Of a stretch of 64,000 nucleotides of DNA, positions 1 through 64,000 are shown piece after piece (the first letter of the stretch is position 1; each line of letters begins with the position of its first letter). The DNA lies in the NCBI GenBank assembly GCA_029866005.1, contig JARXAE010000002.1, positions 62,001 to 126,000 on the forward strand, given 5' to 3'. The translations under genes were made by a program, and so were the position numbers. Under the pieces are notes generated by a model. It saw only the letters and a list, made by a program, of their open reading frames with translations. It ran no database searches and was not told where the DNA came from. Origin of the DNA: Fimbriimonas sp. GTDB lineage: Bacteria > Armatimonadota > Fimbriimonadia > Fimbriimonadales > Fimbriimonadaceae.

Positions 1-659
1 ATGTTTGCGCGCAACCCGCCTACTTCAAGTACAGCTGAAGGATTGAGAGTCGCAAGACGTTCACTTTCCGCGACCGCAATCCTGTCGAGTTCCAACACAG
101 ACTCCGGATTCGAAACGTGGTTATCGAGCTTCCTTTTCATCTCCAAGAGCTGGATTAGAACGCTAGGCGTGGACATCCTATCGCCTGCTCCGCGCGGGCG
201 AACCATTCCGATGAGGCGTCCGGGTGGAGTCGTTGCAAGAATGGTTGCCCCGGGACGGAGGTAGGATTGCAGACGGCTAACCGGAAAAACAAGCCTCTCC
301 GCTTCAGGATAATCGTCGTAGTTAAGCTTGACCGGGACAAAGTAACGATTGATCAGCCGTACAATTTCTGGGTCACGGAGGGCAAGCGTTTCCATATCTC
401 GGGCGTTGGAGTCGCGAGGGTCGATGATCACCCAAAGCAGAGCTTTTCTAAACTTGATGGCCACGTTAACGGCGTTTTGTGGATCGGTCTGCCACGCGAG
501 TTCCACGGCAGAAGCGGGAGGAGCCTTTCGACGATCCACCGTCACCAGCCTCTCCGACTTAGAGGGCGGAAGATAGGGGTAGAGCAGAACCTTTCCGACG
601 CAGATAATCGTGAGGACTGTGGCCGTAAATGCCGTCACGCCAAACTTCGGGTTCTGCAT
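1..659 (-). CDS. Membrane-anchored thioredoxin-like protein, partial (3' end beyond left edge)
   Basis: An open frame runs from an ATG at 659 off the left edge: 219 codons and no stop. A GGAG ribosome site lies seven bases before the ATG. Residues 7-30 are hydrophobic and look like a signal anchor. Residues 68-130 resemble the thioredoxin-like (DUF255-type) fold: a buried strand (ALLWVIID), then a helix, then DPEIVRLINRYFVPVKL, a typical continuation of these domains. Where the family has W-C-x-x-C, this protein has DPRDSNA, so the redox cysteines are missing and disulfide chemistry is unlikely. It is divergent from gatC. The family is inferred from pattern only, and the C-terminal part is unseen. 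Confidence 0.7.
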   Translation of the reverse strand, partial: MQNPKFGVTAFTATVLTIICVGKVLLYPYLPPSKSERLVTVDRRKAPPASAVELAWQTDPQNAVNVAIKFRKALLWVIIDPRDSNARDMETLALRDPEIVRLINRYFVPVKLNYDDYPEAERLVFPVSRLQSYLRPGATILATTPPGRLIGMVRPRGAGDRMSTPSVLIQLLEMKRKLDNHVSNPESVLELDRIAVAESERLATLNPSAVLEVGGLRAN

Positions 660-685
660 TGTCTAGCTCCATTATGAGCCTGTGC

Positions 686-691
686 TAAAAT
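686..691 (+). promoter_or_regulatory. Extended -10 box of gatCA
   Basis: TGC followed by TAAAAT forms an extended -10, eight bases before the gatC ATG at 700. No -35 is visible and there is no room for a ribosome site, so the transcript is probably leaderless or nearly so. On the other strand, CATAAT at 671-676 could serve the divergent thioredoxin-like gene. Confidence 0.5.
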
Positions 692-699
692 CAATCTCT

Positions 700-990
700 A
701 TGGCGATTTCGCTCGATGAAGTAAGGCATGTTGCGAAACTCGCTCGTTTGGACCTCGACGAGCCGGAAATGATGTCACTTCAGACTGAGCTCAACGCGCT
801 CATCGGACACTTTTCTGACATCCAAGCGGTTGATTTCGGTGGCATCAACCCAAAGCTCCACGCATCTAACCTCACCAATGTTTGGGCCGAAGATGTCCCG
901 CGCGCATCCTTCAAACGCGAACTCGCCCTCAAAAACGCCCCGATGAGCAAGGCAGGCCTGTTCCTCGTTCCCATGATCATTGAGGATTGA
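700..990 (+). CDS. gatC: Aspartyl/glutamyl-tRNA amidotransferase subunit C
   Basis: Small subunit of the GatCAB complex, which converts Glu-tRNA(Gln) and/or Asp-tRNA(Asn) to the amide form. The 96 residues are the usual GatC length. They open with ISLDEVRHVAKLARLDLDE, the family's N-terminal helix, and end with an LFLVPMIIED-like tail. I chose the ATG at 700 over an upstream GTG at 682 because the family starts at M-x-I-x-x-x-E-V and a -10 box lies just upstream. The stop overlaps the gatA start (TGATG), so the two are probably translationally coupled. gatB is not in the window. Confidence 0.93.
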   Translation: MAISLDEVRHVAKLARLDLDEPEMMSLQTELNALIGHFSDIQAVDFGGINPKLHASNLTNVWAEDVPRASFKRELALKNAPMSKAGLFLVPMIIED

Positions 991-2441
991 TGTCGATTAC
1001 ATCGCTTACCGCCGTTGAGATTGCAGCAAAGCTGCGATCAAAAGAAGTTTCTGCTGTTGAGGTCACCACGGCTTTTCTAGACCGTATCGACACAGAAGAT
1101 TCAAAGTACGGGGCATATTTAGCGGTTGACCGAGATCGGGCGTTGGCCGAAGCGGCCGCGGCTCAGATTAGACTTGAGACTGGCGACGCTTCGTTGCTGA
1201 CCGGGGTACCAGTTGCCATCAAGGACAACATGTCCACGGAGGGCATTGAGACGACGTGTGCCTCGAAGATTCTGAAAGGCTACGTTCCGCCGTTTGATGC
1301 GACCGTCGTTGAAAAGCTGAAAGCCCAGGGCGCGGTGATTCTTGGGAAGACGAACCTCGACGAGTTCGCGATGGGGTCGTCGACCGAGACGTCGGCCTAC
1401 AAACTTGCCCATAACCCTTGGGACGTGACCCGCACTCCAGGCGGTTCCTCAGGTGGATCGGCAGCGGCGGTTGCGGCTGATCTGGCTCCAGTTTCTTTGG
1501 GTTCCGACACTGGCGGTTCGATTCGGTTGCCGGCCTCCTTTACCGGAACAGTGGGTTACAAGCCGACCTATGGCCGGTGTTCCAGGTACGGATTAGTTGC
1601 GTTCGCTTCGTCACTTGATCAAATTGGTCCGATCACCAAGACAGTTGAGGATGCAGCAATTCTGGCCGAGGCCACAACTGGCCACGACGAGCGGGATGCG
1701 ACATCAAATCCGGCCCCCCCGGTTTCGGCTCGCGAACTTAAGAATGGCTCATTGAAAGGCCTCAAAATGGCGTTCCCGCGCGAGATGTACGGTGAGGGAA
1801 CCGATCCGGAAGTTCAGAAGACGATTGAAACTTCGCTGGAAGCACTGCGACGAGAAGGCGCAACGGTCGACGAGATTTCTATTCCTTCGATTCCATTGGG
1901 TGTCACGACTTACTACATCATCGCTCCTGCTGAGGCATCATCTAACCTTGCCCGATTTGATGGCGTTCGATACGGGCCCCGATCCCAAGGTCAGGGGCAC
2001 ATCGATGTTGTTGCCAAGACTCGCGCCGAGGGCTTTGGACACGAGGTCAAGGCTCGAATCATGATTGGCACCTACGCGCTGAGTGCTGGTTACTACGACG
2101 CCTTCTACCTTCGGGCCCAGCAGGTTAGGGTGATGATGACTCAGCAATTCTTGGATGCCTTCCAGAGCTATGATCTCATTGTCTCGCCAACCGCTCCGGT
2201 TGTTGCCTTCAAACTCGGCGATCTCAGCCAGGATCCGATGCAAATGAAGATGCTCGATTACTGCACCATCCCCGCGAACATGGGCGGAATGCCCGGCATC
2301 TCGATCCCGTGCGGATTTGCGCACGGGCTTCCGGTTGGGTTGCAGTTCATGGGTGCGCCCATGGAAGATGAACGGATGCTTCAGGCAGCCTTTTGCGCCG
2401 AGCAACTGTTTGCGGTTTCTCCGAGTCGGCCCAACCTTTAG
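990..2441 (+). CDS. gatA: Glutamyl-tRNA(Gln) amidotransferase subunit A
   Basis: Glutaminase subunit of GatCAB; it releases ammonia from glutamine and passes it to GatB. The 483 residues are full length. The amidase signature is intact: Lys78 in VAIKDN, cis-Ser153 in PGGSSGGSA and nucleophile Ser177 in [13 protein letters not shown] form the Ser-cisSer-Lys triad. The ATG at 990 overlaps the gatC stop; an in-frame TTG one codon upstream is less likely. The 3' end overlaps the convergent flavoprotein gene by four bases. It has no visible promoter of its own and is presumably co-transcribed with gatC. Confidence 0.96.
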
Positions 2442-3784
2442 TTGTTAGCTGCCGACTCGCCGGCGACGTAGCCTGTCGCAAAAGCCGCCTGCAGGTTATA
2501 ACCACCCACCGGTCCGGCGACGTCGAGGACTTCACCGCAGAGGTAGAGACCCTGGATCAGCTTTGACGCCATTGTTTGGGGGTCGACTTCAGAGAGGCTG
2601 ACTCCGCCGGCGACGACTTCGCCTTTCTCAAGCGGCACAGTTCGGACGGTGCCGAGGGGGAGGGCTTTGATGTTTTCGACCAGCTTGATCCGGGGCTTCT
2701 TTTCTAACTTGGCAAAGAATGTGTGCTCGTCGATTCCGCTTTGGCGGAGAATGTAGGGGGCGAGGCGCTGGGGAACGGAATCGGCGATGAAGCTGGCGAC
2801 GGGGCGGCGCCCGTCTTGCTTCAGGATTGCCTCGGTGATTTGGGGGTGATCGATGCCTGGGGCGAGGTCGGCTTCGAGCTTAATCTCACCTTCGCTGTAA
2901 TTCTCGGCGATGAGGCGGCTTATGCCGAGGACAGTGGGGCCGGAGACGCCTTGGTGGGTGAAGAGAAGGTCACCCTGCCAGCGAGCGATTTCTTTGCCGT
3001 TTAGCTTGGCTTTAAGGATGATGTCATCGAGCGAGACGCCACTCAGTTCGGGGTCAAAGGGGTCGAGTTCGAGGTAGACGGGGGCGAGGGCGGCGGTGAG
3101 TTTTTCGACGGTATGGCCGAGGTCGCGCGCCCATTTCCAGCCGTCGCCGGTCGTGCCGCTATTGGGGTAGCTGGAACCTCCCGCGGCAAGGATGACGTGG
3201 TCGCAGTGGATGATCTGATCGTTGAGCCCGGCTCTGGTGGTGCCAGTTTGGAGTACATCGCTGAGCAGAGCCTTGGCTCCGAAGCGGGGCTTGTCTTCCT
3301 TGTTTGCGTAGCCCTTGTGCTTCTCGAACGGGGCTCCGGTTCGGACGCCGATGATTTTGCCATCTTCGACGAGGATATCTTCGACAGGAGTGTTGAGGCT
3401 GACTTCGACTCCGGCTTCATCGAGGTAGTCCTGGAGAATTGCGACGACGTCCTTGGCGGTTTGGTGAACCGGGAAGATTCGGCCGTCGGGACGGGTGTAG
3501 ACCTCGAGCCCCCTATCGGTGAACATCGGAACAATTTTGCGATTGGGGAATCTGTTGACGGCGGAGCGGATAAAGTCGGCCTCGTTCTTTCGGAAGGCGC
3601 GAATGACGTCGCCGATGGGGCCGTCGTGAGCGATATTACACTTCCCCCCGCCAGAGATGAGGATCTTTGTGCCGATGCGACTCGTTTTTTCGAGTAGGAG
3701 CACCTTCTTTCCGAGCGACGCCGCTCGCCAGGCGGCGAAAATCCCCGCCGCCCCGGCTCCGATAACGACGACGTCGGGTTTCAC
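2438..3784 (-). CDS. HI0933/YhiN-family FAD-dependent oxidoreductase
   Basis: A flavoprotein of the HI0933/YhiN (BaiN-like) family, substrate unknown. From the GTG at 3784 it has 448 residues, near the family length. The N-terminal Rossmann motif GAGAAGIFAAWRAA binds the ADP part of FAD, followed by the family motif ISGGGKCN. A second conserved block near the C-terminus (CGEVLDVAGPVGGYNLQAA) closes over FAD. An ATG at 3898 would add 38 unconserved residues and overlap the upstream gene, so GTG is preferred. It follows agmatine deiminase on the same strand and may share its transcript. The family assignment is firm; the reaction is not known. Confidence 0.85.
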   Translation of the reverse strand: MKPDVVVIGAGAAGIFAAWRAASLGKKVLLLEKTSRIGTKILISGGGKCNIAHDGPIGDVIRAFRKNEADFIRSAVNRFPNRKIVPMFTDRGLEVYTRPDGRIFPVHQTAKDVVAILQDYLDEAGVEVSLNTPVEDILVEDGKIIGVRTGAPFEKHKGYANKEDKPRFGAKALLSDVLQTGTTRAGLNDQIIHCDHVILAAGGSSYPNSGTTGDGWKWARDLGHTVEKLTAALAPVYLELDPFDPELSGVSLDDIILKAKLNGKEIARWQGDLLFTHQGVSGPTVLGISRLIAENYSEGEIKLEADLAPGIDHPQITEAILKQDGRRPVASFIADSVPQRLAPYILRQSGIDEHTFFAKLEKKPRIKLVENIKALPLGTVRTVPLEKGEVVAGGVSLSEVDPQTMASKLIQGLYLCGEVLDVAGPVGGYNLQAAFATGYVAGESAANN

Positions 3785-3857
3785 TAGAAGATTATGGGTG
3801 ATTTGTACGTGTCTGGTGGTCGCAACGCATCTGGAATCTCCAGACTCAGAACTCTGT

Positions 3858-5075
3858 TCAGAGTGGTTCGTGCGAGGTAATGCAGTGAATTCCACCACCG
3901 CCGAGATTGAGTGACCGAGTTTCGATGGCGACGACTCGGTGCTTAGGAAACAGTTTTTTGAGCTGGACCACGGTCTCGCGGTCCTTCCGCTTCAGGGCTA
4001 TGGGAGCACCGGAGCGGTAGAGCTTTGAGGTGAGCACTACACCGTTTGTGATGAGAAAGTTCAAGTAGCTCGCGGCGTGTGCGACTTTAATGGATTTGCC
4101 TTTGGGGAACTTGTGGGCGGGGCGATAGTCAACGTCCGCCATGAAATCGTAGACCGGGTCGCCGGGTTTGAGGGTTTCGATGTGGAGATCAGGGACGGGC
4201 ATTCGGTGAATCGTAAATGGCCTCCCGTGGATGTCACGAGCGGCCCTGAGCACGCTGTAGTTGGCTTCCATTCGCTCGCGGTTACGCCGTGCAAGGTCCG
4301 ACTTTTTGGCTTCGGCTTCGGTGACTTCGGCGGCCACGATTGTATTTGCATCGACAAAGCGAGCGATGTTATCAAGGTGTCCACCGGTGGTCGCGGGCAT
4401 GTAGATATCTCCTTCGGGCAACTTTAGCGGTCCTTTGAAGAAAAGACCGTCCTCAATGACTCCGCTCTCTAGCCAGATGATCTTTTGGACACCCATAGCG
4501 GACTTGAGTTTTTGGTCAACTTCTGCAAAGCTGAGAGTCGGGTTGCGCTGCATTTCGACTTCCTTGACGAACATTGCCACACCATCGCCATTAGCCTCTC
4601 GGTCGCCACCCTCACCAATGGTGCCGCTGGCGCGGGTGGGAACGCCCAACTTTTTACTCAGAAACCGATCAATCTTCTCATGCTGAACCGATGAGGGAGC
4701 CGAGGTCTTCTCGTAGCCCCAAAAGTTAAACCCGAAATCAAGAATCGTCTTTTGCTTACCGTTAGTGATGAAATAGGGTCCAAAGTCGCGCATCCAGATT
4801 TCGCTATAGTCGGCAACTCTGAGGCTGAGACGATTCGTCGGAAGCAGCTTTCGGACTGACTTCAGGGTCTTCTGATCTGGGACGAGCATCTCAACTTTGA
4901 CATTTTTGGTCAGCTCCCGGACGATTTCGTTCGTGGTCATGGCGATGCTCAGACCCTTCTTGTGGTCATAAGTTGGCCACGCCATCCAGACAGCGCGTTG
5001 GGGAGCGAACTCAGCCGCCGCTTGTTGAGGCAGTTCGGCCTTAAGTAGCGTCGAAACAAACAGCGCGGTGAGCAT
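3858..5075 (-). CDS. aguA: Agmatine deiminase (peptidyl-arginine deiminase family)
   Basis: Predicted to hydrolyse agmatine to N-carbamoylputrescine and ammonia, a step from arginine to putrescine. Family blocks seen: AVWMAWP near residue 30, WMRDFGPYF, GEGGDREANGDG, GGHLDNIARF, and C-terminal LGGGGIHCIT with the catalytic Cys at about 398. The first 15 residues are hydrophobic and end near an Ala-rich stretch, suggesting export, which is less usual for this enzyme. The next gene upstream encodes an aminopropyltransferase, so the pair could make spermidine-type polyamines. Related porphyromonad-type peptidyl-arginine deiminases share the fold and are the main alternative. Confidence 0.85.
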   Translation of the reverse strand: MLTALFVSTLLKAELPQQAAAEFAPQRAVWMAWPTYDHKKGLSIAMTTNEIVRELTKNVKVEMLVPDQKTLKSVRKLLPTNRLSLRVADYSEIWMRDFGPYFITNGKQKTILDFGFNFWGYEKTSAPSSVQHEKIDRFLSKKLGVPTRASGTIGEGGDREANGDGVAMFVKEVEMQRNPTLSFAEVDQKLKSAMGVQKIIWLESGVIEDGLFFKGPLKLPEGDIYMPATTGGHLDNIARFVDANTIVAAEVTEAEAKKSDLARRNRERMEANYSVLRAARDIHGRPFTIHRMPVPDLHIETLKPGDPVYDFMADVDYRPAHKFPKGKSIKVAHAASYLNFLITNGVVLTSKLYRSGAPIALKRKDRETVVQLKKLFPKHRVVAIETRSLNLGGGGIHCITSHEPL

Positions 5076-5081
5076 GCCAGA

Positions 5082-5087
5082 AGTCTA
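5082..5087 (-). promoter_or_regulatory. -10 box of the agmatine deiminase gene
   Basis: TAGACT read on the minus strand, exactly six bases before the ATG at 5075. No -35 is recognisable; a large palindrome occupies that region instead. A start site at about the ATG predicts a leaderless message. Confidence 0.5.
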
Positions 5088-5090
5088 CTT

Positions 5091-5119
5091 ATCTGTCCTA
5101 CACGACGTGTAGGACAGAT
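5091..5119. repeat. 29-bp palindrome between speE and aguA (operator or terminator)
   Basis: Two perfect 13-base arms (ATCTGTCCTACAC and its complement) surround a 3-base centre. It begins just after the speE stop at 5125 and ends four bases before the -10 of the next gene. No T-run follows on the minus strand, so a standard terminator is doubtful. Placement over the -35 region suggests an operator, but either role is inference. Confidence 0.6.
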
Positions 5120-5124
5120 TTGAT

Positions 5125-6054
5125 TTAGGCCGTCCAAACAAACGGCTCGGCGTCAGTGAGGATGCGAGCTGAGTTCTTTTGGGCTTCGATCAGGTACTCA
5201 GGAAGAGTGAAACAGGCGTTGTGGAATCGGCCGGTGTAGTAGCGGTTCTTGACTCCCCGAGCGGCGAATCGCTTTTCGATCTCGTCGGCTGTCAGTGCCA
5301 TTGGGTCGTGCTTCTTGGATGCAAGAACGAAGCCCCAGGGCTGGAAGAAGGTGGTGACGATTCCGTAGTAGCCGTAGACGTAGGGGAAGACTTCCTTCAT
5401 GGCTTCGAGGGTCTCGATGCAGGAGACCATGCACTCGGGATAGTTCTCGTTAGCGGAACCGGCTTGCATGGCGAAGACTCCGTCGTCGCTCATTGCGTCG
5501 GCAGCGATTTGGAAGTACTCCTTCGTGAAGAGGAACTGACCCGGACCGTCTTCGTGGGGGTTTGGAAGGTCGCTGAGGATGACGTCGAAGTTTGCGCCTT
5601 TGTGGTCGACAAGCCATTGGCGAGCGTCGCAGTGGAGGAGTTCGGTTCGAGGATCCTCGAACGCGCCCTGGTGCCACTCGGGCATGTGGACTTTGACCAT
5701 GTCGACGAGCTCTTCATCGATGTCGACCATGACGGCCTTCTCAACCGTATTGTGCTTGAGGGCTTCTCGAAGAGTCGCACCTTCGCCGCCGCCGCAGACC
5801 ACAACCGACTTTGGGTTTGGGTGAAGGGTCATGGCGGGCTGGCTCATGCACTCGTGGAAGACGTACTCATCCATGATCGAGGTCTGGATGTTGTAGTCGA
5901 GGAACAGCGATTTTCCGAACCGGGGGATGTCGCAGATCTGGTAGGTCTGGTACTCGGTTTTGCCTTCGAGGATCATCCTCTCGACTCGGTACTGCCAGAT
6001 AGCCGCACTGGTGTGCGTTTCGTTGATAAAAATTCCGGTTGCGTCGCTACTCAT
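5125..6054 (-). CDS. speE: Polyamine aminopropyltransferase (spermidine synthase family)
   Basis: Transfers aminopropyl groups from decarboxylated SAM to a diamine or polyamine. It has 309 residues. The nucleotide motif is GGGEGATLRE at 88-97, followed by acidic D111 in DIDEE, then HCDARQWL and catalytic Asp161 in LSDLPNP. Classical spermidine synthases usually read GGGDGGxxRE; the GEGAT form is commoner in thermospermine-type enzymes, so product specificity is open. The gene is upstream of the agmatine deiminase on the same strand and both probably serve polyamine synthesis. A -10 box lies six bases before the ATG. Confidence 0.9.
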   Translation of the reverse strand: MSSDATGIFINETHTSAAIWQYRVERMILEGKTEYQTYQICDIPRFGKSLFLDYNIQTSIMDEYVFHECMSQPAMTLHPNPKSVVVCGGGEGATLREALKHNTVEKAVMVDIDEELVDMVKVHMPEWHQGAFEDPRTELLHCDARQWLVDHKGANFDVILSDLPNPHEDGPGQFLFTKEYFQIAADAMSDDGVFAMQAGSANENYPECMVSCIETLEAMKEVFPYVYGYYGIVTTFFQPWGFVLASKKHDPMALTADEIEKRFAARGVKNRYYTGRFHNACFTLPEYLIEAQKNSARILTDAEPFVWTA

Positions 6055-6060
6055 TTGCCC

Positions 6061-6066
6061 AGGCTA
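6061..6066 (-). promoter_or_regulatory. -10 box of speE
   Basis: TAGCCT on the minus strand, six bases before the ATG at 6054; no Shine-Dalgarno is possible in that gap. A leaderless start is predicted. Confidence 0.4.
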
Positions 6067-6082
6067 TTGTGACATATCCTAG

Positions 6083-6108
6083 TTTGGAGTGCGGGAACTT
6101 GTTTCCGC
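6083..6108 (-). repeat. Dispersed hairpin repeat, copy 1
   Basis: This 26-base element matches the reverse complement of 6185-6210 with about two mismatches. Its core is an imperfect GCGGAAAC-AA-GTTTCCGC palindrome followed by CTCCA. Copies 1 and 2 face each other across 76 bases between speE and fabI. Confidence 0.7.
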
Positions 6109-6184
6109 AATTGGACATTATGGGCTGTGCTCGGCGTGTAGATTGTCACACGTTTCCAGCCGCGATGAATCGCTCGAATTTAAA

Positions 6185-6210
6185 GCGGAAACAAGTTTCC
6201 GCACTCCACA
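6185..6210 (+). repeat. Dispersed hairpin repeat, copy 2
   Basis: It contains the perfect palindrome GCGGAAAC-AA-GTTTCCGC and then GCACTCCA-like sequence, ending directly against the fabI stop codon at 6211. With copy 1 it could fold into a long stem-loop in the fabI 3' region. No transposase is nearby. Confidence 0.7.
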
Positions 6211-6975
6211 TTAGACGGCCATGACGTTATATCCGCTGTCGACGAAGATGATCTGGGCGCTGACGCCTTTGCTGAGGTCGCTGATCAGATAGAGAGCGGC
6301 TCCAGCGGCTTCTTGTTGACCATATTCGCGCTTGAGGGGAGCGGTGCCTTGAACGGACTTGATGAAGTCTCCCAACCCGCTGACGCCTCGACCTGAAATG
6401 GTGTTGACCGGACCAGGGGAGACGGTGTTGACCCGGATTCCTCGGTCGCCGAGTTCGGTTGCGAGGTAGCGGACGCTACTCTCAAGGGCGGCTTTGCAGA
6501 GGCCCATGACCTTATAGTTGTTCATCACGCGGGTGCTACCGATGTAGCTGAGGGTGACGATGCTGCTGTCTTCCTTCATCAGCGGTTCAAGGGTTTGGCA
6601 AGTCTTCACCATCGAGTAGACGCTGGCGTTCATTGCGGTGTTGAAGTCTTCGAGACTGGTGTCGAGGAAACGACCCGTGAGAGCTTCTTTCGGCGCGAAG
6701 CCGACGCTATGAACCAGAAAGTCGAGCTGGCCGAGTTTGACTTTGACTTGTTCTTGCAGAGCTTCGTATTGCTCAGCGAACATGAAGTCGACGGTGACAG
6801 TCTCGAATCGCTCACGGCCTTCGAGGAGCTTGTTTACGCCTTCGAGGAGTCGATCGTTCTGCGCACCCACTCCGACGATTGCGCCCTCTTGGTTCGCTCG
6901 GTCGGCGATTGCCCAGCCGATGGAGTTTTTGTTTGTGACGTTGAGGACGAGACCGGTTTTGCCTTCGAGAAGCAT
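6211..6975 (-). CDS. fabI: Enoyl-[acyl-carrier-protein] reductase FabI
   Basis: NADH-dependent last step of fatty acid elongation. The 254 residues are the normal length. The FabI-type active site is complete: LSYIGSTRVMNNYKVMGLCK supplies Tyr144, catalytic Tyr154 and Lys161 (Y-x6-K). The N-terminus carries the SDR nucleotide motif in its FabI form (NKNSIGWAIA), and SVGFAPKEAL is the substrate loop region. A CATAAT -10 box sits seven bases before the ATG, so the mRNA is probably leaderless. The gene stands alone, with hairpin repeats at its 3' end. Confidence 0.95.
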   Translation of the reverse strand: MLLEGKTGLVLNVTNKNSIGWAIADRANQEGAIVGVGAQNDRLLEGVNKLLEGRERFETVTVDFMFAEQYEALQEQVKVKLGQLDFLVHSVGFAPKEALTGRFLDTSLEDFNTAMNASVYSMVKTCQTLEPLMKEDSSIVTLSYIGSTRVMNNYKVMGLCKAALESSVRYLATELGDRGIRVNTVSPGPVNTISGRGVSGLGDFIKSVQGTAPLKREYGQQEAAGAALYLISDLSKGVSAQIIFVDSGYNVMAV

Positions 6976-6982
6976 GATTTAG

Positions 6983-6988
6983 ATTATG
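6983..6988 (-). promoter_or_regulatory. -10 box of fabI
   Basis: CATAAT on the minus strand with a 7-base gap to the ATG at 6975. No ribosome site is present in the gap. Confidence 0.5.
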
Positions 6989-7069
6989 ACTGGTTTTCGA
7001 CGCCGCCAAATCATTCACCGACAGGTCAGATTTGCAGGAACCAAAAATGTTAAGGAAACAACAAAATGG

Positions 7070-7088
7070 AAATTGTAGTACACAATTT
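7070..7088. repeat. Inverted repeat upstream of the heptanucleotide array
   Basis: AAATTGT, five bases, then ACAATTT: perfect 7-base arms in an AT-rich intergenic stretch 41 bases before the tandem array. It could be a repressor site for the secreted-protein gene at 7189. This is inference only. Confidence 0.4.
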
Positions 7089-7128
7089 GTGGAATTGGTG
7101 ATATGGTTGGACTAAGGCTTCTTAATCG

Positions 7129-7205
7129 AAAGATCAAAGATGAAAGATGAAAGATGAAAGATGAAAGATCAAAGATGAAAGATCAAAGATGAAAGATGAA
7201 AGATC
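7129..7205 (+). repeat. Heptanucleotide tandem array, 11 units
   Basis: Eleven uninterrupted 7-base units of AAAGATG (seven) or AAAGATC (four) lie head to tail. The order is C,G,G,G,G,C,G,C,G,G,C by last base. Every G unit carries an ATG, and the start codon of the next gene (7189) is one of them. Because 7 is not a multiple of 3, successive ATGs fall in different frames. Confidence 0.95.
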
Positions 7206-8286
7206 GCTAAACGCGAATAGAACACACTCGAGGGGAGCGGCAACGCTTGCAACTTGCATCGTCGTTGCAACTTCGATTGCCACTCTTGGTTGGATCGGGA
7301 TGCACAAGCCGTCGCTCGGCGCAGCCAAAGTAGCTGAGTGTGTTGAATGCTCACTCCAGTCAGCACCTCCGACCGCGAAGGAGTTTCTCTCGTTGCCACA
7401 GGGGGCAAACGCACAAATTTCACGTGGCACATTACCGCCAGGTGGAACTTGGCAGGCAAAGCTCGGCAAAATTGATGCCAATGGTCAATATACTGCACCA
7501 CAATTCTACTACCCGGCAGGCTATGACACGGTCGAGTACTGGGCAACGAACGGTACAGTCTATTCCACCGACATTTTGGTGAAGAGAGACCCTACGAAGC
7601 CCTACCACGGTGGCAACGCACTCTTCAAAACTGAAGCGGACGAAATGGTTGACGTTCCTGACGACGGTGAATGGCATGAAGTTGTGGAGCCTGGCACAAC
7701 AGATGAGTTACCAACCCCGCTAGAATGTGTGCCGATTGTAGCCGTAAATGTTACTACTGATACTGAAGCTCAGCAGTCAGTTGTACAGTTGCAAACTGAT
7801 CAAGCAACTTCTGCTACGCAGCAAATGTTTGCACAAGCAACGCCGCTACAAGTTGTTGGTGCTCAAAAGTGCAAGAACATTGGGCCGATTTATCCTAGAC
7901 CGACAGGTGGTTGCGTACCCGGAACCACGAAAGAAGTGCGGGGGCCACTGAAGACTTTTAGTAAAGCATCAGGGCCTTGGTCGGACAATGCAACGCTGAC
8001 AATGTCAGCAACACTCGCTGCTGAAATCAAGAAGATTTTCAAAATCGATGTATCGATCGGTGGAACTTACACCATACGTAGCAAACCGATTGACTACGTG
8101 CAAAGCCAAACGATTGACAAGTGGGCTTGTGGCGCTGACGGACAGTGGACTTACGTCGGTTCGACCGTATGCAAGAGGTTTGCTACTGGAGTCCAAACCA
8201 TCCCCGATTGGGGTGCTTGGTGGCTCGGATACAACAAGGATGGAAGCCCCAAGCACTGGAGTCCATGGTCCTGTGGGGCGATCTAG
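7189..8286 (+). CDS. Secreted or anchored protein of unknown function, start inside tandem repeat
   Basis: I do not recognise this 365-residue protein. Residues 17-40 form a hydrophobic export segment, followed by a Cys pair (AECVECS). Residues 60-125 read like an Ig-type strand domain (GTLPPGGTW, then IDANGQYTAP), a pattern seen in bacterial surface proteins. A second Cys-containing region around residues 220-365 is Trp- and Cys-rich towards the C-terminus. The ATG at 7189 lies in the third-last unit of the heptanucleotide array, so residues 2-5 are encoded by repeat DNA. There is no normal ribosome site. The next gene is convergent, and a hairpin lies between them. Confidence 0.65.
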   Translation: MKDERSLNANRTHSRGAATLATCIVVATSIATLGWIGMHKPSLGAAKVAECVECSLQSAPPTAKEFLSLPQGANAQISRGTLPPGGTWQAKLGKIDANGQYTAPQFYYPAGYDTVEYWATNGTVYSTDILVKRDPTKPYHGGNALFKTEADEMVDVPDDGEWHEVVEPGTTDELPTPLECVPIVAVNVTTDTEAQQSVVQLQTDQATSATQQMFAQATPLQVVGAQKCKNIGPIYPRPTGGCVPGTTKEVRGPLKTFSKASGPWSDNATLTMSATLAAEIKKIFKIDVSIGGTYTIRSKPIDYVQSQTIDKWACGADGQWTYVGSTVCKRFATGVQTIPDWGAWWLGYNKDGSPKHWSPWSCGAI

Positions 8287-8313
8287 CTCGACTCGTAGAT
8301 AAGTGGCTTCTTC

Positions 8314-8352
8314 GGCTTACCGTAGCTCCCATCCGGGGGCTAGTGGTAAGCC
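8314..8352. repeat. Strong hairpin across the 3' end of the MocA-type gene
   Basis: GGCTTACC pairs with GGTAAGCC, and inside it TAGCTCCC pairs with GGGGGCTA through one G-U, around an ATCC loop. It overlaps the last codons and stop (8340-8342) of the minus-strand oxidoreductase and follows the convergent plus-strand gene. No T-run follows on either side, so it is not a classic terminator. Confidence 0.55.
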
Positions 8353-9350
8353 GCATTTGCAATCGGCACCCGTTCGCCGCGTTTGGTGCTTTCGATTGCG
8401 CTTAAGACCATTGCGAGGGATTTGATGTTGTCGTGGCATTCGCCTTTGGGAGTTCCGCCTGTTTCGAGGGCCCAGAGGAATTCGCGAAGGGAGCCGGCGA
8501 TGCCGCCGGGTTCTTCGACCAGTTCGGCCGTGAGATGGCGGACGGGACGGTGAAAGCCTTCGTGGCCTTCGATTAGTTCAGATTCGATGGCACTGTGTCC
8601 GTCCCATTTAGCCGTTCCGTTCGGACCAACAGCGCGCCATTCGCCTTCCCAACTTGTGTGGAGGCCGTCGGCGCACCAGGAGCCTCGGTAGTTAAACTTT
8701 GCGCCGCCTTCCATTTCGAAGAGGCAGGTTGCCGAGGAGCCGTGTTTGTACCAAGACCAGTTCGGGTTGAACTCCTCGGCGTAGACGCTGACCGGGTCGA
8801 GGCCGGAGATGTGGCGGGCTTGGTCGAAGGTGTGGATCGCCATGTCGAGGATGAGGACGTTTTGCATTTCGTCGCGAAATCCGCCGAAGTGGGCACCGAT
8901 GTAGAAGTCGGCGTTGAGGATTCCGACGCCGCCGAGCTGATCGACGAGGGACTTGAAGGCGGATTGCCGGCCGTCGTAGCGGCGACTTTGGGAAACCATA
9001 TAGAGCTTTCCTGCATCTTCGGAGGCTTTGACCATCCTTCGCGCGCTTTGCATCGAGATGGTCATGGGCTTCTCGCCGAGGACGGGGAGTCCGGCGGCGA
9101 GGGCTTCGAGCGTGACGGCTTCGTGGGCTTCGGGAATGGTGACATCGATCACGAAGTCGGCGCCTTCTTTCAGGGCAACGCTTAGGGTTTCAAAGGTTGG
9201 GACTTGGAGGTTGAGTTCTTCGGCCGAGCGGGCGGCTTGGCCGGGCATGACGTCGACCCAGGCGGCGATTTCGACTCCGCCATGCTCGGTGAGGTTCTTC
9301 GCCCAAGTGCGTCCCATTCCGCCAGCGCCCACCAAAATCGCCCTTCTCAT
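8340..9350 (-). CDS. Gfo/Idh/MocA-family NAD(P)-dependent oxidoreductase
   Basis: A sugar-type dehydrogenase of the Gfo/Idh/MocA family, 336 residues. The N-terminus is the Rossmann motif ILVGAGGMGRTWAKNL, and the family motif GEKPMTIS follows near residue 95. The C-terminal half has the usual mixed-sheet pattern with AIHTFDQARHISG in the active-site helix. I chose the ATG at 9350 because the Rossmann strand begins there; upstream codons would run into the divergent gene's promoter. A TACACT -10 box lies eight bases upstream. The substrate cannot be told from sequence. Confidence 0.88.
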   Translation of the reverse strand: MRRAILVGAGGMGRTWAKNLTEHGGVEIAAWVDVMPGQAARSAEELNLQVPTFETLSVALKEGADFVIDVTIPEAHEAVTLEALAAGLPVLGEKPMTISMQSARRMVKASEDAGKLYMVSQSRRYDGRQSAFKSLVDQLGGVGILNADFYIGAHFGGFRDEMQNVLILDMAIHTFDQARHISGLDPVSVYAEEFNPNWSWYKHGSSATCLFEMEGGAKFNYRGSWCADGLHTSWEGEWRAVGPNGTAKWDGHSAIESELIEGHEGFHRPVRHLTAELVEEPGGIAGSLREFLWALETGGTPKGECHDNIKSLAMVLSAIESTKRGERVPIANAAYH

Positions 9351-9358
9351 CAGTTCAG

Positions 9359-9368
9359 AGTGTAACCT
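9359..9368. promoter_or_regulatory. Overlapping divergent -10 boxes
   Basis: Minus-strand TACACT (9359-9364) and plus-strand TAACCT (9363-9368) share the two bases TA. They lie eight and seven bases from the two divergent start codons (9350 and 9376). One open complex could not serve both genes at once. Confidence 0.45.
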
Positions 9369-9375
9369 AGAGACC

Positions 9376-10398
9376 ATGCTCATCGCCGACCTTAGAAGCG
9401 ACACCGTCACCCGCCCAACCCCCGAGATGTTTGAGGCAATGCAGTCGGCAGCCCTGGGAGATGACGTGTTAGGCGATGATCCGACTGTCATTGAACTAGA
9501 GCAGCTTGCGGCGAAAATGGTCGGGAAAGAAGCGGCAGTCTTTGTTCCCAGCGGGACGATGGGGAACCAGATGGCGATTGCCACGCACACCAAGCCGGGG
9601 GATGCGATCATCGTTGAGGAAGAGGCACATGTGATCTACTATGAGGTCGGTGCTCCTGCAGTTTTCGCGAATGTTCTGACTTGGACACTGCCTTCAGATC
9701 GGGGCGTCATGGATCCTTCGGAGATTCGAAGAAGGATGACAAAACGGAATATCCACACTCCGGGGACGACGCTGATTTGCATTGAGGACACCCACAACCG
9801 GGCGGGCGGAACGGTAATTCCTCTTGATGTTTTGGCTGAGTATCGCAAGGTCGCGAATGAGTTTGGGATCAAGATTCACGTGGATGGAGCGCGAATCTTT
9901 AATGCGGCGGTGGCGCAAGGCGTTCACGTTTCGGAGATTACGAAGCATGTGGATACGGTGAATTTCTGCTTATCGAAGGGGCTTCGGGCTCCGGTAGGGT
10001 CAATTTTGGCGGGGTCCGCGGAGTTTATTGACGCGGCTCGTTTCTGGCGGAAACGGCTGGGCGGTGGCATGCGACAGGCGGGGATTCTGGCCGCTTGTGG
10101 TTTGGTCTCGCTGACCAAGATGGTGGATCGACTGGTTGAAGATCATGCCCGTGCGCGGGTTCTAGCGACAGAGTTGGGCTCGTTGCCGGGGATTTCCTGC
10201 GATCCCGACGCGAATCCAACGAACTTGGTAATGCTGAACACCGAGAAGCCGGCGGCAGAGTGGGCGGTCGCACTCCATGAGAAAGGAGTCTGGTCGATGC
10301 CGGCTGCGTCGCATCGGTTACGCTTGGTGACTCATGCCGACTTCACCGACGAGCATCTGGAGTTCGCCCTCGGCGTGTTTCGGTCGGTAGCGATTTGA
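9376..10398 (+). CDS. ltaE: Low-specificity L-threonine aldolase
   Basis: PLP-dependent cleavage of L-threonine or L-allo-threonine to glycine and acetaldehyde. It has 340 residues, the family length. Evidence: opening motif IADLRSDTVTRPTPEM, then GDDVLGDDP, the GTMGNQMAI phosphate-binding segment, the HVDGARIFNAAVA block with the cofactor Asp, and Lys201 in FCLSKGLRAPVGS as Schiff-base lysine. It is divergent from the MocA-type gene, with overlapping -10 boxes. No ribosome site precedes the ATG. Confidence 0.93.
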   Translation: MLIADLRSDTVTRPTPEMFEAMQSAALGDDVLGDDPTVIELEQLAAKMVGKEAAVFVPSGTMGNQMAIATHTKPGDAIIVEEEAHVIYYEVGAPAVFANVLTWTLPSDRGVMDPSEIRRRMTKRNIHTPGTTLICIEDTHNRAGGTVIPLDVLAEYRKVANEFGIKIHVDGARIFNAAVAQGVHVSEITKHVDTVNFCLSKGLRAPVGSILAGSAEFIDAARFWRKRLGGGMRQAGILAACGLVSLTKMVDRLVEDHARARVLATELGSLPGISCDPDANPTNLVMLNTEKPAAEWAVALHEKGVWSMPAASHRLRLVTHADFTDEHLEFALGVFRSVAI

Positions 10399-10400
10399 TA

Positions 10401-10985
10401 CTACTTGGGACTTGGCTTGTAGAAACCCTTAGCTCCCAAATGCAATGCTCGAACGTGCGTGTCAAGAAACAGTACAACAAAGGCCTCGCCGTGGGGTGAC
10501 TTGATGAGGGTTTGCTTTTTCTCCACTCCGATGCTCCTAATCGGATCGCGCAAATACACAACACTTTGCGGTGCCTCGATCTTCGACAAGTCTATTACTC
10601 GCTTCCTCGGAATAAACGATTTGATCAGATCTCTGTCATGCTCGTAACCGAGCGGTCCTGAGCCTTCGACCTGTGGAAGCCTGACGGCGTGAACATCGGC
10701 TTTATCCTCGTTGCAAATGAATGCCTCTTTCCTGATGGGAGACGACGAGTACTGCCTTATTGCCGAAATGAACTTGGAGCCGGCTGCAGCGTCGTCATCA
10801 AACGTGTAGTGGATAGGAAGTTGCTCATCATGATCGGTTGCGTACAGAGAGACATTTGTTCCGATGCGCTTCAACTGGCTCAGACAGGCCATTCGAGGCG
10901 AACCACAGGCACAGACTGGCCAAAGAAATGCACCTAAAAGGATGAAGCCGAGCGCAGCGGTACCTATCAAAGCAAAGCGTGTCAT
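10401..10985 (-). CDS. Prepilin-like secreted protein (DUF1559-like)
   Basis: A 194-residue protein with an N-terminal membrane segment (residues 4-23). Then follows ACLSQLKRIGTNVSLYATDH, the pattern seen after the pilin helix in DUF1559/H-X9-DG pseudopilins of Planctomycetes and Armatimonadota. A C-terminal VLFLDTHVRALH fits the second half of that motif. No clear prepilin peptidase site is visible, so it may be an anchored relative. A GGAG ribosome site five bases before the ATG at 10985 fixes the start. It is convergent with the aldolase gene, two bases apart. Confidence 0.6.
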   Translation of the reverse strand: MTRFALIGTAALGFILLGAFLWPVCACGSPRMACLSQLKRIGTNVSLYATDHDEQLPIHYTFDDDAAAGSKFISAIRQYSSSPIRKEAFICNEDKADVHAVRLPQVEGSGPLGYEHDRDLIKSFIPRKRVIDLSKIEAPQSVVYLRDPIRSIGVEKKQTLIKSPHGEAFVVLFLDTHVRALHLGAKGFYKPSPK

Positions 10986-11059
10986 TCTCCTTTCCTTTGA
11001 GCATTGTAACTCAGTTTGCAATCAATCGAAATGCGTTAGTTAAGCTCGTGGTATTCAGC

Positions 11060-11083
11060 GCGGAACCAAGTCTCCGCAGTCCA
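11060..11083 (+). repeat. Dispersed hairpin repeat, degenerate copy 3
   Basis: It matches the 6185-6210 element at about 21 of 24 positions, including the GCGGAA...TCCGC arms and TCCA tail. It lies in the short gap upstream of cinA, 5 kb from the first two copies, so the family is dispersed. Confidence 0.55.
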
Positions 11084-11096
11084 TACTAAGTTTTGT

Positions 11097-12326
11097 ATGA
11101 ACGCCGAGATCGTCGCCGTAGGGACTGAGCTTTTGTTGGGGCAGATTACGGACACGCATTCGGCGACGATGGCGCGGATATTGGCGGAGTGCGGGATCGG
11201 ATGTCGGCACCGGCAGACGGTGGGCGATAACCTCGATCGGATCGTTGAGGTCCTTCGGCAAGCTTTGAGCCGAGCGGACGTGGTGGTCTGCATCGGTGGG
11301 CTCGGACCGACTGCGGATGACTTGACTCGTGATGCGATTGCGTTGGCTTTGGATGACTCTTTGGAGACAGTTCCGGAGGTTGAGGAACGGCTTCGACGGT
11401 GGTTTGCTTCGAGGAACTACACCTGGGTCGAGTCGAATGCGCGGCAGGCGCAGAAGCCTACATGCGCTGAGCTGATTCCGAACCCGAACGGCACGGCCCC
11501 GGGGCTGGTTGCGCGGAAGAACGGCAAGACCCTCTTTGCCCTTCCTGGACCACGAGGGGAGTTTGATCCGATGGCGTACGACGCAGTGAAGCCGATCCTG
11601 GAGACCCTGGGCGGCGGGGTCGTGATCCACTCGCGGGTTTTGCGGATAACAGGGATTGGCGAGAGCGCGGTTGAAGAGCGGATCAAGCACTTGATGGAGT
11701 CGGAGAATCCGACAGTTGCACCATACGCTCAGCCGAGCGAGGTGCATCTTCGGCTGACGGCTAGGGCGGTTGACCTTTCGTCGGCGGAAGCGTTGCTGGA
11801 TCCGGTCGAGGCAGCAATCCGGGCGGAGCTAGGGTCGGCGGTTTATGGGCTGAACAAGACGACGTTGGAGGAGGCAGTAATCAACTTGCTGATTGAGCGG
11901 GGCGAGACGGTAAGCACGGCGGAGTCCATGACAGGAGGCGGACTTGGCTCGCGGCTGACCATGGTATGTGGGGCGAGCTCGGCTTACCTTGGAGGCGTTG
12001 TAACCTACACAGCTGCAGCCAAGGCTTCGCTACTCGAAGGCGTGACAGGGGCTCTTGCGGAGCACGGTCCGGTGTCAGCAGAGACCGCTGCTGCCATGTC
12101 AGAGTCCGTGAGAAGCCGATTGAGTTCAACGTATTCCGTCGCCATCACGGGAAATGCCGGACCCACCTCGGACGTCGGCGGGAAGCCAGTCGGGCTTGTG
12201 TATATCGCCATTTCCTCACCCGCCGGTACCAGCATTGAAGAGTGCAAGTTCCGAGGAATTCGGGAGGATATTCGGGCTCGGGCTGAGCAGACGGCGTTAC
12301 GGCTGCTGCGCGAGAAACTCCTCTAG
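11097..12326 (+). CDS. cinA: CinA-family protein (MoCF-like domain plus NMN deamidase domain)
   Basis: Two-domain CinA, 409 residues. Residues 1-170 are the molybdopterin-binding-like (COG1058) domain, opening with AEIVAVGTELLLGQITDTHS and containing GGLGPTADDLTRDA. Residues 255-405 are the PncC-type nicotinamide-mononucleotide deamidase, with STAESMTGGGLGSRLT and ITGNAGPTSDVGGKPVG. Known roles are pyridine-nucleotide salvage and, in some species, a link to competence. The ATG at 11097 is the natural domain start; the hairpin repeat lies just upstream. Confidence 0.92.
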   Translation: MNAEIVAVGTELLLGQITDTHSATMARILAECGIGCRHRQTVGDNLDRIVEVLRQALSRADVVVCIGGLGPTADDLTRDAIALALDDSLETVPEVEERLRRWFASRNYTWVESNARQAQKPTCAELIPNPNGTAPGLVARKNGKTLFALPGPRGEFDPMAYDAVKPILETLGGGVVIHSRVLRITGIGESAVEERIKHLMESENPTVAPYAQPSEVHLRLTARAVDLSSAEALLDPVEAAIRAELGSAVYGLNKTTLEEAVINLLIERGETVSTAESMTGGGLGSRLTMVCGASSAYLGGVVTYTAAAKASLLEGVTGALAEHGPVSAETAAAMSESVRSRLSSTYSVAITGNAGPTSDVGGKPVGLVYIAISSPAGTSIEECKFRGIREDIRARAEQTALRLLREKLL

Positions 12327-12379
12327 CTCCCTCGGGACGTTTCAAACGATTGACCAAATCTTCACGAACGCGAACAAGA

Positions 12380-12385
12380 TAAACT
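12380..12385 (+). promoter_or_regulatory. -10 box of the TIM-barrel isomerase gene
   Basis: TAAACT six bases before the ATG at 12392. No -35 at standard spacing and no room for a ribosome site. Confidence 0.45.
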
Positions 12386-12391
12386 CGGCGC

Positions 12392-13249
12392 ATGTTGCTC
12401 AAAGGCATTAACTACTGGTCGTTCCCGGGTTCGTTTGAGGATAAAGTTGATCCGTTCGACGCGATCAAACTTGCAAAGGAGCATCGGTATGAGGCTCTGG
12501 AACTTTGCATCGGAGAACCAGGCACGCAATTCGGGACCGATGCGACGGAGGCGAAGTGCAAGAGTTTGTTGGATGCGGCTAAGAACGAAGGCATTCAGCT
12601 GAAGACCACGGCGAGCGGACTGTATTGGGGGCGGTCGCTGGGCGATCAAGATCCCAAGGTTCGGCAAGCGGCTTCAGATGATTTGGAGAAGATGCTACAG
12701 ATCAGTAGCTGGTTGGGGGCGAAGGTTCATCTGACGATTCCCGCCGCAGTTGATGTGTTCTTTCTTCCTGATCGCCCAGTTCAGAACTACGAGGACTGCC
12801 TCAAGTGGGGTGCCGAAGGAATGGCGACACTGCTGCCTCACGCCGAAGCGTGCGGAGTAACGATGGGGATCGAGAATGTCTGGAACAAGATGCTCATCAC
12901 GATTGGCGAGATGAAGGCATTTATCGACCAGTTCAATTCGCCGTTTGTTGGGTGCCTTTTCGATGTGGGCAACATCCTTCCATTCGGCTACCCGGAGATG
13001 TGGATTCGGGCGCTGGAACATCGGATTGTGGCAGTTCACGTTAAAGACTTCAAACGAGCGGTTGGCACAGCCGAGGGATTCTGCGATCTGTGCGAAGGGG
13101 ATGTGAACTTTGACGAGGTCGTGAAGGCGTTGGGCGAGATTGGATTCGATGGAGCGCTCGTCGCCGAGATGATCCCCCACTACCCGCGCTATCCAATGGT
13201 TCGAGTCGCGAATACAAGTAATGCCTTAGATGCGATTTTGGGTCGCTAG
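12392..13249 (+). CDS. Sugar phosphate isomerase/epimerase (xylose isomerase-like TIM barrel)
   Basis: A 285-residue TIM-barrel protein of the AP endonuclease 2/xylose isomerase-like family. Probable metal ligands lie in strand ends: Glu in MGIENVWNK, Asp in CLFDVGN, His in VAVHVKD and Glu in LVAEMIPHY. The opening KGINYWSFPG and EALELCIGEPG are typical of epimerases acting on keto-sugars or inositol derivatives. Next to a separate MocA-type gene 3 kb away, a role in sugar or polyol breakdown is plausible but unproven. The start is supported by a -10 box directly upstream. Confidence 0.85.
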   Translation: MLLKGINYWSFPGSFEDKVDPFDAIKLAKEHRYEALELCIGEPGTQFGTDATEAKCKSLLDAAKNEGIQLKTTASGLYWGRSLGDQDPKVRQAASDDLEKMLQISSWLGAKVHLTIPAAVDVFFLPDRPVQNYEDCLKWGAEGMATLLPHAEACGVTMGIENVWNKMLITIGEMKAFIDQFNSPFVGCLFDVGNILPFGYPEMWIRALEHRIVAVHVKDFKRAVGTAEGFCDLCEGDVNFDEVVKALGEIGFDGALVAEMIPHYPRYPMVRVANTSNALDAILGR

Positions 13250-13300
13250 GATTCGAATTGACCGAAGCCTTGGGCAGTTGACCAACGTCAGATTGAAACA

Positions 13301-14182
13301 ATGCTAACCGCAATCCTTTTTCCCCCGGCGACTCAGTCAGTGCTGGCCAGTCAGGACCGGCTGGCTGTCGTCGCTCGATTCTACAAACCTGGCAAAGCGA
13401 AGAGCCGGTTTGAGCTCTACCTCGACGGAGAGTTTGGTGGGCGGAAAAGGCAGCTAACAATGCCCAAGGAGCCAAATCGAGCCGTCTGGGTCAGTTCTTC
13501 ATCGCTGTTAGTTCAGACGGACCTGGGCTGGTACCTAGGTGACGTAAAATCCTGGAAGCCAAAGCTACTCAAGGACACCGGGGATTACAACGTCGTCGAA
13601 TCGAAATACAGATCTTGGAAGCCCGGTGAGCCCGAGTTTTCGATTGACGAGCAGCCCGGTCACTTCGTGTTTGATCTTAAGTCATCGAAGTTCAAAACTC
13701 TGGCTAACCCAAAGAACCAGGATGTGCCCTTGGCAGAAGAGGGACCGACGGAGATTGATGAGCCAAACGGGGGCAAGCTAAGCGTTGAGCCATTCCAGTT
13801 CTTCAGCTACAAAATCGGTGAAAAACAGGTCGAGGCAGAATACGAGTTCCAACGTGCGTGGCGCAACAAGGAGCGGCTTTTCGTCATGACCGGAACCCAT
13901 AGTTCCACCTCGGGTTCGGTCAATTCACTGATCTTGTTTGAGAAGGGTAATGAGCCTCGCATTGTCGTTAGAGAGGCGAACAATATTGATTTTCACGAGT
14001 CTCGTGGATACTACGCGTATTGTACGCCCCGAACCACTTCGCCGCTTGACTCCAAAAATCCTAAATCGATCCAAGTCTGGTCGAGTGAGTTAATCGTCGG
14101 TAACTGGCTCTCACGAACCGTTCCGATGCGGCGTTTGTATTCCGGTGCGGTTCATGTTTCGAGTGTTTCGATTCGGCCCTGA
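13301..14182 (+). CDS. Secreted protein of unknown function, tandem paralogue A
   Basis: A 293-residue protein I cannot name. A short hydrophobic N-terminus suggests export. It is homologous to the next gene along its length: both share RFYK-x-G-x-A-x-S-x-x-ELYL, a K/RRQL-x-M segment, VQT-x-x-G-x-Y-x-G-x-VK and WKP near residues 25-90, and end in S-I-R-P or A-I-R-P. The RRQL segment after a strand resembles one TolB/PD40 propeller blade, but no repeat series follows, so a propeller is uncertain. The pair probably arose by duplication. Confidence 0.7.
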   Translation: MLTAILFPPATQSVLASQDRLAVVARFYKPGKAKSRFELYLDGEFGGRKRQLTMPKEPNRAVWVSSSSLLVQTDLGWYLGDVKSWKPKLLKDTGDYNVVESKYRSWKPGEPEFSIDEQPGHFVFDLKSSKFKTLANPKNQDVPLAEEGPTEIDEPNGGKLSVEPFQFFSYKIGEKQVEAEYEFQRAWRNKERLFVMTGTHSSTSGSVNSLILFEKGNEPRIVVREANNIDFHESRGYYAYCTPRTTSPLDSKNPKSIQVWSSELIVGNWLSRTVPMRRLYSGAVHVSSVSIRP

Positions 14183-14230
14183 GATTCTTTCTCTGAAACG
14201 ATTGAACCAGAAGTTCCGTCTGAAAGGCAG

Positions 14231-15097
14231 ATGATTTCAGCACTCGTTCTCGTCGCAGCTGCACAGCCGGACTCTCTCGCCTTTGTCTCAAGGTTCTACA
14301 AACAAGGCACGGCGTCTAGCAAGCTTGAACTCTATTTGAGTGCCTTGGATGGAACTAAGCGTCGCCAACTCAGAATGGAGCAGGATCCGGTCCGGGTTGC
14401 CTGGCTTGGAAAAGACCGTCTGGCAGTGCAAACCCAAGTCGGGGTTTACGTTGGTTCGGTTAAAGCATGGAAACCGCAGTTGATCGAGGCGACCGCGTAC
14501 TACGAACTATCAAATGCTCAAGATCGAATTACTGCACCCGGCACCCTTCAGCTTTCGAAGTACGAGGATGGCGAAGGCGCAGTGCTGAACCCAAAAACGA
14601 TGCAGCTTCAGCCCGTTGACTTTTCCAAAACTCCAAAGTTTCTTGACTGGAAAGACGACAAGTACACCACTACTGAGCCGGACGGAAAACCCCTGGTTCT
14701 GGAAAGCGGCAAACAGATCAAGGTGGGCGGGATGGATGCGGCGGACAAGAGAGAGTTTCTTTTCCGCCGAGGCTGGCACTCCACGTCAGGTGTAAAGCGA
14801 CTATTCTTGCTCGCGACAAAGGCCGAACAACAAACGAACGGTGACTTGAAGTCGATGTTGATCTTGGAAGCCAAGAAGAAGCCAAAAGTTCTCTTCGGCC
14901 ATGTGATCGACTTTGACTTTTGGGAGAGCCGTTCAACCTTTGCTTATTGCACGAAAGAAGTCGAAACCAAGCTTAACTCCCGCCGTTCGAGCACGGTGAC
15001 AACTAACGAGCTGCACATCGGCGACTGGATCAAGGGAACAGATCGCAAGGTGTTCTCGGGCCCTGTCCGCACCATCAGTGCGGCGATTCGGCCTTAG
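14231..15097 (+). CDS. Secreted protein of unknown function, tandem paralogue B
   Basis: A 288-residue paralogue of the preceding gene, 48 bases downstream. N-terminal ISALVLVAAAQ looks like a short signal peptide. Shared blocks include RFYKQGTASSKLELYL, RRQLRM, LAVQTQVGVYVGSVKAWKP and the final AAIRP. The middle regions differ more than the ends. An AAAGG ribosome site precedes the ATG. Its 3' end overlaps the convergent PIG-L gene by 23 bases. Function unknown; co-expression with paralogue A is likely. Confidence 0.7.
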   Translation: MISALVLVAAAQPDSLAFVSRFYKQGTASSKLELYLSALDGTKRRQLRMEQDPVRVAWLGKDRLAVQTQVGVYVGSVKAWKPQLIEATAYYELSNAQDRITAPGTLQLSKYEDGEGAVLNPKTMQLQPVDFSKTPKFLDWKDDKYTTTEPDGKPLVLESGKQIKVGGMDAADKREFLFRRGWHSTSGVKRLFLLATKAEQQTNGDLKSMLILEAKKKPKVLFGHVIDFDFWESRSTFAYCTKEVETKLNSRRSSTVTTNELHIGDWIKGTDRKVFSGPVRTISAAIRP

Positions 15098-15815
15098 TAA
15101 GGGCAGCGATCCACCGCTCCCACTGGGGAGTTTGCTCCACTTTTCGAGCGAGTCGCTCGGGATGATTTGGGGTCCGAAAGTCTCGGTGCACCTGTTTGCG
15201 GAACAGCTCACGTTTCCGCAGCTTCGCGGGTTGTAAAAGGAGCGTTGAGACGACCTCGAACAAAAGTAGGACTTGCCAGATGTTTTGGCTGCGGAACTGC
15301 TTCGCGAAATCGAGTTTGAATCGTTGTTCGACTTTGTCGAGGACAATCATTTCTTGGTTTCTTGAATCTGAGAACTGGTTGATTCTCTGGATGTTCGGAC
15401 GGATATAAGTGTGATAGAACGGAACTTCGATCACCGTTCCGCCAAACGTCTGGTTGACAAGCCAGTTCGTAGCATCGTGGTCCAAGTGACCCTGCTCGAA
15501 AGCTCCGCAGACGACGAAATCAGGCTTGGCATGGTTCATCATCGCACGAAAACTGGGAAGCAGATCGATAAGCTCTTCGCACGTTGAGCCATCGGTGGAA
15601 TTGTGGTGGTAGAGATTGTCTTCGCCGACGCCTATCAGCGCGGCGGCGGCAACGCCCTCTTTGAGGCGGAACTCGGGCGAGTGTGTCCAGCTGATTCGCA
15701 CTTCATGACCAGCTTGCACGAGGCGGCGCATGGTGGCGCAAACCGAGATTTCGTCGTCGGGATGCGTCATGCAAAAGAGCCACCTGCGCGGCGCGTTGAA
15801 ATCAATGAGACTCAT
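15075..15815 (-). CDS. PIG-L/LmbE-family deacetylase
   Basis: A zinc-dependent N-acetyl-sugar deacetylase family protein, 246 residues. The metal motif is THPDDE at residues 17-22, with the matching EQGHLDHDAT near residue 113 providing further His/Asp residues. It is the last gene of the envelope operon and overlaps rfaE2 by four bases (ATGA), so a deacetylation step on a surface glycan or lipid A sugar is a reasonable inference. Free-standing homologues also act on mycothiol- and bacillithiol-type substrates, which is the main alternative. Confidence 0.85.
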   Translation of the reverse strand: MSLIDFNAPRRWLFCMTHPDDEISVCATMRRLVQAGHEVRISWTHSPEFRLKEGVAAAALIGVGEDNLYHHNSTDGSTCEELIDLLPSFRAMMNHAKPDFVVCGAFEQGHLDHDATNWLVNQTFGGTVIEVPFYHTYIRPNIQRINQFSDSRNQEMIVLDKVEQRFKLDFAKQFRSQNIWQVLLLFEVVSTLLLQPAKLRKRELFRKQVHRDFRTPNHPERLARKVEQTPQWERWIAALTKAESPH

Positions 15816-16252
15816 TTCTGACTTCGCTCGATAATGCTCGTGGTTGAGCGACCTTCAAGAGTGGGCATGATGACGACCCTACCGCCATAGCTCCTGACAA
15901 TCTTGGCCTCGGGGAGCGAATCTTCGGTGTAATCCCCGCCTTTTACATGAATATCAGGCTTGATAAGGCTTATGATCTCCTCGGGGGTCTGCTCGCCGAA
16001 TGGGACTGCGCAATCGACGCATCGGAGTGCGGAGATCACTCTGAGGCGATCCTCCAAGGCATTCACTGGGCGAGTTTCGCCCTTTAGACGACGTACCGTT
16101 TCGTCAGTGTTGAGGGCAACCACAAGGTAGTCACCTAGGGTTCGAGCCTTCTCAAGGTAGTCGACATGGCCCGCATGAAGAATGTCGAAAACTCCGTTAG
16201 TGAAAACCACTGTTTTCCCTTCTCGGACTTGCTCGAGTTCCGCGAGCGTCAT
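15812..16252 (-). CDS. rfaE2: D-glycero-beta-D-manno-heptose 1-phosphate adenylyltransferase
   Basis: Makes ADP-heptose, the donor for LPS inner-core heptose. The 146 residues correspond to the C-terminal half of HldE as a free-standing enzyme. The nucleotidyltransferase motif NGVFDILHAGHVDYL covers residues 19-33 (HAGH 26-29), and the C-terminal GRSTTSIIERS-like segment is the second conserved site. The ATG at 16252 overlaps the heptosyltransferase stop (ATGA), which decides the start. The partner kinase (HldE N-terminal half) is not in the window. Confidence 0.92.
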   Translation of the reverse strand: MTLAELEQVREGKTVVFTNGVFDILHAGHVDYLEKARTLGDYLVVALNTDETVRRLKGETRPVNALEDRLRVISALRCVDCAVPFGEQTPEEIISLIKPDIHVKGGDYTEDSLPEAKIVRSYGGRVVIMPTLEGRSTTSIIERSQK

Positions 16253-17184
16253 GAGACTGCCTCCCAAACGGTGTTGTAAACAGCTTCAGGCTGAATGTCT
16301 TTCAATCCGGATACTTCATAGTGACAGCGGTGGATTTGACCATAGGGGCAGGAGCGCGCAGGTTTAGTGATACTATAAAGCCCGATAGCTGGAACGCCGA
16401 GCGCGGCGGCGACATGCGAACTACCTGTATCACCCCCGACGTGGGCGTTGGAAAGCGAGATGAGTGACACAAGCTCACGAACCGAGGTTTTGCCAAGGAA
16501 GTTTAGAATCGGCACCTTCGTTTCTTGCTCGACTTCTCGGAAAGCTTGTTCGTCAGCTTCGGCCTTTCCACCGATGAAGACAGCGGAGATTCCTTTCGAT
16601 GCGATCATCTCCGACAGGCGAGCAAAGTGAGCGGCAGGCCATCGTTTGGTAGCCCATCCGGCTCCAGCATTCAAAACGACGAATGGGCCCTTGACACCAT
16701 GCTCTGAAAGAAGATCTTTGCACTTGGTTCGATCTTCTTCGCTTGGCTGCATGCCGAAGTCGGCCCTGTCGCACTCGGCACCGGCAGCCCGGGCAACATC
16801 AACGTACTGATCAACCACGTGGAGGCTGCTTGGATCGGGTTTGACCGGGGCAGAAAAGAGCGGTGCAAGTTCACGCTGCCAATGGTAACCGAGCTTCTTC
16901 CCTGCCCTGGCACGCGCCACGACCAGGCCACTTTTTGAGAGGCCCTGCATGTCAAGGGCAAGATCGAATTTCGTTTCAAATGTTGGCCAAGAAGCTGGCT
17001 TGAATCCCGGCTTGACTCGCTGGATTTCATCGACCGAAGGGCAGCATTCGATGATCCCTGCAAAACGAGGATCAACCGCCCAAGTAATTCTTGATTCTGG
17101 AAACGATTTTTTGAGCGCAACCGCCACCGGGAGTGTGCAAACGCAATCGCCCAACGCAGACAAGCGAGAGATGAGGATGTTCAA
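16249..17184 (-). CDS. Heptosyltransferase-like glycosyltransferase family 9 protein
   Basis: Adds heptose to the LPS core; GT9 family (WaaC/WaaF-like), 311 residues. Evidence: ILISRLSALGDCVCTLPVA at the N-terminus, LNAGAGWATKRWPAAHFA near the middle, and GGDTGSSHVAAALGVPAIGLY for the ADP-heptose site. The best start is a TTG at 17184 overlapping the upstream stop (TTGA), with AGGA five bases before it; this puts the family's first strand at residue 2. An upstream ATG would add residues inside the acyltransferase gene. Which heptose it adds is not determined. Confidence 0.9.
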   Translation of the reverse strand: MNILISRLSALGDCVCTLPVAVALKKSFPESRITWAVDPRFAGIIECCPSVDEIQRVKPGFKPASWPTFETKFDLALDMQGLSKSGLVVARARAGKKLGYHWQRELAPLFSAPVKPDPSSLHVVDQYVDVARAAGAECDRADFGMQPSEEDRTKCKDLLSEHGVKGPFVVLNAGAGWATKRWPAAHFARLSEMIASKGISAVFIGGKAEADEQAFREVEQETKVPILNFLGKTSVRELVSLISLSNAHVGGDTGSSHVAAALGVPAIGLYSITKPARSCPYGQIHRCHYEVSGLKDIQPEAVYNTVWEAVS

Positions 17185-18062
17185 AGGAGTCCTCGACGGC
17201 GGGCGTATTTCCATCGGTCGTGCATCCAAAGGTATTGCTCCGGAGCGAGACGGATCATTTGCTCAATCGCGGCGTTAACCCTAGTCATCAGCTCTTCGGG
17301 TTTCTCGCCTTCGAACGCCCGGATCGGTTCGAGATAGACGTGACGGTATTGGCCCGGACCCGTTCGCAGGTGGCAACAAGGGAGGATGGGGGCTTTCGTT
17401 CGTAGGTGGAGCACGGCTGGCCCAAGCACAGTTCCGGCGAGCTTGCCGAAGAACGGAAGATAGGCTTCGTCGGCATTTTGGTCAGGAAGGATGACGACAA
17501 GCTCGTTCGCCTTCAAGCGCTTAATGGTCTCGCGGGCTGCGTTGCCACGACTGAGAATCTCCATGTACTTACCGCGAAGTGCGTTTACTTTGTCGGTGAT
17601 TGCCGACTCATTGGCGTCTCGAGCGATGCCAGAAACTTTAACTCCTTGGGTTGAAATGTAATGACACATCCGCTCAAAGTTGCCAAGGTGAGCGCTGATC
17701 AGCAAGACACCCTGACCTTGATCGAGAACATTCTGAAGGTGTTCGCGACCTTCGAGGGTTGTATCCATGGGGAAATCTTCCACCTTGCGAAGCGGTGAAC
17801 GGAGGAAGTCCGCTACCATGCGTCCAAAATGCTGAAACATCCCGCGCGCCATCTCGACTTGGGCGGAATTTGACAACTGTGGAAATGCGAGCGAAACATT
17901 GTCAGTGGTGCGCGTGCGATGCTTTTTGTCAAGGCGACAAAGGAGCATTCCAAGTGCGGCACCGCGCTTCTCTGACTTGGCAATATCTTGCACCCGGAAC
18001 CACTTTTCGCCGAAGTTCAGAACCGCAAGCCCTAGGCGGTGGATGAACGCTTTCTTATTCAG
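17181..18062 (-). CDS. lpxL: LpxL/HtrB-type lipid A acyltransferase with probable CTG start
   Basis: Secondary acyltransferase for lipid A. The family motifs are present: SAHLGNFERM (the H-x4-E/D type catalytic box), ILPDQNADEAYLPFFG, and a C-terminal QYLWMHDRWKY. A GTG at 17993 would start in mid-helix and gives 270 residues. In the same frame the coding pattern (RLGLAVLNFGEKWFR) continues 23 codons upstream to a CTG at 18062 with AAGGAG seven bases before it, overlapping the lpxK stop by eight bases. No ATG, GTG or TTG exists in that stretch, so I propose CTG initiation (293 residues). The function is well supported; the start is a proposal. Confidence 0.8.
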   Translation of the reverse strand: MNKKAFIHRLGLAVLNFGEKWFRVQDIAKSEKRGAALGMLLCRLDKKHRTRTTDNVSLAFPQLSNSAQVEMARGMFQHFGRMVADFLRSPLRKVEDFPMDTTLEGREHLQNVLDQGQGVLLISAHLGNFERMCHYISTQGVKVSGIARDANESAITDKVNALRGKYMEILSRGNAARETIKRLKANELVVILPDQNADEAYLPFFGKLAGTVLGPAVLHLRTKAPILPCCHLRTGPGQYRHVYLEPIRAFEGEKPEELMTRVNAAIEQMIRLAPEQYLWMHDRWKYARRRGLL

Positions 18063-19023
18063 GGATTCGCTCCTTCAGCCACTTCAAAAACTCTTCCTTC
18101 GGTTCAATCGTCGCACTCCGTTTCGCAATGAGAATGGTTACTTTGTCAAGGTCGTCGCGAGTCCTCAGCTTTACCCAATCCTTCATGGTTACGATGACAG
18201 TCCCTACATTGTGACGCGAAAGGAGGTCTGGCGCATCAAGTGGATCATGGTCAGGGTGGACATCAATATCCGGAACTTGGACGCCAGCTTCGCGAACTGA
18301 CGCTTCAAAAAGGTCAGGACGAGCGATGGCCGTGAGGATAGAAGCAACTGCTGGAGCGTCAACGGCAGATCCGGCCTCATTGACAAACTCGAGCGCAGAG
18401 TAAACAACCTCAAAACGATCACTAGGAAGTACAAGATTTGCACGGGATCGGTTCCAGCGAGGCTCTCGATAGGGTCCGGATGGAAATGGGAGCGCATTGG
18501 CTGGGTCACGGGCATCCAGGATGATCGTTACATGCTTGTGGAGGGGTAAGTGTTGGAAACCATCATCCAAAACCAGGACAGATCCGGGGAACTCCTGATT
18601 GGCAAGTGTTGCGGCGAGAACTCTCCGACGCCCAACGACGATTGGCAAACTGGGTCTAAGATCACGAATCTCAGAGGGTTCATCACCCCATTCTCTCGGA
18701 TTGAGTGATAGTTGGGGAGCCGTTTCTGCCGCCTCCGATTTTGGACTTCCGTATCCACTGCAACTGATCACGGGTTTGAAACCAAGTTCAACGAGGCAGT
18801 CGGCAACGAAAGTCGTCACCGGCGTCTTGCCCGATCCCCCTGCAGTGAGATTCCCGATACATATCACGCGAGGATGAGCAATTGCGGGTCGCTTGATGCG
18901 GTATCGATATATCAGCAGGTAAACTTGCCAGGACAGAGAATAGAGTGCCGTAAGCGGCAGAAGAATTATTCGCCCGAAGAGGGGTCTCCATCCTTGACCA
19001 AACCAGAGGTTCTCGATACGCAT
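18055..19023 (-). CDS. lpxK: Tetraacyldisaccharide 4'-kinase
   Basis: Phosphorylates the 4' position of the lipid A disaccharide at the inner membrane. It has 322 residues. Residues 15-40 hold the N-terminal membrane helix, followed by ICIGNLTAGGSGKTPVT with the Walker A at 62-67, and the LVLDDGFQHLPLHK block with the catalytic Asp-His region. The ATG at 19023 gives the normal family start (MRIENLWFG); a TTG 15 codons upstream is less likely. It heads the five-gene envelope operon and is divergent from a TetR gene. Confidence 0.93.
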   Translation of the reverse strand: MRIENLWFGQGWRPLFGRIILLPLTALYSLSWQVYLLIYRYRIKRPAIAHPRVICIGNLTAGGSGKTPVTTFVADCLVELGFKPVISCSGYGSPKSEAAETAPQLSLNPREWGDEPSEIRDLRPSLPIVVGRRRVLAATLANQEFPGSVLVLDDGFQHLPLHKHVTIILDARDPANALPFPSGPYREPRWNRSRANLVLPSDRFEVVYSALEFVNEAGSAVDAPAVASILTAIARPDLFEASVREAGVQVPDIDVHPDHDPLDAPDLLSRHNVGTVIVTMKDWVKLRTRDDLDKVTILIAKRSATIEPKEEFLKWLKERIPE

Positions 19024-19090
19024 CCTTCTGAAGCTTGAGTGAACCTTATTCTCTAAGCCGCAGTCCAAGAAAGTGCTGCATGGTCAAGTT

Positions 19091-19693
19091 ATGCAAACGA
19101 ATTCACCAAATAAGGTCGTGGCGAGAACTGTCTCGACCCGGCAACAACTCATAGATACGGCGGTCCGGCTATTCTCGTCAAATGGATTTCAGCGCACAAG
19201 CCTGGATCTCATTGCTCTGGAGTCCGGCGTCTCCAAGATGACGATTTTCTACTACTTCAAAAACAAGGAGGATCTGGTTATTGCGGCACTAGAAGAAGCT
19301 CACCAGAATTGCCTGGCAAGCGTTCGAGAACTGGCGATGGCGAAGAGTTCTGACTCCAAGACCTATCTATCTGCCGTTTTTGGCGCGTTGGAGCATCTTT
19401 CGACCGCAGGCGAGCTCCCAAATCTTTACATACGAGCTTTAGCGGAGTTCACCGATGAGGACTCTCCCATACGTCAACTCATCACGACCCACGTTCGTTT
19501 CGTCGAAAAGCGATTCTCCACGCTGGCCATGGAGTCCGGATTCCAGGACCCCGAGGACGTTGTGCGACAACTGATGACCATTCTCCGCGCGTTGTATGCG
19601 ACCCAGATCTGCCCAGCTGGTGGAACAGGTTCCATCTGTGCCAAGAAGATGGCAGATTGCGTTATTAAGGTTTCTCCAGCATTCGCGGCCTAA
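19091..19693 (+). CDS. TetR-family transcriptional regulator A
   Basis: A 200-residue TetR/AcrR repressor. The N-terminal helix-turn-helix is STRQQLIDTAVRLFSSNGF then LDLIALESGVSKMTIFYYF, ending FKNKEDLV. The C-terminal ligand domain is paralogous to the next gene; both are about 200 residues and end in similar S-x-A-F/L-A-A tails. It is divergent from lpxK, so it might control the envelope operon, itself or its neighbour. The ATG at 19091 is preferred over a GTG at 19073. The ligand is unknown. Confidence 0.88.
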   Translation: MQTNSPNKVVARTVSTRQQLIDTAVRLFSSNGFQRTSLDLIALESGVSKMTIFYYFKNKEDLVIAALEEAHQNCLASVRELAMAKSSDSKTYLSAVFGALEHLSTAGELPNLYIRALAEFTDEDSPIRQLITTHVRFVEKRFSTLAMESGFQDPEDVVRQLMTILRALYATQICPAGGTGSICAKKMADCVIKVSPAFAA

Positions 19694-19800
19694 AGTCTGA
19701 TTTGCCTTGCACCGCCTCGGTGTCGCAATAGAAACTTCGGGCTACTTGACCTGGATTCGATCAATCTTTGCGAATTGTATCGCAATTCGGAGTCATTAAG

Positions 19801-19817
19801 GAGATTTTCTAAATCTC
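19801..19817. promoter_or_regulatory. Candidate TetR operator
   Basis: GAGATTT, TCT, AAATCTC: perfect 7-base arms around a 3-base centre, 46 bases before the second TetR gene. TetR dimers usually bind 15-20 base palindromes near their own promoters. Assignment is by position only. Confidence 0.45.
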
Positions 19818-19863
19818 TTTACAATTATGTCATTGTCGTAGCGTAAGGTTGAGTTGAGGCACC

Positions 19864-20466
19864 ATGAGAGAGACAAACGGGACTCACGCCGTTGTGAGAA
19901 CGAGTTCGACAAGGCAGCACATCTTAGACACTGCAAGGTCAGTCTTTGCAAACCAGGGGTTTGGCAAAACAAGTCTTGACCAGATTGCCACGGAAGCGAA
20001 TGTCTCGAAGATGACGATTTTTTATCACTTCAAGAATAAAGAAGAGCTCGTGGTCGCCGCATTGGACGAATCCCACAGCGAATGTATGCGAAGTGTTCTT
20101 GTGGGCCTCACAGAGCACGAGTCAGACAAAAAACGTCTCGTTGGGGCACTATTTGAAGTGCTTGAAGAAAGACTCTCCCGGCATGAGTTGAACGACATTT
20201 ATATGCGCGCGGTTGCCGAGTACGGGAAGGATGATTCCTCCATCGCAGACGCGATTCAAAGACATTTCGTGGAAGTGGAGCGCACCCTAGCGACCTTAGT
20301 TACCGATGCTGACTCGGGCGATCCTGAAGAAGTGGTTCCCCAGCTCATGCTGATCTTAATGGGAATCTACGGGTTGCATCTGAATGCATCCGGACCAAGG
20401 CAGCGCGTTCCAGCGCGCAGAATGGCAGAAGCGATTATGAGCGCATCAAGCGCTCTTGCAGCTTAG
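19864..20466 (+). CDS. TetR-family transcriptional regulator B
   Basis: A 200-residue TetR regulator and paralogue of the preceding one: STRQHILDTARSVFANQGF, LDQIATEANVSKMTIFYHF and FKNKEELVVAALDESH align closely with regulator A. The ligand domain has diverged more, so the two may sense different molecules. A 170-base gap with a palindrome lies upstream, so it probably has its own promoter. Its stop overlaps the convergent tyrS stop by four bases. Confidence 0.88.
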   Translation: MRETNGTHAVVRTSSTRQHILDTARSVFANQGFGKTSLDQIATEANVSKMTIFYHFKNKEELVVAALDESHSECMRSVLVGLTEHESDKKRLVGALFEVLEERLSRHELNDIYMRAVAEYGKDDSSIADAIQRHFVEVERTLATLVTDADSGDPEEVVPQLMLILMGIYGLHLNASGPRQRVPARRMAEAIMSASSALAA

Positions 20467-21653
20467 ATTAGGGTTTTAAACTGATGCTTCCCAACTTTGA
20501 GGACCTTTCCAAGAAGGTCGACCTGGCTCATTCGAAGCTCGGTCAATTTTTCGCCGGCTAGGGTTACTGCGCCACTCGATATCAGCTCCTTTGCCTTTCC
20601 GTTGCTCGCAGCCATTCCTAATCCAACAATCAGCGCCGGAAGCGAAACCATTCCGTCTTGAATTAGATCCTCGGGTATTTCGGCTTCTTCGGCCTCGGTC
20701 ACAACCTTACGCTGGGAGAAGGTTTCGACGAAGAATGTTTCGGCTTCTGCGCCCGCCTCGGGCGAGTGGTAGAGGGAAACGATTTCTTTTGCCAGCCTGA
20801 TTTTGGCGTCGCGAGGGTTTTTGCCTTCAATTAACATCTCCTGAACCTCATCAAGCGGCACATCGGTGCAGAGCTCGAACCAGTTAGCAATGATCTCGTC
20901 CGGAATCTTCATCGTCTTGCCAAACATGTCGTTTGGCGTATCCATGATCGAGATGTAGTTACCCAACGACTGGCTCATCTTCTCTTTGCCATCAATGCCA
21001 ACCAGGAGCGGGCAGAGAATGACGGCTTGAGGTTCTTGTCCGTACTGCTCCATCAGGGTTCGACCGACGAGGTTGTTGAACTTCTGATCATTGCCCCCGA
21101 TCTCGATGTCGCACTTGATCTCAACAGAGTCCATACCCTGGCACAGCGGATAAAGGATTTCGTGCATCGCGATGGGCTGGTTGGTTTGAAATCGCTTGGT
21201 AAAGTCATCGCGCTCCATGATACGAGCGACTGTGTAACGCGAACAGAGTCGGATGACATCCTCGAACGTCATCTTCCCCAGCCAGTCTTTGTTGTAGTAA
21301 ATCTCCGTCTTTTCGGGATCCAGGATTTTATAGATTTGGCTACTGACAGCGTCAACGTTGGCTTGAACTTCTTCCCGGGTGAGCTGCTTCCGGGTCTTGC
21401 TCTTCCCGCTCGGGTCACCGATTTGGGCGGTGAAATCTCCGATGATTAGGCAGGCTATATGTCCCATTTTTTGGAAGTCGCGAAGCTTGCGCAACACGAC
21501 CGCCCAGCCGAGGGTCACGTCTTTGGCAGTGGGGTCCACGCCGAGTTTGACTCTTAACGTGCGACCAGCCTTGATCCGGTTCAGAATGTCCTCTTCGCCG
21601 ATCACCTCGGTAGTTCCGCGGCGGATCGTGGCGAGTTGGGCGTCAAGGTTCAT
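20463..21653 (-). CDS. tyrS: Tyrosyl-tRNA synthetase
   Basis: Charges tRNA-Tyr. It has 396 residues of the longer TyrZ-like type. The class I signature region reads DPTAKDVTLGWAVVLRKL, with TLGW where HIGH is expected (residues 47-50). The second motif is KMSQS at 225-229, and a C-terminal S4 RNA-binding domain starts near residue 333. The ATG at 21653 follows the triple-YbjQ gene by ten bases, so the two are probably co-transcribed. An in-frame codon at 21680 would overlap that gene and is less likely. Confidence 0.93.
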   Translation of the reverse strand: MNLDAQLATIRRGTTEVIGEEDILNRIKAGRTLRVKLGVDPTAKDVTLGWAVVLRKLRDFQKMGHIACLIIGDFTAQIGDPSGKSKTRKQLTREEVQANVDAVSSQIYKILDPEKTEIYYNKDWLGKMTFEDVIRLCSRYTVARIMERDDFTKRFQTNQPIAMHEILYPLCQGMDSVEIKCDIEIGGNDQKFNNLVGRTLMEQYGQEPQAVILCPLLVGIDGKEKMSQSLGNYISIMDTPNDMFGKTMKIPDEIIANWFELCTDVPLDEVQEMLIEGKNPRDAKIRLAKEIVSLYHSPEAGAEAETFFVETFSQRKVVTEAEEAEIPEDLIQDGMVSLPALIVGLGMAASNGKAKELISSGAVTLAGEKLTELRMSQVDLLGKVLKVGKHQFKTLI

Positions 21654-21663
21654 GCAATGAAGT

Positions 21664-22806
21664 TTACCGAGACTTAGCACCCTCGTTCAGGTTCGCACCC
21701 ATGCGCTGATCCGCGAGGTTGATGAAGGTGTCTTTGTCACTCATTACCGCTTGTGGCGGGAGCGAGTCACTCTCCGTTTTCAGCCCGGGCACTTTTTTCA
21801 CTGCAGTACCGATGGCGAGGAACTCGATCACTCCTCCACCAAGGGAATAGACATACGTTTTGATGCCAACCACATCGTCGGCCCCTGCCTCAACCGCATG
21901 CTCCATCAATCGATGAAGCGCATTTTCTCGGGCATCATAGACCAAGGTCGTGAGCTCCTCTATCTCTCCCCGCACGAGGGACTTGAACGCAGAAGTGATT
22001 CCTCCCGCAAATCCTAGCGAGTAGACGCTGACGCCAAGCACCAATTCCAGCGGAAGGTAGCCGCAGTGGATGAGGTTCCACATTTCCTCGCACGTGAGAT
22101 CGCTTGTGGCTGGGCGATCGTTGTACTCGGCGCCATAGTAGTCAGAATGGCTCGCGGTTCCCAACATCACCATTTCTTGGAGCCCTTGGAACTTCATGAT
22201 GTTGGTCTTGATGCCAACCACGCAGTTCGCACCTTTAGCTTTGGCTTCCTTCTGAATTCTCTCAAGAGCCAAGTGGCGAGTGTGATAAAAGATGTCGCTG
22301 TACTCCTTGACTTCCCCACGCACGAGCGATCTAAAGCCACCCATGATTCCGCCCCCAATGCCGATGGAATAGGCAACGTTTCCGAAAGCAAACGAAATGG
22401 GGCGGTAACCACAATCGAGTTGGCAATAGATTTCCTGACCGTCGGATGAGCTAGTGAATTCCAGAGCGGAGGCGTTGACGCCATCACGATGAACGGCCGA
22501 GCCGACACTGAGGAACTCGATATTGCCGCTATGAACCACGAGTTCGCTCGTGACTCCGCTGATGCCAACTGCGCCATTGAGGCCTGTCCAAGCTTCCATC
22601 CGGTCAAGGGCAGCCTTTCGGCCGTCGTGGATGATGTCGGTGATCTGGGTGACCTCGCCGCCGCCGATGGTTTTGAGAGCTTGACCAATACCCCCCATGA
22701 ATCCGACGGACCAAACTGAGTTTCCGATCACAAGCTCACCGGGCGTGTAGCCCTTCTTGGCAAGACAGAAGATTTCGTTCCCGTTGAAGCCCGTGTTGAT
22801 TGCCAT
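21664..22806 (-). CDS. Triple YbjQ/UPF0145-domain protein
   Basis: 380 residues made of three tandem YbjQ-type (UPF0145, PF01906-like) domains, at about 1-107, 118-225 and 235-340, then a polar tail. Each has a GY-x-P turn, a strand such as ELVLGVSVYSLGFAGG, a GE-x-x-E/Q-x-(S/T) segment, a helix with A-L-x-R-M/I, and a final G(I/V)KT-type strand. YbjQ proteins normally have one domain and form pentamers; their function is poorly known. Fusion of three is unusual. It lies directly upstream of tyrS. Confidence 0.75.
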   Translation of the reverse strand: MAINTGFNGNEIFCLAKKGYTPGELVIGNSVWSVGFMGGIGQALKTIGGGEVTQITDIIHDGRKAALDRMEAWTGLNGAVGISGVTSELVVHSGNIEFLSVGSAVHRDGVNASALEFTSSSDGQEIYCQLDCGYRPISFAFGNVAYSIGIGGGIMGGFRSLVRGEVKEYSDIFYHTRHLALERIQKEAKAKGANCVVGIKTNIMKFQGLQEMVMLGTASHSDYYGAEYNDRPATSDLTCEEMWNLIHCGYLPLELVLGVSVYSLGFAGGITSAFKSLVRGEIEELTTLVYDARENALHRLMEHAVEAGADDVVGIKTYVYSLGGGVIEFLAIGTAVKKVPGLKTESDSLPPQAVMSDKDTFINLADQRMGANLNEGAKSR

Positions 22807-22873
22807 GCAAGTTTCTCGCTGTTAAGGTGAGGTTAGCAGATTGGTTCCGATGAACGGTAATTAACCCAATCGC

Positions 22874-22902
22874 TTGAAGTTTGCTTTGACTACTCTTATA
22901 CT
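22874..22902 (+). promoter_or_regulatory. Sigma-70-type promoter of the coiled-coil/ECF operon
   Basis: TTGAAG, a 17-base spacer, then TATACT: a near-consensus promoter. The -10 ends six bases before the ATG at 22909, so the start site falls at the start codon and the first gene should be leaderless. Confidence 0.65.
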
Positions 22903-22908
22903 TTGAGC

Positions 22909-23217
22909 ATGCAAGATAGTCCCCTGCTCGTTGAAACAAATGCCCTCCTTCAACGACTCTTGCAACTTGAAGACGATCAAAGAGCCGAGGCTGAGCGTGC
23001 GAAAAAGGAGTTCGAGGAACGCTTTTCCAGACCTCTTGTTGACAGGGATGAAGAAGCCGAATCGGCAAACAAGACCATCGAAGAGTCCACCAAGAAGATG
23101 CGTGAACAAATGGAGGAATCTCGGCGCAAGGAGGAAGAATTTCGAGCAGCCGTCATTTCAGAATATCAGGAACAAACTAGGCTCCTGAGAGAAATTTTGG
23201 AGATTGTAAAGCGATGA
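22909..23217 (+). CDS. Small coiled-coil protein 1 of the ECF operon
   Basis: A 102-residue, highly charged, almost wholly helical protein with heptad-like leucines (LLVETNALLQRLLQLEDDQ at the start, TRLLREILEIVKR at the end). There is no signal peptide or membrane segment. I know no family for it. It is first in a four-gene operon that ends in an ECF sigma factor, and its stop overlaps the next start (ATGA). An in-frame TTG two codons upstream exists but would lie against the -10 box. Confidence 0.65.
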   Translation: MQDSPLLVETNALLQRLLQLEDDQRAEAERAKKEFEERFSRPLVDRDEEAESANKTIEESTKKMREQMEESRRKEEEFRAAVISEYQEQTRLLREILEIVKR

Positions 23218-23522
23218 ATGAAACAGATCTCCTGAAGCTTAACACTCTGCTCAATGCGCGAATAGAACGGCGTGAGCGTCAACAACACCATAGAAAGTTC
23301 GGCGAAGAGTTTATGAAGATTTCTTTGGAACGCACTCGACTTCAAGTTGCAGAGATCATGAAGGGACCGAATGAAAAGGTGATCGAATCTGCTCGGCGTC
23401 TCACAGAGCGAAGAGAATCTCCAGAAACTGCAGTCAGCGAATTGGTAACCAAACTCGAATCGGACCTGGCGGCAGTAAAGTCTCGGACGGCTGCTTTAAA
23501 GCATTGGAGGGACTCTCTTTGA
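23214..23522 (+). CDS. Small coiled-coil protein 2 of the ECF operon
   Basis: A 102-residue basic helical protein, unrecognised. It begins with a leucine zipper-like LLKLNTLLNARIERRERQQ and ends with a second helix (SDLAAVKSRTAALKHW). Its start overlaps the previous stop by ATGA and its stop overlaps the next start by TTGA, so all three small proteins are probably made in fixed ratio and may form one complex. No catalytic motif is visible. Confidence 0.65.
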   Translation: MNETDLLKLNTLLNARIERRERQQHHRKFGEEFMKISLERTRLQVAEIMKGPNEKVIESARRLTERRESPETAVSELVTKLESDLAAVKSRTAALKHWRDSL

Positions 23523-23818
23523 GTGATCCAAACATTGAAGATCTCCAAAGGAGGATGCAGGAGCTTCTCGGCAACCGAATCGCCGGTGAGTCAGATCCGA
23601 CCAAAAAGTCAAAACTCGAAAAATTCCAGAGCTTCATGGAGCAATCCGAAAAGGAGTTGCAGTCTTCGCTCGCTGCCGTCAGGGCAGAAATGGAGGAGCT
23701 GAATTCGCATAGTACGAAACTCAATATCCTTCCCCCGCTGGAGAGGTTTGGGGACATTACAAGCAGAGTCATGATTGAGCATTCAGCCCTGATCCGTCAA
23801 ATTGCAGAAAACGTGTAA
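23519..23818 (+). CDS. Small coiled-coil protein 3 of the ECF operon
   Basis: A 99-residue helical protein starting at a TTG that overlaps the preceding stop (TTGA), with a strong GGAGG eight bases before it; another TTG at 23504 is inside that ribosome site region and less likely. The middle (residues 30-65) is a predicted coiled coil rich in Glu, Lys and Gln. The C-terminus (RVMIEHSALIRQIAENV) is amphipathic. No family recognised. It ends 11 bases before the ECF sigma gene. Confidence 0.6.
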   Translation: MSDPNIEDLQRRMQELLGNRIAGESDPTKKSKLEKFQSFMEQSEKELQSSLAAVRAEMEELNSHSTKLNILPPLERFGDITSRVMIEHSALIRQIAENV

Positions 23819-23829
23819 GAATAGTCTGG

Positions 23830-24330
23830 ATGTCTGCCACCCACTTTGAGGACTTAGTCAACGAGCATAAGGACTCGGTTTACCGTCAGATGGCGCGGGT
23901 TTGTGGGAATCGTGAGGACGCAGAGGATGCGCTGGCAACGGCGATCGTGCAGGCGTTTCAGGCTTTTGAGCGACTGGCGTCCGACGATGCTTTTCGGGCG
24001 TGGCTGGGGACGATCGGGAAGCGAGTTTGCTACCGCATGCGGTCGCATGCCGGAATCACGAAGGCGCTCGAATTCGCCGAGGAGCATGATCTGGTTGCTC
24101 CAAATGTTGATGAAATGGAGCTGACAATTCTCAAAGGGTGCGTGAAGGATGCGGTTGAGGCTCTCAACGAGTCTTACCGTGACGTCTATTTAATGTGCGA
24201 AATCGAAGAGCGGACCGTTGAGGAAGTGGCGGCGGCTCTTGGTCTGACGGTGGCTGCTGCGAAGTCCCGACTTCTTCGAGCGAGGGCGAAAGTTCGGGAG
24301 ATGTTAGACCGCTCAATCTGCGCCACTTAG
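23830..24330 (+). CDS. ECF-type RNA polymerase sigma factor
   Basis: A 166-residue sigma factor with region 2 (residues 5-75: HKDSVYRQMARVCGNREDAEDALATA) and region 4 (residues 110-160: ALNESYRDVYLMCEIEERTVEEVAAALGL, then AAAKSRLLRARAKVRE, the recognition helix). It directs transcription of an unknown regulon. No anti-sigma factor follows; the next gene is an exporter with its own promoter-like sequence. The three preceding coiled-coil genes are therefore the candidates for its control partners, which is inference from context. Confidence 0.88.
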   Translation: MSATHFEDLVNEHKDSVYRQMARVCGNREDAEDALATAIVQAFQAFERLASDDAFRAWLGTIGKRVCYRMRSHAGITKALEFAEEHDLVAPNVDEMELTILKGCVKDAVEALNESYRDVYLMCEIEERTVEEVAAALGLTVAAAKSRLLRARAKVREMLDRSICAT

Positions 24331-24400
24331 TTCCGTAAGGCACTGCGGGCATTCGACTCCGTTTGAATCATTCTTGGCCTAAGTAGACTCTCCCTACACA

Positions 24401-25180
24401 ATGGCGTGGATTGCGGTTCTGGCGATGGGTCTGACTCTCGGCCTTCTTGGAGGAGGCGGGGGAATCCTGACGCTTCCAATTTTGGTCAACTTGTTTGGCG
24501 TCAAGCCAAGTGAGGCCACGGGAGGGTCACTCCTCGTGGTCGGAGCGACCAGCCTGCTGGCGGTCATCTTGGAACTTAGGTCCGGTCGGCTTGATTGGAG
24601 AGCAATCACCTGGGTCGGGTTTCCAGCCGCGATCGGCTCGGTTTCCGCTCGCAAGTTGCTCATCCCTTTAGTACCCGCTCAAGTCGGTCCAGTCAGTAAG
24701 GATGATGCGACTTTGCTGGCCTTTGGCTTGCTGATGATCATCGTCGCCTACCGAATGTTTCGACCACCTCATGGCGAGAAGAAAGCACTGACGAAAGCAG
24801 CAATGATCGCAAGTGGCATTGGAGTTGGTTTACTGGGAGGTCTGCTTGGCGCTGGAGGCGGATTCCTGATTGTCCCCCTGCTGACGCTTGGACTGGGCCT
24901 CGAAATGCCTCGCGCAGTTCCGACCTCATTGGCCATCATCAGCACACAGTCCCTCGCAGCGGCTGGCTCCGACTTTAACCGCCCCTACCCGTGGGCAATG
25001 CTTGGCTCCGTGGTGGGAATTTCCCTTCTCGGTATGGTGATGGGGCTCATGCTACGGCCCAAGATCAAGGCAGCAAATCTGAAGACGGCATTTGCCTATC
25101 TGATCGTCATTGTCGCCATTTTCACTTTTTACAAAGTTGGTGTGAATCATTTTGCACCCCCAACGTCTCTAGCTCAATAA
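24401..25180 (+). CDS. TauE/SafE-family anion exporter
   Basis: A 259-residue membrane protein with about seven or eight helices and the Gly-rich repeats of the family: GLLGGGGGILTLPILV at residues 12-27 and GLLGGLLGAGGGFLIVPLL near 150. Members export sulfite, sulfoacetate or related sulfur anions. Two bases separate its stop from the next rhodanese gene and a persulfide dioxygenase follows, so sulfite export after persulfide oxidation is the likely role. TAGACT at 24384-24389 could be its -10 box. Confidence 0.87.
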   Translation: MAWIAVLAMGLTLGLLGGGGGILTLPILVNLFGVKPSEATGGSLLVVGATSLLAVILELRSGRLDWRAITWVGFPAAIGSVSARKLLIPLVPAQVGPVSKDDATLLAFGLLMIIVAYRMFRPPHGEKKALTKAAMIASGIGVGLLGGLLGAGGGFLIVPLLTLGLGLEMPRAVPTSLAIISTQSLAAAGSDFNRPYPWAMLGSVVGISLLGMVMGLMLRPKIKAANLKTAFAYLIVIVAIFTFYKVGVNHFAPPTSLAQ

Positions 25181-25182
25181 CC

Positions 25183-25728
25183 ATGAACAAAACCATTACG
25201 GTCCGAGAGCTTCGCGCTCGTCTCAACTCAGGTGACGCTATCAAGCTCATCGACGTCCGCTCCGCTGGTGAGTACGCTGCTGGGCACGTTCCACAAGCGA
25301 TGAACGTTCCTCTAGAGGAGGTCGATCACCGGATCGCCGACTTCCACGGCGGTCAAGTCGCGGTTCTTTGCCAAGCCGGAACTCGAGCAGGAATTGCCTG
25401 CGAGATGCTCAACGGGCGACATGACGGTCTGCTTCTCGTTCAAGGCGGAACCGACGCCTGGATCGCCGAGGGTGGTCCGGTAGTTGCCACCAGTGGCTCA
25501 CGATGGAGCCTCGAACGGCAAGTTCGACTCGCCGCTGGAGTTCTCGTCTTGATCGGGACCGCCTTGGCTGTCTCGGTGAATCCATCCTGGATTTATCTCG
25601 CGATGTTCGTCGGTGGAGGTCTCACCTTCGCCGGCATCACGAATCTCTGCCCGATGGCGATTGGCCTCGCCAAGTTGCCTTGGAACAAGGCACAGACCTG
25701 TCTACAAACCGAAAAGGTGCAAGCATGA
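25183..25728 (+). CDS. Rhodanese-domain protein with two membrane helices
   Basis: 181 residues: a rhodanese domain (1-105) with active Cys in VLCQAGTRAGI, then a DUF2892-like pair of membrane helices (about 120-165, AAGVLVLIGTALAVSV and IYLAMFVGGGLTFAGI). It probably carries persulfide sulfur at the membrane. It overlaps the downstream dioxygenase gene by ATGA and follows the TauE gene by two bases, forming a three-gene sulfur operon. The start ATG at 25183 is the first residue of the rhodanese fold. Confidence 0.85.
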   Translation: MNKTITVRELRARLNSGDAIKLIDVRSAGEYAAGHVPQAMNVPLEEVDHRIADFHGGQVAVLCQAGTRAGIACEMLNGRHDGLLLVQGGTDAWIAEGGPVVATSGSRWSLERQVRLAAGVLVLIGTALAVSVNPSWIYLAMFVGGGLTFAGITNLCPMAIGLAKLPWNKAQTCLQTEKVQA

Positions 25729-27086
25729 TCATCCGTAACTTCTTTGAACCCAAACTCGCCCAAGCCAGCTACCTGGTTGGCTGCGCCAAGACCGGCGAAG
25801 CCATCGTCATTGATCCACTCCGGGATATCGCTCAGTACCTGGAAATGGCGGCAGCAGAGGGCTTGCGAATCACCCACGTGACCGAGACGCACATCCACGC
25901 GGACTACCTATCGGGAACCCGAGAACTAGCCGCTGCCACCGGGGCCAACGTGTATTTGAGCGACGAAGGAGGTGAAGGCTGGACCTATGAGTTTTCGAGC
26001 GATCCAAACGTGAGCTTGATGAAAGATGGCCACGTCATTCGGGTCGGAAATCTCTCACTCAAAGCCATTCACACTCCGGGACACACACCCGAGCACATGT
26101 CCTTCCTGCTAACAGATCACCCCGCAAGTGAGGAACCCCATTCCTACTTCACCGGAGACTTTCTCTTCGCTGGGGACGTGGGTCGACCCGACCTCTTGGA
26201 GCGAGCGGCAAACTTTCAGGGCACGATGGAGAAAGGAGCAAAAGTTCTCTTCAATACGATACAAAACACTGCCTCTCTCCCTGATTCGCTCTTGATTTGG
26301 CCCGCACACGGGGCGGGTTCTGCCTGCGGAAAGTCCCTTGGCGGCTCGCCGGTGACCTCGCTCGGTTACGAGCGGAAGGCAAACTGGGCGTTCCAAATCA
26401 AGAATGAGGATGAGTTTGTGGAAACCGTCCTGGCCGGACAGCCTGAGCCTCCGTTCTATTTCAAGGAAATGAAGATGCGGAATAAGAAGGGTCCAGTTGT
26501 ACTGGGCGCGATGCCAAGGGTCTCTCGAGTTGCTACCGCAGGCAGTAAGGACGTCGTGGACGTTCGATCCGGCTCGTTGATTCGCTTGGGCTACGTTCCT
26601 GGCTCCCTGGCGATCCCAAGCAACAAGGGCTTGACCAATTGGGCGGGATGGCTGCTTAAGTACGACCAGCCAGTCGTCTTGATCGCCGAATCGCAGGATC
26701 AAGCCGACCGGGCAGCGCGAGACATGGCGACTATCGGGTTGGATGTTGTCAGCGGCTGGATGCCCGCGCCAGGTTCAGGCGAGCCGTTCATTGAGACCTC
26801 CTGCTCGCAAATCAGCGGCGAAGAGTTCGTGCTCGACGTGCGCGGCGTTAACGAGTGGAACGAGGCGCACATGAAAAACGCCCACCACATTCCACTGGGT
26901 TATCTCTCTGCACGGCTGGATGAGGTTCCGAAGGACTCTCGCGTAGTTGTTCACTGTGCGGGTGGAAATCGATCGCCGATTGCAGTTTCAATCCTGCGAA
27001 GAGCAGGCTTCAGCAACGTTGCCGAAATCCCAGGCGGGCTCTTAGAGGTCGCTGAAAAGTGCCCTGGCAAAGTACAAGAGGCTTAG
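25725..27086 (+). CDS. Persulfide dioxygenase-rhodanese fusion (MBL fold)
   Basis: 453 residues. The N-terminal half is an ETHE1/Blh-type metallo-beta-lactamase fold that oxidises glutathione persulfide to sulfite: metal motif ETHIHADYLSGTREL and HTPGHTPEHMSF, then FTGDFLFAGDVGRPDL. Two rhodanese domains follow. The first (about 270-350) has AESQDQADRA where the active Cys should be and looks inactive; the second has Cys in VVHCAGGNRSPIAV and looks active. Last gene of the sulfur operon, followed by a terminator. Confidence 0.9.
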   Translation: MIIRNFFEPKLAQASYLVGCAKTGEAIVIDPLRDIAQYLEMAAAEGLRITHVTETHIHADYLSGTRELAAATGANVYLSDEGGEGWTYEFSSDPNVSLMKDGHVIRVGNLSLKAIHTPGHTPEHMSFLLTDHPASEEPHSYFTGDFLFAGDVGRPDLLERAANFQGTMEKGAKVLFNTIQNTASLPDSLLIWPAHGAGSACGKSLGGSPVTSLGYERKANWAFQIKNEDEFVETVLAGQPEPPFYFKEMKMRNKKGPVVLGAMPRVSRVATAGSKDVVDVRSGSLIRLGYVPGSLAIPSNKGLTNWAGWLLKYDQPVVLIAESQDQADRAARDMATIGLDVVSGWMPAPGSGEPFIETSCSQISGEEFVLDVRGVNEWNEAHMKNAHHIPLGYLSARLDEVPKDSRVVVHCAGGNRSPIAVSILRRAGFSNVAEIPGGLLEVAEKCPGKVQEA

Positions 27087-27109
27087 AACTCTAACCGCTA
27101 AAAGAAAAA

Positions 27110-27137
27110 CCCTTGAAGTCAACTTCAAGGGCTTTTT
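27110..27137. terminator. Bidirectional intrinsic terminator
   Basis: CCCTTGAAGT pairs with ACTTCAAGGG across two bases, followed on the plus strand by CTTTTT and on the minus strand by GTTTTTC. It ends the sulfur operon on the plus strand and the tRNA-Leu transcript on the minus strand; the T-run touches the encoded CCA. Confidence 0.85.
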
Positions 27138-27222
27138 GGTGCGCGGGAAAGGACTCGAACCTTCATGCCTTGTGAGCACTACCACCTCAAGGTAGCGTGT
27201 CTACCAATTTCACCACCCGCGC
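27137..27222 (-). tRNA. tRNA-Leu(GAG)
   Basis: Acceptor arms GCGCGGG (5') and CCCGCGC (3') pair perfectly, followed by discriminator A and an encoded CCA. The D-loop has the AATTGGTAGAC pattern, the anticodon arm CTACC-TTGAGGT-GGTAG gives anticodon GAG, a long variable arm follows, and the T-loop reads GGTTCGAGTCC. The long variable arm and anticodon agree on leucine (CUC/CUU codons). The minus-strand gene is transcribed towards the terminator at 27110-27137. Confidence 0.95.
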
Positions 27223-27253
27223 ACACGAGTGAGAGAGGGAAGAATACCACATG

Positions 27254-28732
27254 CTACTGAATCCGGTAAAGGGCGTACCGGGGGCGAGTAACGATTGGTA
27301 GCTGTGGTACTGCGGGGGGAATTTGGAATTCGCTTTTGAGAACAAGAAGGAATGCCGGACGAGACCGGAGCTTGGTATTGGGCAACGACTGTAAATGCTG
27401 CCGCAACTGCTCGACTTCTCGTTGAACACCTGGCTCGAACGGTGGACGGAAATAGTGGTCTCGCCAAGAATTGCCGATACCTGGCTGATCAATGAGTGGC
27501 TGCTGGGCTTCGATCGTGAAGAGGTTGGAGACGTAGACGTCCTTTTCTAAAAGCAAGAGGCAATTGGCGTGCAGAAGGGACGGGTTCCAACCTTTGGGTA
27601 TCAATGATCCTGACCCCCGGGCAACCGAATGGTAGACCAGCGAACCAGAAGGAATCTGACCAAGATCAGCTTTGAACAGATCAATTTCCGGGTTCATAGT
27701 CAAAAATCGGGAACCAATGTCAAGCGATCTTAGGAACAGAATTGTGAGGACAACACTAACTCTGCGAAGGGGAAGCTCAACGGACGCGAAGTAGATCATG
27801 ATGAGCCAGACCGGGATTCGTGTGAAGATGAACGCGCTGGTGAAAGCCTGATGGGGGGCAACCAGTGATATCAATAGGAATAGGATTCCCGTGGCTTTGG
27901 CTTCAAGGGGAATCTTAAAGCTTCGCTTATACGCGCCGTATGCGATCAGGACAAGCAAGACTCCTTCAAATAGAAAATCCCTCCATTCGATGCCGAAGAC
28001 AAGAGGTGAGGCAAGACGCAGAAGGTGCTCGCCTAAGGGTCGCCAGTAAACCTCGGCCAGTTGTGCGACTGGCGAGAGTTTGATCAGAACCAGAACAATG
28101 ATTGTGCCGATCCCAAGCCCCGGCCAACCCTGATAACAATGATCCGGCTTGAACAATCTGTGCCCTACGAAACTTAAGGCGAAGAGTCCGAACGCCATCA
28201 AGTGATTGAGAGCCAGGAGCGGGCCTGCAACAACCAGGAACAAATTTTGTGAGACTGGCTTGGCGTCTAGCCTTAGGCAAAGCGCAAAACAGATCAAACC
28301 AAGCGCGATACCAAACAAGTAGTTGATGAACCCAAACGCGAGGATGTACGAATACGCAAAGCACAACCCAAAGAGGCCGTACGCAGACCACTTCCCTGTC
28401 ATCTCACGGTTCACCCAGGCAAACCCAAACCCCATCAGGCCGATCATATTGGCGATGAATATCTTCATCAAGATCAGGGCGTTGATCTTGGTAAGCATCA
28501 ATATGGGCGTGATTAGGAGATCGATTGCCAGGTTGGGCAAGATAACGAAGTTGATCTTGTAGAAATCTTGGAGGGCCGGGCGCTCGTGAAGAGTCGCCAA
28601 AACTTGGAGCCGGGCAAGGTGGTTAGGAGTGTCAACTCCAGGAACAGAGTTGTGCAAGAAGAGGGGAAGGACGGTGATTGTCCAAGCCAAGAGGAACCAG
28701 GGAAAGAACCACCTAAAGGTTCCCGATGTCAC
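27254..28732 (-). CDS. Polytopic membrane protein, unknown function
   Basis: About 492 residues with ten or more hydrophobic helices from residue 8 to about 370 and a soluble C-terminal part of about 120 residues. The layout (early acidic loop GVDTPNHLARL, many helices, soluble tail) resembles GT-C type glycosyltransferases or mannosyltransferases, but the D-x-D or E/D catalytic pair is not clear, so I leave it unnamed. The likely start is a GTG at 28732 overlapping the methyltransferase stop (GTGA); a TTG at 28744 is the alternative. It is coupled to the methyltransferase. Confidence 0.75.
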   Translation of the reverse strand: MTSGTFRWFFPWFLLAWTITVLPLFLHNSVPGVDTPNHLARLQVLATLHERPALQDFYKINFVILPNLAIDLLITPILMLTKINALILMKIFIANMIGLMGFGFAWVNREMTGKWSAYGLFGLCFAYSYILAFGFINYLFGIALGLICFALCLRLDAKPVSQNLFLVVAGPLLALNHLMAFGLFALSFVGHRLFKPDHCYQGWPGLGIGTIIVLVLIKLSPVAQLAEVYWRPLGEHLLRLASPLVFGIEWRDFLFEGVLLVLIAYGAYKRSFKIPLEAKATGILFLLISLVAPHQAFTSAFIFTRIPVWLIMIYFASVELPLRRVSVVLTILFLRSLDIGSRFLTMNPEIDLFKADLGQIPSGSLVYHSVARGSGSLIPKGWNPSLLHANCLLLLEKDVYVSNLFTIEAQQPLIDQPGIGNSWRDHYFRPPFEPGVQREVEQLRQHLQSLPNTKLRSRPAFLLVLKSEFQIPPAVPQLPIVTRPRYALYRIQ

Positions 28733-29466
28733 TTTTTGCGACAACAGAACATCGCCTCTACTTCGTCAAGGCTGAGAGGGCGCCGAGCCCAATAGCCAGC
28801 CGTCCCGCCGTAGACAGCGTCAACTTGAAATCCGCTTTGCTCAAGCATTCGAGTCACTTCAGGAGCTATAAAAAGTCGCTCGTGAATCGTCAACTGCTGA
28901 ACTCCGCCCGGAAGTGCCCATTCGTCGGTGTAGTTGCTCACCATCGTCGCAGGATTGAACCTGCCATCGGCGGTGAACTCATCTTTCATCTGCCGGATCG
29001 CAGAGTAGCCATTCAGACAGGTGAGCACAAATGGCGCGTTCTGCTGCAAGTGCTTTTGCACCGCTCCAAAGATGGTGAGATCGTGGTCGTAGGGGTTTTC
29101 TGCGCGTTCAATCAGGCCGAGTCCACCTTCGCATAGGCAGATTGCGAGGTCAAATAGCTTGTCGAGCATCAATGTGCTTGCATCTGCCTCGACAAAATCG
29201 ACGGGTAGATCGCCCGCTTTGGCCCGGGCTTGGGCGATCATGTTCGGGGAGAAGTCAACTCCCGTGACCTTGTAGCCCCGTTGAGCTAACTCGATCGCGT
29301 GCCGCCCTGTTCCGCATCCGATGTCGAGAATGGTCGCACCTGGCTGGACTGGGTAGAGGCTGAGCAGGAAGTCGACTTCAGCTGTCGTATGTTGAGTAAA
29401 CGGGTTCTCGTCGTAGGTTGCCGCCTGGGCGTCGAAGAATTCACGCCACCGAGATGTTCCGCTCAC
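28729..29466 (-). CDS. Class I SAM-dependent methyltransferase
   Basis: A 245-residue methyltransferase. Motif I is ILDIGCGTGRHAIELAQRGY (about residues 46-65), followed by GVDFSPNMIAQARAKA with the acidic residue after strand 2 and FVEADAS as motif II. It is of the type acting on small molecules or lipids; no specific substrate can be named. The GTG start at 29466 has a TACCCT box six bases upstream. The membrane protein gene follows with a GTGA overlap, so the two may act together. Confidence 0.87.
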   Translation of the reverse strand: MSGTSRWREFFDAQAATYDENPFTQHTTAEVDFLLSLYPVQPGATILDIGCGTGRHAIELAQRGYKVTGVDFSPNMIAQARAKAGDLPVDFVEADASTLMLDKLFDLAICLCEGGLGLIERAENPYDHDLTIFGAVQKHLQQNAPFVLTCLNGYSAIRQMKDEFTADGRFNPATMVSNYTDEWALPGGVQQLTIHERLFIAPEVTRMLEQSGFQVDAVYGGTAGYWARRPLSLDEVEAMFCCRKK

Positions 29467-29472
29467 CCTAAC

Positions 29473-29493
29473 AGGGTACCGCAGGTGTAGACT
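29473..29493. promoter_or_regulatory. Divergent -10 boxes of methyltransferase and DinB-like genes
   Basis: Minus-strand TACCCT (29473-29478) is six bases before the GTG at 29466; plus-strand TAGACT (29488-29493) is six bases before the ATG at 29500. Neither has a recognisable -35 or room for a ribosome site. Confidence 0.5.
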
Positions 29494-29499
29494 TTGATT

Positions 29500-29994
29500 A
29501 TGAGTCCGCAGCTTGCCTCAAAGTTTGATGCGCTGGATCAGAGAATGGAGGCCATGATCTCTCGGATCCAGTCCTTGTCTCCCGAATTGTTAACGTCCCC
29601 GGTGGGTCAGAGTATGGCTCCTCAGAGCGCGCTGGAGCACATGATGATCACTGAGGGGATCTATGCAAAGATGATCAACAAGGCGGTGGGTGCGAAAATG
29701 GCTGGGAAACGCCCCAAAGTCACATTCTTCTACAACTTCATCATTAAGGCGATGCAAAAGCCTGCAGGCCAAACTGCGTTCATGCCCAAAATGTTCGCAC
29801 CCACTGGGATCGTCAATCTCGAATCAGCAGCGAAAGAATGGCGAGAAAGAAGGGCATCGATCCGGGCTTACCTCCAACACTTGGACGACGACGAGTGCTG
29901 CGGAGGCAATTTGTTAGAAGGACGACTTTCTCCAGTTCACGTCTACGAACTTATGAGTTGCCATCAAGACTATCACGACGCACGACTACCATGA
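29500..29994 (+). CDS. DinB-like helical bundle protein
   Basis: 164 residues, all-helical. His residues in SALEHMMITE, and in a C-terminal SCHQDYHDAR, are placed like the metal ligands of DinB/YfiT-type four-helix bundles, which include DUF1569 proteins. Such proteins are often thiol-dependent S-transferases or are uncharacterised. The stop overlaps the start of the beta-helix gene by ATGA, an odd partner. The start is fixed by the -10 box six bases upstream. Confidence 0.65.
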   Translation: MSPQLASKFDALDQRMEAMISRIQSLSPELLTSPVGQSMAPQSALEHMMITEGIYAKMINKAVGAKMAGKRPKVTFFYNFIIKAMQKPAGQTAFMPKMFAPTGIVNLESAAKEWRERRASIRAYLQHLDDDECCGGNLLEGRLSPVHVYELMSCHQDYHDARLP

Positions 29995-32174
29995 TTCCAA
30001 TTCTTATCTTCGCCCTCACCCAAGCTGTCCCAACGAAGCCCGGGGAGTATCTGAAGTCATCTGACCTCAATCTTCAGGTGCCAGCCTATTCCGTTTCAGG
30101 AGATAACATCACCCTCGATTTCAAAGGTGTCGTCCTGCGCGGAACGGCGAAGACAGTTGAGCCGGATCAGAGAAAGGGGCTGGGGGTGAGGGTCACTGGC
30201 TCGAACATCACGATTAAGAACCTGACGGTTGCTGGCTACAAAGTCGCCATCCTCGCCGAGAACTGCAAGAATCTTAAGCTGATTGACTGTGACGTCAGTT
30301 GGAACTGGAAGCAGAAACTCCTGTCCACACCGGAGAAAGAAGACCTCAACGATTGGATGAGCTTCCACAACAACGAGAAGCGCGAGTGGTTTCGATACGG
30401 CGCAGGGGTCTATCTGGATCGGGTCACTGGCTTCGAAGTCAAAGGACTGAAAGCATACGGTGGCCAGTGCGGCCTCATGATGAACCGCTCCGAAAAGGGC
30501 CTGGTGTGGAATTCAAGCATTACCTACATGAGCGCGATCGGGATCGGAATGTACCGGTCCAGCAACAACCGCATCATGCATAACAACCTCGACTACTGCG
30601 TCCGAGGCTATTCGCATGGGGTCTACAACCGTGGTCAGGACTCCGCTGCGATTCTTGCTTTCGAACAGTGCAACAAAAACGTGTTCGCGTACAACTCAGC
30701 CCGTTTCGGGGGTGACGGCTTCTTCCTCTGGGCAGGGCAGACCACGATGGACACTGGGAAGGGCGGTTGCAATGATAACCTCCTCTACGGCAACGACTTT
30801 AGCGATGCACCGACCAACGGAATTGAGGCAACCTTCAGCCGAAACAAGTTCGTGAACAACCGGGTCGATAACTGCTGGCACGGATTCTGGACCGGCTACA
30901 GCTACGACACTCTGATTGCCGGAAACCACATCGCTGGAAACGAAGATGGAATCGCCCACGAGCATGGGCAGAACGTCACCGTGGAGTCCAACCAGTTTCT
31001 CGGCAACAAAAACGCACTTCGAATCTGGGCAAACGACAAGCAAGACCCCAACTGGGGCTACCCAAAGAACCGTGAAACCCGGAGCCTGGGTTGGCTGATC
31101 AAGGATAACGCCATCGGAGATCTGCGACTCGCCATCACGAAAACTGAGAACGTCCGATTCGAAGGAAACAACTCTTTCAACACACTTTTCGCCATTGATC
31201 CGACCGTGAAGAATGCCACGTTTGTCAAAAACTGCCTCCACACTGACCTTGAGAACGGCGGACTCCCGGCGAGTTACTCTCTGGAAGGCAATGAATGCGA
31301 AAAACCTCTTGCCTCCCGCACTGTTGCTGCCTGGGATCCTAGAGACGATGAGGACGTTTGGGAAGAGTTGTCTCCCGAAGCATTGAAGGGAGGCAAGATG
31401 CCGCTCTCTCTCGCCGGATTGAAGAGTGATCTACGAGTTGATCAGTGGGGTCCCGTCGATTACAAATCTCCTCTGCTGATCCCAACCAAGATCGTACAGG
31501 ACGGCTGGCAGAAGTTGTCCGTCCTTGGCCCAAAGGGCTTGTTCAAAATCAAGTCAAGCGAAGGATTTGAACTCAAAAACTCTAGCGGTGGAACGGTTCC
31601 TGGCTCGATCTGGATCCGCCCCGACGCGACTCAGTCCAACCCCGCTCGGACTCTTAAGCTTGTCTATACAGGTGGAAAAACCGTCGATCACCGAGGCATC
31701 AGCACCCCTGCCGGAACTCCGATAGAATTGAAGCACGAGACGTTCGAAGTCAAGGAAACGTGGAATGTGAGGTTCTTCCCATGGGATCCTAAGACTGCCG
31801 ATCCCCGCACTCAGCAACGCGCTTACGAGCAGGCTTCTGCTGTTGCTACGGTGGTAACAGCTACCCCAATCAAGTTGGATTATGCAGGCTATGGAGCCTT
31901 CGAAAAAGGCGTTCCGAAGACGCACTTTGGGACGATTACAGAAGGGACTTTCACCGTGCCCGAGGGCAGCTACATCCTTGAGGTGACAGGAGATGACGGC
32001 ATTGTTTGCACCGTTGACGACAAGATCGTTATCTGCGACGAGTGGCACTACCAAGGGCCGACCACCTACTCGAAAACCCTCAAACTCAACTCTGGCCTTC
32101 ACAAAGTCGCTATCCACCACTTCCAAATCGATGGCTACGCAGCCCTGAAATTCCGGATCAAACCAGCACGCTAA
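29991..32174 (+). CDS. Secreted right-handed beta-helix protein with PA14-like C-terminal domain
   Basis: 727 residues. A short signal peptide (IPILIFALTQA) leads into a parallel beta-helix (about 20-420) with many short Asn- and Gly-rich turns (NNRIMHNNLDYC, NDNLLYGNDFSD, YDTLIAGNHIAGNEDGI), typical of pectate lyase-like or carbohydrate-binding surface proteins. Residues about 625-727 match a PA14 pattern (GTFTVPEGSYILEVTGDDGI, then WHYQGPTTYSKTLKL), often glycan-binding. A polysaccharide-active enzyme or adhesin is likely. ATGA overlap with the DinB-like gene supports the start at 29991. Confidence 0.82.
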   Translation: MIPILIFALTQAVPTKPGEYLKSSDLNLQVPAYSVSGDNITLDFKGVVLRGTAKTVEPDQRKGLGVRVTGSNITIKNLTVAGYKVAILAENCKNLKLIDCDVSWNWKQKLLSTPEKEDLNDWMSFHNNEKREWFRYGAGVYLDRVTGFEVKGLKAYGGQCGLMMNRSEKGLVWNSSITYMSAIGIGMYRSSNNRIMHNNLDYCVRGYSHGVYNRGQDSAAILAFEQCNKNVFAYNSARFGGDGFFLWAGQTTMDTGKGGCNDNLLYGNDFSDAPTNGIEATFSRNKFVNNRVDNCWHGFWTGYSYDTLIAGNHIAGNEDGIAHEHGQNVTVESNQFLGNKNALRIWANDKQDPNWGYPKNRETRSLGWLIKDNAIGDLRLAITKTENVRFEGNNSFNTLFAIDPTVKNATFVKNCLHTDLENGGLPASYSLEGNECEKPLASRTVAAWDPRDDEDVWEELSPEALKGGKMPLSLAGLKSDLRVDQWGPVDYKSPLLIPTKIVQDGWQKLSVLGPKGLFKIKSSEGFELKNSSGGTVPGSIWIRPDATQSNPARTLKLVYTGGKTVDHRGISTPAGTPIELKHETFEVKETWNVRFFPWDPKTADPRTQQRAYEQASAVATVVTATPIKLDYAGYGAFEKGVPKTHFGTITEGTFTVPEGSYILEVTGDDGIVCTVDDKIVICDEWHYQGPTTYSKTLKLNSGLHKVAIHHFQIDGYAALKFRIKPAR

Positions 32175-32229
32175 AGACTAAAGACCTCGGACCCAGGACT
32201 TGTCCCTAAAGGTATCCTCTAGGTTCGCC

Positions 32230-34287
32230 ATGCCTGAGTTTTTGCTCGAAGTCGGTTGTGAAGAACTCCCCGCGTCCTTTGTCGAAAAGGCGTACAACGA
32301 CTTGCGCGACGCGCTTTGCAAAGAGCTGACGGATTTGGGTGTTTGTGAGGGTGGAGCGACGGCGTGTGGAACTCCCCGCCGGCTCATTGTTTCATTCCCG
32401 AACCTGAAGCCACGGCAAGAGGATTCGGTCAAAGAGCAGCGCGGCCCATCACTGCAGGCAGCGTACGATGCGGCTGGTGAACCAACGAAGGCCCTCCTCG
32501 GATTCTGCAAGTCGCAAGGAATCGAGCCATCTGACCTCCGGAAAGATGAGCAGTATGTCTGGGTAACCAAGCATGTTTCCGGTCTGCCTACTTCAGAGCT
32601 CTTGGAGTCGATCCTGCCCCGAATCATCCTCGGCATCAACTTCGAGAAATCAATGCGCTGGGGAGCCTCGCGGGCGCGTTTCGCCCGTCCGATTCGATGG
32701 ATTCTGGCCGCTTACGACGGGAAGGCGCTGGACTTCAATGTCGAAGGCGTGCACTCCGCGCTCATCAGTTGCGGTCATCGCTTTTACGCCCCCGATCCAT
32801 TTGAGGCGAAATCACTTTCCCAATTGGAAACCGAACTGCGAAACAGGTTTGTCGAAGTCTCGTCTGAATCCCGAAAGGCATCGATCCTTGAGCAAGCCAA
32901 ATCAATCTCGAGCGGCACACCGGAGATCACTGACGACCTTCTGGACGAGAACACATTCCTCACCGAGTGGCCGACCGCCATTCTCGGTTCCTTCCCTGAG
33001 TCCTACCTAGAGCTTCCTGAGCCAGTACTCGTCACCGCAATGGCAAAGCATGAACGAATGTTCCCGGTTCGGGATAGCGCTGGGAAGCTGACGAACCAGT
33101 TCATCTTCATCCGAAACTCCGGCGAAGATGAGACGGTTCGCAAAGGCTGTGAATGGGTGCTCGGAGCGCGATTTAACGACGCGCGTTTCTTCTATGAGCA
33201 AGACCAGAAGCTCACCCTGGACGACTTTTTGGCGAAGACAGAAGGCGTCGTTTTCCAGGCTCAACTAGGTTCGGTTCGGCAACGTGCGGACCGGTTGGCG
33301 AACCTCGCAGCGAAGATTGCTCCACTATTGAACTCGGACCCCTTGCTTGCTCGCAAGGCTGCGCTCTACGCAAAGGCCGACCTTGCAACGGGATTGGTGT
33401 CAGAACTGAGTTCTCTGCAAGGTGTCATTGGCGGCCAATATGCTGAGCGGGGCGGATTTGAACCCGAGGTTTGTGATGCGATTGCTCGCCAGTACACCGA
33501 TCTAATTGATATCAATTCGGGTGCAAAGTTCAATGCCCTAGCCGTCACGCTTCAAGTCGCTGACTGTCTCGACAAGCTCGCTGGCTATCTTGGATTGAAG
33601 CTGATCCCAACCGGATCTAGCGATCCTTTTGGACTTCGAAAGGCAGTCACATCCCTCGTTTGGTACGGTGAAGCGTTCTTTACTGAGCCGTTTGCGCAGC
33701 TCATCGACCTAGCATTTGACGAATATTCAGCTCAGGGTCATGAGTTGGACCGTGCAGGTGCCACGGTTGCTTTGGCAGAAATCTTTGCCGGACGCTACCC
33801 AGTGCTGTGGGCTTCTTCCGAGATTCGCCGACCATTCGAAGCGGCTCTCTTCCGAGGTGATCTTGACGCCATGACCACTCCCGTCGAGGTTGGTTTCCGG
33901 TTGCAAGCCTTGGAGCAGTTCACCGATCCGTCGGAGCTCCAAACGATCGCCCGGCCGATCAATCTGACCAACTCCGCAAAGTCGAAGGGTGAGAAGCTCG
34001 GAGGACTGGATGACGTAACCACATCTGGGCTTAACTCTCCTGAAGGTGTGACTCTTCTCGAAGCGCTGACCGTGTCCGCCCCCAAAGTTGCGGAAGCGGC
34101 GCTGAGCTGTGCTCCGACCGACCTCGCCGATACGCTAAAGTCCCTCCTCCCTGCGATCAACGCGTTCTTCGACAAAACGATGGTCATGTCCGATGACCCA
34201 ACTGAGCGGTTCCACCGGCTCTCGCTCGCCAATGCGGCCGCCGAGCAACTGCTCGTTGCCGGAGACTTTACGAAGTTGGAGGGTTAG
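32230..34287 (+). CDS. glyS: Glycyl-tRNA synthetase beta subunit
   Basis: Beta chain of the alpha2-beta2 glycyl-tRNA synthetase, 685 residues. Hallmarks: FLLEVGCEELPASFVEKA at the N-terminus, GTPRRLIV, MRWGASRARFARPIRWIL, the CDKLAGYLGLK-like block (CLDKLAGYLGLKLIPTGSSD) and the C-terminal anticodon-binding region with FFDKTMVMSDD. The alpha subunit (glyQ) is not adjacent, although the two are often neighbours. The ATG at 32230 starts the conserved domain. The acyl-CoA dehydrogenase start overlaps its stop by one base. Confidence 0.95.
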   Translation: MPEFLLEVGCEELPASFVEKAYNDLRDALCKELTDLGVCEGGATACGTPRRLIVSFPNLKPRQEDSVKEQRGPSLQAAYDAAGEPTKALLGFCKSQGIEPSDLRKDEQYVWVTKHVSGLPTSELLESILPRIILGINFEKSMRWGASRARFARPIRWILAAYDGKALDFNVEGVHSALISCGHRFYAPDPFEAKSLSQLETELRNRFVEVSSESRKASILEQAKSISSGTPEITDDLLDENTFLTEWPTAILGSFPESYLELPEPVLVTAMAKHERMFPVRDSAGKLTNQFIFIRNSGEDETVRKGCEWVLGARFNDARFFYEQDQKLTLDDFLAKTEGVVFQAQLGSVRQRADRLANLAAKIAPLLNSDPLLARKAALYAKADLATGLVSELSSLQGVIGGQYAERGGFEPEVCDAIARQYTDLIDINSGAKFNALAVTLQVADCLDKLAGYLGLKLIPTGSSDPFGLRKAVTSLVWYGEAFFTEPFAQLIDLAFDEYSAQGHELDRAGATVALAEIFAGRYPVLWASSEIRRPFEAALFRGDLDAMTTPVEVGFRLQALEQFTDPSELQTIARPINLTNSAKSKGEKLGGLDDVTTSGLNSPEGVTLLEALTVSAPKVAEAALSCAPTDLADTLKSLLPAINAFFDKTMVMSDDPTERFHRLSLANAAAEQLLVAGDFTKLEG

Positions 34288-35333
34288 TGAGCCTCGCCGC
34301 CGCAACCGCGTTTCTCCGCGATCACATCGCGCCGAACGCGCACGCTATCGACACTTCCGTCGAAGCGATGGGCGTCGCATTTATTGAGATGCGCAAGCAG
34401 GGGCTGATGGCGCTTAAGCGTCCCGCCGAGTACGGCGGACCTGCTATCAGCGAGGCAGACTTCCGCACTTACCAGGAAGAAGTCGCCCGGGCGAGCGGCT
34501 CATTTGCTTTCCTTCAGACTCAGCACCAAAGCGCCGTTAACATGATCGCCAAGCAGGCGTCGGAGGAGATCAAGGCGGAGTACCTGCCCCAGATGCACGG
34601 TCCTAAGACGGTCGGAATCGGCTTCTCCCAGCTTCGACGAACGGGTGATCCGATCTGCAAAGCCGTCGAGACCGACGGCGGTTATATCCTCAATGGCGAG
34701 GTCCCCTGGATCACGGGACTCGGATTCTTCGACGAGTATCTGATCGGTTCAGTTCTGCCCGATGGCCGCGCCGTCTTCGGCTTCATGCCCTTTGCGAACG
34801 TTGAAGGGCAGACGGTGAGCGAGCCAACGCGCCTCGCCGCGATGGAGACATGCCAGACCGTCACCGCTAGCTTAACCAACTATCACCTACACAAGGGCAC
34901 AGTCGCCTTCATCAACGACAAGGATTGGATGCGAAAGAATGACGCGTTCAACATCGTCATTCAGGGCCACTTCGCGGTTGGTTGCGCCCTTGCCGGTGCA
35001 GACATCGTTCAAGAAGTTGCGAACAAGAAGGGCTTCGACTTCCTCCACCAAACCGCCACTAAACTGTATGCGGAAATCGAAGAGTGCCGTGCGGCTCTGG
35101 TGGCTCACCAGAAGGACTTCGCTGAAGACACCGCGCCGCTTCGGCTGCAGAAGCGAGCTTGGGCGATTGACCTGATGATGCGCTGCGCCCACGCCGGAGT
35201 CGTCGCCAGCAGTGGAGCCGCCAACTACCACACCCACCCCGCCCAGCGGGTGCTGCGAGAGGCGATTGTGTTTAGTGTCAGCGCCCAGACCGGGCCGATT
35301 ATGGAAGCGACATTAAGACGTCTCGTCCGATAG
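34287..35333 (+). CDS. Acyl-CoA dehydrogenase-like flavoprotein
   Basis: 348 residues of acyl-CoA dehydrogenase fold, slightly shorter than the usual 380. It has ALKRPAEYGGPAISEADF, the middle beta-domain with TVGIGFSQLRRTGDPICKA, and the C-terminal helical bundle. The usual catalytic Glu region is not clearly conserved, so it could be a non-classical member. GTG at 34287 shares its first base with the glyS stop (TAGTG), so translation is probably coupled to glyS despite unrelated roles. Confidence 0.75.
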   Translation: MSLAAATAFLRDHIAPNAHAIDTSVEAMGVAFIEMRKQGLMALKRPAEYGGPAISEADFRTYQEEVARASGSFAFLQTQHQSAVNMIAKQASEEIKAEYLPQMHGPKTVGIGFSQLRRTGDPICKAVETDGGYILNGEVPWITGLGFFDEYLIGSVLPDGRAVFGFMPFANVEGQTVSEPTRLAAMETCQTVTASLTNYHLHKGTVAFINDKDWMRKNDAFNIVIQGHFAVGCALAGADIVQEVANKKGFDFLHQTATKLYAEIEECRAALVAHQKDFAEDTAPLRLQKRAWAIDLMMRCAHAGVVASSGAANYHTHPAQRVLREAIVFSVSAQTGPIMEATLRRLVR

Positions 35334-35355
35334 TACATTCCGCGTGGATTGGGTT

Positions 35356-35361
35356 TATACT
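35356..35361 (+). promoter_or_regulatory. -10 box of the membrane protein pair
   Basis: TATACT nine bases before the GTG at 35371; the start site would fall about two bases before the start codon. Confidence 0.4.
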
Positions 35362-35370
35362 TAGCGTAGC

Positions 35371-35847
35371 GTGAAGCGGCTCGAACGCATTGATCCGGAG
35401 AAGGCTCTGAAGCTGGGTCAAGCAATCATGCGGGTTACTCCGTGGCTTTTCGCAGTTGTTTGGTTGGCAGAATTCGGTTTATTGGTGGCGTTTGCGCTCT
35501 CGCCAGAGCTGACGCGCTTCCTTGACCTCGGAGCCAAACATCAGTGGGTGTTTTGGGTTTGTCTCTCGGCACACCTTGTTGTCGCAGCGGGTCTACTGTT
35601 CGGTATCGTTCGCGGGATGCTGATACGTGATCGGCCCCTAGCTGGCCTGTGCTGGTTCGCATCAATCCTTGTTATGGGCAACTTCAACAAAATTGTTAGC
35701 AAAGAGAAACGCCTCGTCGAGCACCCGGCACAATTTCTGATGTTGACTGTGATCATGGGTTTCTGGGTCTGGTTTTTGATCAAAATTCTTCCGAACCGAA
35801 AGCTGTTTTGGGGACTTCCCGGGCTGCAGAGCGAGGTGCCAGAGTGA
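35371..35847 (+). CDS. Small integral membrane protein, unknown function
   Basis: 158 residues with four predicted helices (about 24-46, 62-84, 89-105, 122-140). The N-terminus is charged and cytosolic by the positive-inside rule. No family recognised. GTG start with a -10 box nine bases upstream. Its stop overlaps the next GTG start (GTGA), linking it to another membrane protein. Confidence 0.65.
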   Translation: MKRLERIDPEKALKLGQAIMRVTPWLFAVVWLAEFGLLVAFALSPELTRFLDLGAKHQWVFWVCLSAHLVVAAGLLFGIVRGMLIRDRPLAGLCWFASILVMGNFNKIVSKEKRLVEHPAQFLMLTVIMGFWVWFLIKILPNRKLFWGLPGLQSEVPE

Positions 35848-36419
35848 GCCGCGTTGACACCTCCATCGGCTTCTCGCTCCGTTCGGAGCCGCCAAGCCTA
35901 TCTGCGAGTTTCGCGACCCAGGTAACGAGTCTCAAGGAGTGGAGTAGAGCGCGTTCACGGGAAAGGTCTGCCCCCTTAGCCGGGACATCGATTGGGATTG
36001 TGTTTTTCCATATCGTCCAGAACTCGCTTGAAAGAGGATGGCGTGGATGGGGACCATTTGTTGTGAGCACAGCAGGAACGATTACCATTGGCGCAATCGT
36101 TTATGGACTCTTCCGGCTGTGGATCATCGCAAAACTTGATCGTCAGGTTCGGGCGATTACAATCGCTGGGTTCGACTCCCCGGTTGTCCACCTCACCGCC
36201 GAGGGGCAGTGGGTCACGTTCCGTTTCGCCTCGGATCACGAGTTTGTGGATCGCTGGGATCGGCTTCTCAGGTTCAAAAGCGCGCCGGAGTTCACCGAGT
36301 TCGAGTTCCCGGCGAATCCGCCGATTATCATTGCGACAATGGCGATTCCAGTCGAGACAATTCGCACGATCACCCAGTTCTGCGACATAGAAAAAATTCC
36401 ATCCGAGACCAAGCGGTAA
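35844..36419 (+). CDS. Membrane protein with two helices and a soluble C-terminal domain
   Basis: 191 residues from a GTG at 35844 that overlaps the preceding stop. Helices lie at about 47-65 and 73-95 (STAGTITIGAIVYGLFRLWI). The soluble tail of about 90 residues (VVHLTAEGQWVTFRF, FEFPANPPIIIATMAIP) looks like a beta-rich domain similar to YcxB-like tails. Function unknown; probably acts with the preceding membrane protein. Confidence 0.6.
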   Translation: MSRVDTSIGFSLRSEPPSLSASFATQVTSLKEWSRARSRERSAPLAGTSIGIVFFHIVQNSLERGWRGWGPFVVSTAGTITIGAIVYGLFRLWIIAKLDRQVRAITIAGFDSPVVHLTAEGQWVTFRFASDHEFVDRWDRLLRFKSAPEFTEFEFPANPPIIIATMAIPVETIRTITQFCDIEKIPSETKR

Positions 36420-36432
36420 CAAGAAGAGACGA

Positions 36433-36438
36433 CATAAT
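36433..36438 (+). promoter_or_regulatory. -10 box of the RNase/inhibitor pair
   Basis: CATAAT six bases before the ATG at 36445, the same layout as the other leaderless candidates here. Confidence 0.45.
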
Positions 36439-36444
36439 TTGAAC

Positions 36445-36915
36445 ATGGTTGGTTCTCGGGTTGCGTTGGCGGTGGCTTCGTTTGCGGTTGCGGTCGGGCT
36501 GGTCTACGTGAATGGGCGGATCAAAGCCAACTCAGCTCCGAACCTAACTCCAGCTTCAGCTCAATCCTCCTTTGGACAACCTCATATCGGAGCGGTGCAT
36601 GGGAAGCTCGATATCCTCAAGGATGTCCGCGTCATCGACTTCGGGCGCGAAATCTATCGCGGCGAGATGGACGTTAACCCGACGATTGACCGAATTCGTA
36701 AAGGGGAAAAGCTCAACCATCGGAACGATGGGGGCTTCTTTGGGAACCGCGAGCGGCGGCTGCCGAGGCAGAACGACCGAGAGTATTACCGAGAGTTTGT
36801 CCACACCATCCGCAGCCCCAAATTCCCCGGACCCCAGAGAGTGGTGATCGGGAAGGACGGGTCGGTTTGGTATACAGGCGACCACTACGACAGCTTTACG
36901 AAGGTGAGCAAATGA
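36445..36915 (+). CDS. Exported barnase-like ribonuclease (RNase N1/T1 superfamily)
   Basis: 156 residues: an N-terminal export or anchor segment (4-22), a linker, then a microbial RNase domain (about 60-156). The fold signature matches barnase: GGFFGNRERRLP, YREFVH with Glu117 as general base, QRVVIGKDGSVWYTGDHY with Arg132 and His147 as catalytic residues, and final SFTKV. It cleaves single-stranded RNA, so inside the cell it would be toxic. The next gene encodes a barstar-like inhibitor overlapping by ATGA. It may be a secreted nuclease with self-protection. Confidence 0.88.
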   Translation: MVGSRVALAVASFAVAVGLVYVNGRIKANSAPNLTPASAQSSFGQPHIGAVHGKLDILKDVRVIDFGREIYRGEMDVNPTIDRIRKGEKLNHRNDGGFFGNRERRLPRQNDREYYREFVHTIRSPKFPGPQRVVIGKDGSVWYTGDHYDSFTKVSK

Positions 36916-37241
36916 GGCGACGAAAGCTTCCGAAAGTAGGTGTAGAAGGCCTCAAGAAGACCCACGAAGTCCGCGAATGGGAGGCATCCAGCGCGGATGC
37001 AAAGGCAGAGATCCTCAAAGGCGTCGCCGATACCTGGGCCTTCCCTTCCTACTTCGGACACAACTGGGACGCCCTGATCGACTGCCTCTCCGACCTCTCA
37101 TGGATCGGCGGCTCAAAGTTTGCCTTTGTGATCCACAACGCCCCGCGAAACGAGGAATGGACAACTCTTCTCGACTGTCTTCAAGACGTGGCGGACCGGT
37201 GGGGTCCGGATGGGGAGTTCTTGGTATATTTTGCCCACTGA
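36912..37241 (+). CDS. Barstar-family ribonuclease inhibitor
   Basis: 109 residues. The family signature is FPSYFGHNWDALIDCLSDLSW at about 44-64; the following strand and helix (FAFVIHNAP, TLLDCLQDVADRW) and final strand FLVYFAH fit the barstar fold. It should bind and block the RNase encoded just before it. The ATG at 36912 overlaps the RNase stop (ATGA), so inhibitor synthesis follows RNase synthesis. A cytoplasmic site is expected; there is no signal peptide. Confidence 0.9.
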   Translation: MRRRKLPKVGVEGLKKTHEVREWEASSADAKAEILKGVADTWAFPSYFGHNWDALIDCLSDLSWIGGSKFAFVIHNAPRNEEWTTLLDCLQDVADRWGPDGEFLVYFAH

Positions 37242-37331
37242 CCTCTAGTGTTTTCGAGCGGCAATCTGCCTTGCTGAGCCAGTGCAAATTCTCGCCACGC
37301 CGATTTTGACCTGGTGTGCCAGAATCGGATT

Positions 37332-37601
37332 ATGCTGTTCATGGTGATCGAAAACTTCATGAATCGTGATCCCCAACCTGTTTACTCGCGCCTGGCTGAG
37401 AAGGGGCGGATGATGCCCGAGGGTCTGACCTACATAAATAGCTGGATCAGCGAAGATTTTTCAACTTGCTGGCAGGTTATGGAGACTGACAAGATAGAGA
37501 ACTTCGAAGCCTGGACGAGAAACTGGGACGACTTAGTGGAGTTCGAAATCGTGCCGGTCATGACCTCTGCGGAGGCTAGGGCTAAAACTGATCGGTCATG
37601 A
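37332..37601 (+). CDS. DUF3303-type small protein
   Basis: 89 residues, ferredoxin-like alpha-beta pattern: MLFMVIENF as the first strand, GLTYINSWISEDFSTCWQVM in the middle, and EFEIVPVMTSAEA at the end, as in DUF3303 proteins of unknown function. The ATG at 37332 is the first strand. It overlaps the convergent GNAT gene by 20 bases at the 3' end. Confidence 0.75.
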   Translation: MLFMVIENFMNRDPQPVYSRLAEKGRMMPEGLTYINSWISEDFSTCWQVMETDKIENFEAWTRNWDDLVEFEIVPVMTSAEARAKTDRS

Positions 37602-38355
37602 AGAACTGGGGCTGGCCCGGGACGTTGCGACCCATCAGATACATGGGGACATTGACGGCGCCAAGCGGGACTTCGAGTTGGTCGGTCATGAACGAGGTTC
37701 CCATCCACTCGGTTCCCCGCGGGACTGGCCATTTCTTGAGGTTCGACGTGTTCAGCACTTCGCGAACGGTTTCATTCTCAAGGCTCAGATAGCCGTCGCC
37801 AAACGCCATTGAGTCGCGGTAGTTCCACTGCCAATACTTCCACCGGCGGTCATCGCGGCGGAGGCGGTCGGGGTGTTCCGCGGCCCAGGCATCGTAACGA
37901 TTCCGAAGGACGCCAAACTCGTAAGTTGGGAGATCAACTTCCAATGGAAGTGCGGTAATGGGACCTCGAACAACCCTATCCAGCCCCTCGAAACCGAGTT
38001 GCTCATAGAGTCTCAAATCTGTGGCAAAGAGCATCGCCGCACCCTCGCCAGCACGCTCTGAGTCCCGGAGAACGCGCTCGATCAGCCGTCGTCCGTAGCC
38101 TTCATTCCGGCGATCAGGATGCGTCGCTACTCCGGCAATCCCAATTGCCTTGCCCCAGCCAAACTCCAGAGGAGTTGTCGTGAGCACAGAAACGATCTCT
38201 TGCCCCTCAATGATCGCCCACTTGCGATTGATGTCGAACATTGGCTCAGTAACGAAGATATCGAGCGCAAGCTCAAAATCGAGTTCGAATACCTTGCAAA
38301 GCAGGCTCAGAAAGGCTTCGCCTTCGGATTCCTTGATCGGGCGAATCTCGGTCAT
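37582..38355 (-). CDS. GNAT-family N-acetyltransferase (Eis-like)
   Basis: 257 residues. The acetyl-CoA site is AGVATHPDRRNEGYGRRLIE (about residues 73-92), preceded by a strand and followed by a second GNAT-like region and a small C-terminal domain, as in Eis-type acetyltransferases. The start overlaps the cdaR stop (ATGA), so it is third in the cdaA-cdaR operon, a place often held by glmM in other bacteria. The substrate is unknown. Confidence 0.82.
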   Translation of the reverse strand: MTEIRPIKESEGEAFLSLLCKVFELDFELALDIFVTEPMFDINRKWAIIEGQEIVSVLTTTPLEFGWGKAIGIAGVATHPDRRNEGYGRRLIERVLRDSERAGEGAAMLFATDLRLYEQLGFEGLDRVVRGPITALPLEVDLPTYEFGVLRNRYDAWAAEHPDRLRRDDRRWKYWQWNYRDSMAFGDGYLSLENETVREVLNTSNLKKWPVPRGTEWMGTSFMTDQLEVPLGAVNVPMYLMGRNVPGQPQFFMTDQF

Positions 38356-39065
38356 AAGCCCGGCGCCACCGTGGCCTTCAGCTTGACTCGCACCCTCACC
38401 ATGAAGGGAGTCATAACAGATTCTTCAAGGTAATGAACAACTTTATTAGAACTTGTGATCATTATCTTCGGGACGATTTTGCCACTCAGGTCAATCGGCT
38501 TTGCCTCAAGCTCGACACCCGCCGCGCTTTGGACGTCATCATTCAGATCAACATTGACGGCTACCGAAGAGGTTTTTTGCAGAGCATCTGCAGAACCCGC
38601 AACGAAGATGGATCGGGGGAAGGTGTCGACCGATTCGACTGCAGCGCTCAGAGTAGCCAACTGCCCCATTCGGTTGACCGTGATCGGAACCTCCTTCACC
38701 AGAACTGGCTCGATCTTGATCCGCGCCGTCACCGTCGGATTCACCAAGAGATCTCGAACGTTGGGTGGGTAGACGACAACCGGATAGCTGCTGGTTCCTG
38801 GCCGGGCGAGGCTGAGATCCACATAGCCTGAAACCTCTTGCCCCATGACAGTTCTGATCTGCGCAGTTGAGCCAGCAACCGTGACCGAGACGTTTTCGGG
38901 AGAGTCGGAGACCAGGAACTTTGTGTCGTCCAGGTTTACGGTGGTGATCTTGACGGAGAACACCTGCGTCCGCGAGCGGACCGAACGAGTGTTGAAAATA
39001 TTGAGCCAAAGAAGCACACTGATGAGGAGTGACATCAGGGCAAGTGGGACGTTCACTTTGTTCAT
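38352..39065 (-). CDS. cdaR: CdaR-like YbbR-domain protein
   Basis: 237 residues: an N-terminal membrane anchor (residues 6-24, VPLALMSLLISVLLWLNIF) and two or three YbbR beta-domains outside the membrane. CdaR proteins bind and regulate the diadenylate cyclase CdaA. The start overlaps the cdaA stop (ATGA). Position and architecture support the name. Confidence 0.85.
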   Translation of the reverse strand: MNKVNVPLALMSLLISVLLWLNIFNTRSVRSRTQVFSVKITTVNLDDTKFLVSDSPENVSVTVAGSTAQIRTVMGQEVSGYVDLSLARPGTSSYPVVVYPPNVRDLLVNPTVTARIKIEPVLVKEVPITVNRMGQLATLSAAVESVDTFPRSIFVAGSADALQKTSSVAVNVDLNDDVQSAAGVELEAKPIDLSGKIVPKIMITSSNKVVHYLEESVMTPFMVRVRVKLKATVAPGL

Positions 39066-39925
39066 ACTCCCTCCTCCTGCTTCCGTTCTCGGTCGCGTCT
39101 TCGCTTTCGTGGGGTGGGCTGAGGCTCCTCTTGTTCTACGGTGTTTTTGATCAGGAACTCACGTAATTCGGTGGTGGTCGAGACTTGGCTGATGCGCCCA
39201 TCTTGCGCAACCGAGATGGTTCCCCGCTCCTCGCTAACCACAATCGAAATGACGTCGTTGCTTTCGGTCACACCCACCCCGGCACGGTGTCTCATGTGCA
39301 TCCGCCGGTCAATTCTTTGGTTCTCACTGAGCGGCAAGCGGCAAGCGGCAGCCAACACGTGGTCCCCTCTGACGATCACCGCTCCATCGTGGAGCGGGTT
39401 TTGACCGAAGAAGATCGAACCCAAAATCGACGTCGTGATCTTTGCGTTCAGAGTGACGCCCGTCGCTGCAACTTCGTCAAGGCGACTCCCAGTTTCGATC
39501 ACGATAATCGCCCCCACTTTATCCTTCGCCATCTCGGCCACCGCACCCACGATTTCCTCGACCGAGGCCCGGTCAAGGTTCTGTTCGTGCCCGACGTCTT
39601 TCACCGCGTCGGCCAAGAATCCTAGTCGGGTCAGGCCCTCAAGAGCCTGCCGAAGTTCGGGAAGAAAGAGAATGACCAAAGCAACTGGTCCCAAAAGTGT
39701 TGCCTTCTCAAGGATCCAGTGAAGGGTGGTCAGCCTCAGTGTGTCACTCAGCAACAATGCAACAGTGAAGACGAGTACCCCGAGAAGAATCCGCCAGCCC
39801 CTTGTGCCGCGAACGAGCATCAGAATTCGATAGATCAGGAATGCCACGATGAGAATGTCCACGACCGCGACCGCGAGGTCACGCGTTGTCATCTCTTTTA
39901 GGCTCTGGATTAAGGGGTATTCCAC
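39062..39925 (-). CDS. cdaA: Membrane diadenylate cyclase CdaA
   Basis: Makes cyclic di-AMP from two ATP. 287 residues: three N-terminal membrane helices (about 17-37, 46-60, 74-92), then the DAC domain. Both catalytic motifs are intact, DGA at 180-182 and RHR at 212-214 in HMRHRAGVGVTESND. A basic C-terminal tail of about 20 residues is extra. The start is a GTG at 39925. c-di-AMP controls potassium, osmotic and cell-wall balance in many bacteria. Confidence 0.95.
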   Translation of the reverse strand: MEYPLIQSLKEMTTRDLAVAVVDILIVAFLIYRILMLVRGTRGWRILLGVLVFTVALLLSDTLRLTTLHWILEKATLLGPVALVILFLPELRQALEGLTRLGFLADAVKDVGHEQNLDRASVEEIVGAVAEMAKDKVGAIIVIETGSRLDEVAATGVTLNAKITTSILGSIFFGQNPLHDGAVIVRGDHVLAAACRLPLSENQRIDRRMHMRHRAGVGVTESNDVISIVVSEERGTISVAQDGRISQVSTTTELREFLIKNTVEQEEPQPTPRKRRRDRERKQEEGV

Positions 39926-39966
39926 CGACGAATGCCAATGATTCTATCTGGAAAAGTAGCTTTAGG

Positions 39967-39996
39967 TTGCGGGTTTACCTATTACATTTCTATAAT
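39967..39996 (+). promoter_or_regulatory. Promoter of pheA
   Basis: TTGCGG, an 18-base spacer, then consensus TATAAT ending nine bases before the ATG at 40006. The predicted start site leaves a leader of only two or three bases. Confidence 0.65.
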
Positions 39997-40005
39997 GTTA
40001 GGTTC

Positions 40006-41112
40006 ATGGCGCATCTTCCGCACGGCGAAAACTCCGATCCGAGACCTTTGGATCAAATCCGCGCGGATATCGACGCGGTCGACGCCGAGCTGGTGCAGCT
40101 ACTTTCTCGACGGACGGAGCTGGCGACCGAGGTCGGGGCGATCAAGCGGATCGACGGGAAGCCGTTCTTTACTCCGGAGCGCGAGCGGGCGGTGTATGAG
40201 AAGCTGTCCGCAATCAATCCCGGCCCCTTGCTGCCAAAACAGCTGAAGGCCATCTACCGTGAGATCATCTCGGCGGCAATTGCAGCGGAGAAGCCGTTGT
40301 CGATTGCCTACTGGGGCCCTCCGGGGACGTTTACCAATATGGCGGCTCTGCAGACGTTTGGGTCAAGTGCGGCGATGGTTGCTCAGGATTCAATCTCGGA
40401 TGTGTTCCTTGCCGTCGAGAATGGGAAAGCGGATTATGGCGTTGTTCCGGTTGAGAATTCCGTAGCCGGGGTCGTTCCAGAGACGCTAGACATGTTCCCC
40501 CAGACGAACGTGAAGATTTGCGCTGAGACCTATGTCCCGATTCATCACATCTTGGTTTCGACCGCGACCTCGTTGGATCAGATTGAGCGAGTTTTCGCTG
40601 GGCCACAGCCCGCAACTCAATGCAAACGATGGCTGAAGATGAACCTACCTTCCGCAGAGATTATCGAGGTCGTTCCGACCGCGCGAGCGGCGCAACGGGC
40701 TTTGGACGACCCCCGTTCGGCGGCGATTTCCAACGCGTTAGGAGCGGAAACGGTGGGGATCCCGATTCTTGAGGAGCACATCGCTGACAACCCGACCAAT
40801 CGCACCCGGTTCCTGGTCATCGGCTACAACGAGCCGATGAAGACGGGGCGCGATAAGACGAGCGTGATGTTTAACCTTCGGAACCGTCCGGGTGAGTTGT
40901 ATCGCGCGCTCGAGACATTTTATGAGCAAGGTGTTAACCTGATGATGATCGAGAGCCGCCCGGCGCCCCGGGCGTCGTTCGAGTACATTTTCTACGCCGA
41001 CTGCGCCGGGCACCGCACGGACGAGCACTTTGTCGCGGCGATTCATCGGCTGAGGAGCCTGGCGTTAGAGACCACTGTGCTGGGCAGCTATCCGCTTGCG
41101 GACAGTCAGTAG
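40006..41112 (+). CDS. pheA: Bifunctional chorismate mutase/prephenate dehydratase
   Basis: P-protein of phenylalanine synthesis, 368 residues. Residues 14-100 are the chorismate mutase helix bundle (LDQIRADIDAVDAELVQLLSRR). Residues 104-280 are prephenate dehydratase with AYWGPPGTFTNMAAL, PVENSVAGVV and NRTRFLVIG. Residues about 285-360 are the ACT domain (DKTSVMFNLRNRPGELYRAL and the ESRP motif) for phenylalanine feedback. The ATG at 40006 lies right after a consensus promoter; an upstream in-frame codon is in non-coding sequence. Confidence 0.95.
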   Translation: MAHLPHGENSDPRPLDQIRADIDAVDAELVQLLSRRTELATEVGAIKRIDGKPFFTPERERAVYEKLSAINPGPLLPKQLKAIYREIISAAIAAEKPLSIAYWGPPGTFTNMAALQTFGSSAAMVAQDSISDVFLAVENGKADYGVVPVENSVAGVVPETLDMFPQTNVKICAETYVPIHHILVSTATSLDQIERVFAGPQPATQCKRWLKMNLPSAEIIEVVPTARAAQRALDDPRSAAISNALGAETVGIPILEEHIADNPTNRTRFLVIGYNEPMKTGRDKTSVMFNLRNRPGELYRALETFYEQGVNLMMIESRPAPRASFEYIFYADCAGHRTDEHFVAAIHRLRSLALETTVLGSYPLADSQ

Positions 41113-41122
41113 CCGCGGACTC

Positions 41123-42292
41123 CTAACGCAGCGCAACCAGTGCCTGAGCGATATCGGCTTGCAGATCGTCAGGATCTTCCAGACCGCAGAAGAGGCGGAT
41201 AAACCAGCGGGGCTTGTCGTAGTCACAGGGCTTGACGTGCGACGCCACAACTAGGCTCTCAAAGCCACCCCAGGAGATTCCGCGTCCGAACAGCTGGAGC
41301 CGGTTGCAGAATTCCATGACCTTCGCCTTGTCATCTTGAACAGTCTCGAATGAGAACAGTCCAGACGTGCCCTTCATCGTTGACCTAACAAGGTCTCGCT
41401 GGGCAAACGACTCAAGACCCAGGTGGTGAACGACCTTGACCGCTGGCTCTTGCTCCAGCCAGCTTGCGATCTGATTTGCGGCGATCTCATGTTGCTTCAA
41501 TCGAAGCTTCAGGGTTCGAGAACCCTTAGTGAATAGCCACGCCTGGAAAGGTCCCAGCAACGAGCCCATCATCACGACTTCACTGCGGATGAGCTTGTCG
41601 ATGTACGCCGCCGATCCGATGATCGCCCCGCCGGTTGCGTTACTGTGCCCACCGTAGTACTTCGTCAGCGAGTGGATAACAACATCAATCCCAAGGTCCA
41701 GCGGGCGCATGTGGATCGGAGTGTTGTAGGTGCTGTCGATCATCGTGGTGATGCCTCGCGAGCGGGCAAACGTGGCAATCGCCCCCACATCCTGCAAGCG
41801 GAATGTGAGAGATGTTGGGCTCTCTAGATAGATCAGCGATGTGTTGTCACGGCAAGCATCGATAATCGCCTGCGTGTCGCGACCATCCACCATCGTGCAC
41901 TCCACGCCAAAGCGGGCGAGGTAGGTGTTAAGGAGACCGTTTGCGGGGCCGTAGATGCCGTCCACGGCAACAACGTGGGCACCTTGCTTCACGGCGCTCA
42001 TGATCGCGACTGAAACGGCGGTCATTCCTGCCGCAAAGACCTTGCATTTTTCTCCACCCTCAAAATGCGCTAGCTTTGACTCGAGCAGTTCGAGCGTTGG
42101 GTTACTCACCCGGCTGTAGTGGTGAGGCGGTCCACCGGGGTTGTTGTACATGTTTTCCAACAACTCTTCCATCGTGGGGAAGGTGAAAAGGGAGTTCTGA
42201 TAGATCGGTGGAATGACGGCACCGAGGTGCTTCTCATCTTCGCCGAAATGGGCGAGGTCAGTGCCGAAACCGTACGATCCTGGAGCGGGCAT
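41123..42292 (-). CDS. PLP-dependent trans-sulfuration enzyme (cystathionine synthase/lyase family)
   Basis: 389 residues of the Cys/Met metabolism PLP family. Cofactor motifs: AAGMTAVSVAIMS for phosphate binding, DSTYNTP with the Asp, and HSLTKYYGGHSN with Schiff-base Lys211. The members (cystathionine gamma-synthase, beta-lyase, gamma-lyase, homocysteine synthase) cannot be told apart safely here. The ATG at 42292 is seven bases after a CATAAT box. It is convergent with pheA, ten bases apart. Confidence 0.9.
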   Translation of the reverse strand: MPAPGSYGFGTDLAHFGEDEKHLGAVIPPIYQNSLFTFPTMEELLENMYNNPGGPPHHYSRVSNPTLELLESKLAHFEGGEKCKVFAAGMTAVSVAIMSAVKQGAHVVAVDGIYGPANGLLNTYLARFGVECTMVDGRDTQAIIDACRDNTSLIYLESPTSLTFRLQDVGAIATFARSRGITTMIDSTYNTPIHMRPLDLGIDVVIHSLTKYYGGHSNATGGAIIGSAAYIDKLIRSEVVMMGSLLGPFQAWLFTKGSRTLKLRLKQHEIAANQIASWLEQEPAVKVVHHLGLESFAQRDLVRSTMKGTSGLFSFETVQDDKAKVMEFCNRLQLFGRGISWGGFESLVVASHVKPCDYDKPRWFIRLFCGLEDPDDLQADIAQALVALR

Positions 42293-42299
42293 GGACAAG

Positions 42300-42305
42300 A
42301 TTATG
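42300..42305 (-). promoter_or_regulatory. -10 box of the trans-sulfuration gene
   Basis: CATAAT on the minus strand, seven bases before the ATG at 42292. A short palindrome (CAGGCG-TTA-CGCCTG) lies just upstream at 42313-42327. Confidence 0.5.
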
Positions 42306-42359
42306 AAGGATCAGGCGTTACGCCTGCCCAAATTCACTTGCTAACAAGCCACGATGCTT

Positions 42360-42827
42360 TCAGCGCGGAAGACCCGGGAACATTTCGGAGGAGATTCCGC
42401 TCGCAACGACTTTCCACTTCCCACCCTCTTGCTCCATTGGAAGCTCGTACTTCTCGTCATAAGAGCCGCCACTCGCCAGATTCCTTTGGACCTGAAGTGT
42501 TACAGAAGCCGAATTTTCGCTCGACTTTCGAGAAGCACTGATTCGCCAGGCAAACGTGTAGTACTTCCCTGCGGTGTTGACACAGAAATCCCAACTCTTC
42601 TTCAGTTTCTCACGGGAACTCTCAATCTCAGCTGGTTCGGTCTCGCCGATGTAACTCAATTCTGTCAGTTTGTCAACATCATGTTTCGCGAGTGCCGACA
42701 TAAACTGGGCCGCCACCGAAGCCGGCTCCTCTTTAGCAAGGGCGAAGGCTCCTACGACCAGCACGAGCATCAAAATCAGCCCGAGCCACAAAAAATTTAC
42801 TGCACCGCGAATTCGCATTTCCTTCAT
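42360..42827 (-). CDS. Anchored secreted protein, NTF2-like or DUF4878-like
   Basis: 155 residues. A membrane segment at 12-30 and then about 120 residues with an alpha-plus-beta pattern (AAQFMSALAKHDVDKLTELS, later YELPMEQEGGKWKVVASG) similar to NTF2-like DUF4878 domains. Function unknown. Its start is five bases after the preceding gene's stop, so the two are co-transcribed. Confidence 0.65.
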   Translation of the reverse strand: MKEMRIRGAVNFLWLGLILMLVLVVGAFALAKEEPASVAAQFMSALAKHDVDKLTELSYIGETEPAEIESSREKLKKSWDFCVNTAGKYYTFAWRISASRKSSENSASVTLQVQRNLASGGSYDEKYELPMEQEGGKWKVVASGISSEMFPGLPR

Positions 42828-42832
42828 TAAAC

Positions 42833-43306
42833 CTAATTCAAAAAGTTTGCTTGAATGGTTTTGGTCGCATTAAGCTTCCATTCTCGTACTCCGACGGGTT
42901 TTTCAACAACGTACACGATAGGATATCGCTGTCCATTAGCGTGGGAATACACAACCGCAATGCGAACTTCTCGTGGGAATCGATCCGTTTTAGCGAGGCT
43001 GTATCGAGCGCTGTTTTGGAACTCAGTGTAGAGTCCGCTGATCACTCGCATCGCGTAGGGATTTCCTCGTGTGTCCGTCGGGGAGTCTCCTGGATCCTCA
43101 ACCATAAGCCCTCTGATCTCGCTCCATCGCCATTTCTGAATTCCTTTCCCCTCTAGTTGCTCGTCATACATCGACTTAAGGGAGGTGTGGAGCATTCGCA
43201 CGGTGCTCTCGGGCCCGTAATAGCGAAGCGATCCAAAAGTCACCCCAACAACGCATGCCAAAAGGAATGCTGGTAAGAGTGAGGCTTTTGGCACAGTGAA
43301 CTGCAT
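42833..43306 (-). CDS. Secreted protein of unknown function
   Basis: 157 residues with an N-terminal export segment (8-25). The remainder (VRMLHTSLKSMYDEQLEG, then VRIAVVYSHANGQRYPIVYVV) has mixed helix and strand pattern and no motif I recognise. It is the first gene of a two-gene minus-strand unit and is divergent from the DUF1501 gene. Confidence 0.6.
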   Translation of the reverse strand: MQFTVPKASLLPAFLLACVVGVTFGSLRYYGPESTVRMLHTSLKSMYDEQLEGKGIQKWRWSEIRGLMVEDPGDSPTDTRGNPYAMRVISGLYTEFQNSARYSLAKTDRFPREVRIAVVYSHANGQRYPIVYVVEKPVGVREWKLNATKTIQANFLN

Positions 43307-43411
43307 AGAGTGGAATTCAGATTACCAATCTCTGAACTTTTCTTTTTCAACATCGTTTGTTGGGTCAAGGATTCCGAAAATATCCTAGAATAGGACAAGG
43401 TTGTAAATAAG

Positions 43412-44644
43412 ATGAGCGATTTCCTGAGTCGAAGAGATTTGATCAAGCATGGCGGCATGATCGCCGTCGGTCTGGCTGCACCCCGATGGCTTTCCACGAT
43501 TGCGGAAGCTGATGTTGCCCGAGTAGCCCAAGGGGGGAAAATCTCCTCGGATACCGTCCTCGTTGTCTGCCAACTTTCCGGTGGAAACGACGGACTCAAC
43601 ACCGTTGTTCCTTACGCTGACTCCTTGTACTACAAGTCACGACCAACGCTTGCTCACAAAGAAGATGTGGTCCTCAAAATTAATGAGCAACTTGGCTTCC
43701 ACCCCAATATGAAGGGTGTTCACGGCCTCTACAAGCAAGGCAAGGTTGCCGTCATCCAAAACGTTGGCTACCCTAAGCCTAACCGATCGCACTTTAAGTC
43801 GATGGACATCTGGCAATCCGCTTCTCCAGACGACAAGATGAAGCATGGCTGGCTGGGACGACACGTCGACAGTAAGCTGCGCAATGGTGCAGTAAATCCG
43901 GTCATGACCCTTGGACTCTCTACCGAGAAACCACTCGCTCTATCCGGAGAGAAAGCTTCCATTCCTTGCTTCGCTTCGCTTGCAGACGTTCAGAACATGC
44001 TGGGCGACAAAGACTCCGAGAGAATGCTGCGGGAAATCCAAGGCGCCGATGCGATGATGGATTCACCAACTCGCGTTGTGCAGCAGGCAAACAAGTCCGC
44101 ACTCGATGCAATGTCGGTTCTTTCCAAGCAACTCTCGACCTTTACTCCGAAGCAGACCTATGGAGACGATGCCTTCGGAAAGGGCTTTAAGCAGATTTCT
44201 CAGCTCATCGGAGCTTCTCCGGCGACTCGAGTCGTCTATTTCTCGGCCGGTGGATTCGACACTCATGCCCGACAGATCGATGCTCACGGAAAGTTGATGG
44301 AGAATTTCAGCAACGCGGTCACCGCATTCCAAACGGAAATGGAGGCAATCGGCAAAGCCGACAAAGTCATCGTTCTCGTCTTCTCTGAGTTTGGTCGACG
44401 AGTCACGGAGAACGCCTCGCAAGGAACTGACCACGGAGCGGCTGGTTCGATGTTCGTCATCGGTTCGAAGATCAAGGGCGGCGTTTACGGTGGCTCACCA
44501 AACCTGACTGACCTGCAAGATGGCGACATCAAGTACAAGATCGACTTCCGCGAAGTTTATGCGGCCGCGCTTGATAACTGGATGGGTGGCGACAGCGAAC
44601 TGGTTCTCGGACAGAAGTTCAGCCCGCTAGCCATCATCAAGTGA
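43412..44644 (+). CDS. DUF1501 Tat-exported protein
   Basis: 410 residues. The N-terminus is a twin-arginine signal, SRRDLIKHGG, followed by a hydrophobic stretch. The body has DUF1501 features of alkaline phosphatase-like fold: VLVVCQLSGGNDGLNTVVPY, YFSAGGFDTHARQ, VFSEFGRRVTENASQGTDHG. These proteins are common next to DUF1800 genes, but none is present here. A -10-like TAGAAT lies at 43386-43391 with a short leader. A terminator follows. Confidence 0.88.
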   Translation: MSDFLSRRDLIKHGGMIAVGLAAPRWLSTIAEADVARVAQGGKISSDTVLVVCQLSGGNDGLNTVVPYADSLYYKSRPTLAHKEDVVLKINEQLGFHPNMKGVHGLYKQGKVAVIQNVGYPKPNRSHFKSMDIWQSASPDDKMKHGWLGRHVDSKLRNGAVNPVMTLGLSTEKPLALSGEKASIPCFASLADVQNMLGDKDSERMLREIQGADAMMDSPTRVVQQANKSALDAMSVLSKQLSTFTPKQTYGDDAFGKGFKQISQLIGASPATRVVYFSAGGFDTHARQIDAHGKLMENFSNAVTAFQTEMEAIGKADKVIVLVFSEFGRRVTENASQGTDHGAAGSMFVIGSKIKGGVYGGSPNLTDLQDGDIKYKIDFREVYAAALDNWMGGDSELVLGQKFSPLAIIK

Positions 44645-44646
44645 CG

Positions 44647-44687
44647 AAAAAATCCCCTCTTTCTCTCTGAGCAAGAGGGGATTTTTT
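44647..44687 (+). terminator. Intrinsic terminator of the DUF1501 gene
   Basis: AATCCCCTCTT pairs with AAGAGGGGATT around an 11-base loop, followed by TTTT; the A-run on the other side could end the convergent DUF1080 transcript too. Confidence 0.85.
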
Positions 44688-44704
44688 GATCCGGCGATTC
44701 CGCT

Positions 44705-45361
44705 TTACTTGACCTGCGTCAGTAACAGCTTCCGAAATTCGACTTCAGCTCCCTCGGCCTGGATTGCGATTTGACCTTTTCTGGCGGTGCAGTTCGTTCC
44801 TTCATTCACGACAACGTTGTTCACCCAGACTTTTACCGAAGAGCCCATGCATTCGATTTTCATCGTATTCCATTCGCCTAGCGGTTTCTCCGTTCCGTCC
44901 GTCAAGTTTTTCACCCGGCGCCCCTTACCTTCGGTCACGCCCCAGTTCGCCTTCGGACCGCGACGTGCCTCCATGTCGGGAACCGTCACATCTTCGCCGA
45001 TGCACCAGAAGTCGCCAGCGTCGCCGCTCTGCATCTGAACCTCGAGTGACTGGGGGAACATCCCGTAGAGCATGCGCGGCTTGGAGGCATGTACCAAAAC
45101 TCCACAGTTACCTGGCTTGTTTGAAAAGCGATACTCAATTTCCAGCCGGTAGTTCTCGTACTGCCGATCTGTGATGAGATGCCCACCTGGCGTCCCCAGG
45201 CTGACTAGCAAACCGTCACGGACGACGAACGGCATTCTCGCCCCCTTGTTGTTATCCATTTCCGGCACGTCCGCGTGCCAGCCCTTCAGATCTTTTCCGT
45301 TGAACAACGAAAGCTTCACCTCGGGCATGAACACCAGAGCAGCGGCGATCAGAGTCGTCAT
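44705..45361 (-). CDS. DUF1080 (3-keto-disaccharide hydrolase-like) secreted protein
   Basis: 218 residues: a short signal peptide, then the LamG-like DUF1080 domain that starts at VKLSLFNGKDLKGWHAD and has LEIEYRFSNKPGNCGVLVHA and WNTMKIECMGSSVKVWVNN. Members bind or cleave glycosides. It is close to a GH43 gene on the same strand, suggesting a role in polysaccharide use. The ATG is six bases after a TAGAAT box. Confidence 0.88.
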   Translation of the reverse strand: MTTLIAAALVFMPEVKLSLFNGKDLKGWHADVPEMDNNKGARMPFVVRDGLLVSLGTPGGHLITDRQYENYRLEIEYRFSNKPGNCGVLVHASKPRMLYGMFPQSLEVQMQSGDAGDFWCIGEDVTVPDMEARRGPKANWGVTEGKGRRVKNLTDGTEKPLGEWNTMKIECMGSSVKVWVNNVVVNEGTNCTARKGQIAIQAEGAEVEFRKLLLTQVK

Positions 45362-45367
45362 GCTCTC

Positions 45368-45373
45368 ATTCTA
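45368..45373 (-). promoter_or_regulatory. -10 box of the DUF1080 gene
   Basis: TAGAAT on the minus strand, six bases before the ATG at 45361 and between that gene and the GH43 stop at 45386. Confidence 0.5.
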
Positions 45374-45385
45374 GCTCACGATTTG

Positions 45386-46903
45386 CTAGCTGCCGATCCG
45401 GAAGAAGTCAAAATCCGCCGACCCCCCGGACTCCTTAGTAGCCCAGTTGAACAGCCCAAATCGACAACCCATGAAGTGGCTTAGCTCGTACCTCAAACGG
45501 ATCGGCTGCCCCAAATCCAGCCAGCGCTTCCCGTCAAGCGAGTACGCAAACGAGCACAGATCAACCTGTTTGCGGAAGTCGCAGGTCATCCTTAGGTAGA
45601 TCTCGGAGCCAGAAATCGGCACTGCCGTAACGACTTCCGGATTGCCCGAAGTAGCGGAAGCCATCACAACCTCTCGGACGTCCCCCATCCGCCGAACCCC
45701 TGCGTACCCGTATTTGCCCATCAGCGCCACCAACCCCGCGGTATCCCCATCTTTGAGCTGAGAGAAATCCAGCTTCACTGTCCCCGTGCAAGTCGGGCCA
45801 AATGTGCGCTGGGTCAGAGTGTTTCGCGCTTGGGTGACTTCAGTGGCTACCCCACCTGTTCGCAGCCGGAGCCATCCTGGACGATCACCGAGAGACCAGA
45901 GAGAGGAGTCTGGGTTATGGTTCCATTGCCATTCGATCCCGAGCTTCTTTCCGCGAAACTCGTCGGATCGAACGATTCCCTTCAAATCTCTTTGCGCCGC
46001 CAAGAGAGCTGCATCGACGGGAATCTTTGCTCCAGGTCCGACGACCGGCCAACCATCTTCCCAGCGCATCGGCAAGATGTACGGAATGCGACCTACCGCA
46101 CCGCGATCTCCGAATAGATATGTATACCAACGCCCATCTGGCGTATCCACGATTCCGCCCTGGGCGATGCCCTGATCCGCTAAGAAGACTCTTCCTTCGT
46201 AAGGTCCGAGCAATGAGTCGGCACGGTGGACGACCTGTGTGCGAATTCCGCCTCGGGGCCAAACGATGTTGAACAGGTAGTACTTACCGTTGACCTTGAA
46301 CAGTTGGGACCCCTCACCCATGAGCCCCGCCTTTGCGCCCGTCGGCGCGGCAGCGTCCTGAATCAAGACCTGATCTACTCCCCCTGGTTTCAGCCCACTC
46401 AGGTCGTCTTTCAGCTCTTGAATCCTGATCTTGCCGACGCCATGAATGAGGAATGCCTTTCCGGCATCAAACACCAAGGAATGGTCGTGCACTCCTGGTG
46501 AGAACTCAATCTTCTTCCACGGTCCTTTGTCCGGCGTCTTGGTCGAAAAGATGTAGGTCTTGTTCGTCGTATTGCTGAACGTTGAACAGTAGAAGACTCC
46601 TTCATGGAACCGCAATGAGCTTGCCCAGGTTCCCTTCCCGTATTCGTTCTTTCCATCGGCGAGGTCCTGCCGAGGGCTACTCCCAAGGTTGTCGTAGCAG
46701 TAGCTGACGGTTCGCCAGTTCACCAGGTCGCGCGATTTCATGATTGGCACGCCGGGGTTCATGTGCATTGTGGTGCTGCTCATGTAGTAGTCTCGGCCGA
46801 CGCGAACTACCGAGATGTCGGGGACATCCGCCCAGATTGTTGGCGCGGGAACAACTGGTTTCTGGCTCATTGCTGCGTAGGCGAGAAGAGTAAGCATTCT
46901 CAT
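45386..46903 (-). CDS. Secreted GH43-type glycosidase with C-terminal beta-sandwich
   Basis: 505 residues. After a short signal peptide the five-blade GH43 domain begins with WADVPDISVVRVGRDYYM, containing the base Asp; HDHSLVFD and MGEGSQLFKVNGKYYL supply the other Asp and the acid Glu. The C-terminal 200 residues are a concanavalin-like domain common to GH43 beta-xylosidases and arabinofuranosidases. Substrate is probably xylan- or arabinan-derived, not certain. I chose ATG 46903, five bases after a TAAACT box. Confidence 0.88.
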   Translation of the reverse strand: MRMLTLLAYAAMSQKPVVPAPTIWADVPDISVVRVGRDYYMSSTTMHMNPGVPIMKSRDLVNWRTVSYCYDNLGSSPRQDLADGKNEYGKGTWASSLRFHEGVFYCSTFSNTTNKTYIFSTKTPDKGPWKKIEFSPGVHDHSLVFDAGKAFLIHGVGKIRIQELKDDLSGLKPGGVDQVLIQDAAAPTGAKAGLMGEGSQLFKVNGKYYLFNIVWPRGGIRTQVVHRADSLLGPYEGRVFLADQGIAQGGIVDTPDGRWYTYLFGDRGAVGRIPYILPMRWEDGWPVVGPGAKIPVDAALLAAQRDLKGIVRSDEFRGKKLGIEWQWNHNPDSSLWSLGDRPGWLRLRTGGVATEVTQARNTLTQRTFGPTCTGTVKLDFSQLKDGDTAGLVALMGKYGYAGVRRMGDVREVVMASATSGNPEVVTAVPISGSEIYLRMTCDFRKQVDLCSFAYSLDGKRWLDLGQPIRLRYELSHFMGCRFGLFNWATKESGGSADFDFFRIGS

Positions 46904-46908
46904 GTGCG

Positions 46909-46914
46909 AGTTTA
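46909..46914 (-). promoter_or_regulatory. -10 box of the GH43 gene
   Basis: TAAACT on the minus strand, five bases before the ATG at 46903; too close for a ribosome site. Confidence 0.4.
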
Positions 46915-46991
46915 CATCGCCGTTTTGCAACCTGCGATACTCAGCAAAGTATGTTCAGCATCGGTTCGACCGAGGCAGGGACGAAAACAAC

Positions 46992-48044
46992 TTAGAAATT
47001 GATCGCCGGAGTTAGCTGCTCACTTGTCCCATTGGGCAGGCGAACCTGAATAAAGAGCACTAATCCGATTCCGATTTCCTTGAAAGCGGATTGTTGAAGA
47101 ATGCGGTCAATTTGCTTGGCTCCTACACGATTTTGTTCAAGATTGAACTTGAGGGTTTCACGAAACCTTGCTATTTCTCTCTCTGATGGGATGCCAGCTT
47201 GGCCGTTTGGAAATCGGAATTTATCGATCCTATTTAGTCGCTGATAGAGTTCGGTCGATTGTCGTCTGAGTTCCGCACGAAAGATCTCTTTGGATTCTTT
47301 GACTGTCTCATAAAGGGTGCGAGTAACTTGACTCGCATCGGTCTTGCCAGTCTCCAAGGCGTTCATCTGGACCTGGTAACCCCGATACTGACTAAAACTC
47401 CGGACGAGCAAATTCGTGTCCGATAGTGCTATCTGAGCGCATGGGAGAGACTTAGCTTTCGATTCTTGTTGCGTAGTACGGTCAAATGTTTTTCGAAGGT
47501 TTTGAACACGAGACTGAAGATACTCCTTCCGGTCAGACTCATTCATCGCGTCAATATCAGGCGAAGCGATCACCGTAAACTCCCCAAAATCTTTACTTGT
47601 AAAGGTTACAAACTGACGCGGGAGCATCTCGAGCTCGCCTGTTAGCCACATGTTAACTTCCTTCGCATCCACGCGCATTTCCTGGGCAATGATCTCTTGA
47701 AGATAAATCCGCGATTCGGATTCCAATTCGCCTACTGTAAGTGGTTCCCTTGCATCATGTTGAACCACTTGAGCAATTAGTTTGTATGCTGCGGCAACCT
47801 CCTGCAATTCAGGAGCCGATTTTCTGACAACGTAGGCCACGCTACCGACCCGTCGAACAAATGTTTGGTCATTCAGTTTGTGAATAGCAGGCTTGTCTGG
47901 ATAGCCCCTGATAGTCTTCGATTCCTCGAGAGTAAATCGAAATCTCTCATTTGGGGCGGTCGCGGCGACGATCTCAGGATTCCAAGATGAAAATGCTACA
48001 GTAGGCAGGATTAGGTGCGTGATTCCGTGTACTAATGGGATCAC
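46992..48044 (-). CDS. Exported protein of unknown function
   Basis: 350 residues from a GTG at 48044 that overlaps the stop of the broken upstream frame (GTGA), with GGAG nine bases before it. The N-terminus (IPLVHGITHLILPTVAFSS) is an export segment. Residues 120-190 are Glu-rich and helical (SESRIYLQEIIAQEMRVDAKEVNMWL in part), and later stretches are helical too. No family recognised. A TTG at 48059 is an alternative start. Confidence 0.6.
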   Translation of the reverse strand: MIPLVHGITHLILPTVAFSSWNPEIVAATAPNERFRFTLEESKTIRGYPDKPAIHKLNDQTFVRRVGSVAYVVRKSAPELQEVAAAYKLIAQVVQHDAREPLTVGELESESRIYLQEIIAQEMRVDAKEVNMWLTGELEMLPRQFVTFTSKDFGEFTVIASPDIDAMNESDRKEYLQSRVQNLRKTFDRTTQQESKAKSLPCAQIALSDTNLLVRSFSQYRGYQVQMNALETGKTDASQVTRTLYETVKESKEIFRAELRRQSTELYQRLNRIDKFRFPNGQAGIPSEREIARFRETLKFNLEQNRVGAKQIDRILQQSAFKEIGIGLVLFIQVRLPNGTSEQLTPAINF

Positions 48045-48457
48045 TTCTCGAAACTCCAAACAATTGTTAGTGAATCACGCCGGTGCACCGAGTTGTCGGC
48101 TATACGAAACCAGCTTTCGTAGCCATTCCAAGTCTCCTTGGAAATAAATGATTTTCTTGGCCCCATCAGTGATTCTACCTCTGAAGAAATTTCAAAGGGG
48201 CACTGAACCCCCGACGTTACTGGCCAAATGTTCATCCACCATGGATTAAAAGTTTCGGACCACGCACAGGGCTCGTTTGAGCCAGTGATCTTGTAGAGAT
48301 TAGTTCTCTTCTCTGTCGTCCCGCTTGCAACGGAAATATACGTTTCATTGTAACTGTAACTCTACATCGGAAGGCTCACAATCAGCCTATAAGGGTCTTG
48401 GTCAAGAGTAGCAGTCAAAGTGAAAGGGAATAGTGGCACCGTCAAGAATCCGAACAT
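48041..48457 (-). pseudogene. Secreted protein frame broken by an in-frame TAG
   Basis: From an ATG at 48457 the frame encodes a signal peptide-like start (FGFLTVPLFPFTLTAT), is interrupted by a TAG at 48362-48364 after 31 codons, and then continues open for 106 codons (YNETYISVASGTT, WNGYESWFRIADNS) to a stop at 48041. A TATTCT box lies nine bases upstream of the ATG, and the downstream gene overlaps the final stop by GTGA, as in an intact operon. This looks like a recent nonsense mutation or a sequencing error. The product family is unknown. Confidence 0.55.
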
Positions 48458-48466
48458 GACTAAACC

Positions 48467-48472
48467 AGAATA
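48467..48472 (-). promoter_or_regulatory. -10 box of the broken gene
   Basis: TATTCT on the minus strand, nine bases before the ATG at 48457. Confidence 0.35.
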
Positions 48473-48581
48473 ACCCAGAAAGTGTGAAACAGGGTTTTAG
48501 AAATTGTTAATAGTGATGCACGAACTGCCCGTTACTATTCCGATAGATCTTCTTTCGAGAACACTTGAGTCGGAAGCAAAA

Positions 48582-48612
48582 ACGCCTCTAGGTCTTGATG
48601 ACCTAGAGGCGT
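48582..48612. terminator. Terminator of the rpsB-tsf operon
   Basis: ACGCCTCTAGGTC pairs with GACCTAGAGGCGT (13 base pairs) around TTGAT. On the minus strand it is followed by TTTTT, 25 bases after the tsf stop; a T-run also follows on the plus strand, so it is bidirectional. Confidence 0.88.
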
Positions 48613-48636
48613 CTATTTTTCATTCTCACTACCAGG

Positions 48637-49440
48637 TTACTGACCGACGCCGACGAGTTTGAACGCGGTAATCGTCGTTCCCTTGGCTTCTTGAGCCAAG
48701 AACTGGGCGACTGTCATGCCGGCGTCCTTGTAGAAAGGCTGCTCGAGAAGAACAGCTTCCTTGATGAACTCCTTGTTGACGCGGCCCTTCGCCATGTTCT
48801 CGGCGATGTTGGCGGGCTTGCCTTCGTTGAGAGCGCGCTGGTACTGAGTTTGATACTCGGAATCCAGAAGCTCTTGGGAAAGATCGTCCTTCGATACAAC
48901 CTGGGGCTTGATCGCGGCAATGTGCACTGCGATCTGGCGAATTGCTTCGCTACCCGCGTTGTCTCCGGTGGAGACGACATAGGTTCCGATGGTTCCGTCG
49001 TGGTGTCGGTAGAACGAGATTGGAGCGTCGGCGGTGACCTTTTCGGCCAACTTGACTTCGCAGTTCTCGCGGAACATGGCAACCACATCGACCGCGAATT
49101 CCTTCTTCGCTTCTTCGCTCAACGTTCCTTCGGCGAGAGCCTTGGCGGCCAGTTCGGCAACCTTAGCTTGGAAGTTCTCGTTGTTCGAAACGAAGTCGGT
49201 TTCAGATTCGATGACGGCAACTCCGAGTTCGCAACCGCACTCGCTGGCGGCAAATGCCACTGCGCCTGCGTTGGTCGCTCGTCCGGCCTTCTTTCCTGCC
49301 GAAGCTTTGCCCTTCTCTCGAAGGACCTGCTTGGCTTTCTCCATATCACCGTCGGCTTCATCCAGAGCTGCTTTGCACTCCATCATCGGCGCGTCGGTTT
49401 CTTCGCGGAGCTTCTTAACGTCTTGTGCTGTATAAGCCAT
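48637..49440 (-). CDS. tsf: Translation elongation factor Ts
   Basis: Nucleotide exchange factor for EF-Tu, 267 residues. The N-terminal UBA-like domain reads AQDVKKLREETDAPMMECKAAL, and the core has ESETDFVSNNENFQAK, the conserved T-D-F-V-x-x-N motif. It follows rpsB by two bases in the usual order rpsB-tsf and is closed by a strong terminator. Start ATG 49440. Confidence 0.97.
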   Translation of the reverse strand: MAYTAQDVKKLREETDAPMMECKAALDEADGDMEKAKQVLREKGKASAGKKAGRATNAGAVAFAASECGCELGVAVIESETDFVSNNENFQAKVAELAAKALAEGTLSEEAKKEFAVDVVAMFRENCEVKLAEKVTADAPISFYRHHDGTIGTYVVSTGDNAGSEAIRQIAVHIAAIKPQVVSKDDLSQELLDSEYQTQYQRALNEGKPANIAENMAKGRVNKEFIKEAVLLEQPFYKDAGMTVAQFLAQEAKGTTITAFKLVGVGQ

Positions 49441-49442
49441 TC

Positions 49443-50258
49443 TTACTTGCCTTCCTTATCGGCACCAAATGCCTTCAGGAGCTCGTCGTCCACCTGGATT
49501 GGAGCTTCGCCCATTTCGGCCAGCTCTTCATCGGTGACGTCATCGGAAAGGAATCCTTCGGTGACGGCATCGCTGAGAGGTCGAGCTTCGAGAATCGCTT
49601 CGCTCATCTTCTGGGTAACGAGTCGGATCGCTCGGATCGCGTCGTCGTTGCCAGGAATGATCACGTCGGCCATCTCTGGGTCGCAGTTGGTGTCAACAAT
49701 AGCTACCACAGGAATGTTAAGCTTTCGTGCTTCGGCAACGGCGATTGCTTCCTTGTTGAGGTCGACAACGAACATGACGCCGGGCATTCCGGTCATGTTT
49801 CGGATTCCGCCGAGGAATCGCTGGAGCTCGTCGCGCTCGGTTCGTCGCTGAAGGGCTTCCTTCTTTGGAAGTCGCTCGAAGTAGCCGTCGGCTTCCATTC
49901 GGTCAAGTTCCTTGAGTCGCTGGATTCGGAGGGAAATCGTCTTCCAGTTGGTCAAGGTTCCGCCGAGCCATCGCTCGGAGACGAAGTACTGACCGCTTCG
50001 CTCAGCTGCTTCTTTTACAGCGGCTTGGGCTTGCTTCTTGGTACCAACGAAGAGGACGGTTCCGCCGTCTTCGACGATCTTCTTCACGAAGTTGAGGGCA
50101 TCCTCAAACAACTTGATTGTTTGGTGGAGGTCCAGGATGTAAATGCCGTTTCGGGCGCCGTAGATGTATCGCTTCATCTTGGGGTTCCAGCGGCGGGTTT
50201 GGTGCCCAAAGTGCACGCCGGATTCCAAGAGCTCTTTCATGCTCAGTTCAACTGCCAT
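49443..50258 (-). CDS. rpsB: Ribosomal protein S2
   Basis: Small-subunit protein uS2, 271 residues. Family blocks: [20 protein letters not shown] at the N-terminus, [27 protein letters not shown] and [18 protein letters not shown]-terminal acidic tail of about 35 residues ([19 protein letters not shown]) goes beyond the core. A leader of about 120 bases with two hairpins precedes it. The ribosome site is weak (GGA nine bases upstream). Confidence 0.97.
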
Positions 50259-50291
50259 ATTAGTTTCCAGGTTTCATCCTCCGGAATCGCT

Positions 50292-50389
50292 TCTCGATGC
50301 GTCGAGACCAATGTTGCGTTTTTAAGACCTCGTGCAATACGAGAACCTGGCGCAAAGCGAACTCCGTGTGAAATTCAACCGGGAGTATA
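50292..50389 (-). promoter_or_regulatory. rpsB leader with two hairpins and candidate promoter
   Basis: On the minus strand a TATACT box at 50384-50389 predicts a start site near 50377. The leader then holds hairpin CTCGT-ATTGC-ACGAG (50329-50343) and hairpin TCTCGA-CGCA-TCGAGA (50292-50307). S2 often regulates its own leader in bacteria; whether this one does is inference. Confidence 0.45.
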
Positions 50390-50395
50390 CCTGTC

Positions 50396-51060
50396 GGGTT
50401 TGAAACAGGATTTTGGGGGAGTGGCTTTGACGGGCGCGCCCTTTGGAAGGGGTTATGCGCGTGTAGAGTTTGAGGGGCAGTTTAGGTTCAAAGGGTGTTG
50501 GATTTTGGCTATCTTATGGGCGCAGAGGGGCGCGTGGATGGGGGTGGGTGAAGTCGGTGCTTTGGGATTCTGAGTTATTGGGCGACGGCGGAGATTTCGG
50601 TGAAGTCAGTGCCTTTCGTTGAATCTGGAAAAGCGGACATCGGTGCGAGTGGTGCTGCGGTTGGCGGGTGGTCACGCGGTGGGACGTGGTGCTTCCGAGA
50701 GAATTGAACATCTACCTACTAAGCGACGTTTCGGGGTGTTTGTCAACCTGCTCGTTGGGAGTTTTGGGTTGGTGGATTTTTATACAAAGCTGCGGCAGCT
50801 CCAAGTTGGTTCACTGGTAACCTGGCTCGGTGGGAGCGTCAGTCTGTTCTGGGCGCGGTTACCAGTGCCACCCCAGCTACAGCTGCTTACCCTGCCCACT
50901 CAAGTGGCTCCTCCTGCCTATTCTTAAGTCGCCACATTCTCCAGTCTGTAATCACCAATGCGACGACGAATGATACAAGCGGTTCATAAATCTGCTCTAC
51001 TCAATTCTGCGCAGATTCGGTCCACTGTCATGCAAAAGTGGGCGTGTCAGCCAGGTCCAG
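50396..51060. other. Non-coding stretch with an inverted repeat
   Basis: No reading frame here looks coding. The plus strand is G-rich around 50400-50560. ACTGGTAACC at 50813-50822 is repeated inverted as GGTTACCAGT at 50857-50866; the match extends imperfectly outward to GCAGCT and AGCTGC (about 50795-50885), so transcripts could form a long hairpin. A short palindrome (TCTGCGCAGA) lies near 51006. I see no tRNA, no known RNA family and no insertion sequence ends. It separates rpsB from a convergently read phosphoesterase. Confidence 0.6.
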
Positions 51061-53631
51061 CTATTTCTTCTTGCCACCAGCACGCGATCCAATCGACGGT
51101 TTGCCCTTAGCTGAGTGCACTGCGAGAGATTTAGGTTTTGGGCGGGATTTCGCACCTTTGGCGGCCCCCCAAAGGATATCGGCCAAATGTTGGTCAGGAA
51201 CCGACTCTTCACGCAGAGGATTGAACAACTTGATCGAATCCTGCGCCCGATATGCATCAAGTCCATTAATCTTGATCGAGCGAGAATCCGGAAGTATTGC
51301 CTTAAACGGTCCGGCATTGTTCGGTGCAGTGTCAAAGCAATTGAGAGGAGCCATTGTCGCAGTAAATTGATTTGTGGGCGGAAGTCCAAGTAGCCACTCA
51401 ACCGTACGGATTGCAGAATCGGTATTGGCAAACTGTTGATAAACTCCCCCCTTAACCCAAGGCGAGATTACGAAGCAGATCGAACGGTGCCCATCTACGT
51501 GATCGTAGCCTCCCTGGGCATCATCCTCTATTACGACGATCGCCGTGCGCTTCCACAGGGGACCCTCGCTCACCGCCTGAACCAGTTGCCCGACCGCATA
51601 GTCGTTGTCGGCGATCATCGACGCTGGATCGGGAAAGCCGGGTGCAGTTCCTTGGGTGTGGTCATTCCCAAAGCGGACAAGCATCAGCGGCGGTACGGAG
51701 TCAGCCTTAACTAGCTTGTCGTACTCCCTCTTCCACTGAGAAAACCGGCTTTTCGATCCGTTTGCGCCAAACGTTTCTCGTCGCTTGGGAAACGTGCGGC
51801 CCATCTTTTCCCACATGTCGCTGTCGGCGTACGATAGGTCGTACATGCGGTAGTTGGGATCTACCCTGCCTTCAAATACCTTCATCGTAACGGAGTTGTC
51901 ATCGGCTATGTTGCGACCGTCTGGAGTTTTGATCGGCACACCTTCAGCGAGGTAGATTCCGTAGTTGAGGAATTCAACTTTGTTTCGGATGGCGTTGTCC
52001 CAAAGGTAGCCGCCAGGAGGAGTGTTGACATTACGCAATCCAAGGGCATCGGCTGGAGAACCATTAACTTGCCCTTCGTAGTCGTATTCGCGTTTGTGTC
52101 CAGAGTACTCGTACTGAGCATTACGTTGGACGTATTCGCTGGTGATGCCTGCTGTTGCCCAACTCCAACCGTCAGCACTCATTTCGGCACAAGCGAAAAA
52201 GTTGTCCCAAAGCCCAAAACGGGTTGCCAAGGCGCGCTGATTAGGGATGACATCATCCCCGTAGAGGTGAAGTTTGGGATCCCCATTGCCAACCTTCATG
52301 TCACCAAAGAATTGATCGTAGGTCCGATTTTCTTTAACAATATAGATGATTTTGTCAATTCCGGGACGCTTAGGAGGTGGTTGAGCGATCTTGGCAAAGA
52401 GATTGTTTTTTGCAACTTGTCGAGTCCATTGGTTAAGACGTTCGGGGGTTGCGGGCCAGCCGATTCGTGCGACCTTTCCTTCCAAATGCCTTCGAATCTC
52501 GCCGCCAGAGTCTCCGTTAATCATCTCTGTTCGGCCGGCGGTTGAAAGCGGACGGTTAGGATTAACTGGACGATCTCCCTTTCCCCAGGCAACCATTAGC
52601 CCAGACTTAACCGGCACCACATCTGTTGGATACCAACCAGTGGGAACCATCGATTTGAGCTGGAGAGAGGGAATATCAACAATGCCAATCGCATTGAGAT
52701 CGCTTAGTGCAACAAAAAGCGACTTGTTGTCCGCCGATACACTCAGACCAAGGGGATTGGTACCGGGTAATCCCCGGAGCTCAATTGGTCGGACGAGGAT
52801 TGTTGCCTCCACGGAGTCGTCAGCAGTATTTATTACCGTGATCGAATCTGAGGAAGCACAACTTACGAAAAGATGGCGTTGCTCTTGGTCAAACACAAGG
52901 TGGGTTGGATTCAGCCCCGTCGGGATTAGTCGCTTGACTTTGAAATTTGATGTGTCCAATACGGCAACGGAACTGGCACCCTCGCAACTGACGTACATTT
53001 TCTTATCGCGTTCAGTCCCGCGTGTAAGAAGCGCAGCATCCAGTGGAAACATCGGAAGACTCACTACCTTCTTCGGTTTCGAGTTTCCATATTCGAAGAC
53101 GCTCAGTGACCCTTCAAATTTGCTTAATGCAAAGCTCTGGTTTCCGATTGCATAGATTTGTTTGCCATCCGAAGAGACCTCCATAGCCGATAAGAAGTGG
53201 GGCATTCGATCGCCAAAAAATGGACGAGGTGATGCGTAGGAATCAACCGGACCAGAAATGGTTCCACCGGTGGAAACGCGATACGAGTCCACCCGATCTG
53301 CAGCACCGTGGGCGGCAAAGAGAAGCGTTTCTCCGGCAGGATTTTTTGCCCATTTGAGCCCGAAATAGAGTCCATCCTTGGACTTTGAATCTCGCCCGGG
53401 CTTTTCGAAACTCAGTCGACTCCTGATCTTGCCAGAGATTGCATCAAGGATTACCAAGTCTTGTTGGGTGCCCCCGTGAGACACGGCAACCCAGCGCCCG
53501 TCGGGAGATACTTCCAGATTTGTGGGGAATCCTCCCGTTGCCACAGCTTTTCCAACTGGGGTAAGTGTCCTTCCCGTCGACGTTAAGTCGGGAAGAAGCA
53601 CGCAAGCGGCAGTAAGTGTAAGGATTGACAT
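51061..53631 (-). CDS. YncE-like beta-propeller fused to phosphoesterase domain
   Basis: 856 residues, exported by a short N-terminal signal. Residues about 30-370 are a seven-blade YncE/NHL-like propeller with repeats such as FPTNLEVSPDGRWVAVSHGG, GLNPTHLVFDQEQRHLFVSC and NPLGLSVSADNKSLFVALSD. Residues about 430-800 are a phosphoesterase (phospholipase C-like, PF04185) domain with IIYIVKENRTYDQFFGDM and VVIEDDAQGGYDHVDGHRS metal residues. The C-terminus is Lys-rich. Substrate unknown; surface phosphoester or phospholipid is plausible. Confidence 0.87.
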   Translation of the reverse strand: MSILTLTAACVLLPDLTSTGRTLTPVGKAVATGGFPTNLEVSPDGRWVAVSHGGTQQDLVILDAISGKIRSRLSFEKPGRDSKSKDGLYFGLKWAKNPAGETLLFAAHGAADRVDSYRVSTGGTISGPVDSYASPRPFFGDRMPHFLSAMEVSSDGKQIYAIGNQSFALSKFEGSLSVFEYGNSKPKKVVSLPMFPLDAALLTRGTERDKKMYVSCEGASSVAVLDTSNFKVKRLIPTGLNPTHLVFDQEQRHLFVSCASSDSITVINTADDSVEATILVRPIELRGLPGTNPLGLSVSADNKSLFVALSDLNAIGIVDIPSLQLKSMVPTGWYPTDVVPVKSGLMVAWGKGDRPVNPNRPLSTAGRTEMINGDSGGEIRRHLEGKVARIGWPATPERLNQWTRQVAKNNLFAKIAQPPPKRPGIDKIIYIVKENRTYDQFFGDMKVGNGDPKLHLYGDDVIPNQRALATRFGLWDNFFACAEMSADGWSWATAGITSEYVQRNAQYEYSGHKREYDYEGQVNGSPADALGLRNVNTPPGGYLWDNAIRNKVEFLNYGIYLAEGVPIKTPDGRNIADDNSVTMKVFEGRVDPNYRMYDLSYADSDMWEKMGRTFPKRRETFGANGSKSRFSQWKREYDKLVKADSVPPLMLVRFGNDHTQGTAPGFPDPASMIADNDYAVGQLVQAVSEGPLWKRTAIVVIEDDAQGGYDHVDGHRSICFVISPWVKGGVYQQFANTDSAIRTVEWLLGLPPTNQFTATMAPLNCFDTAPNNAGPFKAILPDSRSIKINGLDAYRAQDSIKLFNPLREESVPDQHLADILWGAAKGAKSRPKPKSLAVHSAKGKPSIGSRAGGKKK

Positions 53632-53688
53632 AGGATTGAGAGTGCCAGTGCGACAAGTGCCGGACTGATAGAGTTTGACGTTAGCTGA

Positions 53689-53886
53689 TTAGTCGCCCCA
53701 CTTGACAAAGTAGGTGCTGAGAGCTCCTGAAAGTGCCACAGTGATGAACTGGCCACAAGGCGTATCGGGCGCACTGACTCCTGGCAAGTTTGATGGCTTT
53801 ACGAGAGCCGATGGCGATACGCAGAACACTGGAATGATTGCAACGACAACAAGCAACTCAAATAGTGTGAATGCGGAACGTTTCAT
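53689..53886 (-). CDS. Very short prepilin-like protein
   Basis: 65 residues. It starts KRSAFTLFELLVVVAIIPVF, the type IV prepilin cleavage site and helix with Glu5, but Ala rather than Gly precedes the cut. Only about 45 residues follow, far less than the usual 120 or more, so it may be a remnant or a minor pilin-like peptide. It lies upstream of the phosphoesterase gene with a 57-base gap. The ATG at 53886 is the natural start. Confidence 0.5.
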   Translation of the reverse strand: MKRSAFTLFELLVVVAIIPVFCVSPSALVKPSNLPGVSAPDTPCGQFITVALSGALSTYFVKWGD

Positions 53887-54115
53887 TTGAGAAATCTGCG
53901 ACGACGCGACGACGAACCTAGCAAAGTTACCGACAGAAAGTTAAGATGCGATTATTGTTGTTTTTCTCCGGAAAACATTGATCCGAAGACGCAATCGTCT
54001 TGCCTTTTAAAAACCATTAGTGGAAGCTCTGGGCCGATAGACGAAGTTAGCCGCGACGAGCCACTGGGGTGGGCGGGGTCAGTGAGACTGTTCGGCACCG
54101 GCATTTAGAGTTTTT

Positions 54116-54508
54116 TCACTTTGCGACCTGCGAAATGCCATGCTTTTTCAACCAGGCACCATCATTATCGGAGTATCTCGAGCTTTGAACTGCCTCAATC
54201 ACTGTTTCACCACGGTTGTTCCTTTCCCTCACCTGTGCTCCCACTAAAATCAGATAGTCGGCTGTCCCCCATTGCTCATAAATGAGGGCGCAGGTTAGGG
54301 GCGAATTGCCGTTATCATCCTTCGCGTTTGGACATAGTCCAGAGGCAATCAGCGCTTTTAGCTTCTTTGTGTCTCCGGACAGGCAGGGTTGATGCCAGGA
54401 CTCTTCCCGCAATTTGAGGCGTCATCCATAGAGCGTGAGCAGGCACAGCGAGACTAACAGCGCGAATAACGATGCAACTTTCATCGGTCCCAATCTGACC
54501 ACTTTCAT
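54116..54508 (-). pseudogene. Exported ankyrin-repeat protein broken by an in-frame TGA
   Basis: One frame runs from an ATG at 54508 through a signal peptide (MKVASLFALLVSLCLLTLYG, from 54484) to a TGA at 54422-54424, and continues without shift into three ankyrin-like repeats (LSGDTKKLKALIASGLCPNA, DDNGNSPLTCALIYE) ending at 54116. The signal peptide and repeats fit together, so a single nonsense change probably split an exported ankyrin protein. The repeat part alone could start at a TTG at 54412. A sequencing error is possible. Confidence 0.55.
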
Positions 54509-54604
54509 CTCAAATCATGCCCTTAGCTGAGGACCATGGATAGATCAACATCTCCGATAGCCCAGGTCTTAGCCTGCGGGATCGAGGATCCCGAGGCATC
54601 AAAC

Positions 54605-55039
54605 CTAGTTTGGGGCGGGTTTGCCGATCATGTGATCATTCGGAATAGCGACTCTGCCTACCAAGACCTCGGATGCGTTGCTTTGACTCGCCGAGGAACT
54701 CGGGTTCATGTTACTAGGAGTTGAGGTCTCCCCAACAACTTCGGATGAACACCCAGAGATCACTGCCGCGGCGATGCCGGCGGTTACGAGCCGGGGTAGC
54801 CAACCGTCTTTGGTAAGCACGCCTTTTGCGGGGTGCACGGTGAGGCGCAGGCAAACCCGCTGCATTGAACTCGTTGCAAGGTCGAGCTCGGACGAGGTCA
54901 TGCTATCACTGCTTCTTACCCGATGCTCGCACTTCTCGCAAAAGCGACTCTGATCATCACCTTGCATCTGAGACCAGTTTTCTGAGCAAGGCGCGGCGAT
55001 GTGAATTGGGGTAAGCGAGCTGAATCGGGTGTTATCCAT
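54605..55039 (-). CDS. Cys-rich protein with a membrane segment, unknown function
   Basis: 144 residues from the ATG at 55039. Residues 14-40 hold C-x-x-x-W-x-x-M-x-G-D-x4-RFC-x-x-C, a compact Cys pattern seen at the N-terminus of several Planctomycetes and Bacteroidetes proteins and perhaps a zinc or disulfide knuckle. A hydrophobic helix (VTAGIAAAVISG) is followed by a Ser/Asn-rich tail outside the membrane. No named family. An upstream in-frame TTG at 55066 is less likely. Confidence 0.55.
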   Translation of the reverse strand: MDNTRFSSLTPIHIAAPCSENWSQMQGDDQSRFCEKCEHRVRSSDSMTSSELDLATSSMQRVCLRLTVHPAKGVLTKDGWLPRLVTAGIAAAVISGCSSEVVGETSTPSNMNPSSSASQSNASEVLVGRVAIPNDHMIGKPAPN

Positions 55040-55176
55040 GATTGTAAGTGACGTCACTCGTCGCAATCGTTCAATAGATCGAAGTTTTCCCTTCTTCGTA
55101 TATGGCGACAGAGGCCAATTGGGAACAGAGAGCCACTTGTGCGGGCTGGGTACGGAAGCGGTGAAAGACGGCTAAG

Positions 55177-56349
55177 CTACCCTCGGCCTTCCCAAATATG
55201 ATAGGCCAAGCTAAACGCGCAGGAGCGGAGGGCTTTGCTGGCGTCTTCTTGCATTTTTTGCACAGTGGTTCCGTTGACTTGGGCGTCGTCTTCGTCAAAG
55301 CGGACAAGGAGCTTGTTGCGGCCAAAGACTTCGCCTTGGTCGCCGACAGTGATCTCGTACATCTCAGGGACGGTATCGAAGAAGTCATTTAACCGCTTGG
55401 TCAGCTCAGCAGCTTTGGCTTTGGGGTTGTCGCCACCGACGGCAAAGAGTTTGCGGTTACCGAACTTGAGGAGGTAGGTACCGGGGCTGAACTCGGACGC
55501 GGTGACCCGGAAGGTGGCGGTGACTGCACTTCGCCGGATGGGAATCGAATTGGACCTCATGAAGGCCTCGATGGAATCGGCTCGCCTTCGGGAGGGCGGG
55601 TGGGTTCGGAAGATACCGAGGTCCACAACTTTTTCCATCGCGCCCTGCTCCATTTGGAGGCGCTCCATGAAGGTGATCATGGCGGTTGGGTTGTAGCCGG
55701 TGGCGATCAGAAGTTGGACTCCGCCATTGTCAGCACTCTCTTCGGCTTTGACGCTCCATCCGTTGGTGAGCGCGGTTCCGACGAGGCTGCCCGCCATGAG
55801 TCCGGCATTGGAGCCGGTGAGGATCGAGGCGAGAATGAGCGGAATTTGCATCGCGCCCATCTTGGCTTGCTCTTTTTGCATGTAGGCCAGGTGGCGCTGG
55901 GAGGCGTGGCAGATTTCGTGGGCGAGGACTCCGGCAAGTTCATCGTCGCTTTGGGCGAACTTGACGAGGCCGTCGTAGACGTAGATGTAGCCACCGGGAA
56001 GGCAGAAGGCGTTGATGTCTTTACTATCGACGACCTTGAACCTGTACTCCAGCATGATCTGGCGCTTTTCGCCCCAGAGGGTTTTGAAACCTGATTGAGT
56101 GTTGGCGATGAGGGCGAGTTTTGCTCCGAGTTCTTCAACCCGCTTTTGGGATGCAGCGTCCTTGGTCGGTTTGTACTCTTTGTCGTAGTATTCGGCAGCT
56201 TCTTTACCGATACGGCGATCCTCATCGAGTTCGCGCTCGAAGGCTTGGATCTCCTTGAGTTTTTTGGCGTCGACCTTCTTTGTGTCCTGACCTTCGCCAG
56301 CGAAAAGTGCCAGCGAACCTGCCATATAGAGCGCGGAAGCAAGCATCAT
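55177..56349 (-). CDS. M48-family zinc metalloprotease, exported
   Basis: 390 residues. After a signal peptide, an M48 protease domain carries HEICH at 144-148 (His144, Glu145, His148) and a downstream EESADNGGVQLL with the third ligand Glu, as in BepA/YfgC-like proteins. Residues 105-125 (DINAFCLPGGYIYVYDGLV) are the typical strand before it. The C-terminal part is a separate domain (about 290-390) without TPR pattern. Likely works on misfolded envelope proteins. Either Met at the start is possible. Confidence 0.88.
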   Translation of the reverse strand: MMLASALYMAGSLALFAGEGQDTKKVDAKKLKEIQAFERELDEDRRIGKEAAEYYDKEYKPTKDAASQKRVEELGAKLALIANTQSGFKTLWGEKRQIMLEYRFKVVDSKDINAFCLPGGYIYVYDGLVKFAQSDDELAGVLAHEICHASQRHLAYMQKEQAKMGAMQIPLILASILTGSNAGLMAGSLVGTALTNGWSVKAEESADNGGVQLLIATGYNPTAMITFMERLQMEQGAMEKVVDLGIFRTHPPSRRRADSIEAFMRSNSIPIRRSAVTATFRVTASEFSPGTYLLKFGNRKLFAVGGDNPKAKAAELTKRLNDFFDTVPEMYEITVGDQGEVFGRNKLLVRFDEDDAQVNGTTVQKMQEDASKALRSCAFSLAYHIWEGRG

Positions 56350-56378
56350 CTTTCTAGTTTGGACGTGTTATTCCAGGT

Positions 56379-57338
56379 TTAGTTTTGGAACACCACCATT
56401 GGCTTAAGGATTTCGCCCCGCTTCATTGCGAGATACGCGCTGGGCAGCTCGTCGAGGCCGATGAAATCGCTGACGACTTGCTCGGCTGTGAGGCGACCTT
56501 TGTTGATGAGATCCCATGCAGCGCGGGTGTCTTCGGGACCGCAGGAGTAGGCGCTGACGATGCTGATGTCGCGGAAATAAACCTCTTGAGGGACCTGGAG
56601 TTTTTGGTCCGGGGCGAGTGGGGCGAACATGCAGATTCTTGCACCAGGCTGAGCCATTTTCACGGCGTCGTCGAAGGCTTGTTGGGTTCCTGGGCAGACG
56701 TAGATCGTGTCGTGGGCGTTGGCTTCGAGGTTTTTGCTCAGCCGGACATCGAGGCCGAGGCGCTTTGCCCAGGCGACTCTTAGGGGGTTGATGTCGTATC
56801 CGACGGCACCATCGCCGAGGGCGATGAGGTGCATGAGGCCCATGACTCCGAGGCCGATGACGGCGGGCTTTTCTTGGCGTTGGGCGACCCTGAGAGACTT
56901 GATGACGCAGGCGAATGGTTCGATGAGGGCGGCGTCAACCGCTCTTAGAGAGTTGGTGATCAGGGTGTCGGTGAGGTTTCCGATCGGGACGGCGAAGCGT
57001 TCGGCCATGCCGCCGGGGTTGAGCTTGGTGGCTTTCCACTGGGCGCAGTGCACACTACGACCGGTTTTGCAGTATTCGCATTCGCCGCAGGGGGCGTGGT
57101 GGTGGGGGAAGACTTTGCTACCGACGGGGAAACGGGCGTCTTGTGACTCGACGACGATGCCGCTGACTTCGTGGCCGATGACGTGGGGGACTTTTTTGTC
57201 CATGTACCACGACATGAGTTCGCCACTGCAGAGGCCGCAGGCTTCGGTCTGGATGAGGAGGCCGCCTTCCGGGCAAGTTGGCTCTACTTCTTCCATGATG
57301 GCGACTTTGCCATCTCCGACATATCGTGCGAGCTTCAT
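56379..57338 (-). CDS. Zinc-dependent alcohol dehydrogenase (MDR family) B
   Basis: 319 residues of the medium-chain dehydrogenase family. Zinc-site pieces are CGLCSGELMSWY, GHEVSGIVVE and the structural-zinc cysteines in CGECEYCKTGRSVHC. The coenzyme Rossmann region is VIGLGVMGLMHLIALG. It overlaps the preceding dehydrogenase by ATGA. The two are related but not close copies, so they may act on successive steps in sugar or polyol use. Substrate unknown. Confidence 0.88.
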   Translation of the reverse strand: MKLARYVGDGKVAIMEEVEPTCPEGGLLIQTEACGLCSGELMSWYMDKKVPHVIGHEVSGIVVESQDARFPVGSKVFPHHHAPCGECEYCKTGRSVHCAQWKATKLNPGGMAERFAVPIGNLTDTLITNSLRAVDAALIEPFACVIKSLRVAQRQEKPAVIGLGVMGLMHLIALGDGAVGYDINPLRVAWAKRLGLDVRLSKNLEANAHDTIYVCPGTQQAFDDAVKMAQPGARICMFAPLAPDQKLQVPQEVYFRDISIVSAYSCGPEDTRAAWDLINKGRLTAEQVVSDFIGLDELPSAYLAMKRGEILKPMVVFQN

Positions 57339-58384
57339 GGGCGAATGACGTACTTGATCCCGTTACCGGCTTCGAGATCTTTAAAAGTTGATTCTACTTC
57401 TTCGAGGCTCCTTTCGCCAGAGAGTAGGAGGGAAAGGTCAACATTGGATTCGAGAATCCATTGGCGAGCTTGCTTGACGGCTTGGGTTCCGAAGTGGAAC
57501 GGGGAAAGGATTGAAATTTGGTCGTAGTGGACTCTTTTTGTGTCGAACGAGGCCCTGGTGCCTCCGGCGCAACCGCCGAAAAGGACGAGGGTTCCGCCAC
57601 GGCGAACGTAGTCGATGCTCTTTTCCCAGACTTCGACTTGGCCGGTGCATTCGACGACGACGTCGTAGCCGAAACCTTCGGGCTTGAGGTCATTGACGTT
57701 GACGGTTTCGGCTCCGAACTGTTTACCGACGGCGAGGCGGGATGGGTTTCTTCCGGCGAGGGTGACGTGGTCGACCCCGATCTGTTTGAGGGCGGCGACA
57801 AAGAGGAGACCGATTGCTCCCGGGCCGATGACGAGCACTCTTAGACCTTCGTGGAGGCCTTTGGGGGTGCCGAGTCCGAGTTGCATTTCACGGACGGCTT
57901 GGGCGACGCAGGAGTAAGGCTCAAGGAGAGAGGCGATGTCGAAGGGAATGTTGTCCGGCTTGGTATAGACGTTCTTTTCGACGATCCTTTTGGGAACGAA
58001 GAGGTATTCGGCGAAGGAGCCGAGGACCTTGGAGGACATGATTGACTCGCAGAGATTTTCTTGACTTCGGCGGCACCAGAAGCAGTCTCCGCAGGGGGCG
58101 GAGTGGACGCCCATCACGGCGTCTCCGACATTGAATTTTGCACCTTCGCCGGCAGCGACGACGGTTCCGGAGTATTCGTGACCAAAGACGCCGGGCATGG
58201 GGATTTGGGGATGGCCACGGCGATAGGCTTTAAGGTCGGTTCCGCAGGTGGTGGCGGCTTCGACTCTTACAAGGATATCGCCTGGGTCAACTGATGGCAC
58301 AGCGACTGAACCCAGAGATAACACGCCGGGGGCTTCGAGGATCACCGCCCGCATTTGGGTGGGCACGCCTTGGGTTTTGGCCAT
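57335..58384 (-). CDS. Zinc-dependent alcohol dehydrogenase (MDR family) A
   Basis: 349 residues from the ATG at 58384, which has AAAGGA very near; the family-typical MRAVILEAPG start at 58354 is an alternative, and a TTG at 58432 is also open. Zinc ligands: TTCGTDLKAYRRG, GHEYSGTVV, and the four cysteines of CGDCFWCRRSQENLC. The coenzyme motif is VIGPGAIGLLFVAALK. The type resembles sorbitol, threonine or galactitol dehydrogenases. First gene of a two-gene unit, divergent from the SRPBCC gene. Confidence 0.88.
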   Translation of the reverse strand: MAKTQGVPTQMRAVILEAPGVLSLGSVAVPSVDPGDILVRVEAATTCGTDLKAYRRGHPQIPMPGVFGHEYSGTVVAAGEGAKFNVGDAVMGVHSAPCGDCFWCRRSQENLCESIMSSKVLGSFAEYLFVPKRIVEKNVYTKPDNIPFDIASLLEPYSCVAQAVREMQLGLGTPKGLHEGLRVLVIGPGAIGLLFVAALKQIGVDHVTLAGRNPSRLAVGKQFGAETVNVNDLKPEGFGYDVVVECTGQVEVWEKSIDYVRRGGTLVLFGGCAGGTRASFDTKRVHYDQISILSPFHFGTQAVKQARQWILESNVDLSLLLSGERSLEEVESTFKDLEAGNGIKYVIRP

Positions 58385-58474
58385 TTCCTTTATCAACGAC
58401 TCCACGATGGTTCCTACGTTAAATCTCGGCAAAGAGTAGACTCAGAGCCGTCAACATAGTTTGACGCAACTGAG

Positions 58475-58918
58475 ATGCCTACTGTCGAAACTACCATTTG
58501 GATTGATGCTCCCGTCGAGAAAGTCTATGCGATTGCAAAGGATAGCGAGCGATATCCCGAATATATGAAGGCAGTTGAAAGCCTGGTTGTCACCTCACGA
58601 GAGGGGAGCCGCGTGGTGGCGGATTGGGTTGGTTTGATTACCCAGTTCAACCTGAAAGTGCGTTGGACGCAGGAAGAGATTTGGGACGATGCGACGACGT
58701 CGTCGAAGTTCAGCCAGCTGAAAGGTGACTACGACAAGATGGAAGGCACTTGGAAGTTCTCGGAAGAGAATGGCGGAACTCGATTCGATCAGTTTTTAGA
58801 TTATGAGTACAACGTTCCGACGCTGGGACCTTTAGTCAAGAAGCTCATTCTGCATCTCGTCAAGACCCAGCTTGAAGCCGCGAACGAGGCCATTAAGAAG
58901 CGCGCCGAGACCCCTTAG
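58475..58918 (+). CDS. SRPBCC/START-like polyketide cyclase-family protein
   Basis: 147 residues with the START-like pattern: VETTIWIDAPVEKVYAIAKD at the N-terminus, then YPEYMKAVESL, and the C-terminal long helix (LVKKLILHLVKTQLEAANEA). Members bind hydrophobic ligands such as ubiquinone or polyketide intermediates. It stands alone, with CTAACC-T-GGTTAG at 58924-58936 just after the stop. TAGTTT at 58457-58462 could be its -10 box. Ligand unknown. Confidence 0.82.
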   Translation: MPTVETTIWIDAPVEKVYAIAKDSERYPEYMKAVESLVVTSREGSRVVADWVGLITQFNLKVRWTQEEIWDDATTSSKFSQLKGDYDKMEGTWKFSEENGGTRFDQFLDYEYNVPTLGPLVKKLILHLVKTQLEAANEAIKKRAETP

Positions 58919-59000
58919 TTCACCCTAACCTGGTTAGATCACTAGGGTCTAAATCCTCCAAAGTTGGAATTCATTTCCTGGAGCTTTTGGGGGATTTGTA

Positions 59001-60656
59001 TTGTTGGATTATTCCAATCTTGAGATAGCGATCGACGGTCTGAATGAGAGAGCGTACGCTTTGCGTCTCTCTAATCCTCCGGTCGCCAAAAAGCTTGCCG
59101 AAGAAGCTCGGGCCCAGTCAACGAGGATCGAATACAAATTCGGTCAAGGCTGTGCTCTGCGAACGCTCGCTGCGGCCTCAGTTGAGCAGTCCGCTTCCAA
59201 TGCCTTTGCTCTGGCCGTCCACGCGATAGAGATTTTTGTTTCGATTGGGAAAGTTGAGCACACTGCATCAGCGCTAATGCCTGTGTTCTGTTACTACCTT
59301 CAAAACAGCCGATTTGACCGTGCAAGAACCACATTGGAAGAAGCGCTGACCGTCGCTAGCAATCTTGATGACAAGCACGCCTTGTCACTGATCTACTTCA
59401 ACTTTGGTTGGCTGGCTCGCAAAGAAGGTGACCCCGCTCGGGCAAAGGAATTCTTCTGCAAGTCACTTGAGTTGGGACGCGACGGAGTCAATGACTGGGC
59501 CTACTGGAAGTCGAGAGCGAGGCTGACTGAACTACTTTCCGAATCTGGTAGAGAGTCAGAGTGGCGTGCTGATATGGAGTTGCTGTTGGCTGATGTGGGT
59601 AAGGTTGATGACGAACTGGCTCTGACTGACGCCCTTTGCGTCCAGATCGAGGGGTTTGCTCGGGCGGGTCGACGTGCTGAAGCAGTGATTGCGATTCGGA
59701 GAGCTCGGCAGCGAACTTGCGGCTCACAGAGTGTGAATTGCAGAGCGAGTCTTCTTCTAGCACAGGCGAATTCCATGCTGCTTCTTGGGAACGAGCCCAA
59801 GTACATTCTTAAGCTTCGTCAGACAGCAACCGCTCTAGAAGTAGCCAATCTTCAAGTTCGGTTGTGTAGCATCCTGCTCAATCTGGCTCTTGCCGAGCAG
59901 AAGGCTGGACTTTACGAGTTATCAGCGCAACACTTGGTGCAACACATTGATTTGAAGCGGCATATTCAGTCGAGTGATGCCGAGTATCGATTGAGTGAGG
60001 TCTTGCATGAGGCATTGACGAAGCACTTGATGGGTCAGGTGGTGTCAGCAGTTTCAAGATCAGATCAACTTTCGGAAATCAATCAGCAACTACAAACAGC
60101 CCTGGACCAGCAGGCGGTGCTTCAGCGAGAATTGATGAGACTTGCCTCAACGGATGAGCTGACGGGGGCCGTTAACCGCCGACAAATTGTCAACGATGGC
60201 ATCTTGGAGATGGAACGGTATCGACATACAGGTTCACCCTTCTCGGTAACAGTCATTGATGTCGACCACTTTAAGTCGATCAACGACACGTTCGGTCACG
60301 CGACGGGAGATGAGGTTCTCAGGCGCCTTACCAAGTGCTGCCAAGCGCTCTTGCGTCGATTCGATGTCCTCGGACGCCTTGGGGGCGAAGAGTTTTGCAT
60401 CATCCACCACGATACGGACATGTACGGCGCACAAATGGCCGCACAGCGGATCTTATCAGCGATTGAAATGATGTTTATGTCGGATATTCTTCCCGACCGG
60501 AAGTTCAGCATCAGCATGGGAGTCGCTGAAGTTCACGAGTGCGACACTTCTTTTTACGATGTTCTCCACATGGCTGATGCTGCTCTTTACGAAGCAAAGC
60601 GCTCGGGCCGAAACACCTATCGGATTGCAAGCAGTCGCACCTTAGAGGCCGCTTAA
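59001..60656 (+). CDS. TPR-GGDEF diguanylate cyclase A
   Basis: 551 residues from a TTG at 59001, with GGGGGA six bases upstream. Residues about 20-350 are helical repeats of TPR type, then a short coiled linker and a GGDEF domain (395-545). The active motif is GGEEF at 461-465 and the inhibitory I-site R452-x-x-D455 sits five residues before it, so it is predicted to make c-di-GMP and be product-inhibited. No membrane helices are visible, so it is cytosolic. It is a paralogue of the next gene. Confidence 0.9.
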   Translation: MLDYSNLEIAIDGLNERAYALRLSNPPVAKKLAEEARAQSTRIEYKFGQGCALRTLAAASVEQSASNAFALAVHAIEIFVSIGKVEHTASALMPVFCYYLQNSRFDRARTTLEEALTVASNLDDKHALSLIYFNFGWLARKEGDPARAKEFFCKSLELGRDGVNDWAYWKSRARLTELLSESGRESEWRADMELLLADVGKVDDELALTDALCVQIEGFARAGRRAEAVIAIRRARQRTCGSQSVNCRASLLLAQANSMLLLGNEPKYILKLRQTATALEVANLQVRLCSILLNLALAEQKAGLYELSAQHLVQHIDLKRHIQSSDAEYRLSEVLHEALTKHLMGQVVSAVSRSDQLSEINQQLQTALDQQAVLQRELMRLASTDELTGAVNRRQIVNDGILEMERYRHTGSPFSVTVIDVDHFKSINDTFGHATGDEVLRRLTKCCQALLRRFDVLGRLGGEEFCIIHHDTDMYGAQMAAQRILSAIEMMFMSDILPDRKFSISMGVAEVHECDTSFYDVLHMADAALYEAKRSGRNTYRIASSRTLEAA

Positions 60657-60725
60657 CCTAGCAACCATACTGAGCAGTAAGACTCGGTAGTAAGGCACAA
60701 CTTAACCTGAGGAGGGTATGCATTC

Positions 60726-62393
60726 ATGAAACGATCAGAGAATCGACTCAATCTTGATACAGCAAAGATTGATACCATGAACGCCGAGGCATACCGCTTA
60801 CGATCCTTTAACCCCGAGCGATCGAGGCAACTGTGCGAAAATGCGCTTCCAAAATCCAAACAGCTCGGCTATCGTCGAGGTGAGGCCGATGCCCTGAGGA
60901 CCCTCGGCACGCTTGTTTCTCAGCGGGATCGCGAAGAGGGGTTTGGATTTGCCGAGCAGGCTCTTGAGATTTATCGTGAACTCGGCGACGAGTTTGGCGA
61001 GTGCAGCGCACTCATGACGGTTTCGATCTACTTCCACCACAAAGGGATGTTCCAGAGGGCTCACCAAATTCTAACGGAAGCACATGAAAAGGCAGCCCGC
61101 TCGGGGAACCTTTACGTTGCGGCCATTGCGTTGTTTAATCTGGGCGTCAACGCCGAAGAGCGCGAAGATCTCCTGAAGGCCCGGGAGTACTTTGAGCATG
61201 CCAAGATTGCGGCGGAGAGAGGAGCGAATGACACGATCTTCTGGTCGTCAACCATTGCCATCGCAGTGACCAACTTTGAGCTTGGAGACCCCAACTCCGA
61301 CCTTGAGGCACTACGAAGTGCACTTGTTAGCCTCGAGAAAAATCGCTCGTTCACCAATGCGATAGATGCGTGCCTTGTCATTGCAAAGGTTTCGTTTGCC
61401 AACGGTCAGCGGTTGTCCGCCTTGCTCGCTTTGAGGAAAGGACTTGGGCTGGCCAAAACCCATCAGAAGCCATATCTCGTTTGGTCCCTCCAGCAGTTCC
61501 GTGGAGTGATGGAATTCCAGCAGGGTCGCTACTTGTCCGCTAAGCGAGCATTCAAGGCGGCATTAAGGACGGCCCGCCTAAGCGTCAATCGAGTTCAGGA
61601 ATCAAAGACGATGGAACAGCTGGCGGGGGTCTATCGCAAGCTGAAAAACTCAGAAAAGGCGTTTGATATGCTTCAGGAGCACATTTCGCTGAAGAGGGAA
61701 ATATTCAGCGAGGATAGCGAAAGGCGACTTCGAGAAATGCAGTCTATCCATCAAGTTCAACTTGTTGAGGCTGAATCCCGGCTCTTGAAGACAAAGAACA
61801 TCGAGCTTGCTGCCATTAATGATCGACTCGAATTGGCGCTTAAGGAGCGTGAACAACTTCAGCAGGAGTTGGAGCGTATGGCGACGATAGACGAGCTAAC
61901 TGGCGTTCTCAACCGTCGCAGAATCCTGTCGGTTGGATCGGATTTCGTAGCACGTTTCCACGCACAGGGCCGACCCAGTGTCGCTTTGGTAGTTGATATC
62001 GACAACTTCAAGTCGATCAATGACAGTTACGGACATCCTGTTGGCGACGAGGTACTGAGACGATTTACTCAGTCATGTCAGCGAGTGCTTCGCCCAACGG
62101 ATCACCTCGGACGTCTTGGCGGCGAAGAATTCTGCATTCTGCTCGATCGCACCGATCTAGAAATCGCTCAGAAGGTTGCAGAGAGGGTGCTTGCATCGAT
62201 TCGAACGACGCGCGTAGATGATCTGATGGTGGATCGAACTGTGACGGCTTCGATCGGCATGTCGCCAATTGGAAAGATGCATGACACGATTGCCGCGGTT
62301 CTCTTAGATGCCGACTTAGGACTTTACGAAGCAAAGCGAGAAGGCAAAGATCGCATTTGTCTTGGCAAACCAGAGAAGCCAAAAGCCGCATAG
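60726..62393 (+). CDS. TPR-GGDEF diguanylate cyclase B
   Basis: 555 residues, paralogous to the preceding gene over the whole length. TPR-like repeats fill residues 15-355 and the GGDEF domain residues 400-550. It keeps both GGEEF at 465-469 and the I-site R456-x-x-D459. An AGGAGG ribosome site nine bases before the ATG at 60726 fixes the start. The 69-base gap to the first gene has no terminator, so both are probably on one transcript. The TPR regions differ enough to bind different partners. Confidence 0.9.
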   Translation: MKRSENRLNLDTAKIDTMNAEAYRLRSFNPERSRQLCENALPKSKQLGYRRGEADALRTLGTLVSQRDREEGFGFAEQALEIYRELGDEFGECSALMTVSIYFHHKGMFQRAHQILTEAHEKAARSGNLYVAAIALFNLGVNAEEREDLLKAREYFEHAKIAAERGANDTIFWSSTIAIAVTNFELGDPNSDLEALRSALVSLEKNRSFTNAIDACLVIAKVSFANGQRLSALLALRKGLGLAKTHQKPYLVWSLQQFRGVMEFQQGRYLSAKRAFKAALRTARLSVNRVQESKTMEQLAGVYRKLKNSEKAFDMLQEHISLKREIFSEDSERRLREMQSIHQVQLVEAESRLLKTKNIELAAINDRLELALKEREQLQQELERMATIDELTGVLNRRRILSVGSDFVARFHAQGRPSVALVVDIDNFKSINDSYGHPVGDEVLRRFTQSCQRVLRPTDHLGRLGGEEFCILLDRTDLEIAQKVAERVLASIRTTRVDDLMVDRTVTASIGMSPIGKMHDTIAAVLLDADLGLYEAKREGKDRICLGKPEKPKAA

Positions 62394-62438
62394 TTTCGGC
62401 GTACTCTAAGGTGGGGCGGTACACTTTCCTTTCGCTGT

Positions 62439-63506
62439 ATGATCGCAAAATTGGCTGAGATAGAAAAGAAATTCGAGAGCGTTGAGGCCGAGTACAACGA
62501 CATTGCGATTGTTAGCAACCCGAAGGAAATGCAGCGTGTCGGCAAACTGCGGGCTGAACTATCTCCCATCGTCGACGCGATCAGGGATTACCGAAAGACT
62601 CTTGACGATCTGTCTCAAGCCGAGGAGATGGTGAACGATCCCGAGATGAAGGAGCTCGCACTCGCGGAAATCGATCCGCTACGAGCACAGAGGGAACAGC
62701 TTGAGGAGAAGCTCAAGCTGATGCTGGTTCCTAAGGACGCCAACGATGACAAGTCAGTCATCATCGAAATCCGCCCGGCAGCGGGGGGCGATGAAGCGGC
62801 TCTCTTTGCCAACGAGCTTTTTCGGATGTATTCCCGCTGGTGCGAGCGAAGGCGCTGGAAGGTCGAGGTGATCGAGCTCGAAGAGAGCGGCATCGGTGGC
62901 GCGAGCAAGGTTGTCTTCAAAATTGACGCGATCGGTGCGTTTTATCAGCTCAAATTTGAGTCGGGTGTTCACCGAGTTCAGAGGGTTCCGGCAACCGAGA
63001 GCCAGGGACGGATTCACACATCGACGGTCACGGTCGCAGTACTGCCTGAAGCCGAAGAAGTTGACGTCAACGTCGATCCAAAAGACCTCGAAATCAGCAC
63101 GTTTTGTTCTTCATCGGCCGGTGGACAGCACATGCAGAAGAACGAGACGGCAATCCGGATTATTCATAAGCCCTCCGGGATCGTTGTGACTTGTCAGGAC
63201 GAGCGGAGTCAGGCACAGAACAAGCTACGGGCGATGGAAGTTCTGCGAGCAAAGATCTACCAGGCAGAAGTTGAGAGAACCCAGGCTGAGCGTTCGGGAA
63301 TGCGTAAGGGTCAGATTGGGTCAGGTGATCGTAGTGAGAAAATTCGCACCTATCACTTCCCAGAGAGCAGAATCACTGATCACCGGATCAAGTTGACTGT
63401 TCACAACATGAACACGTTCATGGACGGCGACATTCAACTGATGCTCGATGGCTTGGTTCAGGACGACCAAGCCAGGAAGCTCGCTGAGTCGGACGAAGTA
63501 GCTTAA
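62439..63506 (+). CDS. prfA: Peptide chain release factor 1
   Basis: Reads UAA and UAG stops, 355 residues. The RF1-specific recognition tripeptide PAT is at 184-186 (RVPATESQGRIHTSTVT), and the GGQ motif at 228-230 in SSSAGGQHMQKNETAIR. It is full length. Residues just before GGQ read FCSSS rather than the usual F/Y-R-S/A-S-G, a small variant. A TACACT box lies 13 bases before the ATG. It is convergent with folE2, with no gap between the stops. Confidence 0.96.
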   Translation: MIAKLAEIEKKFESVEAEYNDIAIVSNPKEMQRVGKLRAELSPIVDAIRDYRKTLDDLSQAEEMVNDPEMKELALAEIDPLRAQREQLEEKLKLMLVPKDANDDKSVIIEIRPAAGGDEAALFANELFRMYSRWCERRRWKVEVIELEESGIGGASKVVFKIDAIGAFYQLKFESGVHRVQRVPATESQGRIHTSTVTVAVLPEAEEVDVNVDPKDLEISTFCSSSAGGQHMQKNETAIRIIHKPSGIVVTCQDERSQAQNKLRAMEVLRAKIYQAEVERTQAERSGMRKGQIGSGDRSEKIRTYHFPESRITDHRIKLTVHNMNTFMDGDIQLMLDGLVQDDQARKLAESDEVA

Positions 63507-64000
63507 TTACTTCGTCCGAGCGATGAACGCGTAGGCGTTGTGGTCGTGGATCGACTCGTGGTTCTCGACTTCTATTTCATACGCTGAGATTCGGGTTTCT
63601 TTGTCGAAGGCAAGAGCCACTTCGCGGACCATATCTTCGACGAAACGGGGGTTCTTGTAGGCTTGCTCGGTGACAAACTTCTCGTCGGGTCTTTTCAGCA
63701 CTGGATAGAGCTGGGCAGAACCGGAAGCTTCGATCATGTCGATGACGTCTTCAAGCCAAAGAATTCCATCAGCCTTGACCTTTACCGAAACATAGCCTCG
63801 TTGGTTATGGGCACCGAACTCAGAAATCTCCTTACTGCATGGGCAGAGGGTGGTGATAGGAACTACGATGCGAAGCCAAAAGTCGTTTGTTTTGCCGCCG
63901 CTGGCGATGAAGCCACAGTCGTAACCCATCATTCCAACTTTCCCGGTAACCGGGGCGGCTTTGGCTCGGAAGAGGTTGAAGGAGACTTCTAGGTGGGCGG
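63507..64000 (-). CDS. folE2: GTP cyclohydrolase FolE2 (type IB), partial
   Basis: The gene runs off the right edge; 164 codons of its 3' part are visible. Evidence: PVTGKVGMMGYDCGFIASGG, the catalytic-Cys segment TTLCPCSKEISEFGAHNQRG, and the C-terminal VENHESIHDHNAYAF. FolE2 makes dihydroneopterin triphosphate from GTP for folate or queuosine synthesis, using a metal other than zinc in many bacteria. It is convergent with prfA, and the stops are adjacent. The N-terminal part is not in the window. Confidence 0.92.
   Translation of the reverse strand, partial: AHLEVSFNLFRAKAAPVTGKVGMMGYDCGFIASGGKTNDFWLRIVVPITTLCPCSKEISEFGAHNQRGYVSVKVKADGILWLEDVIDMIEASGSAQLYPVLKRPDEKFVTEQAYKNPRFVEDMVREVALAFDKETRISAYEIEVENHESIHDHNAYAFIARTK

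Follow-up and report, generated by a model that had tools for sequence, protein, structure and literature searches.

The Haemophilus influenzae genes hmw1A and hmw2A carry a promoter repeat, (ATCTTTC)n, of 13 to 38 units, an increase in which lowers expression (PMC8262952; PMC2651432). The repeat is located between the promoters P2 and P1, 69-106 bp upstream of the gene, and does not contribute a start codon. At the tetranucleotide ON/OFF loci of Haemophilus, a short repeat whose unit is not a multiple of three covers the 5' end of the gene and is positioned downstream of the initiating codon, such that unit number sets the reading frame (PMC2651432). For the uspA2 gene of Moraxella catarrhalis, as described in PMC4679880, AGAT repeats are found in the 5' untranslated region, directly before the coding sequence, with the start codon outside the repeat, and variable expression has been demonstrated. 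Heptamers of the unit TAACTGA, described in Beggiatoaceae, Cyanobacteria and Bacteroidetes, are intergenic and lie beside start codons, are scattered across phyla, and contain stops in the forward but not in the reverse frames; they number up to 169 sets per genome, mostly of 2-6 copies (PMC4679880).

The array described here is present on a 64,000-nucleotide stretch of Fimbriimonas sp. DNA, the whole of which is referred to as the window. Its unit, GAAAGAT, is the identical 7-base unit of hmw1A and hmw2A in reverse complement, (TGAAAGA)n, the unit numbers are similar, and in both cases the repeat is at the upstream end of a gene for a surface or secreted protein. However, the orientation to the gene is opposite, with GAAAGAT rather than ATCTTTC on the coding strand, and the array contains the start codon instead of lying outside it between two promoters, and is interrupted by C-type units. 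The locus possesses the hmw-type repeat unit, but not the hmw-type layout. As in the tetranucleotide loci, a short repeat with a unit that is not a multiple of three covers the 5' end of a gene, whereas in the window the spacing between the start and the distal end of the repeat is constant and unit number has no effect on frame. As in uspA2, the repeats are located in the leader directly before the coding sequence. The array shares with the TAACTGA heptamers an intergenic position beside a start codon, a unit that carries stops in its forward frames only, and a scattered distribution across phyla, but the TAACTGA unit is different and lacks an ATG, and a single array in the genome does not constitute the TAACTGA-type network of many arrays upstream of starts.

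The array and the start codon

The features of the locus, in window coordinates, are the following.

7128..7204, plus strand: heptanucleotide array of 11 units, (G/C)AAAGAT (TRF and unit reading)
7140..7192, plus strand: chain of mini-ORFs (MKDER-stop or MKDQR-stop) joined by ATGA stop/start overlaps, running 7140 to 7154 to 7189, and 7147 to 7161 to 7175 to 7189
7189..7191, plus strand: start ATG formed where unit 9 meets unit 10, the sole array ATG that opens a long reading frame (sequence reading)
7196..7210, plus strand: last array ATG, a dead end encoding MKDR-stop (sequence reading)
7189..8286, plus strand: gene for a predicted secreted or membrane-anchored protein of 365 aa (ORF, hydropathy and homologues)
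6211..6975, minus strand: divergent neighbour, an enoyl-ACP reductase-like gene (fabI; adh_short_C2), syntenic in the genomes G017 and G012
8340..9380, minus strand: convergent neighbour, a Gfo/Idh/MocA oxidoreductase gene, the mechanical ORF of which extends to 9611
6998..8361, no strand: segment comprising array, gene and flanks, for which the closest relative, G017, has no equivalent

A single array was reported by TRF at 7128-7204 (period 7, 11.0 copies, 91% matches, score 133, consensus GAAAGAT), in agreement with the eleven seven-base units recognized at this site by a previous sequence-only reading, which had placed them at 7129-7205, a rotated version of the same array that is one base off. 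Read from 5' to 3', the first letters of the units are G C G G G G C G C G G, and AAAGAT completes each of them; these near-perfect head-to-tail units, far above chance expectation, make up a long simple sequence repeat (SSR). The frequency of repeats in the genome was estimated from a 399-kb sample of its 2.8 Mb, in which the array was the top-scoring tandem array and no second heptamer array exceeded three copies. A different heptamer, AGCGGCA, is present in three perfect copies at positions 39330-39350 of the window (TRF score 42). When the array pattern was searched, no second occurrence was found in the rest of the genome and none in the 290 other genomes of the phylum, from which a reversed control pattern was likewise absent. 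The array is unique among the 291 genomes of the phylum.

Seven ATG codons are created at unit junctions (7140, 7147, 7154, 7161, 7175, 7189 and 7196), and their frames rotate, as had been recognized earlier, because 7 mod 3 is 1. The companion claim that an ATG is carried by every G-type unit holds for seven of the eight, the first G-type unit being preceded by ATC. The ATG at 7189 is positioned 16 nt inside the distal array end, and translation from the remaining array ATGs would stop after 4-12 codons. The sequence-only reading was correct in stating that the gene starts at an array ATG, that no frame stays open for more than 21 bases in a run of G-type units, and that an ATG must be distal to read into the gene, since ATG 7189 alone gives the 365-aa ORF.

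The array is supported as the source of the gene's start codon, and ATG 7189 as the best-supported start, because it is the only in-frame start found ahead of the hydrophobic segment of the protein and because homologues retain an N-terminal hydrophobic segment. If the one alternative in-frame start, ATG 7300, were used, the protein would lose its hydrophobic anchor. Translation could in truth begin at a non-canonical codon, though none is evident. Two antisense ORFs that cross the array on the minus strand (7134-7481 and 7169-7546) were taken as spurious; such ORFs remain open because ATCTTTC lacks stops.

The gene and its locus

The predicted protein contains a single strong hydrophobic segment, LATCIVVATSIATLGWIGM, with a mean hydropathy of 1.83, at approximately residues 17-38, and a CxxC motif at residues 51-54. 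No match to the protein was found in Pfam, NCBIfam or PDB. Homologues are patchily distributed within the same genus, with identities of 28-39% (a 32-aa remnant excepted), and are also found in other genera of the same family. For instance, the homologues in genomes G004 and G016 have in common the hydrophobic N-terminus, the CxxC pair and a cysteine close to the C-terminus. The gene is probably real, because homologues in several genera keep the cysteines and the C-terminus. Its GC3 is 0.49, versus 0.69-0.75 for the neighbouring genes. The remnant, in genome G008 (G008:C389:4306-4401, L142), is an isolated C-terminal portion of the family, 32 aa at 56% identity within a 50-aa open frame, and is probably a decayed gene.

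In the closest relative, G017, the flanks are 85-90% identical to the window at the DNA level, yet neither the gene nor the array is present at the locus; homology to the window ends at 6997 and restarts at 8362, and fabI and the Gfo/Idh/MocA gene are adjacent, with approximately 280 bp of unrelated sequence between them. In G012, the fabI-side homology ends at the same base as in G017, and the downstream neighbourhood is different from there on; positions 6998-8361 of the window are a variable spot beside fabI. A search by protein for further strains of the species among the genomes compared found none. Judged from these comparisons, the gene and array would represent an accessory insertion, or a loss in the relatives. 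Gene starts in relatives, a comparison that the sequence-only reading had called for, were inspected; the N-terminal hydrophobic segment is retained and the starts are without a repeat array. No heptamer array was found at the homologue starts in G004, G016, G082, G054, G025 and G084, which rules out an array ancestral to the gene family.

Unit number, reading frame and expression

Slippage at the array is plausible, because the identical unit varies in copy number in Pseudoalteromonas and at Haemophilus hmw. It had been proposed from the sequence that such slippage could switch the frame, alter the N-terminus or change promoter spacing, in the manner of a contingency locus. Every contiguous block of 1-8 units was deleted or duplicated in simulation, and a second simulation covered blocks of 1-3 units (60 events), of which 56 kept the 365-aa ORF. 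Duplications of one or two units kept the ORF in every simulated case, as did nine of the eleven one-unit deletions and all ten two-unit deletions, and the slips that fail either remove one of the last two units or are three-unit deletions that leave the same C-G end. The start also stays at -16 in simulated arrays made of G-type units alone, at each length between 3 and 15 units. The gain or loss of units carries the start along because it sits 16 nt inside the distal end, and no upstream start reads through because a run of G-type units closes each of the three frames. Moreover, a G array offers both a start and a stop in every frame, since its unit contains ATGA.

Since the start lies within the array and its spacing to the distal end is constant, the proposed switching of frame was not borne out. 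Changes to the N-terminus would be small, being limited to optional 7-17-residue extensions (MKDERSK, for example) or to MKDQR for MKDER (Glu to Gln), and the contingency-locus layout is mostly unsupported, with frame-shift ON/OFF excluded as the main mode. A classic translational switch, in which slippage would move the gene in and out of frame, might be anticipated from a unit length that is not a multiple of three and from an array that spans the start codon, but is highly improbable given a start that keeps its frame, frames that are closed upstream, and simulated slips that overwhelmingly stay ON. The array is not a translational ON/OFF contingency locus, in which unit number would set the frame, as the start moves with the gene. 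OFF switching is possible only by loss of either of the last two units, or by an equivalent loss of three units, because such a deletion removes the start.

The locus is probably best explained by a lineage-specific heptanucleotide SSR that has expanded over the 5' edge of an accessory gene for a secreted protein, with a frame-buffered start at the unit 9/10 junction and, possibly, graded tuning. The repeat would have expanded across the boundary such that the junction of the ninth and tenth units became the start codon, and, as read directly from the sequence, the usable start stays 16 nt from the distal end whatever the number of units upstream, thereby buffering the coding frame. Replication slippage, which is documented elsewhere for the same GAAAGAT unit, would alter the unit number, and a change in unit number would in turn alter the length of the mRNA leader and the count of competing upstream AUG codons. 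Array slippage would tune expression gradually at most, and the array could equally be near-neutral.

A larger part for unit number is envisaged if the array is an expression-level contingency locus, where promoter spacing or leader length would follow from unit number and give graded, heritable expression, as at hmw1A and hmw2A. This is a possible but doubtful alternative. The array unit and the hmw repeat are reverse complements, and at hmw more units result in less transcript (PMC8262952; PMC2651432), the product is predicted to be membrane-anchored or secreted, a common target of phase variation, and GAAAGAT unit number varies at a Pseudoalteromonas locus. Nevertheless, the array is oriented to its gene in the opposite sense to hmw, where the repeat overlaps promoter boxes upstream and not the start codon, and a sigma-70-like promoter sought in the array flanks was not found. 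In addition, no other such array exists in the genome, and the array is therefore not part of a contingency-locus repertoire.

Overlapping stop and start codons of the form ATGA couple translation (PMC6728339). All five array ATGs upstream of 7189, along with an ATG at 7103, reach 7189 via ATGA overlaps, and the two parities of the chain come together through the C-type units, which would not happen in a pure array. It is conceivable, though unlikely, that the ATGA heptamer array acts as a slippage-proof initiation platform, whereby 5- to 12-codon mini-ORFs would allow reinitiation down to the distal start, with unit number tuning translation and the frame never being lost.

The array could also be a binding or ribosome-landing element, either Shine-Dalgarno-like or a regulator site, as has been proposed for the TAACTGA heptamers of Beggiatoaceae. 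Heptamer arrays directly upstream of start codons have been described (PMC4679880), and GAAAG is purine-rich, but such an element is quite unlikely here. The 3' end of the genome's 16S rRNA, CCTCCTTAAAGG, has no CUUUC partner for GAAAG and cannot pair with it, which rules out a Shine-Dalgarno role for GAAAG, and no SD 4-mer is present in the leader. Likewise, the predicted RNA structure is no different from that of shuffles (z = 0.16), ruling out an RNA-structure role for the array, and with one array per genome there is no network of sites. Few genes of this genome have an SD-like motif at all; such motifs are found before 23% of long ATG ORFs versus 14% in the background, a mild enrichment. 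The 16S gene (G000:C20:349415-350924) ends in GGATCACCTCCTTAAAGG and not in the common CCTCCTTTCT.

GAAAGAT arrays at other gene boundaries

A scan with a four-unit pattern returned at least 115 stretches of GAAAGAT repeats from many phyla. In the case of Pseudoalteromonas, one locus (L227-L233, at approximately position 1700 in each) holds 10, 8, 5, 4, 2 and 2 units across six genomes and is degenerate in a seventh, the matches being 88-95% identical to the query, which was the 8-unit genome. Here, the stop codon of the upstream gene is the first TGA of the array, and that gene is unaffected by unit number. Among the matches listed (L024-L138), intergenic AAAGATG/C arrays between co-directed genes are oriented with GAAAGAT in the coding strand 35 times and in the opposite strand 9 times, a count that was made with a simple ORF caller and may be biased, since the reverse strand has no stops. 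A start inside the array for the HisF gene (L068) was rejected as a mechanical ORF extension, the true start being just past the array; ORF callers extend into such arrays mechanically because an ATG is present in every frame.

The architecture of the window locus is also seen in an unrelated Bacteroidales genome (L257), where the array is situated between a permease-like gene, which stops inside it, and a lipoprotein gene (MKDKSFLYILILTAVFFAAC), which starts at its last usable, distal ATG. The same gene pair is joined by a plain ATGA overlap in several related genomes, and by other short repeats in two. The repeats at this junction differ between genomes (L257, L258, L261 and L265), with GAAAGAT, AATTGAAAATGGAA and GTTGAGA represented, which suggests that repeats have expanded there independently and repeatedly. 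At L257, an ATGA junction has become an array, and heptamers that contain ATGA can therefore expand right at a gene boundary and do no damage.

For a microsatellite at a gene start, a unit that is not a multiple of three is on its own no ground for scoring the gene as phase-variable, as a start codon inside the repeat preserves the frame. If unit number does tune expression at such a locus, the outcome would be a graded switch and not an ON/OFF one. The GAAAGAT unit recurs at gene boundaries in unrelated bacteria, at a start and a stop in Bacteroidales and at a stop in Pseudoalteromonas, and heptamers with an ATGA may be tolerated at such boundaries, and may expand there, because the neighbouring frames are never broken.
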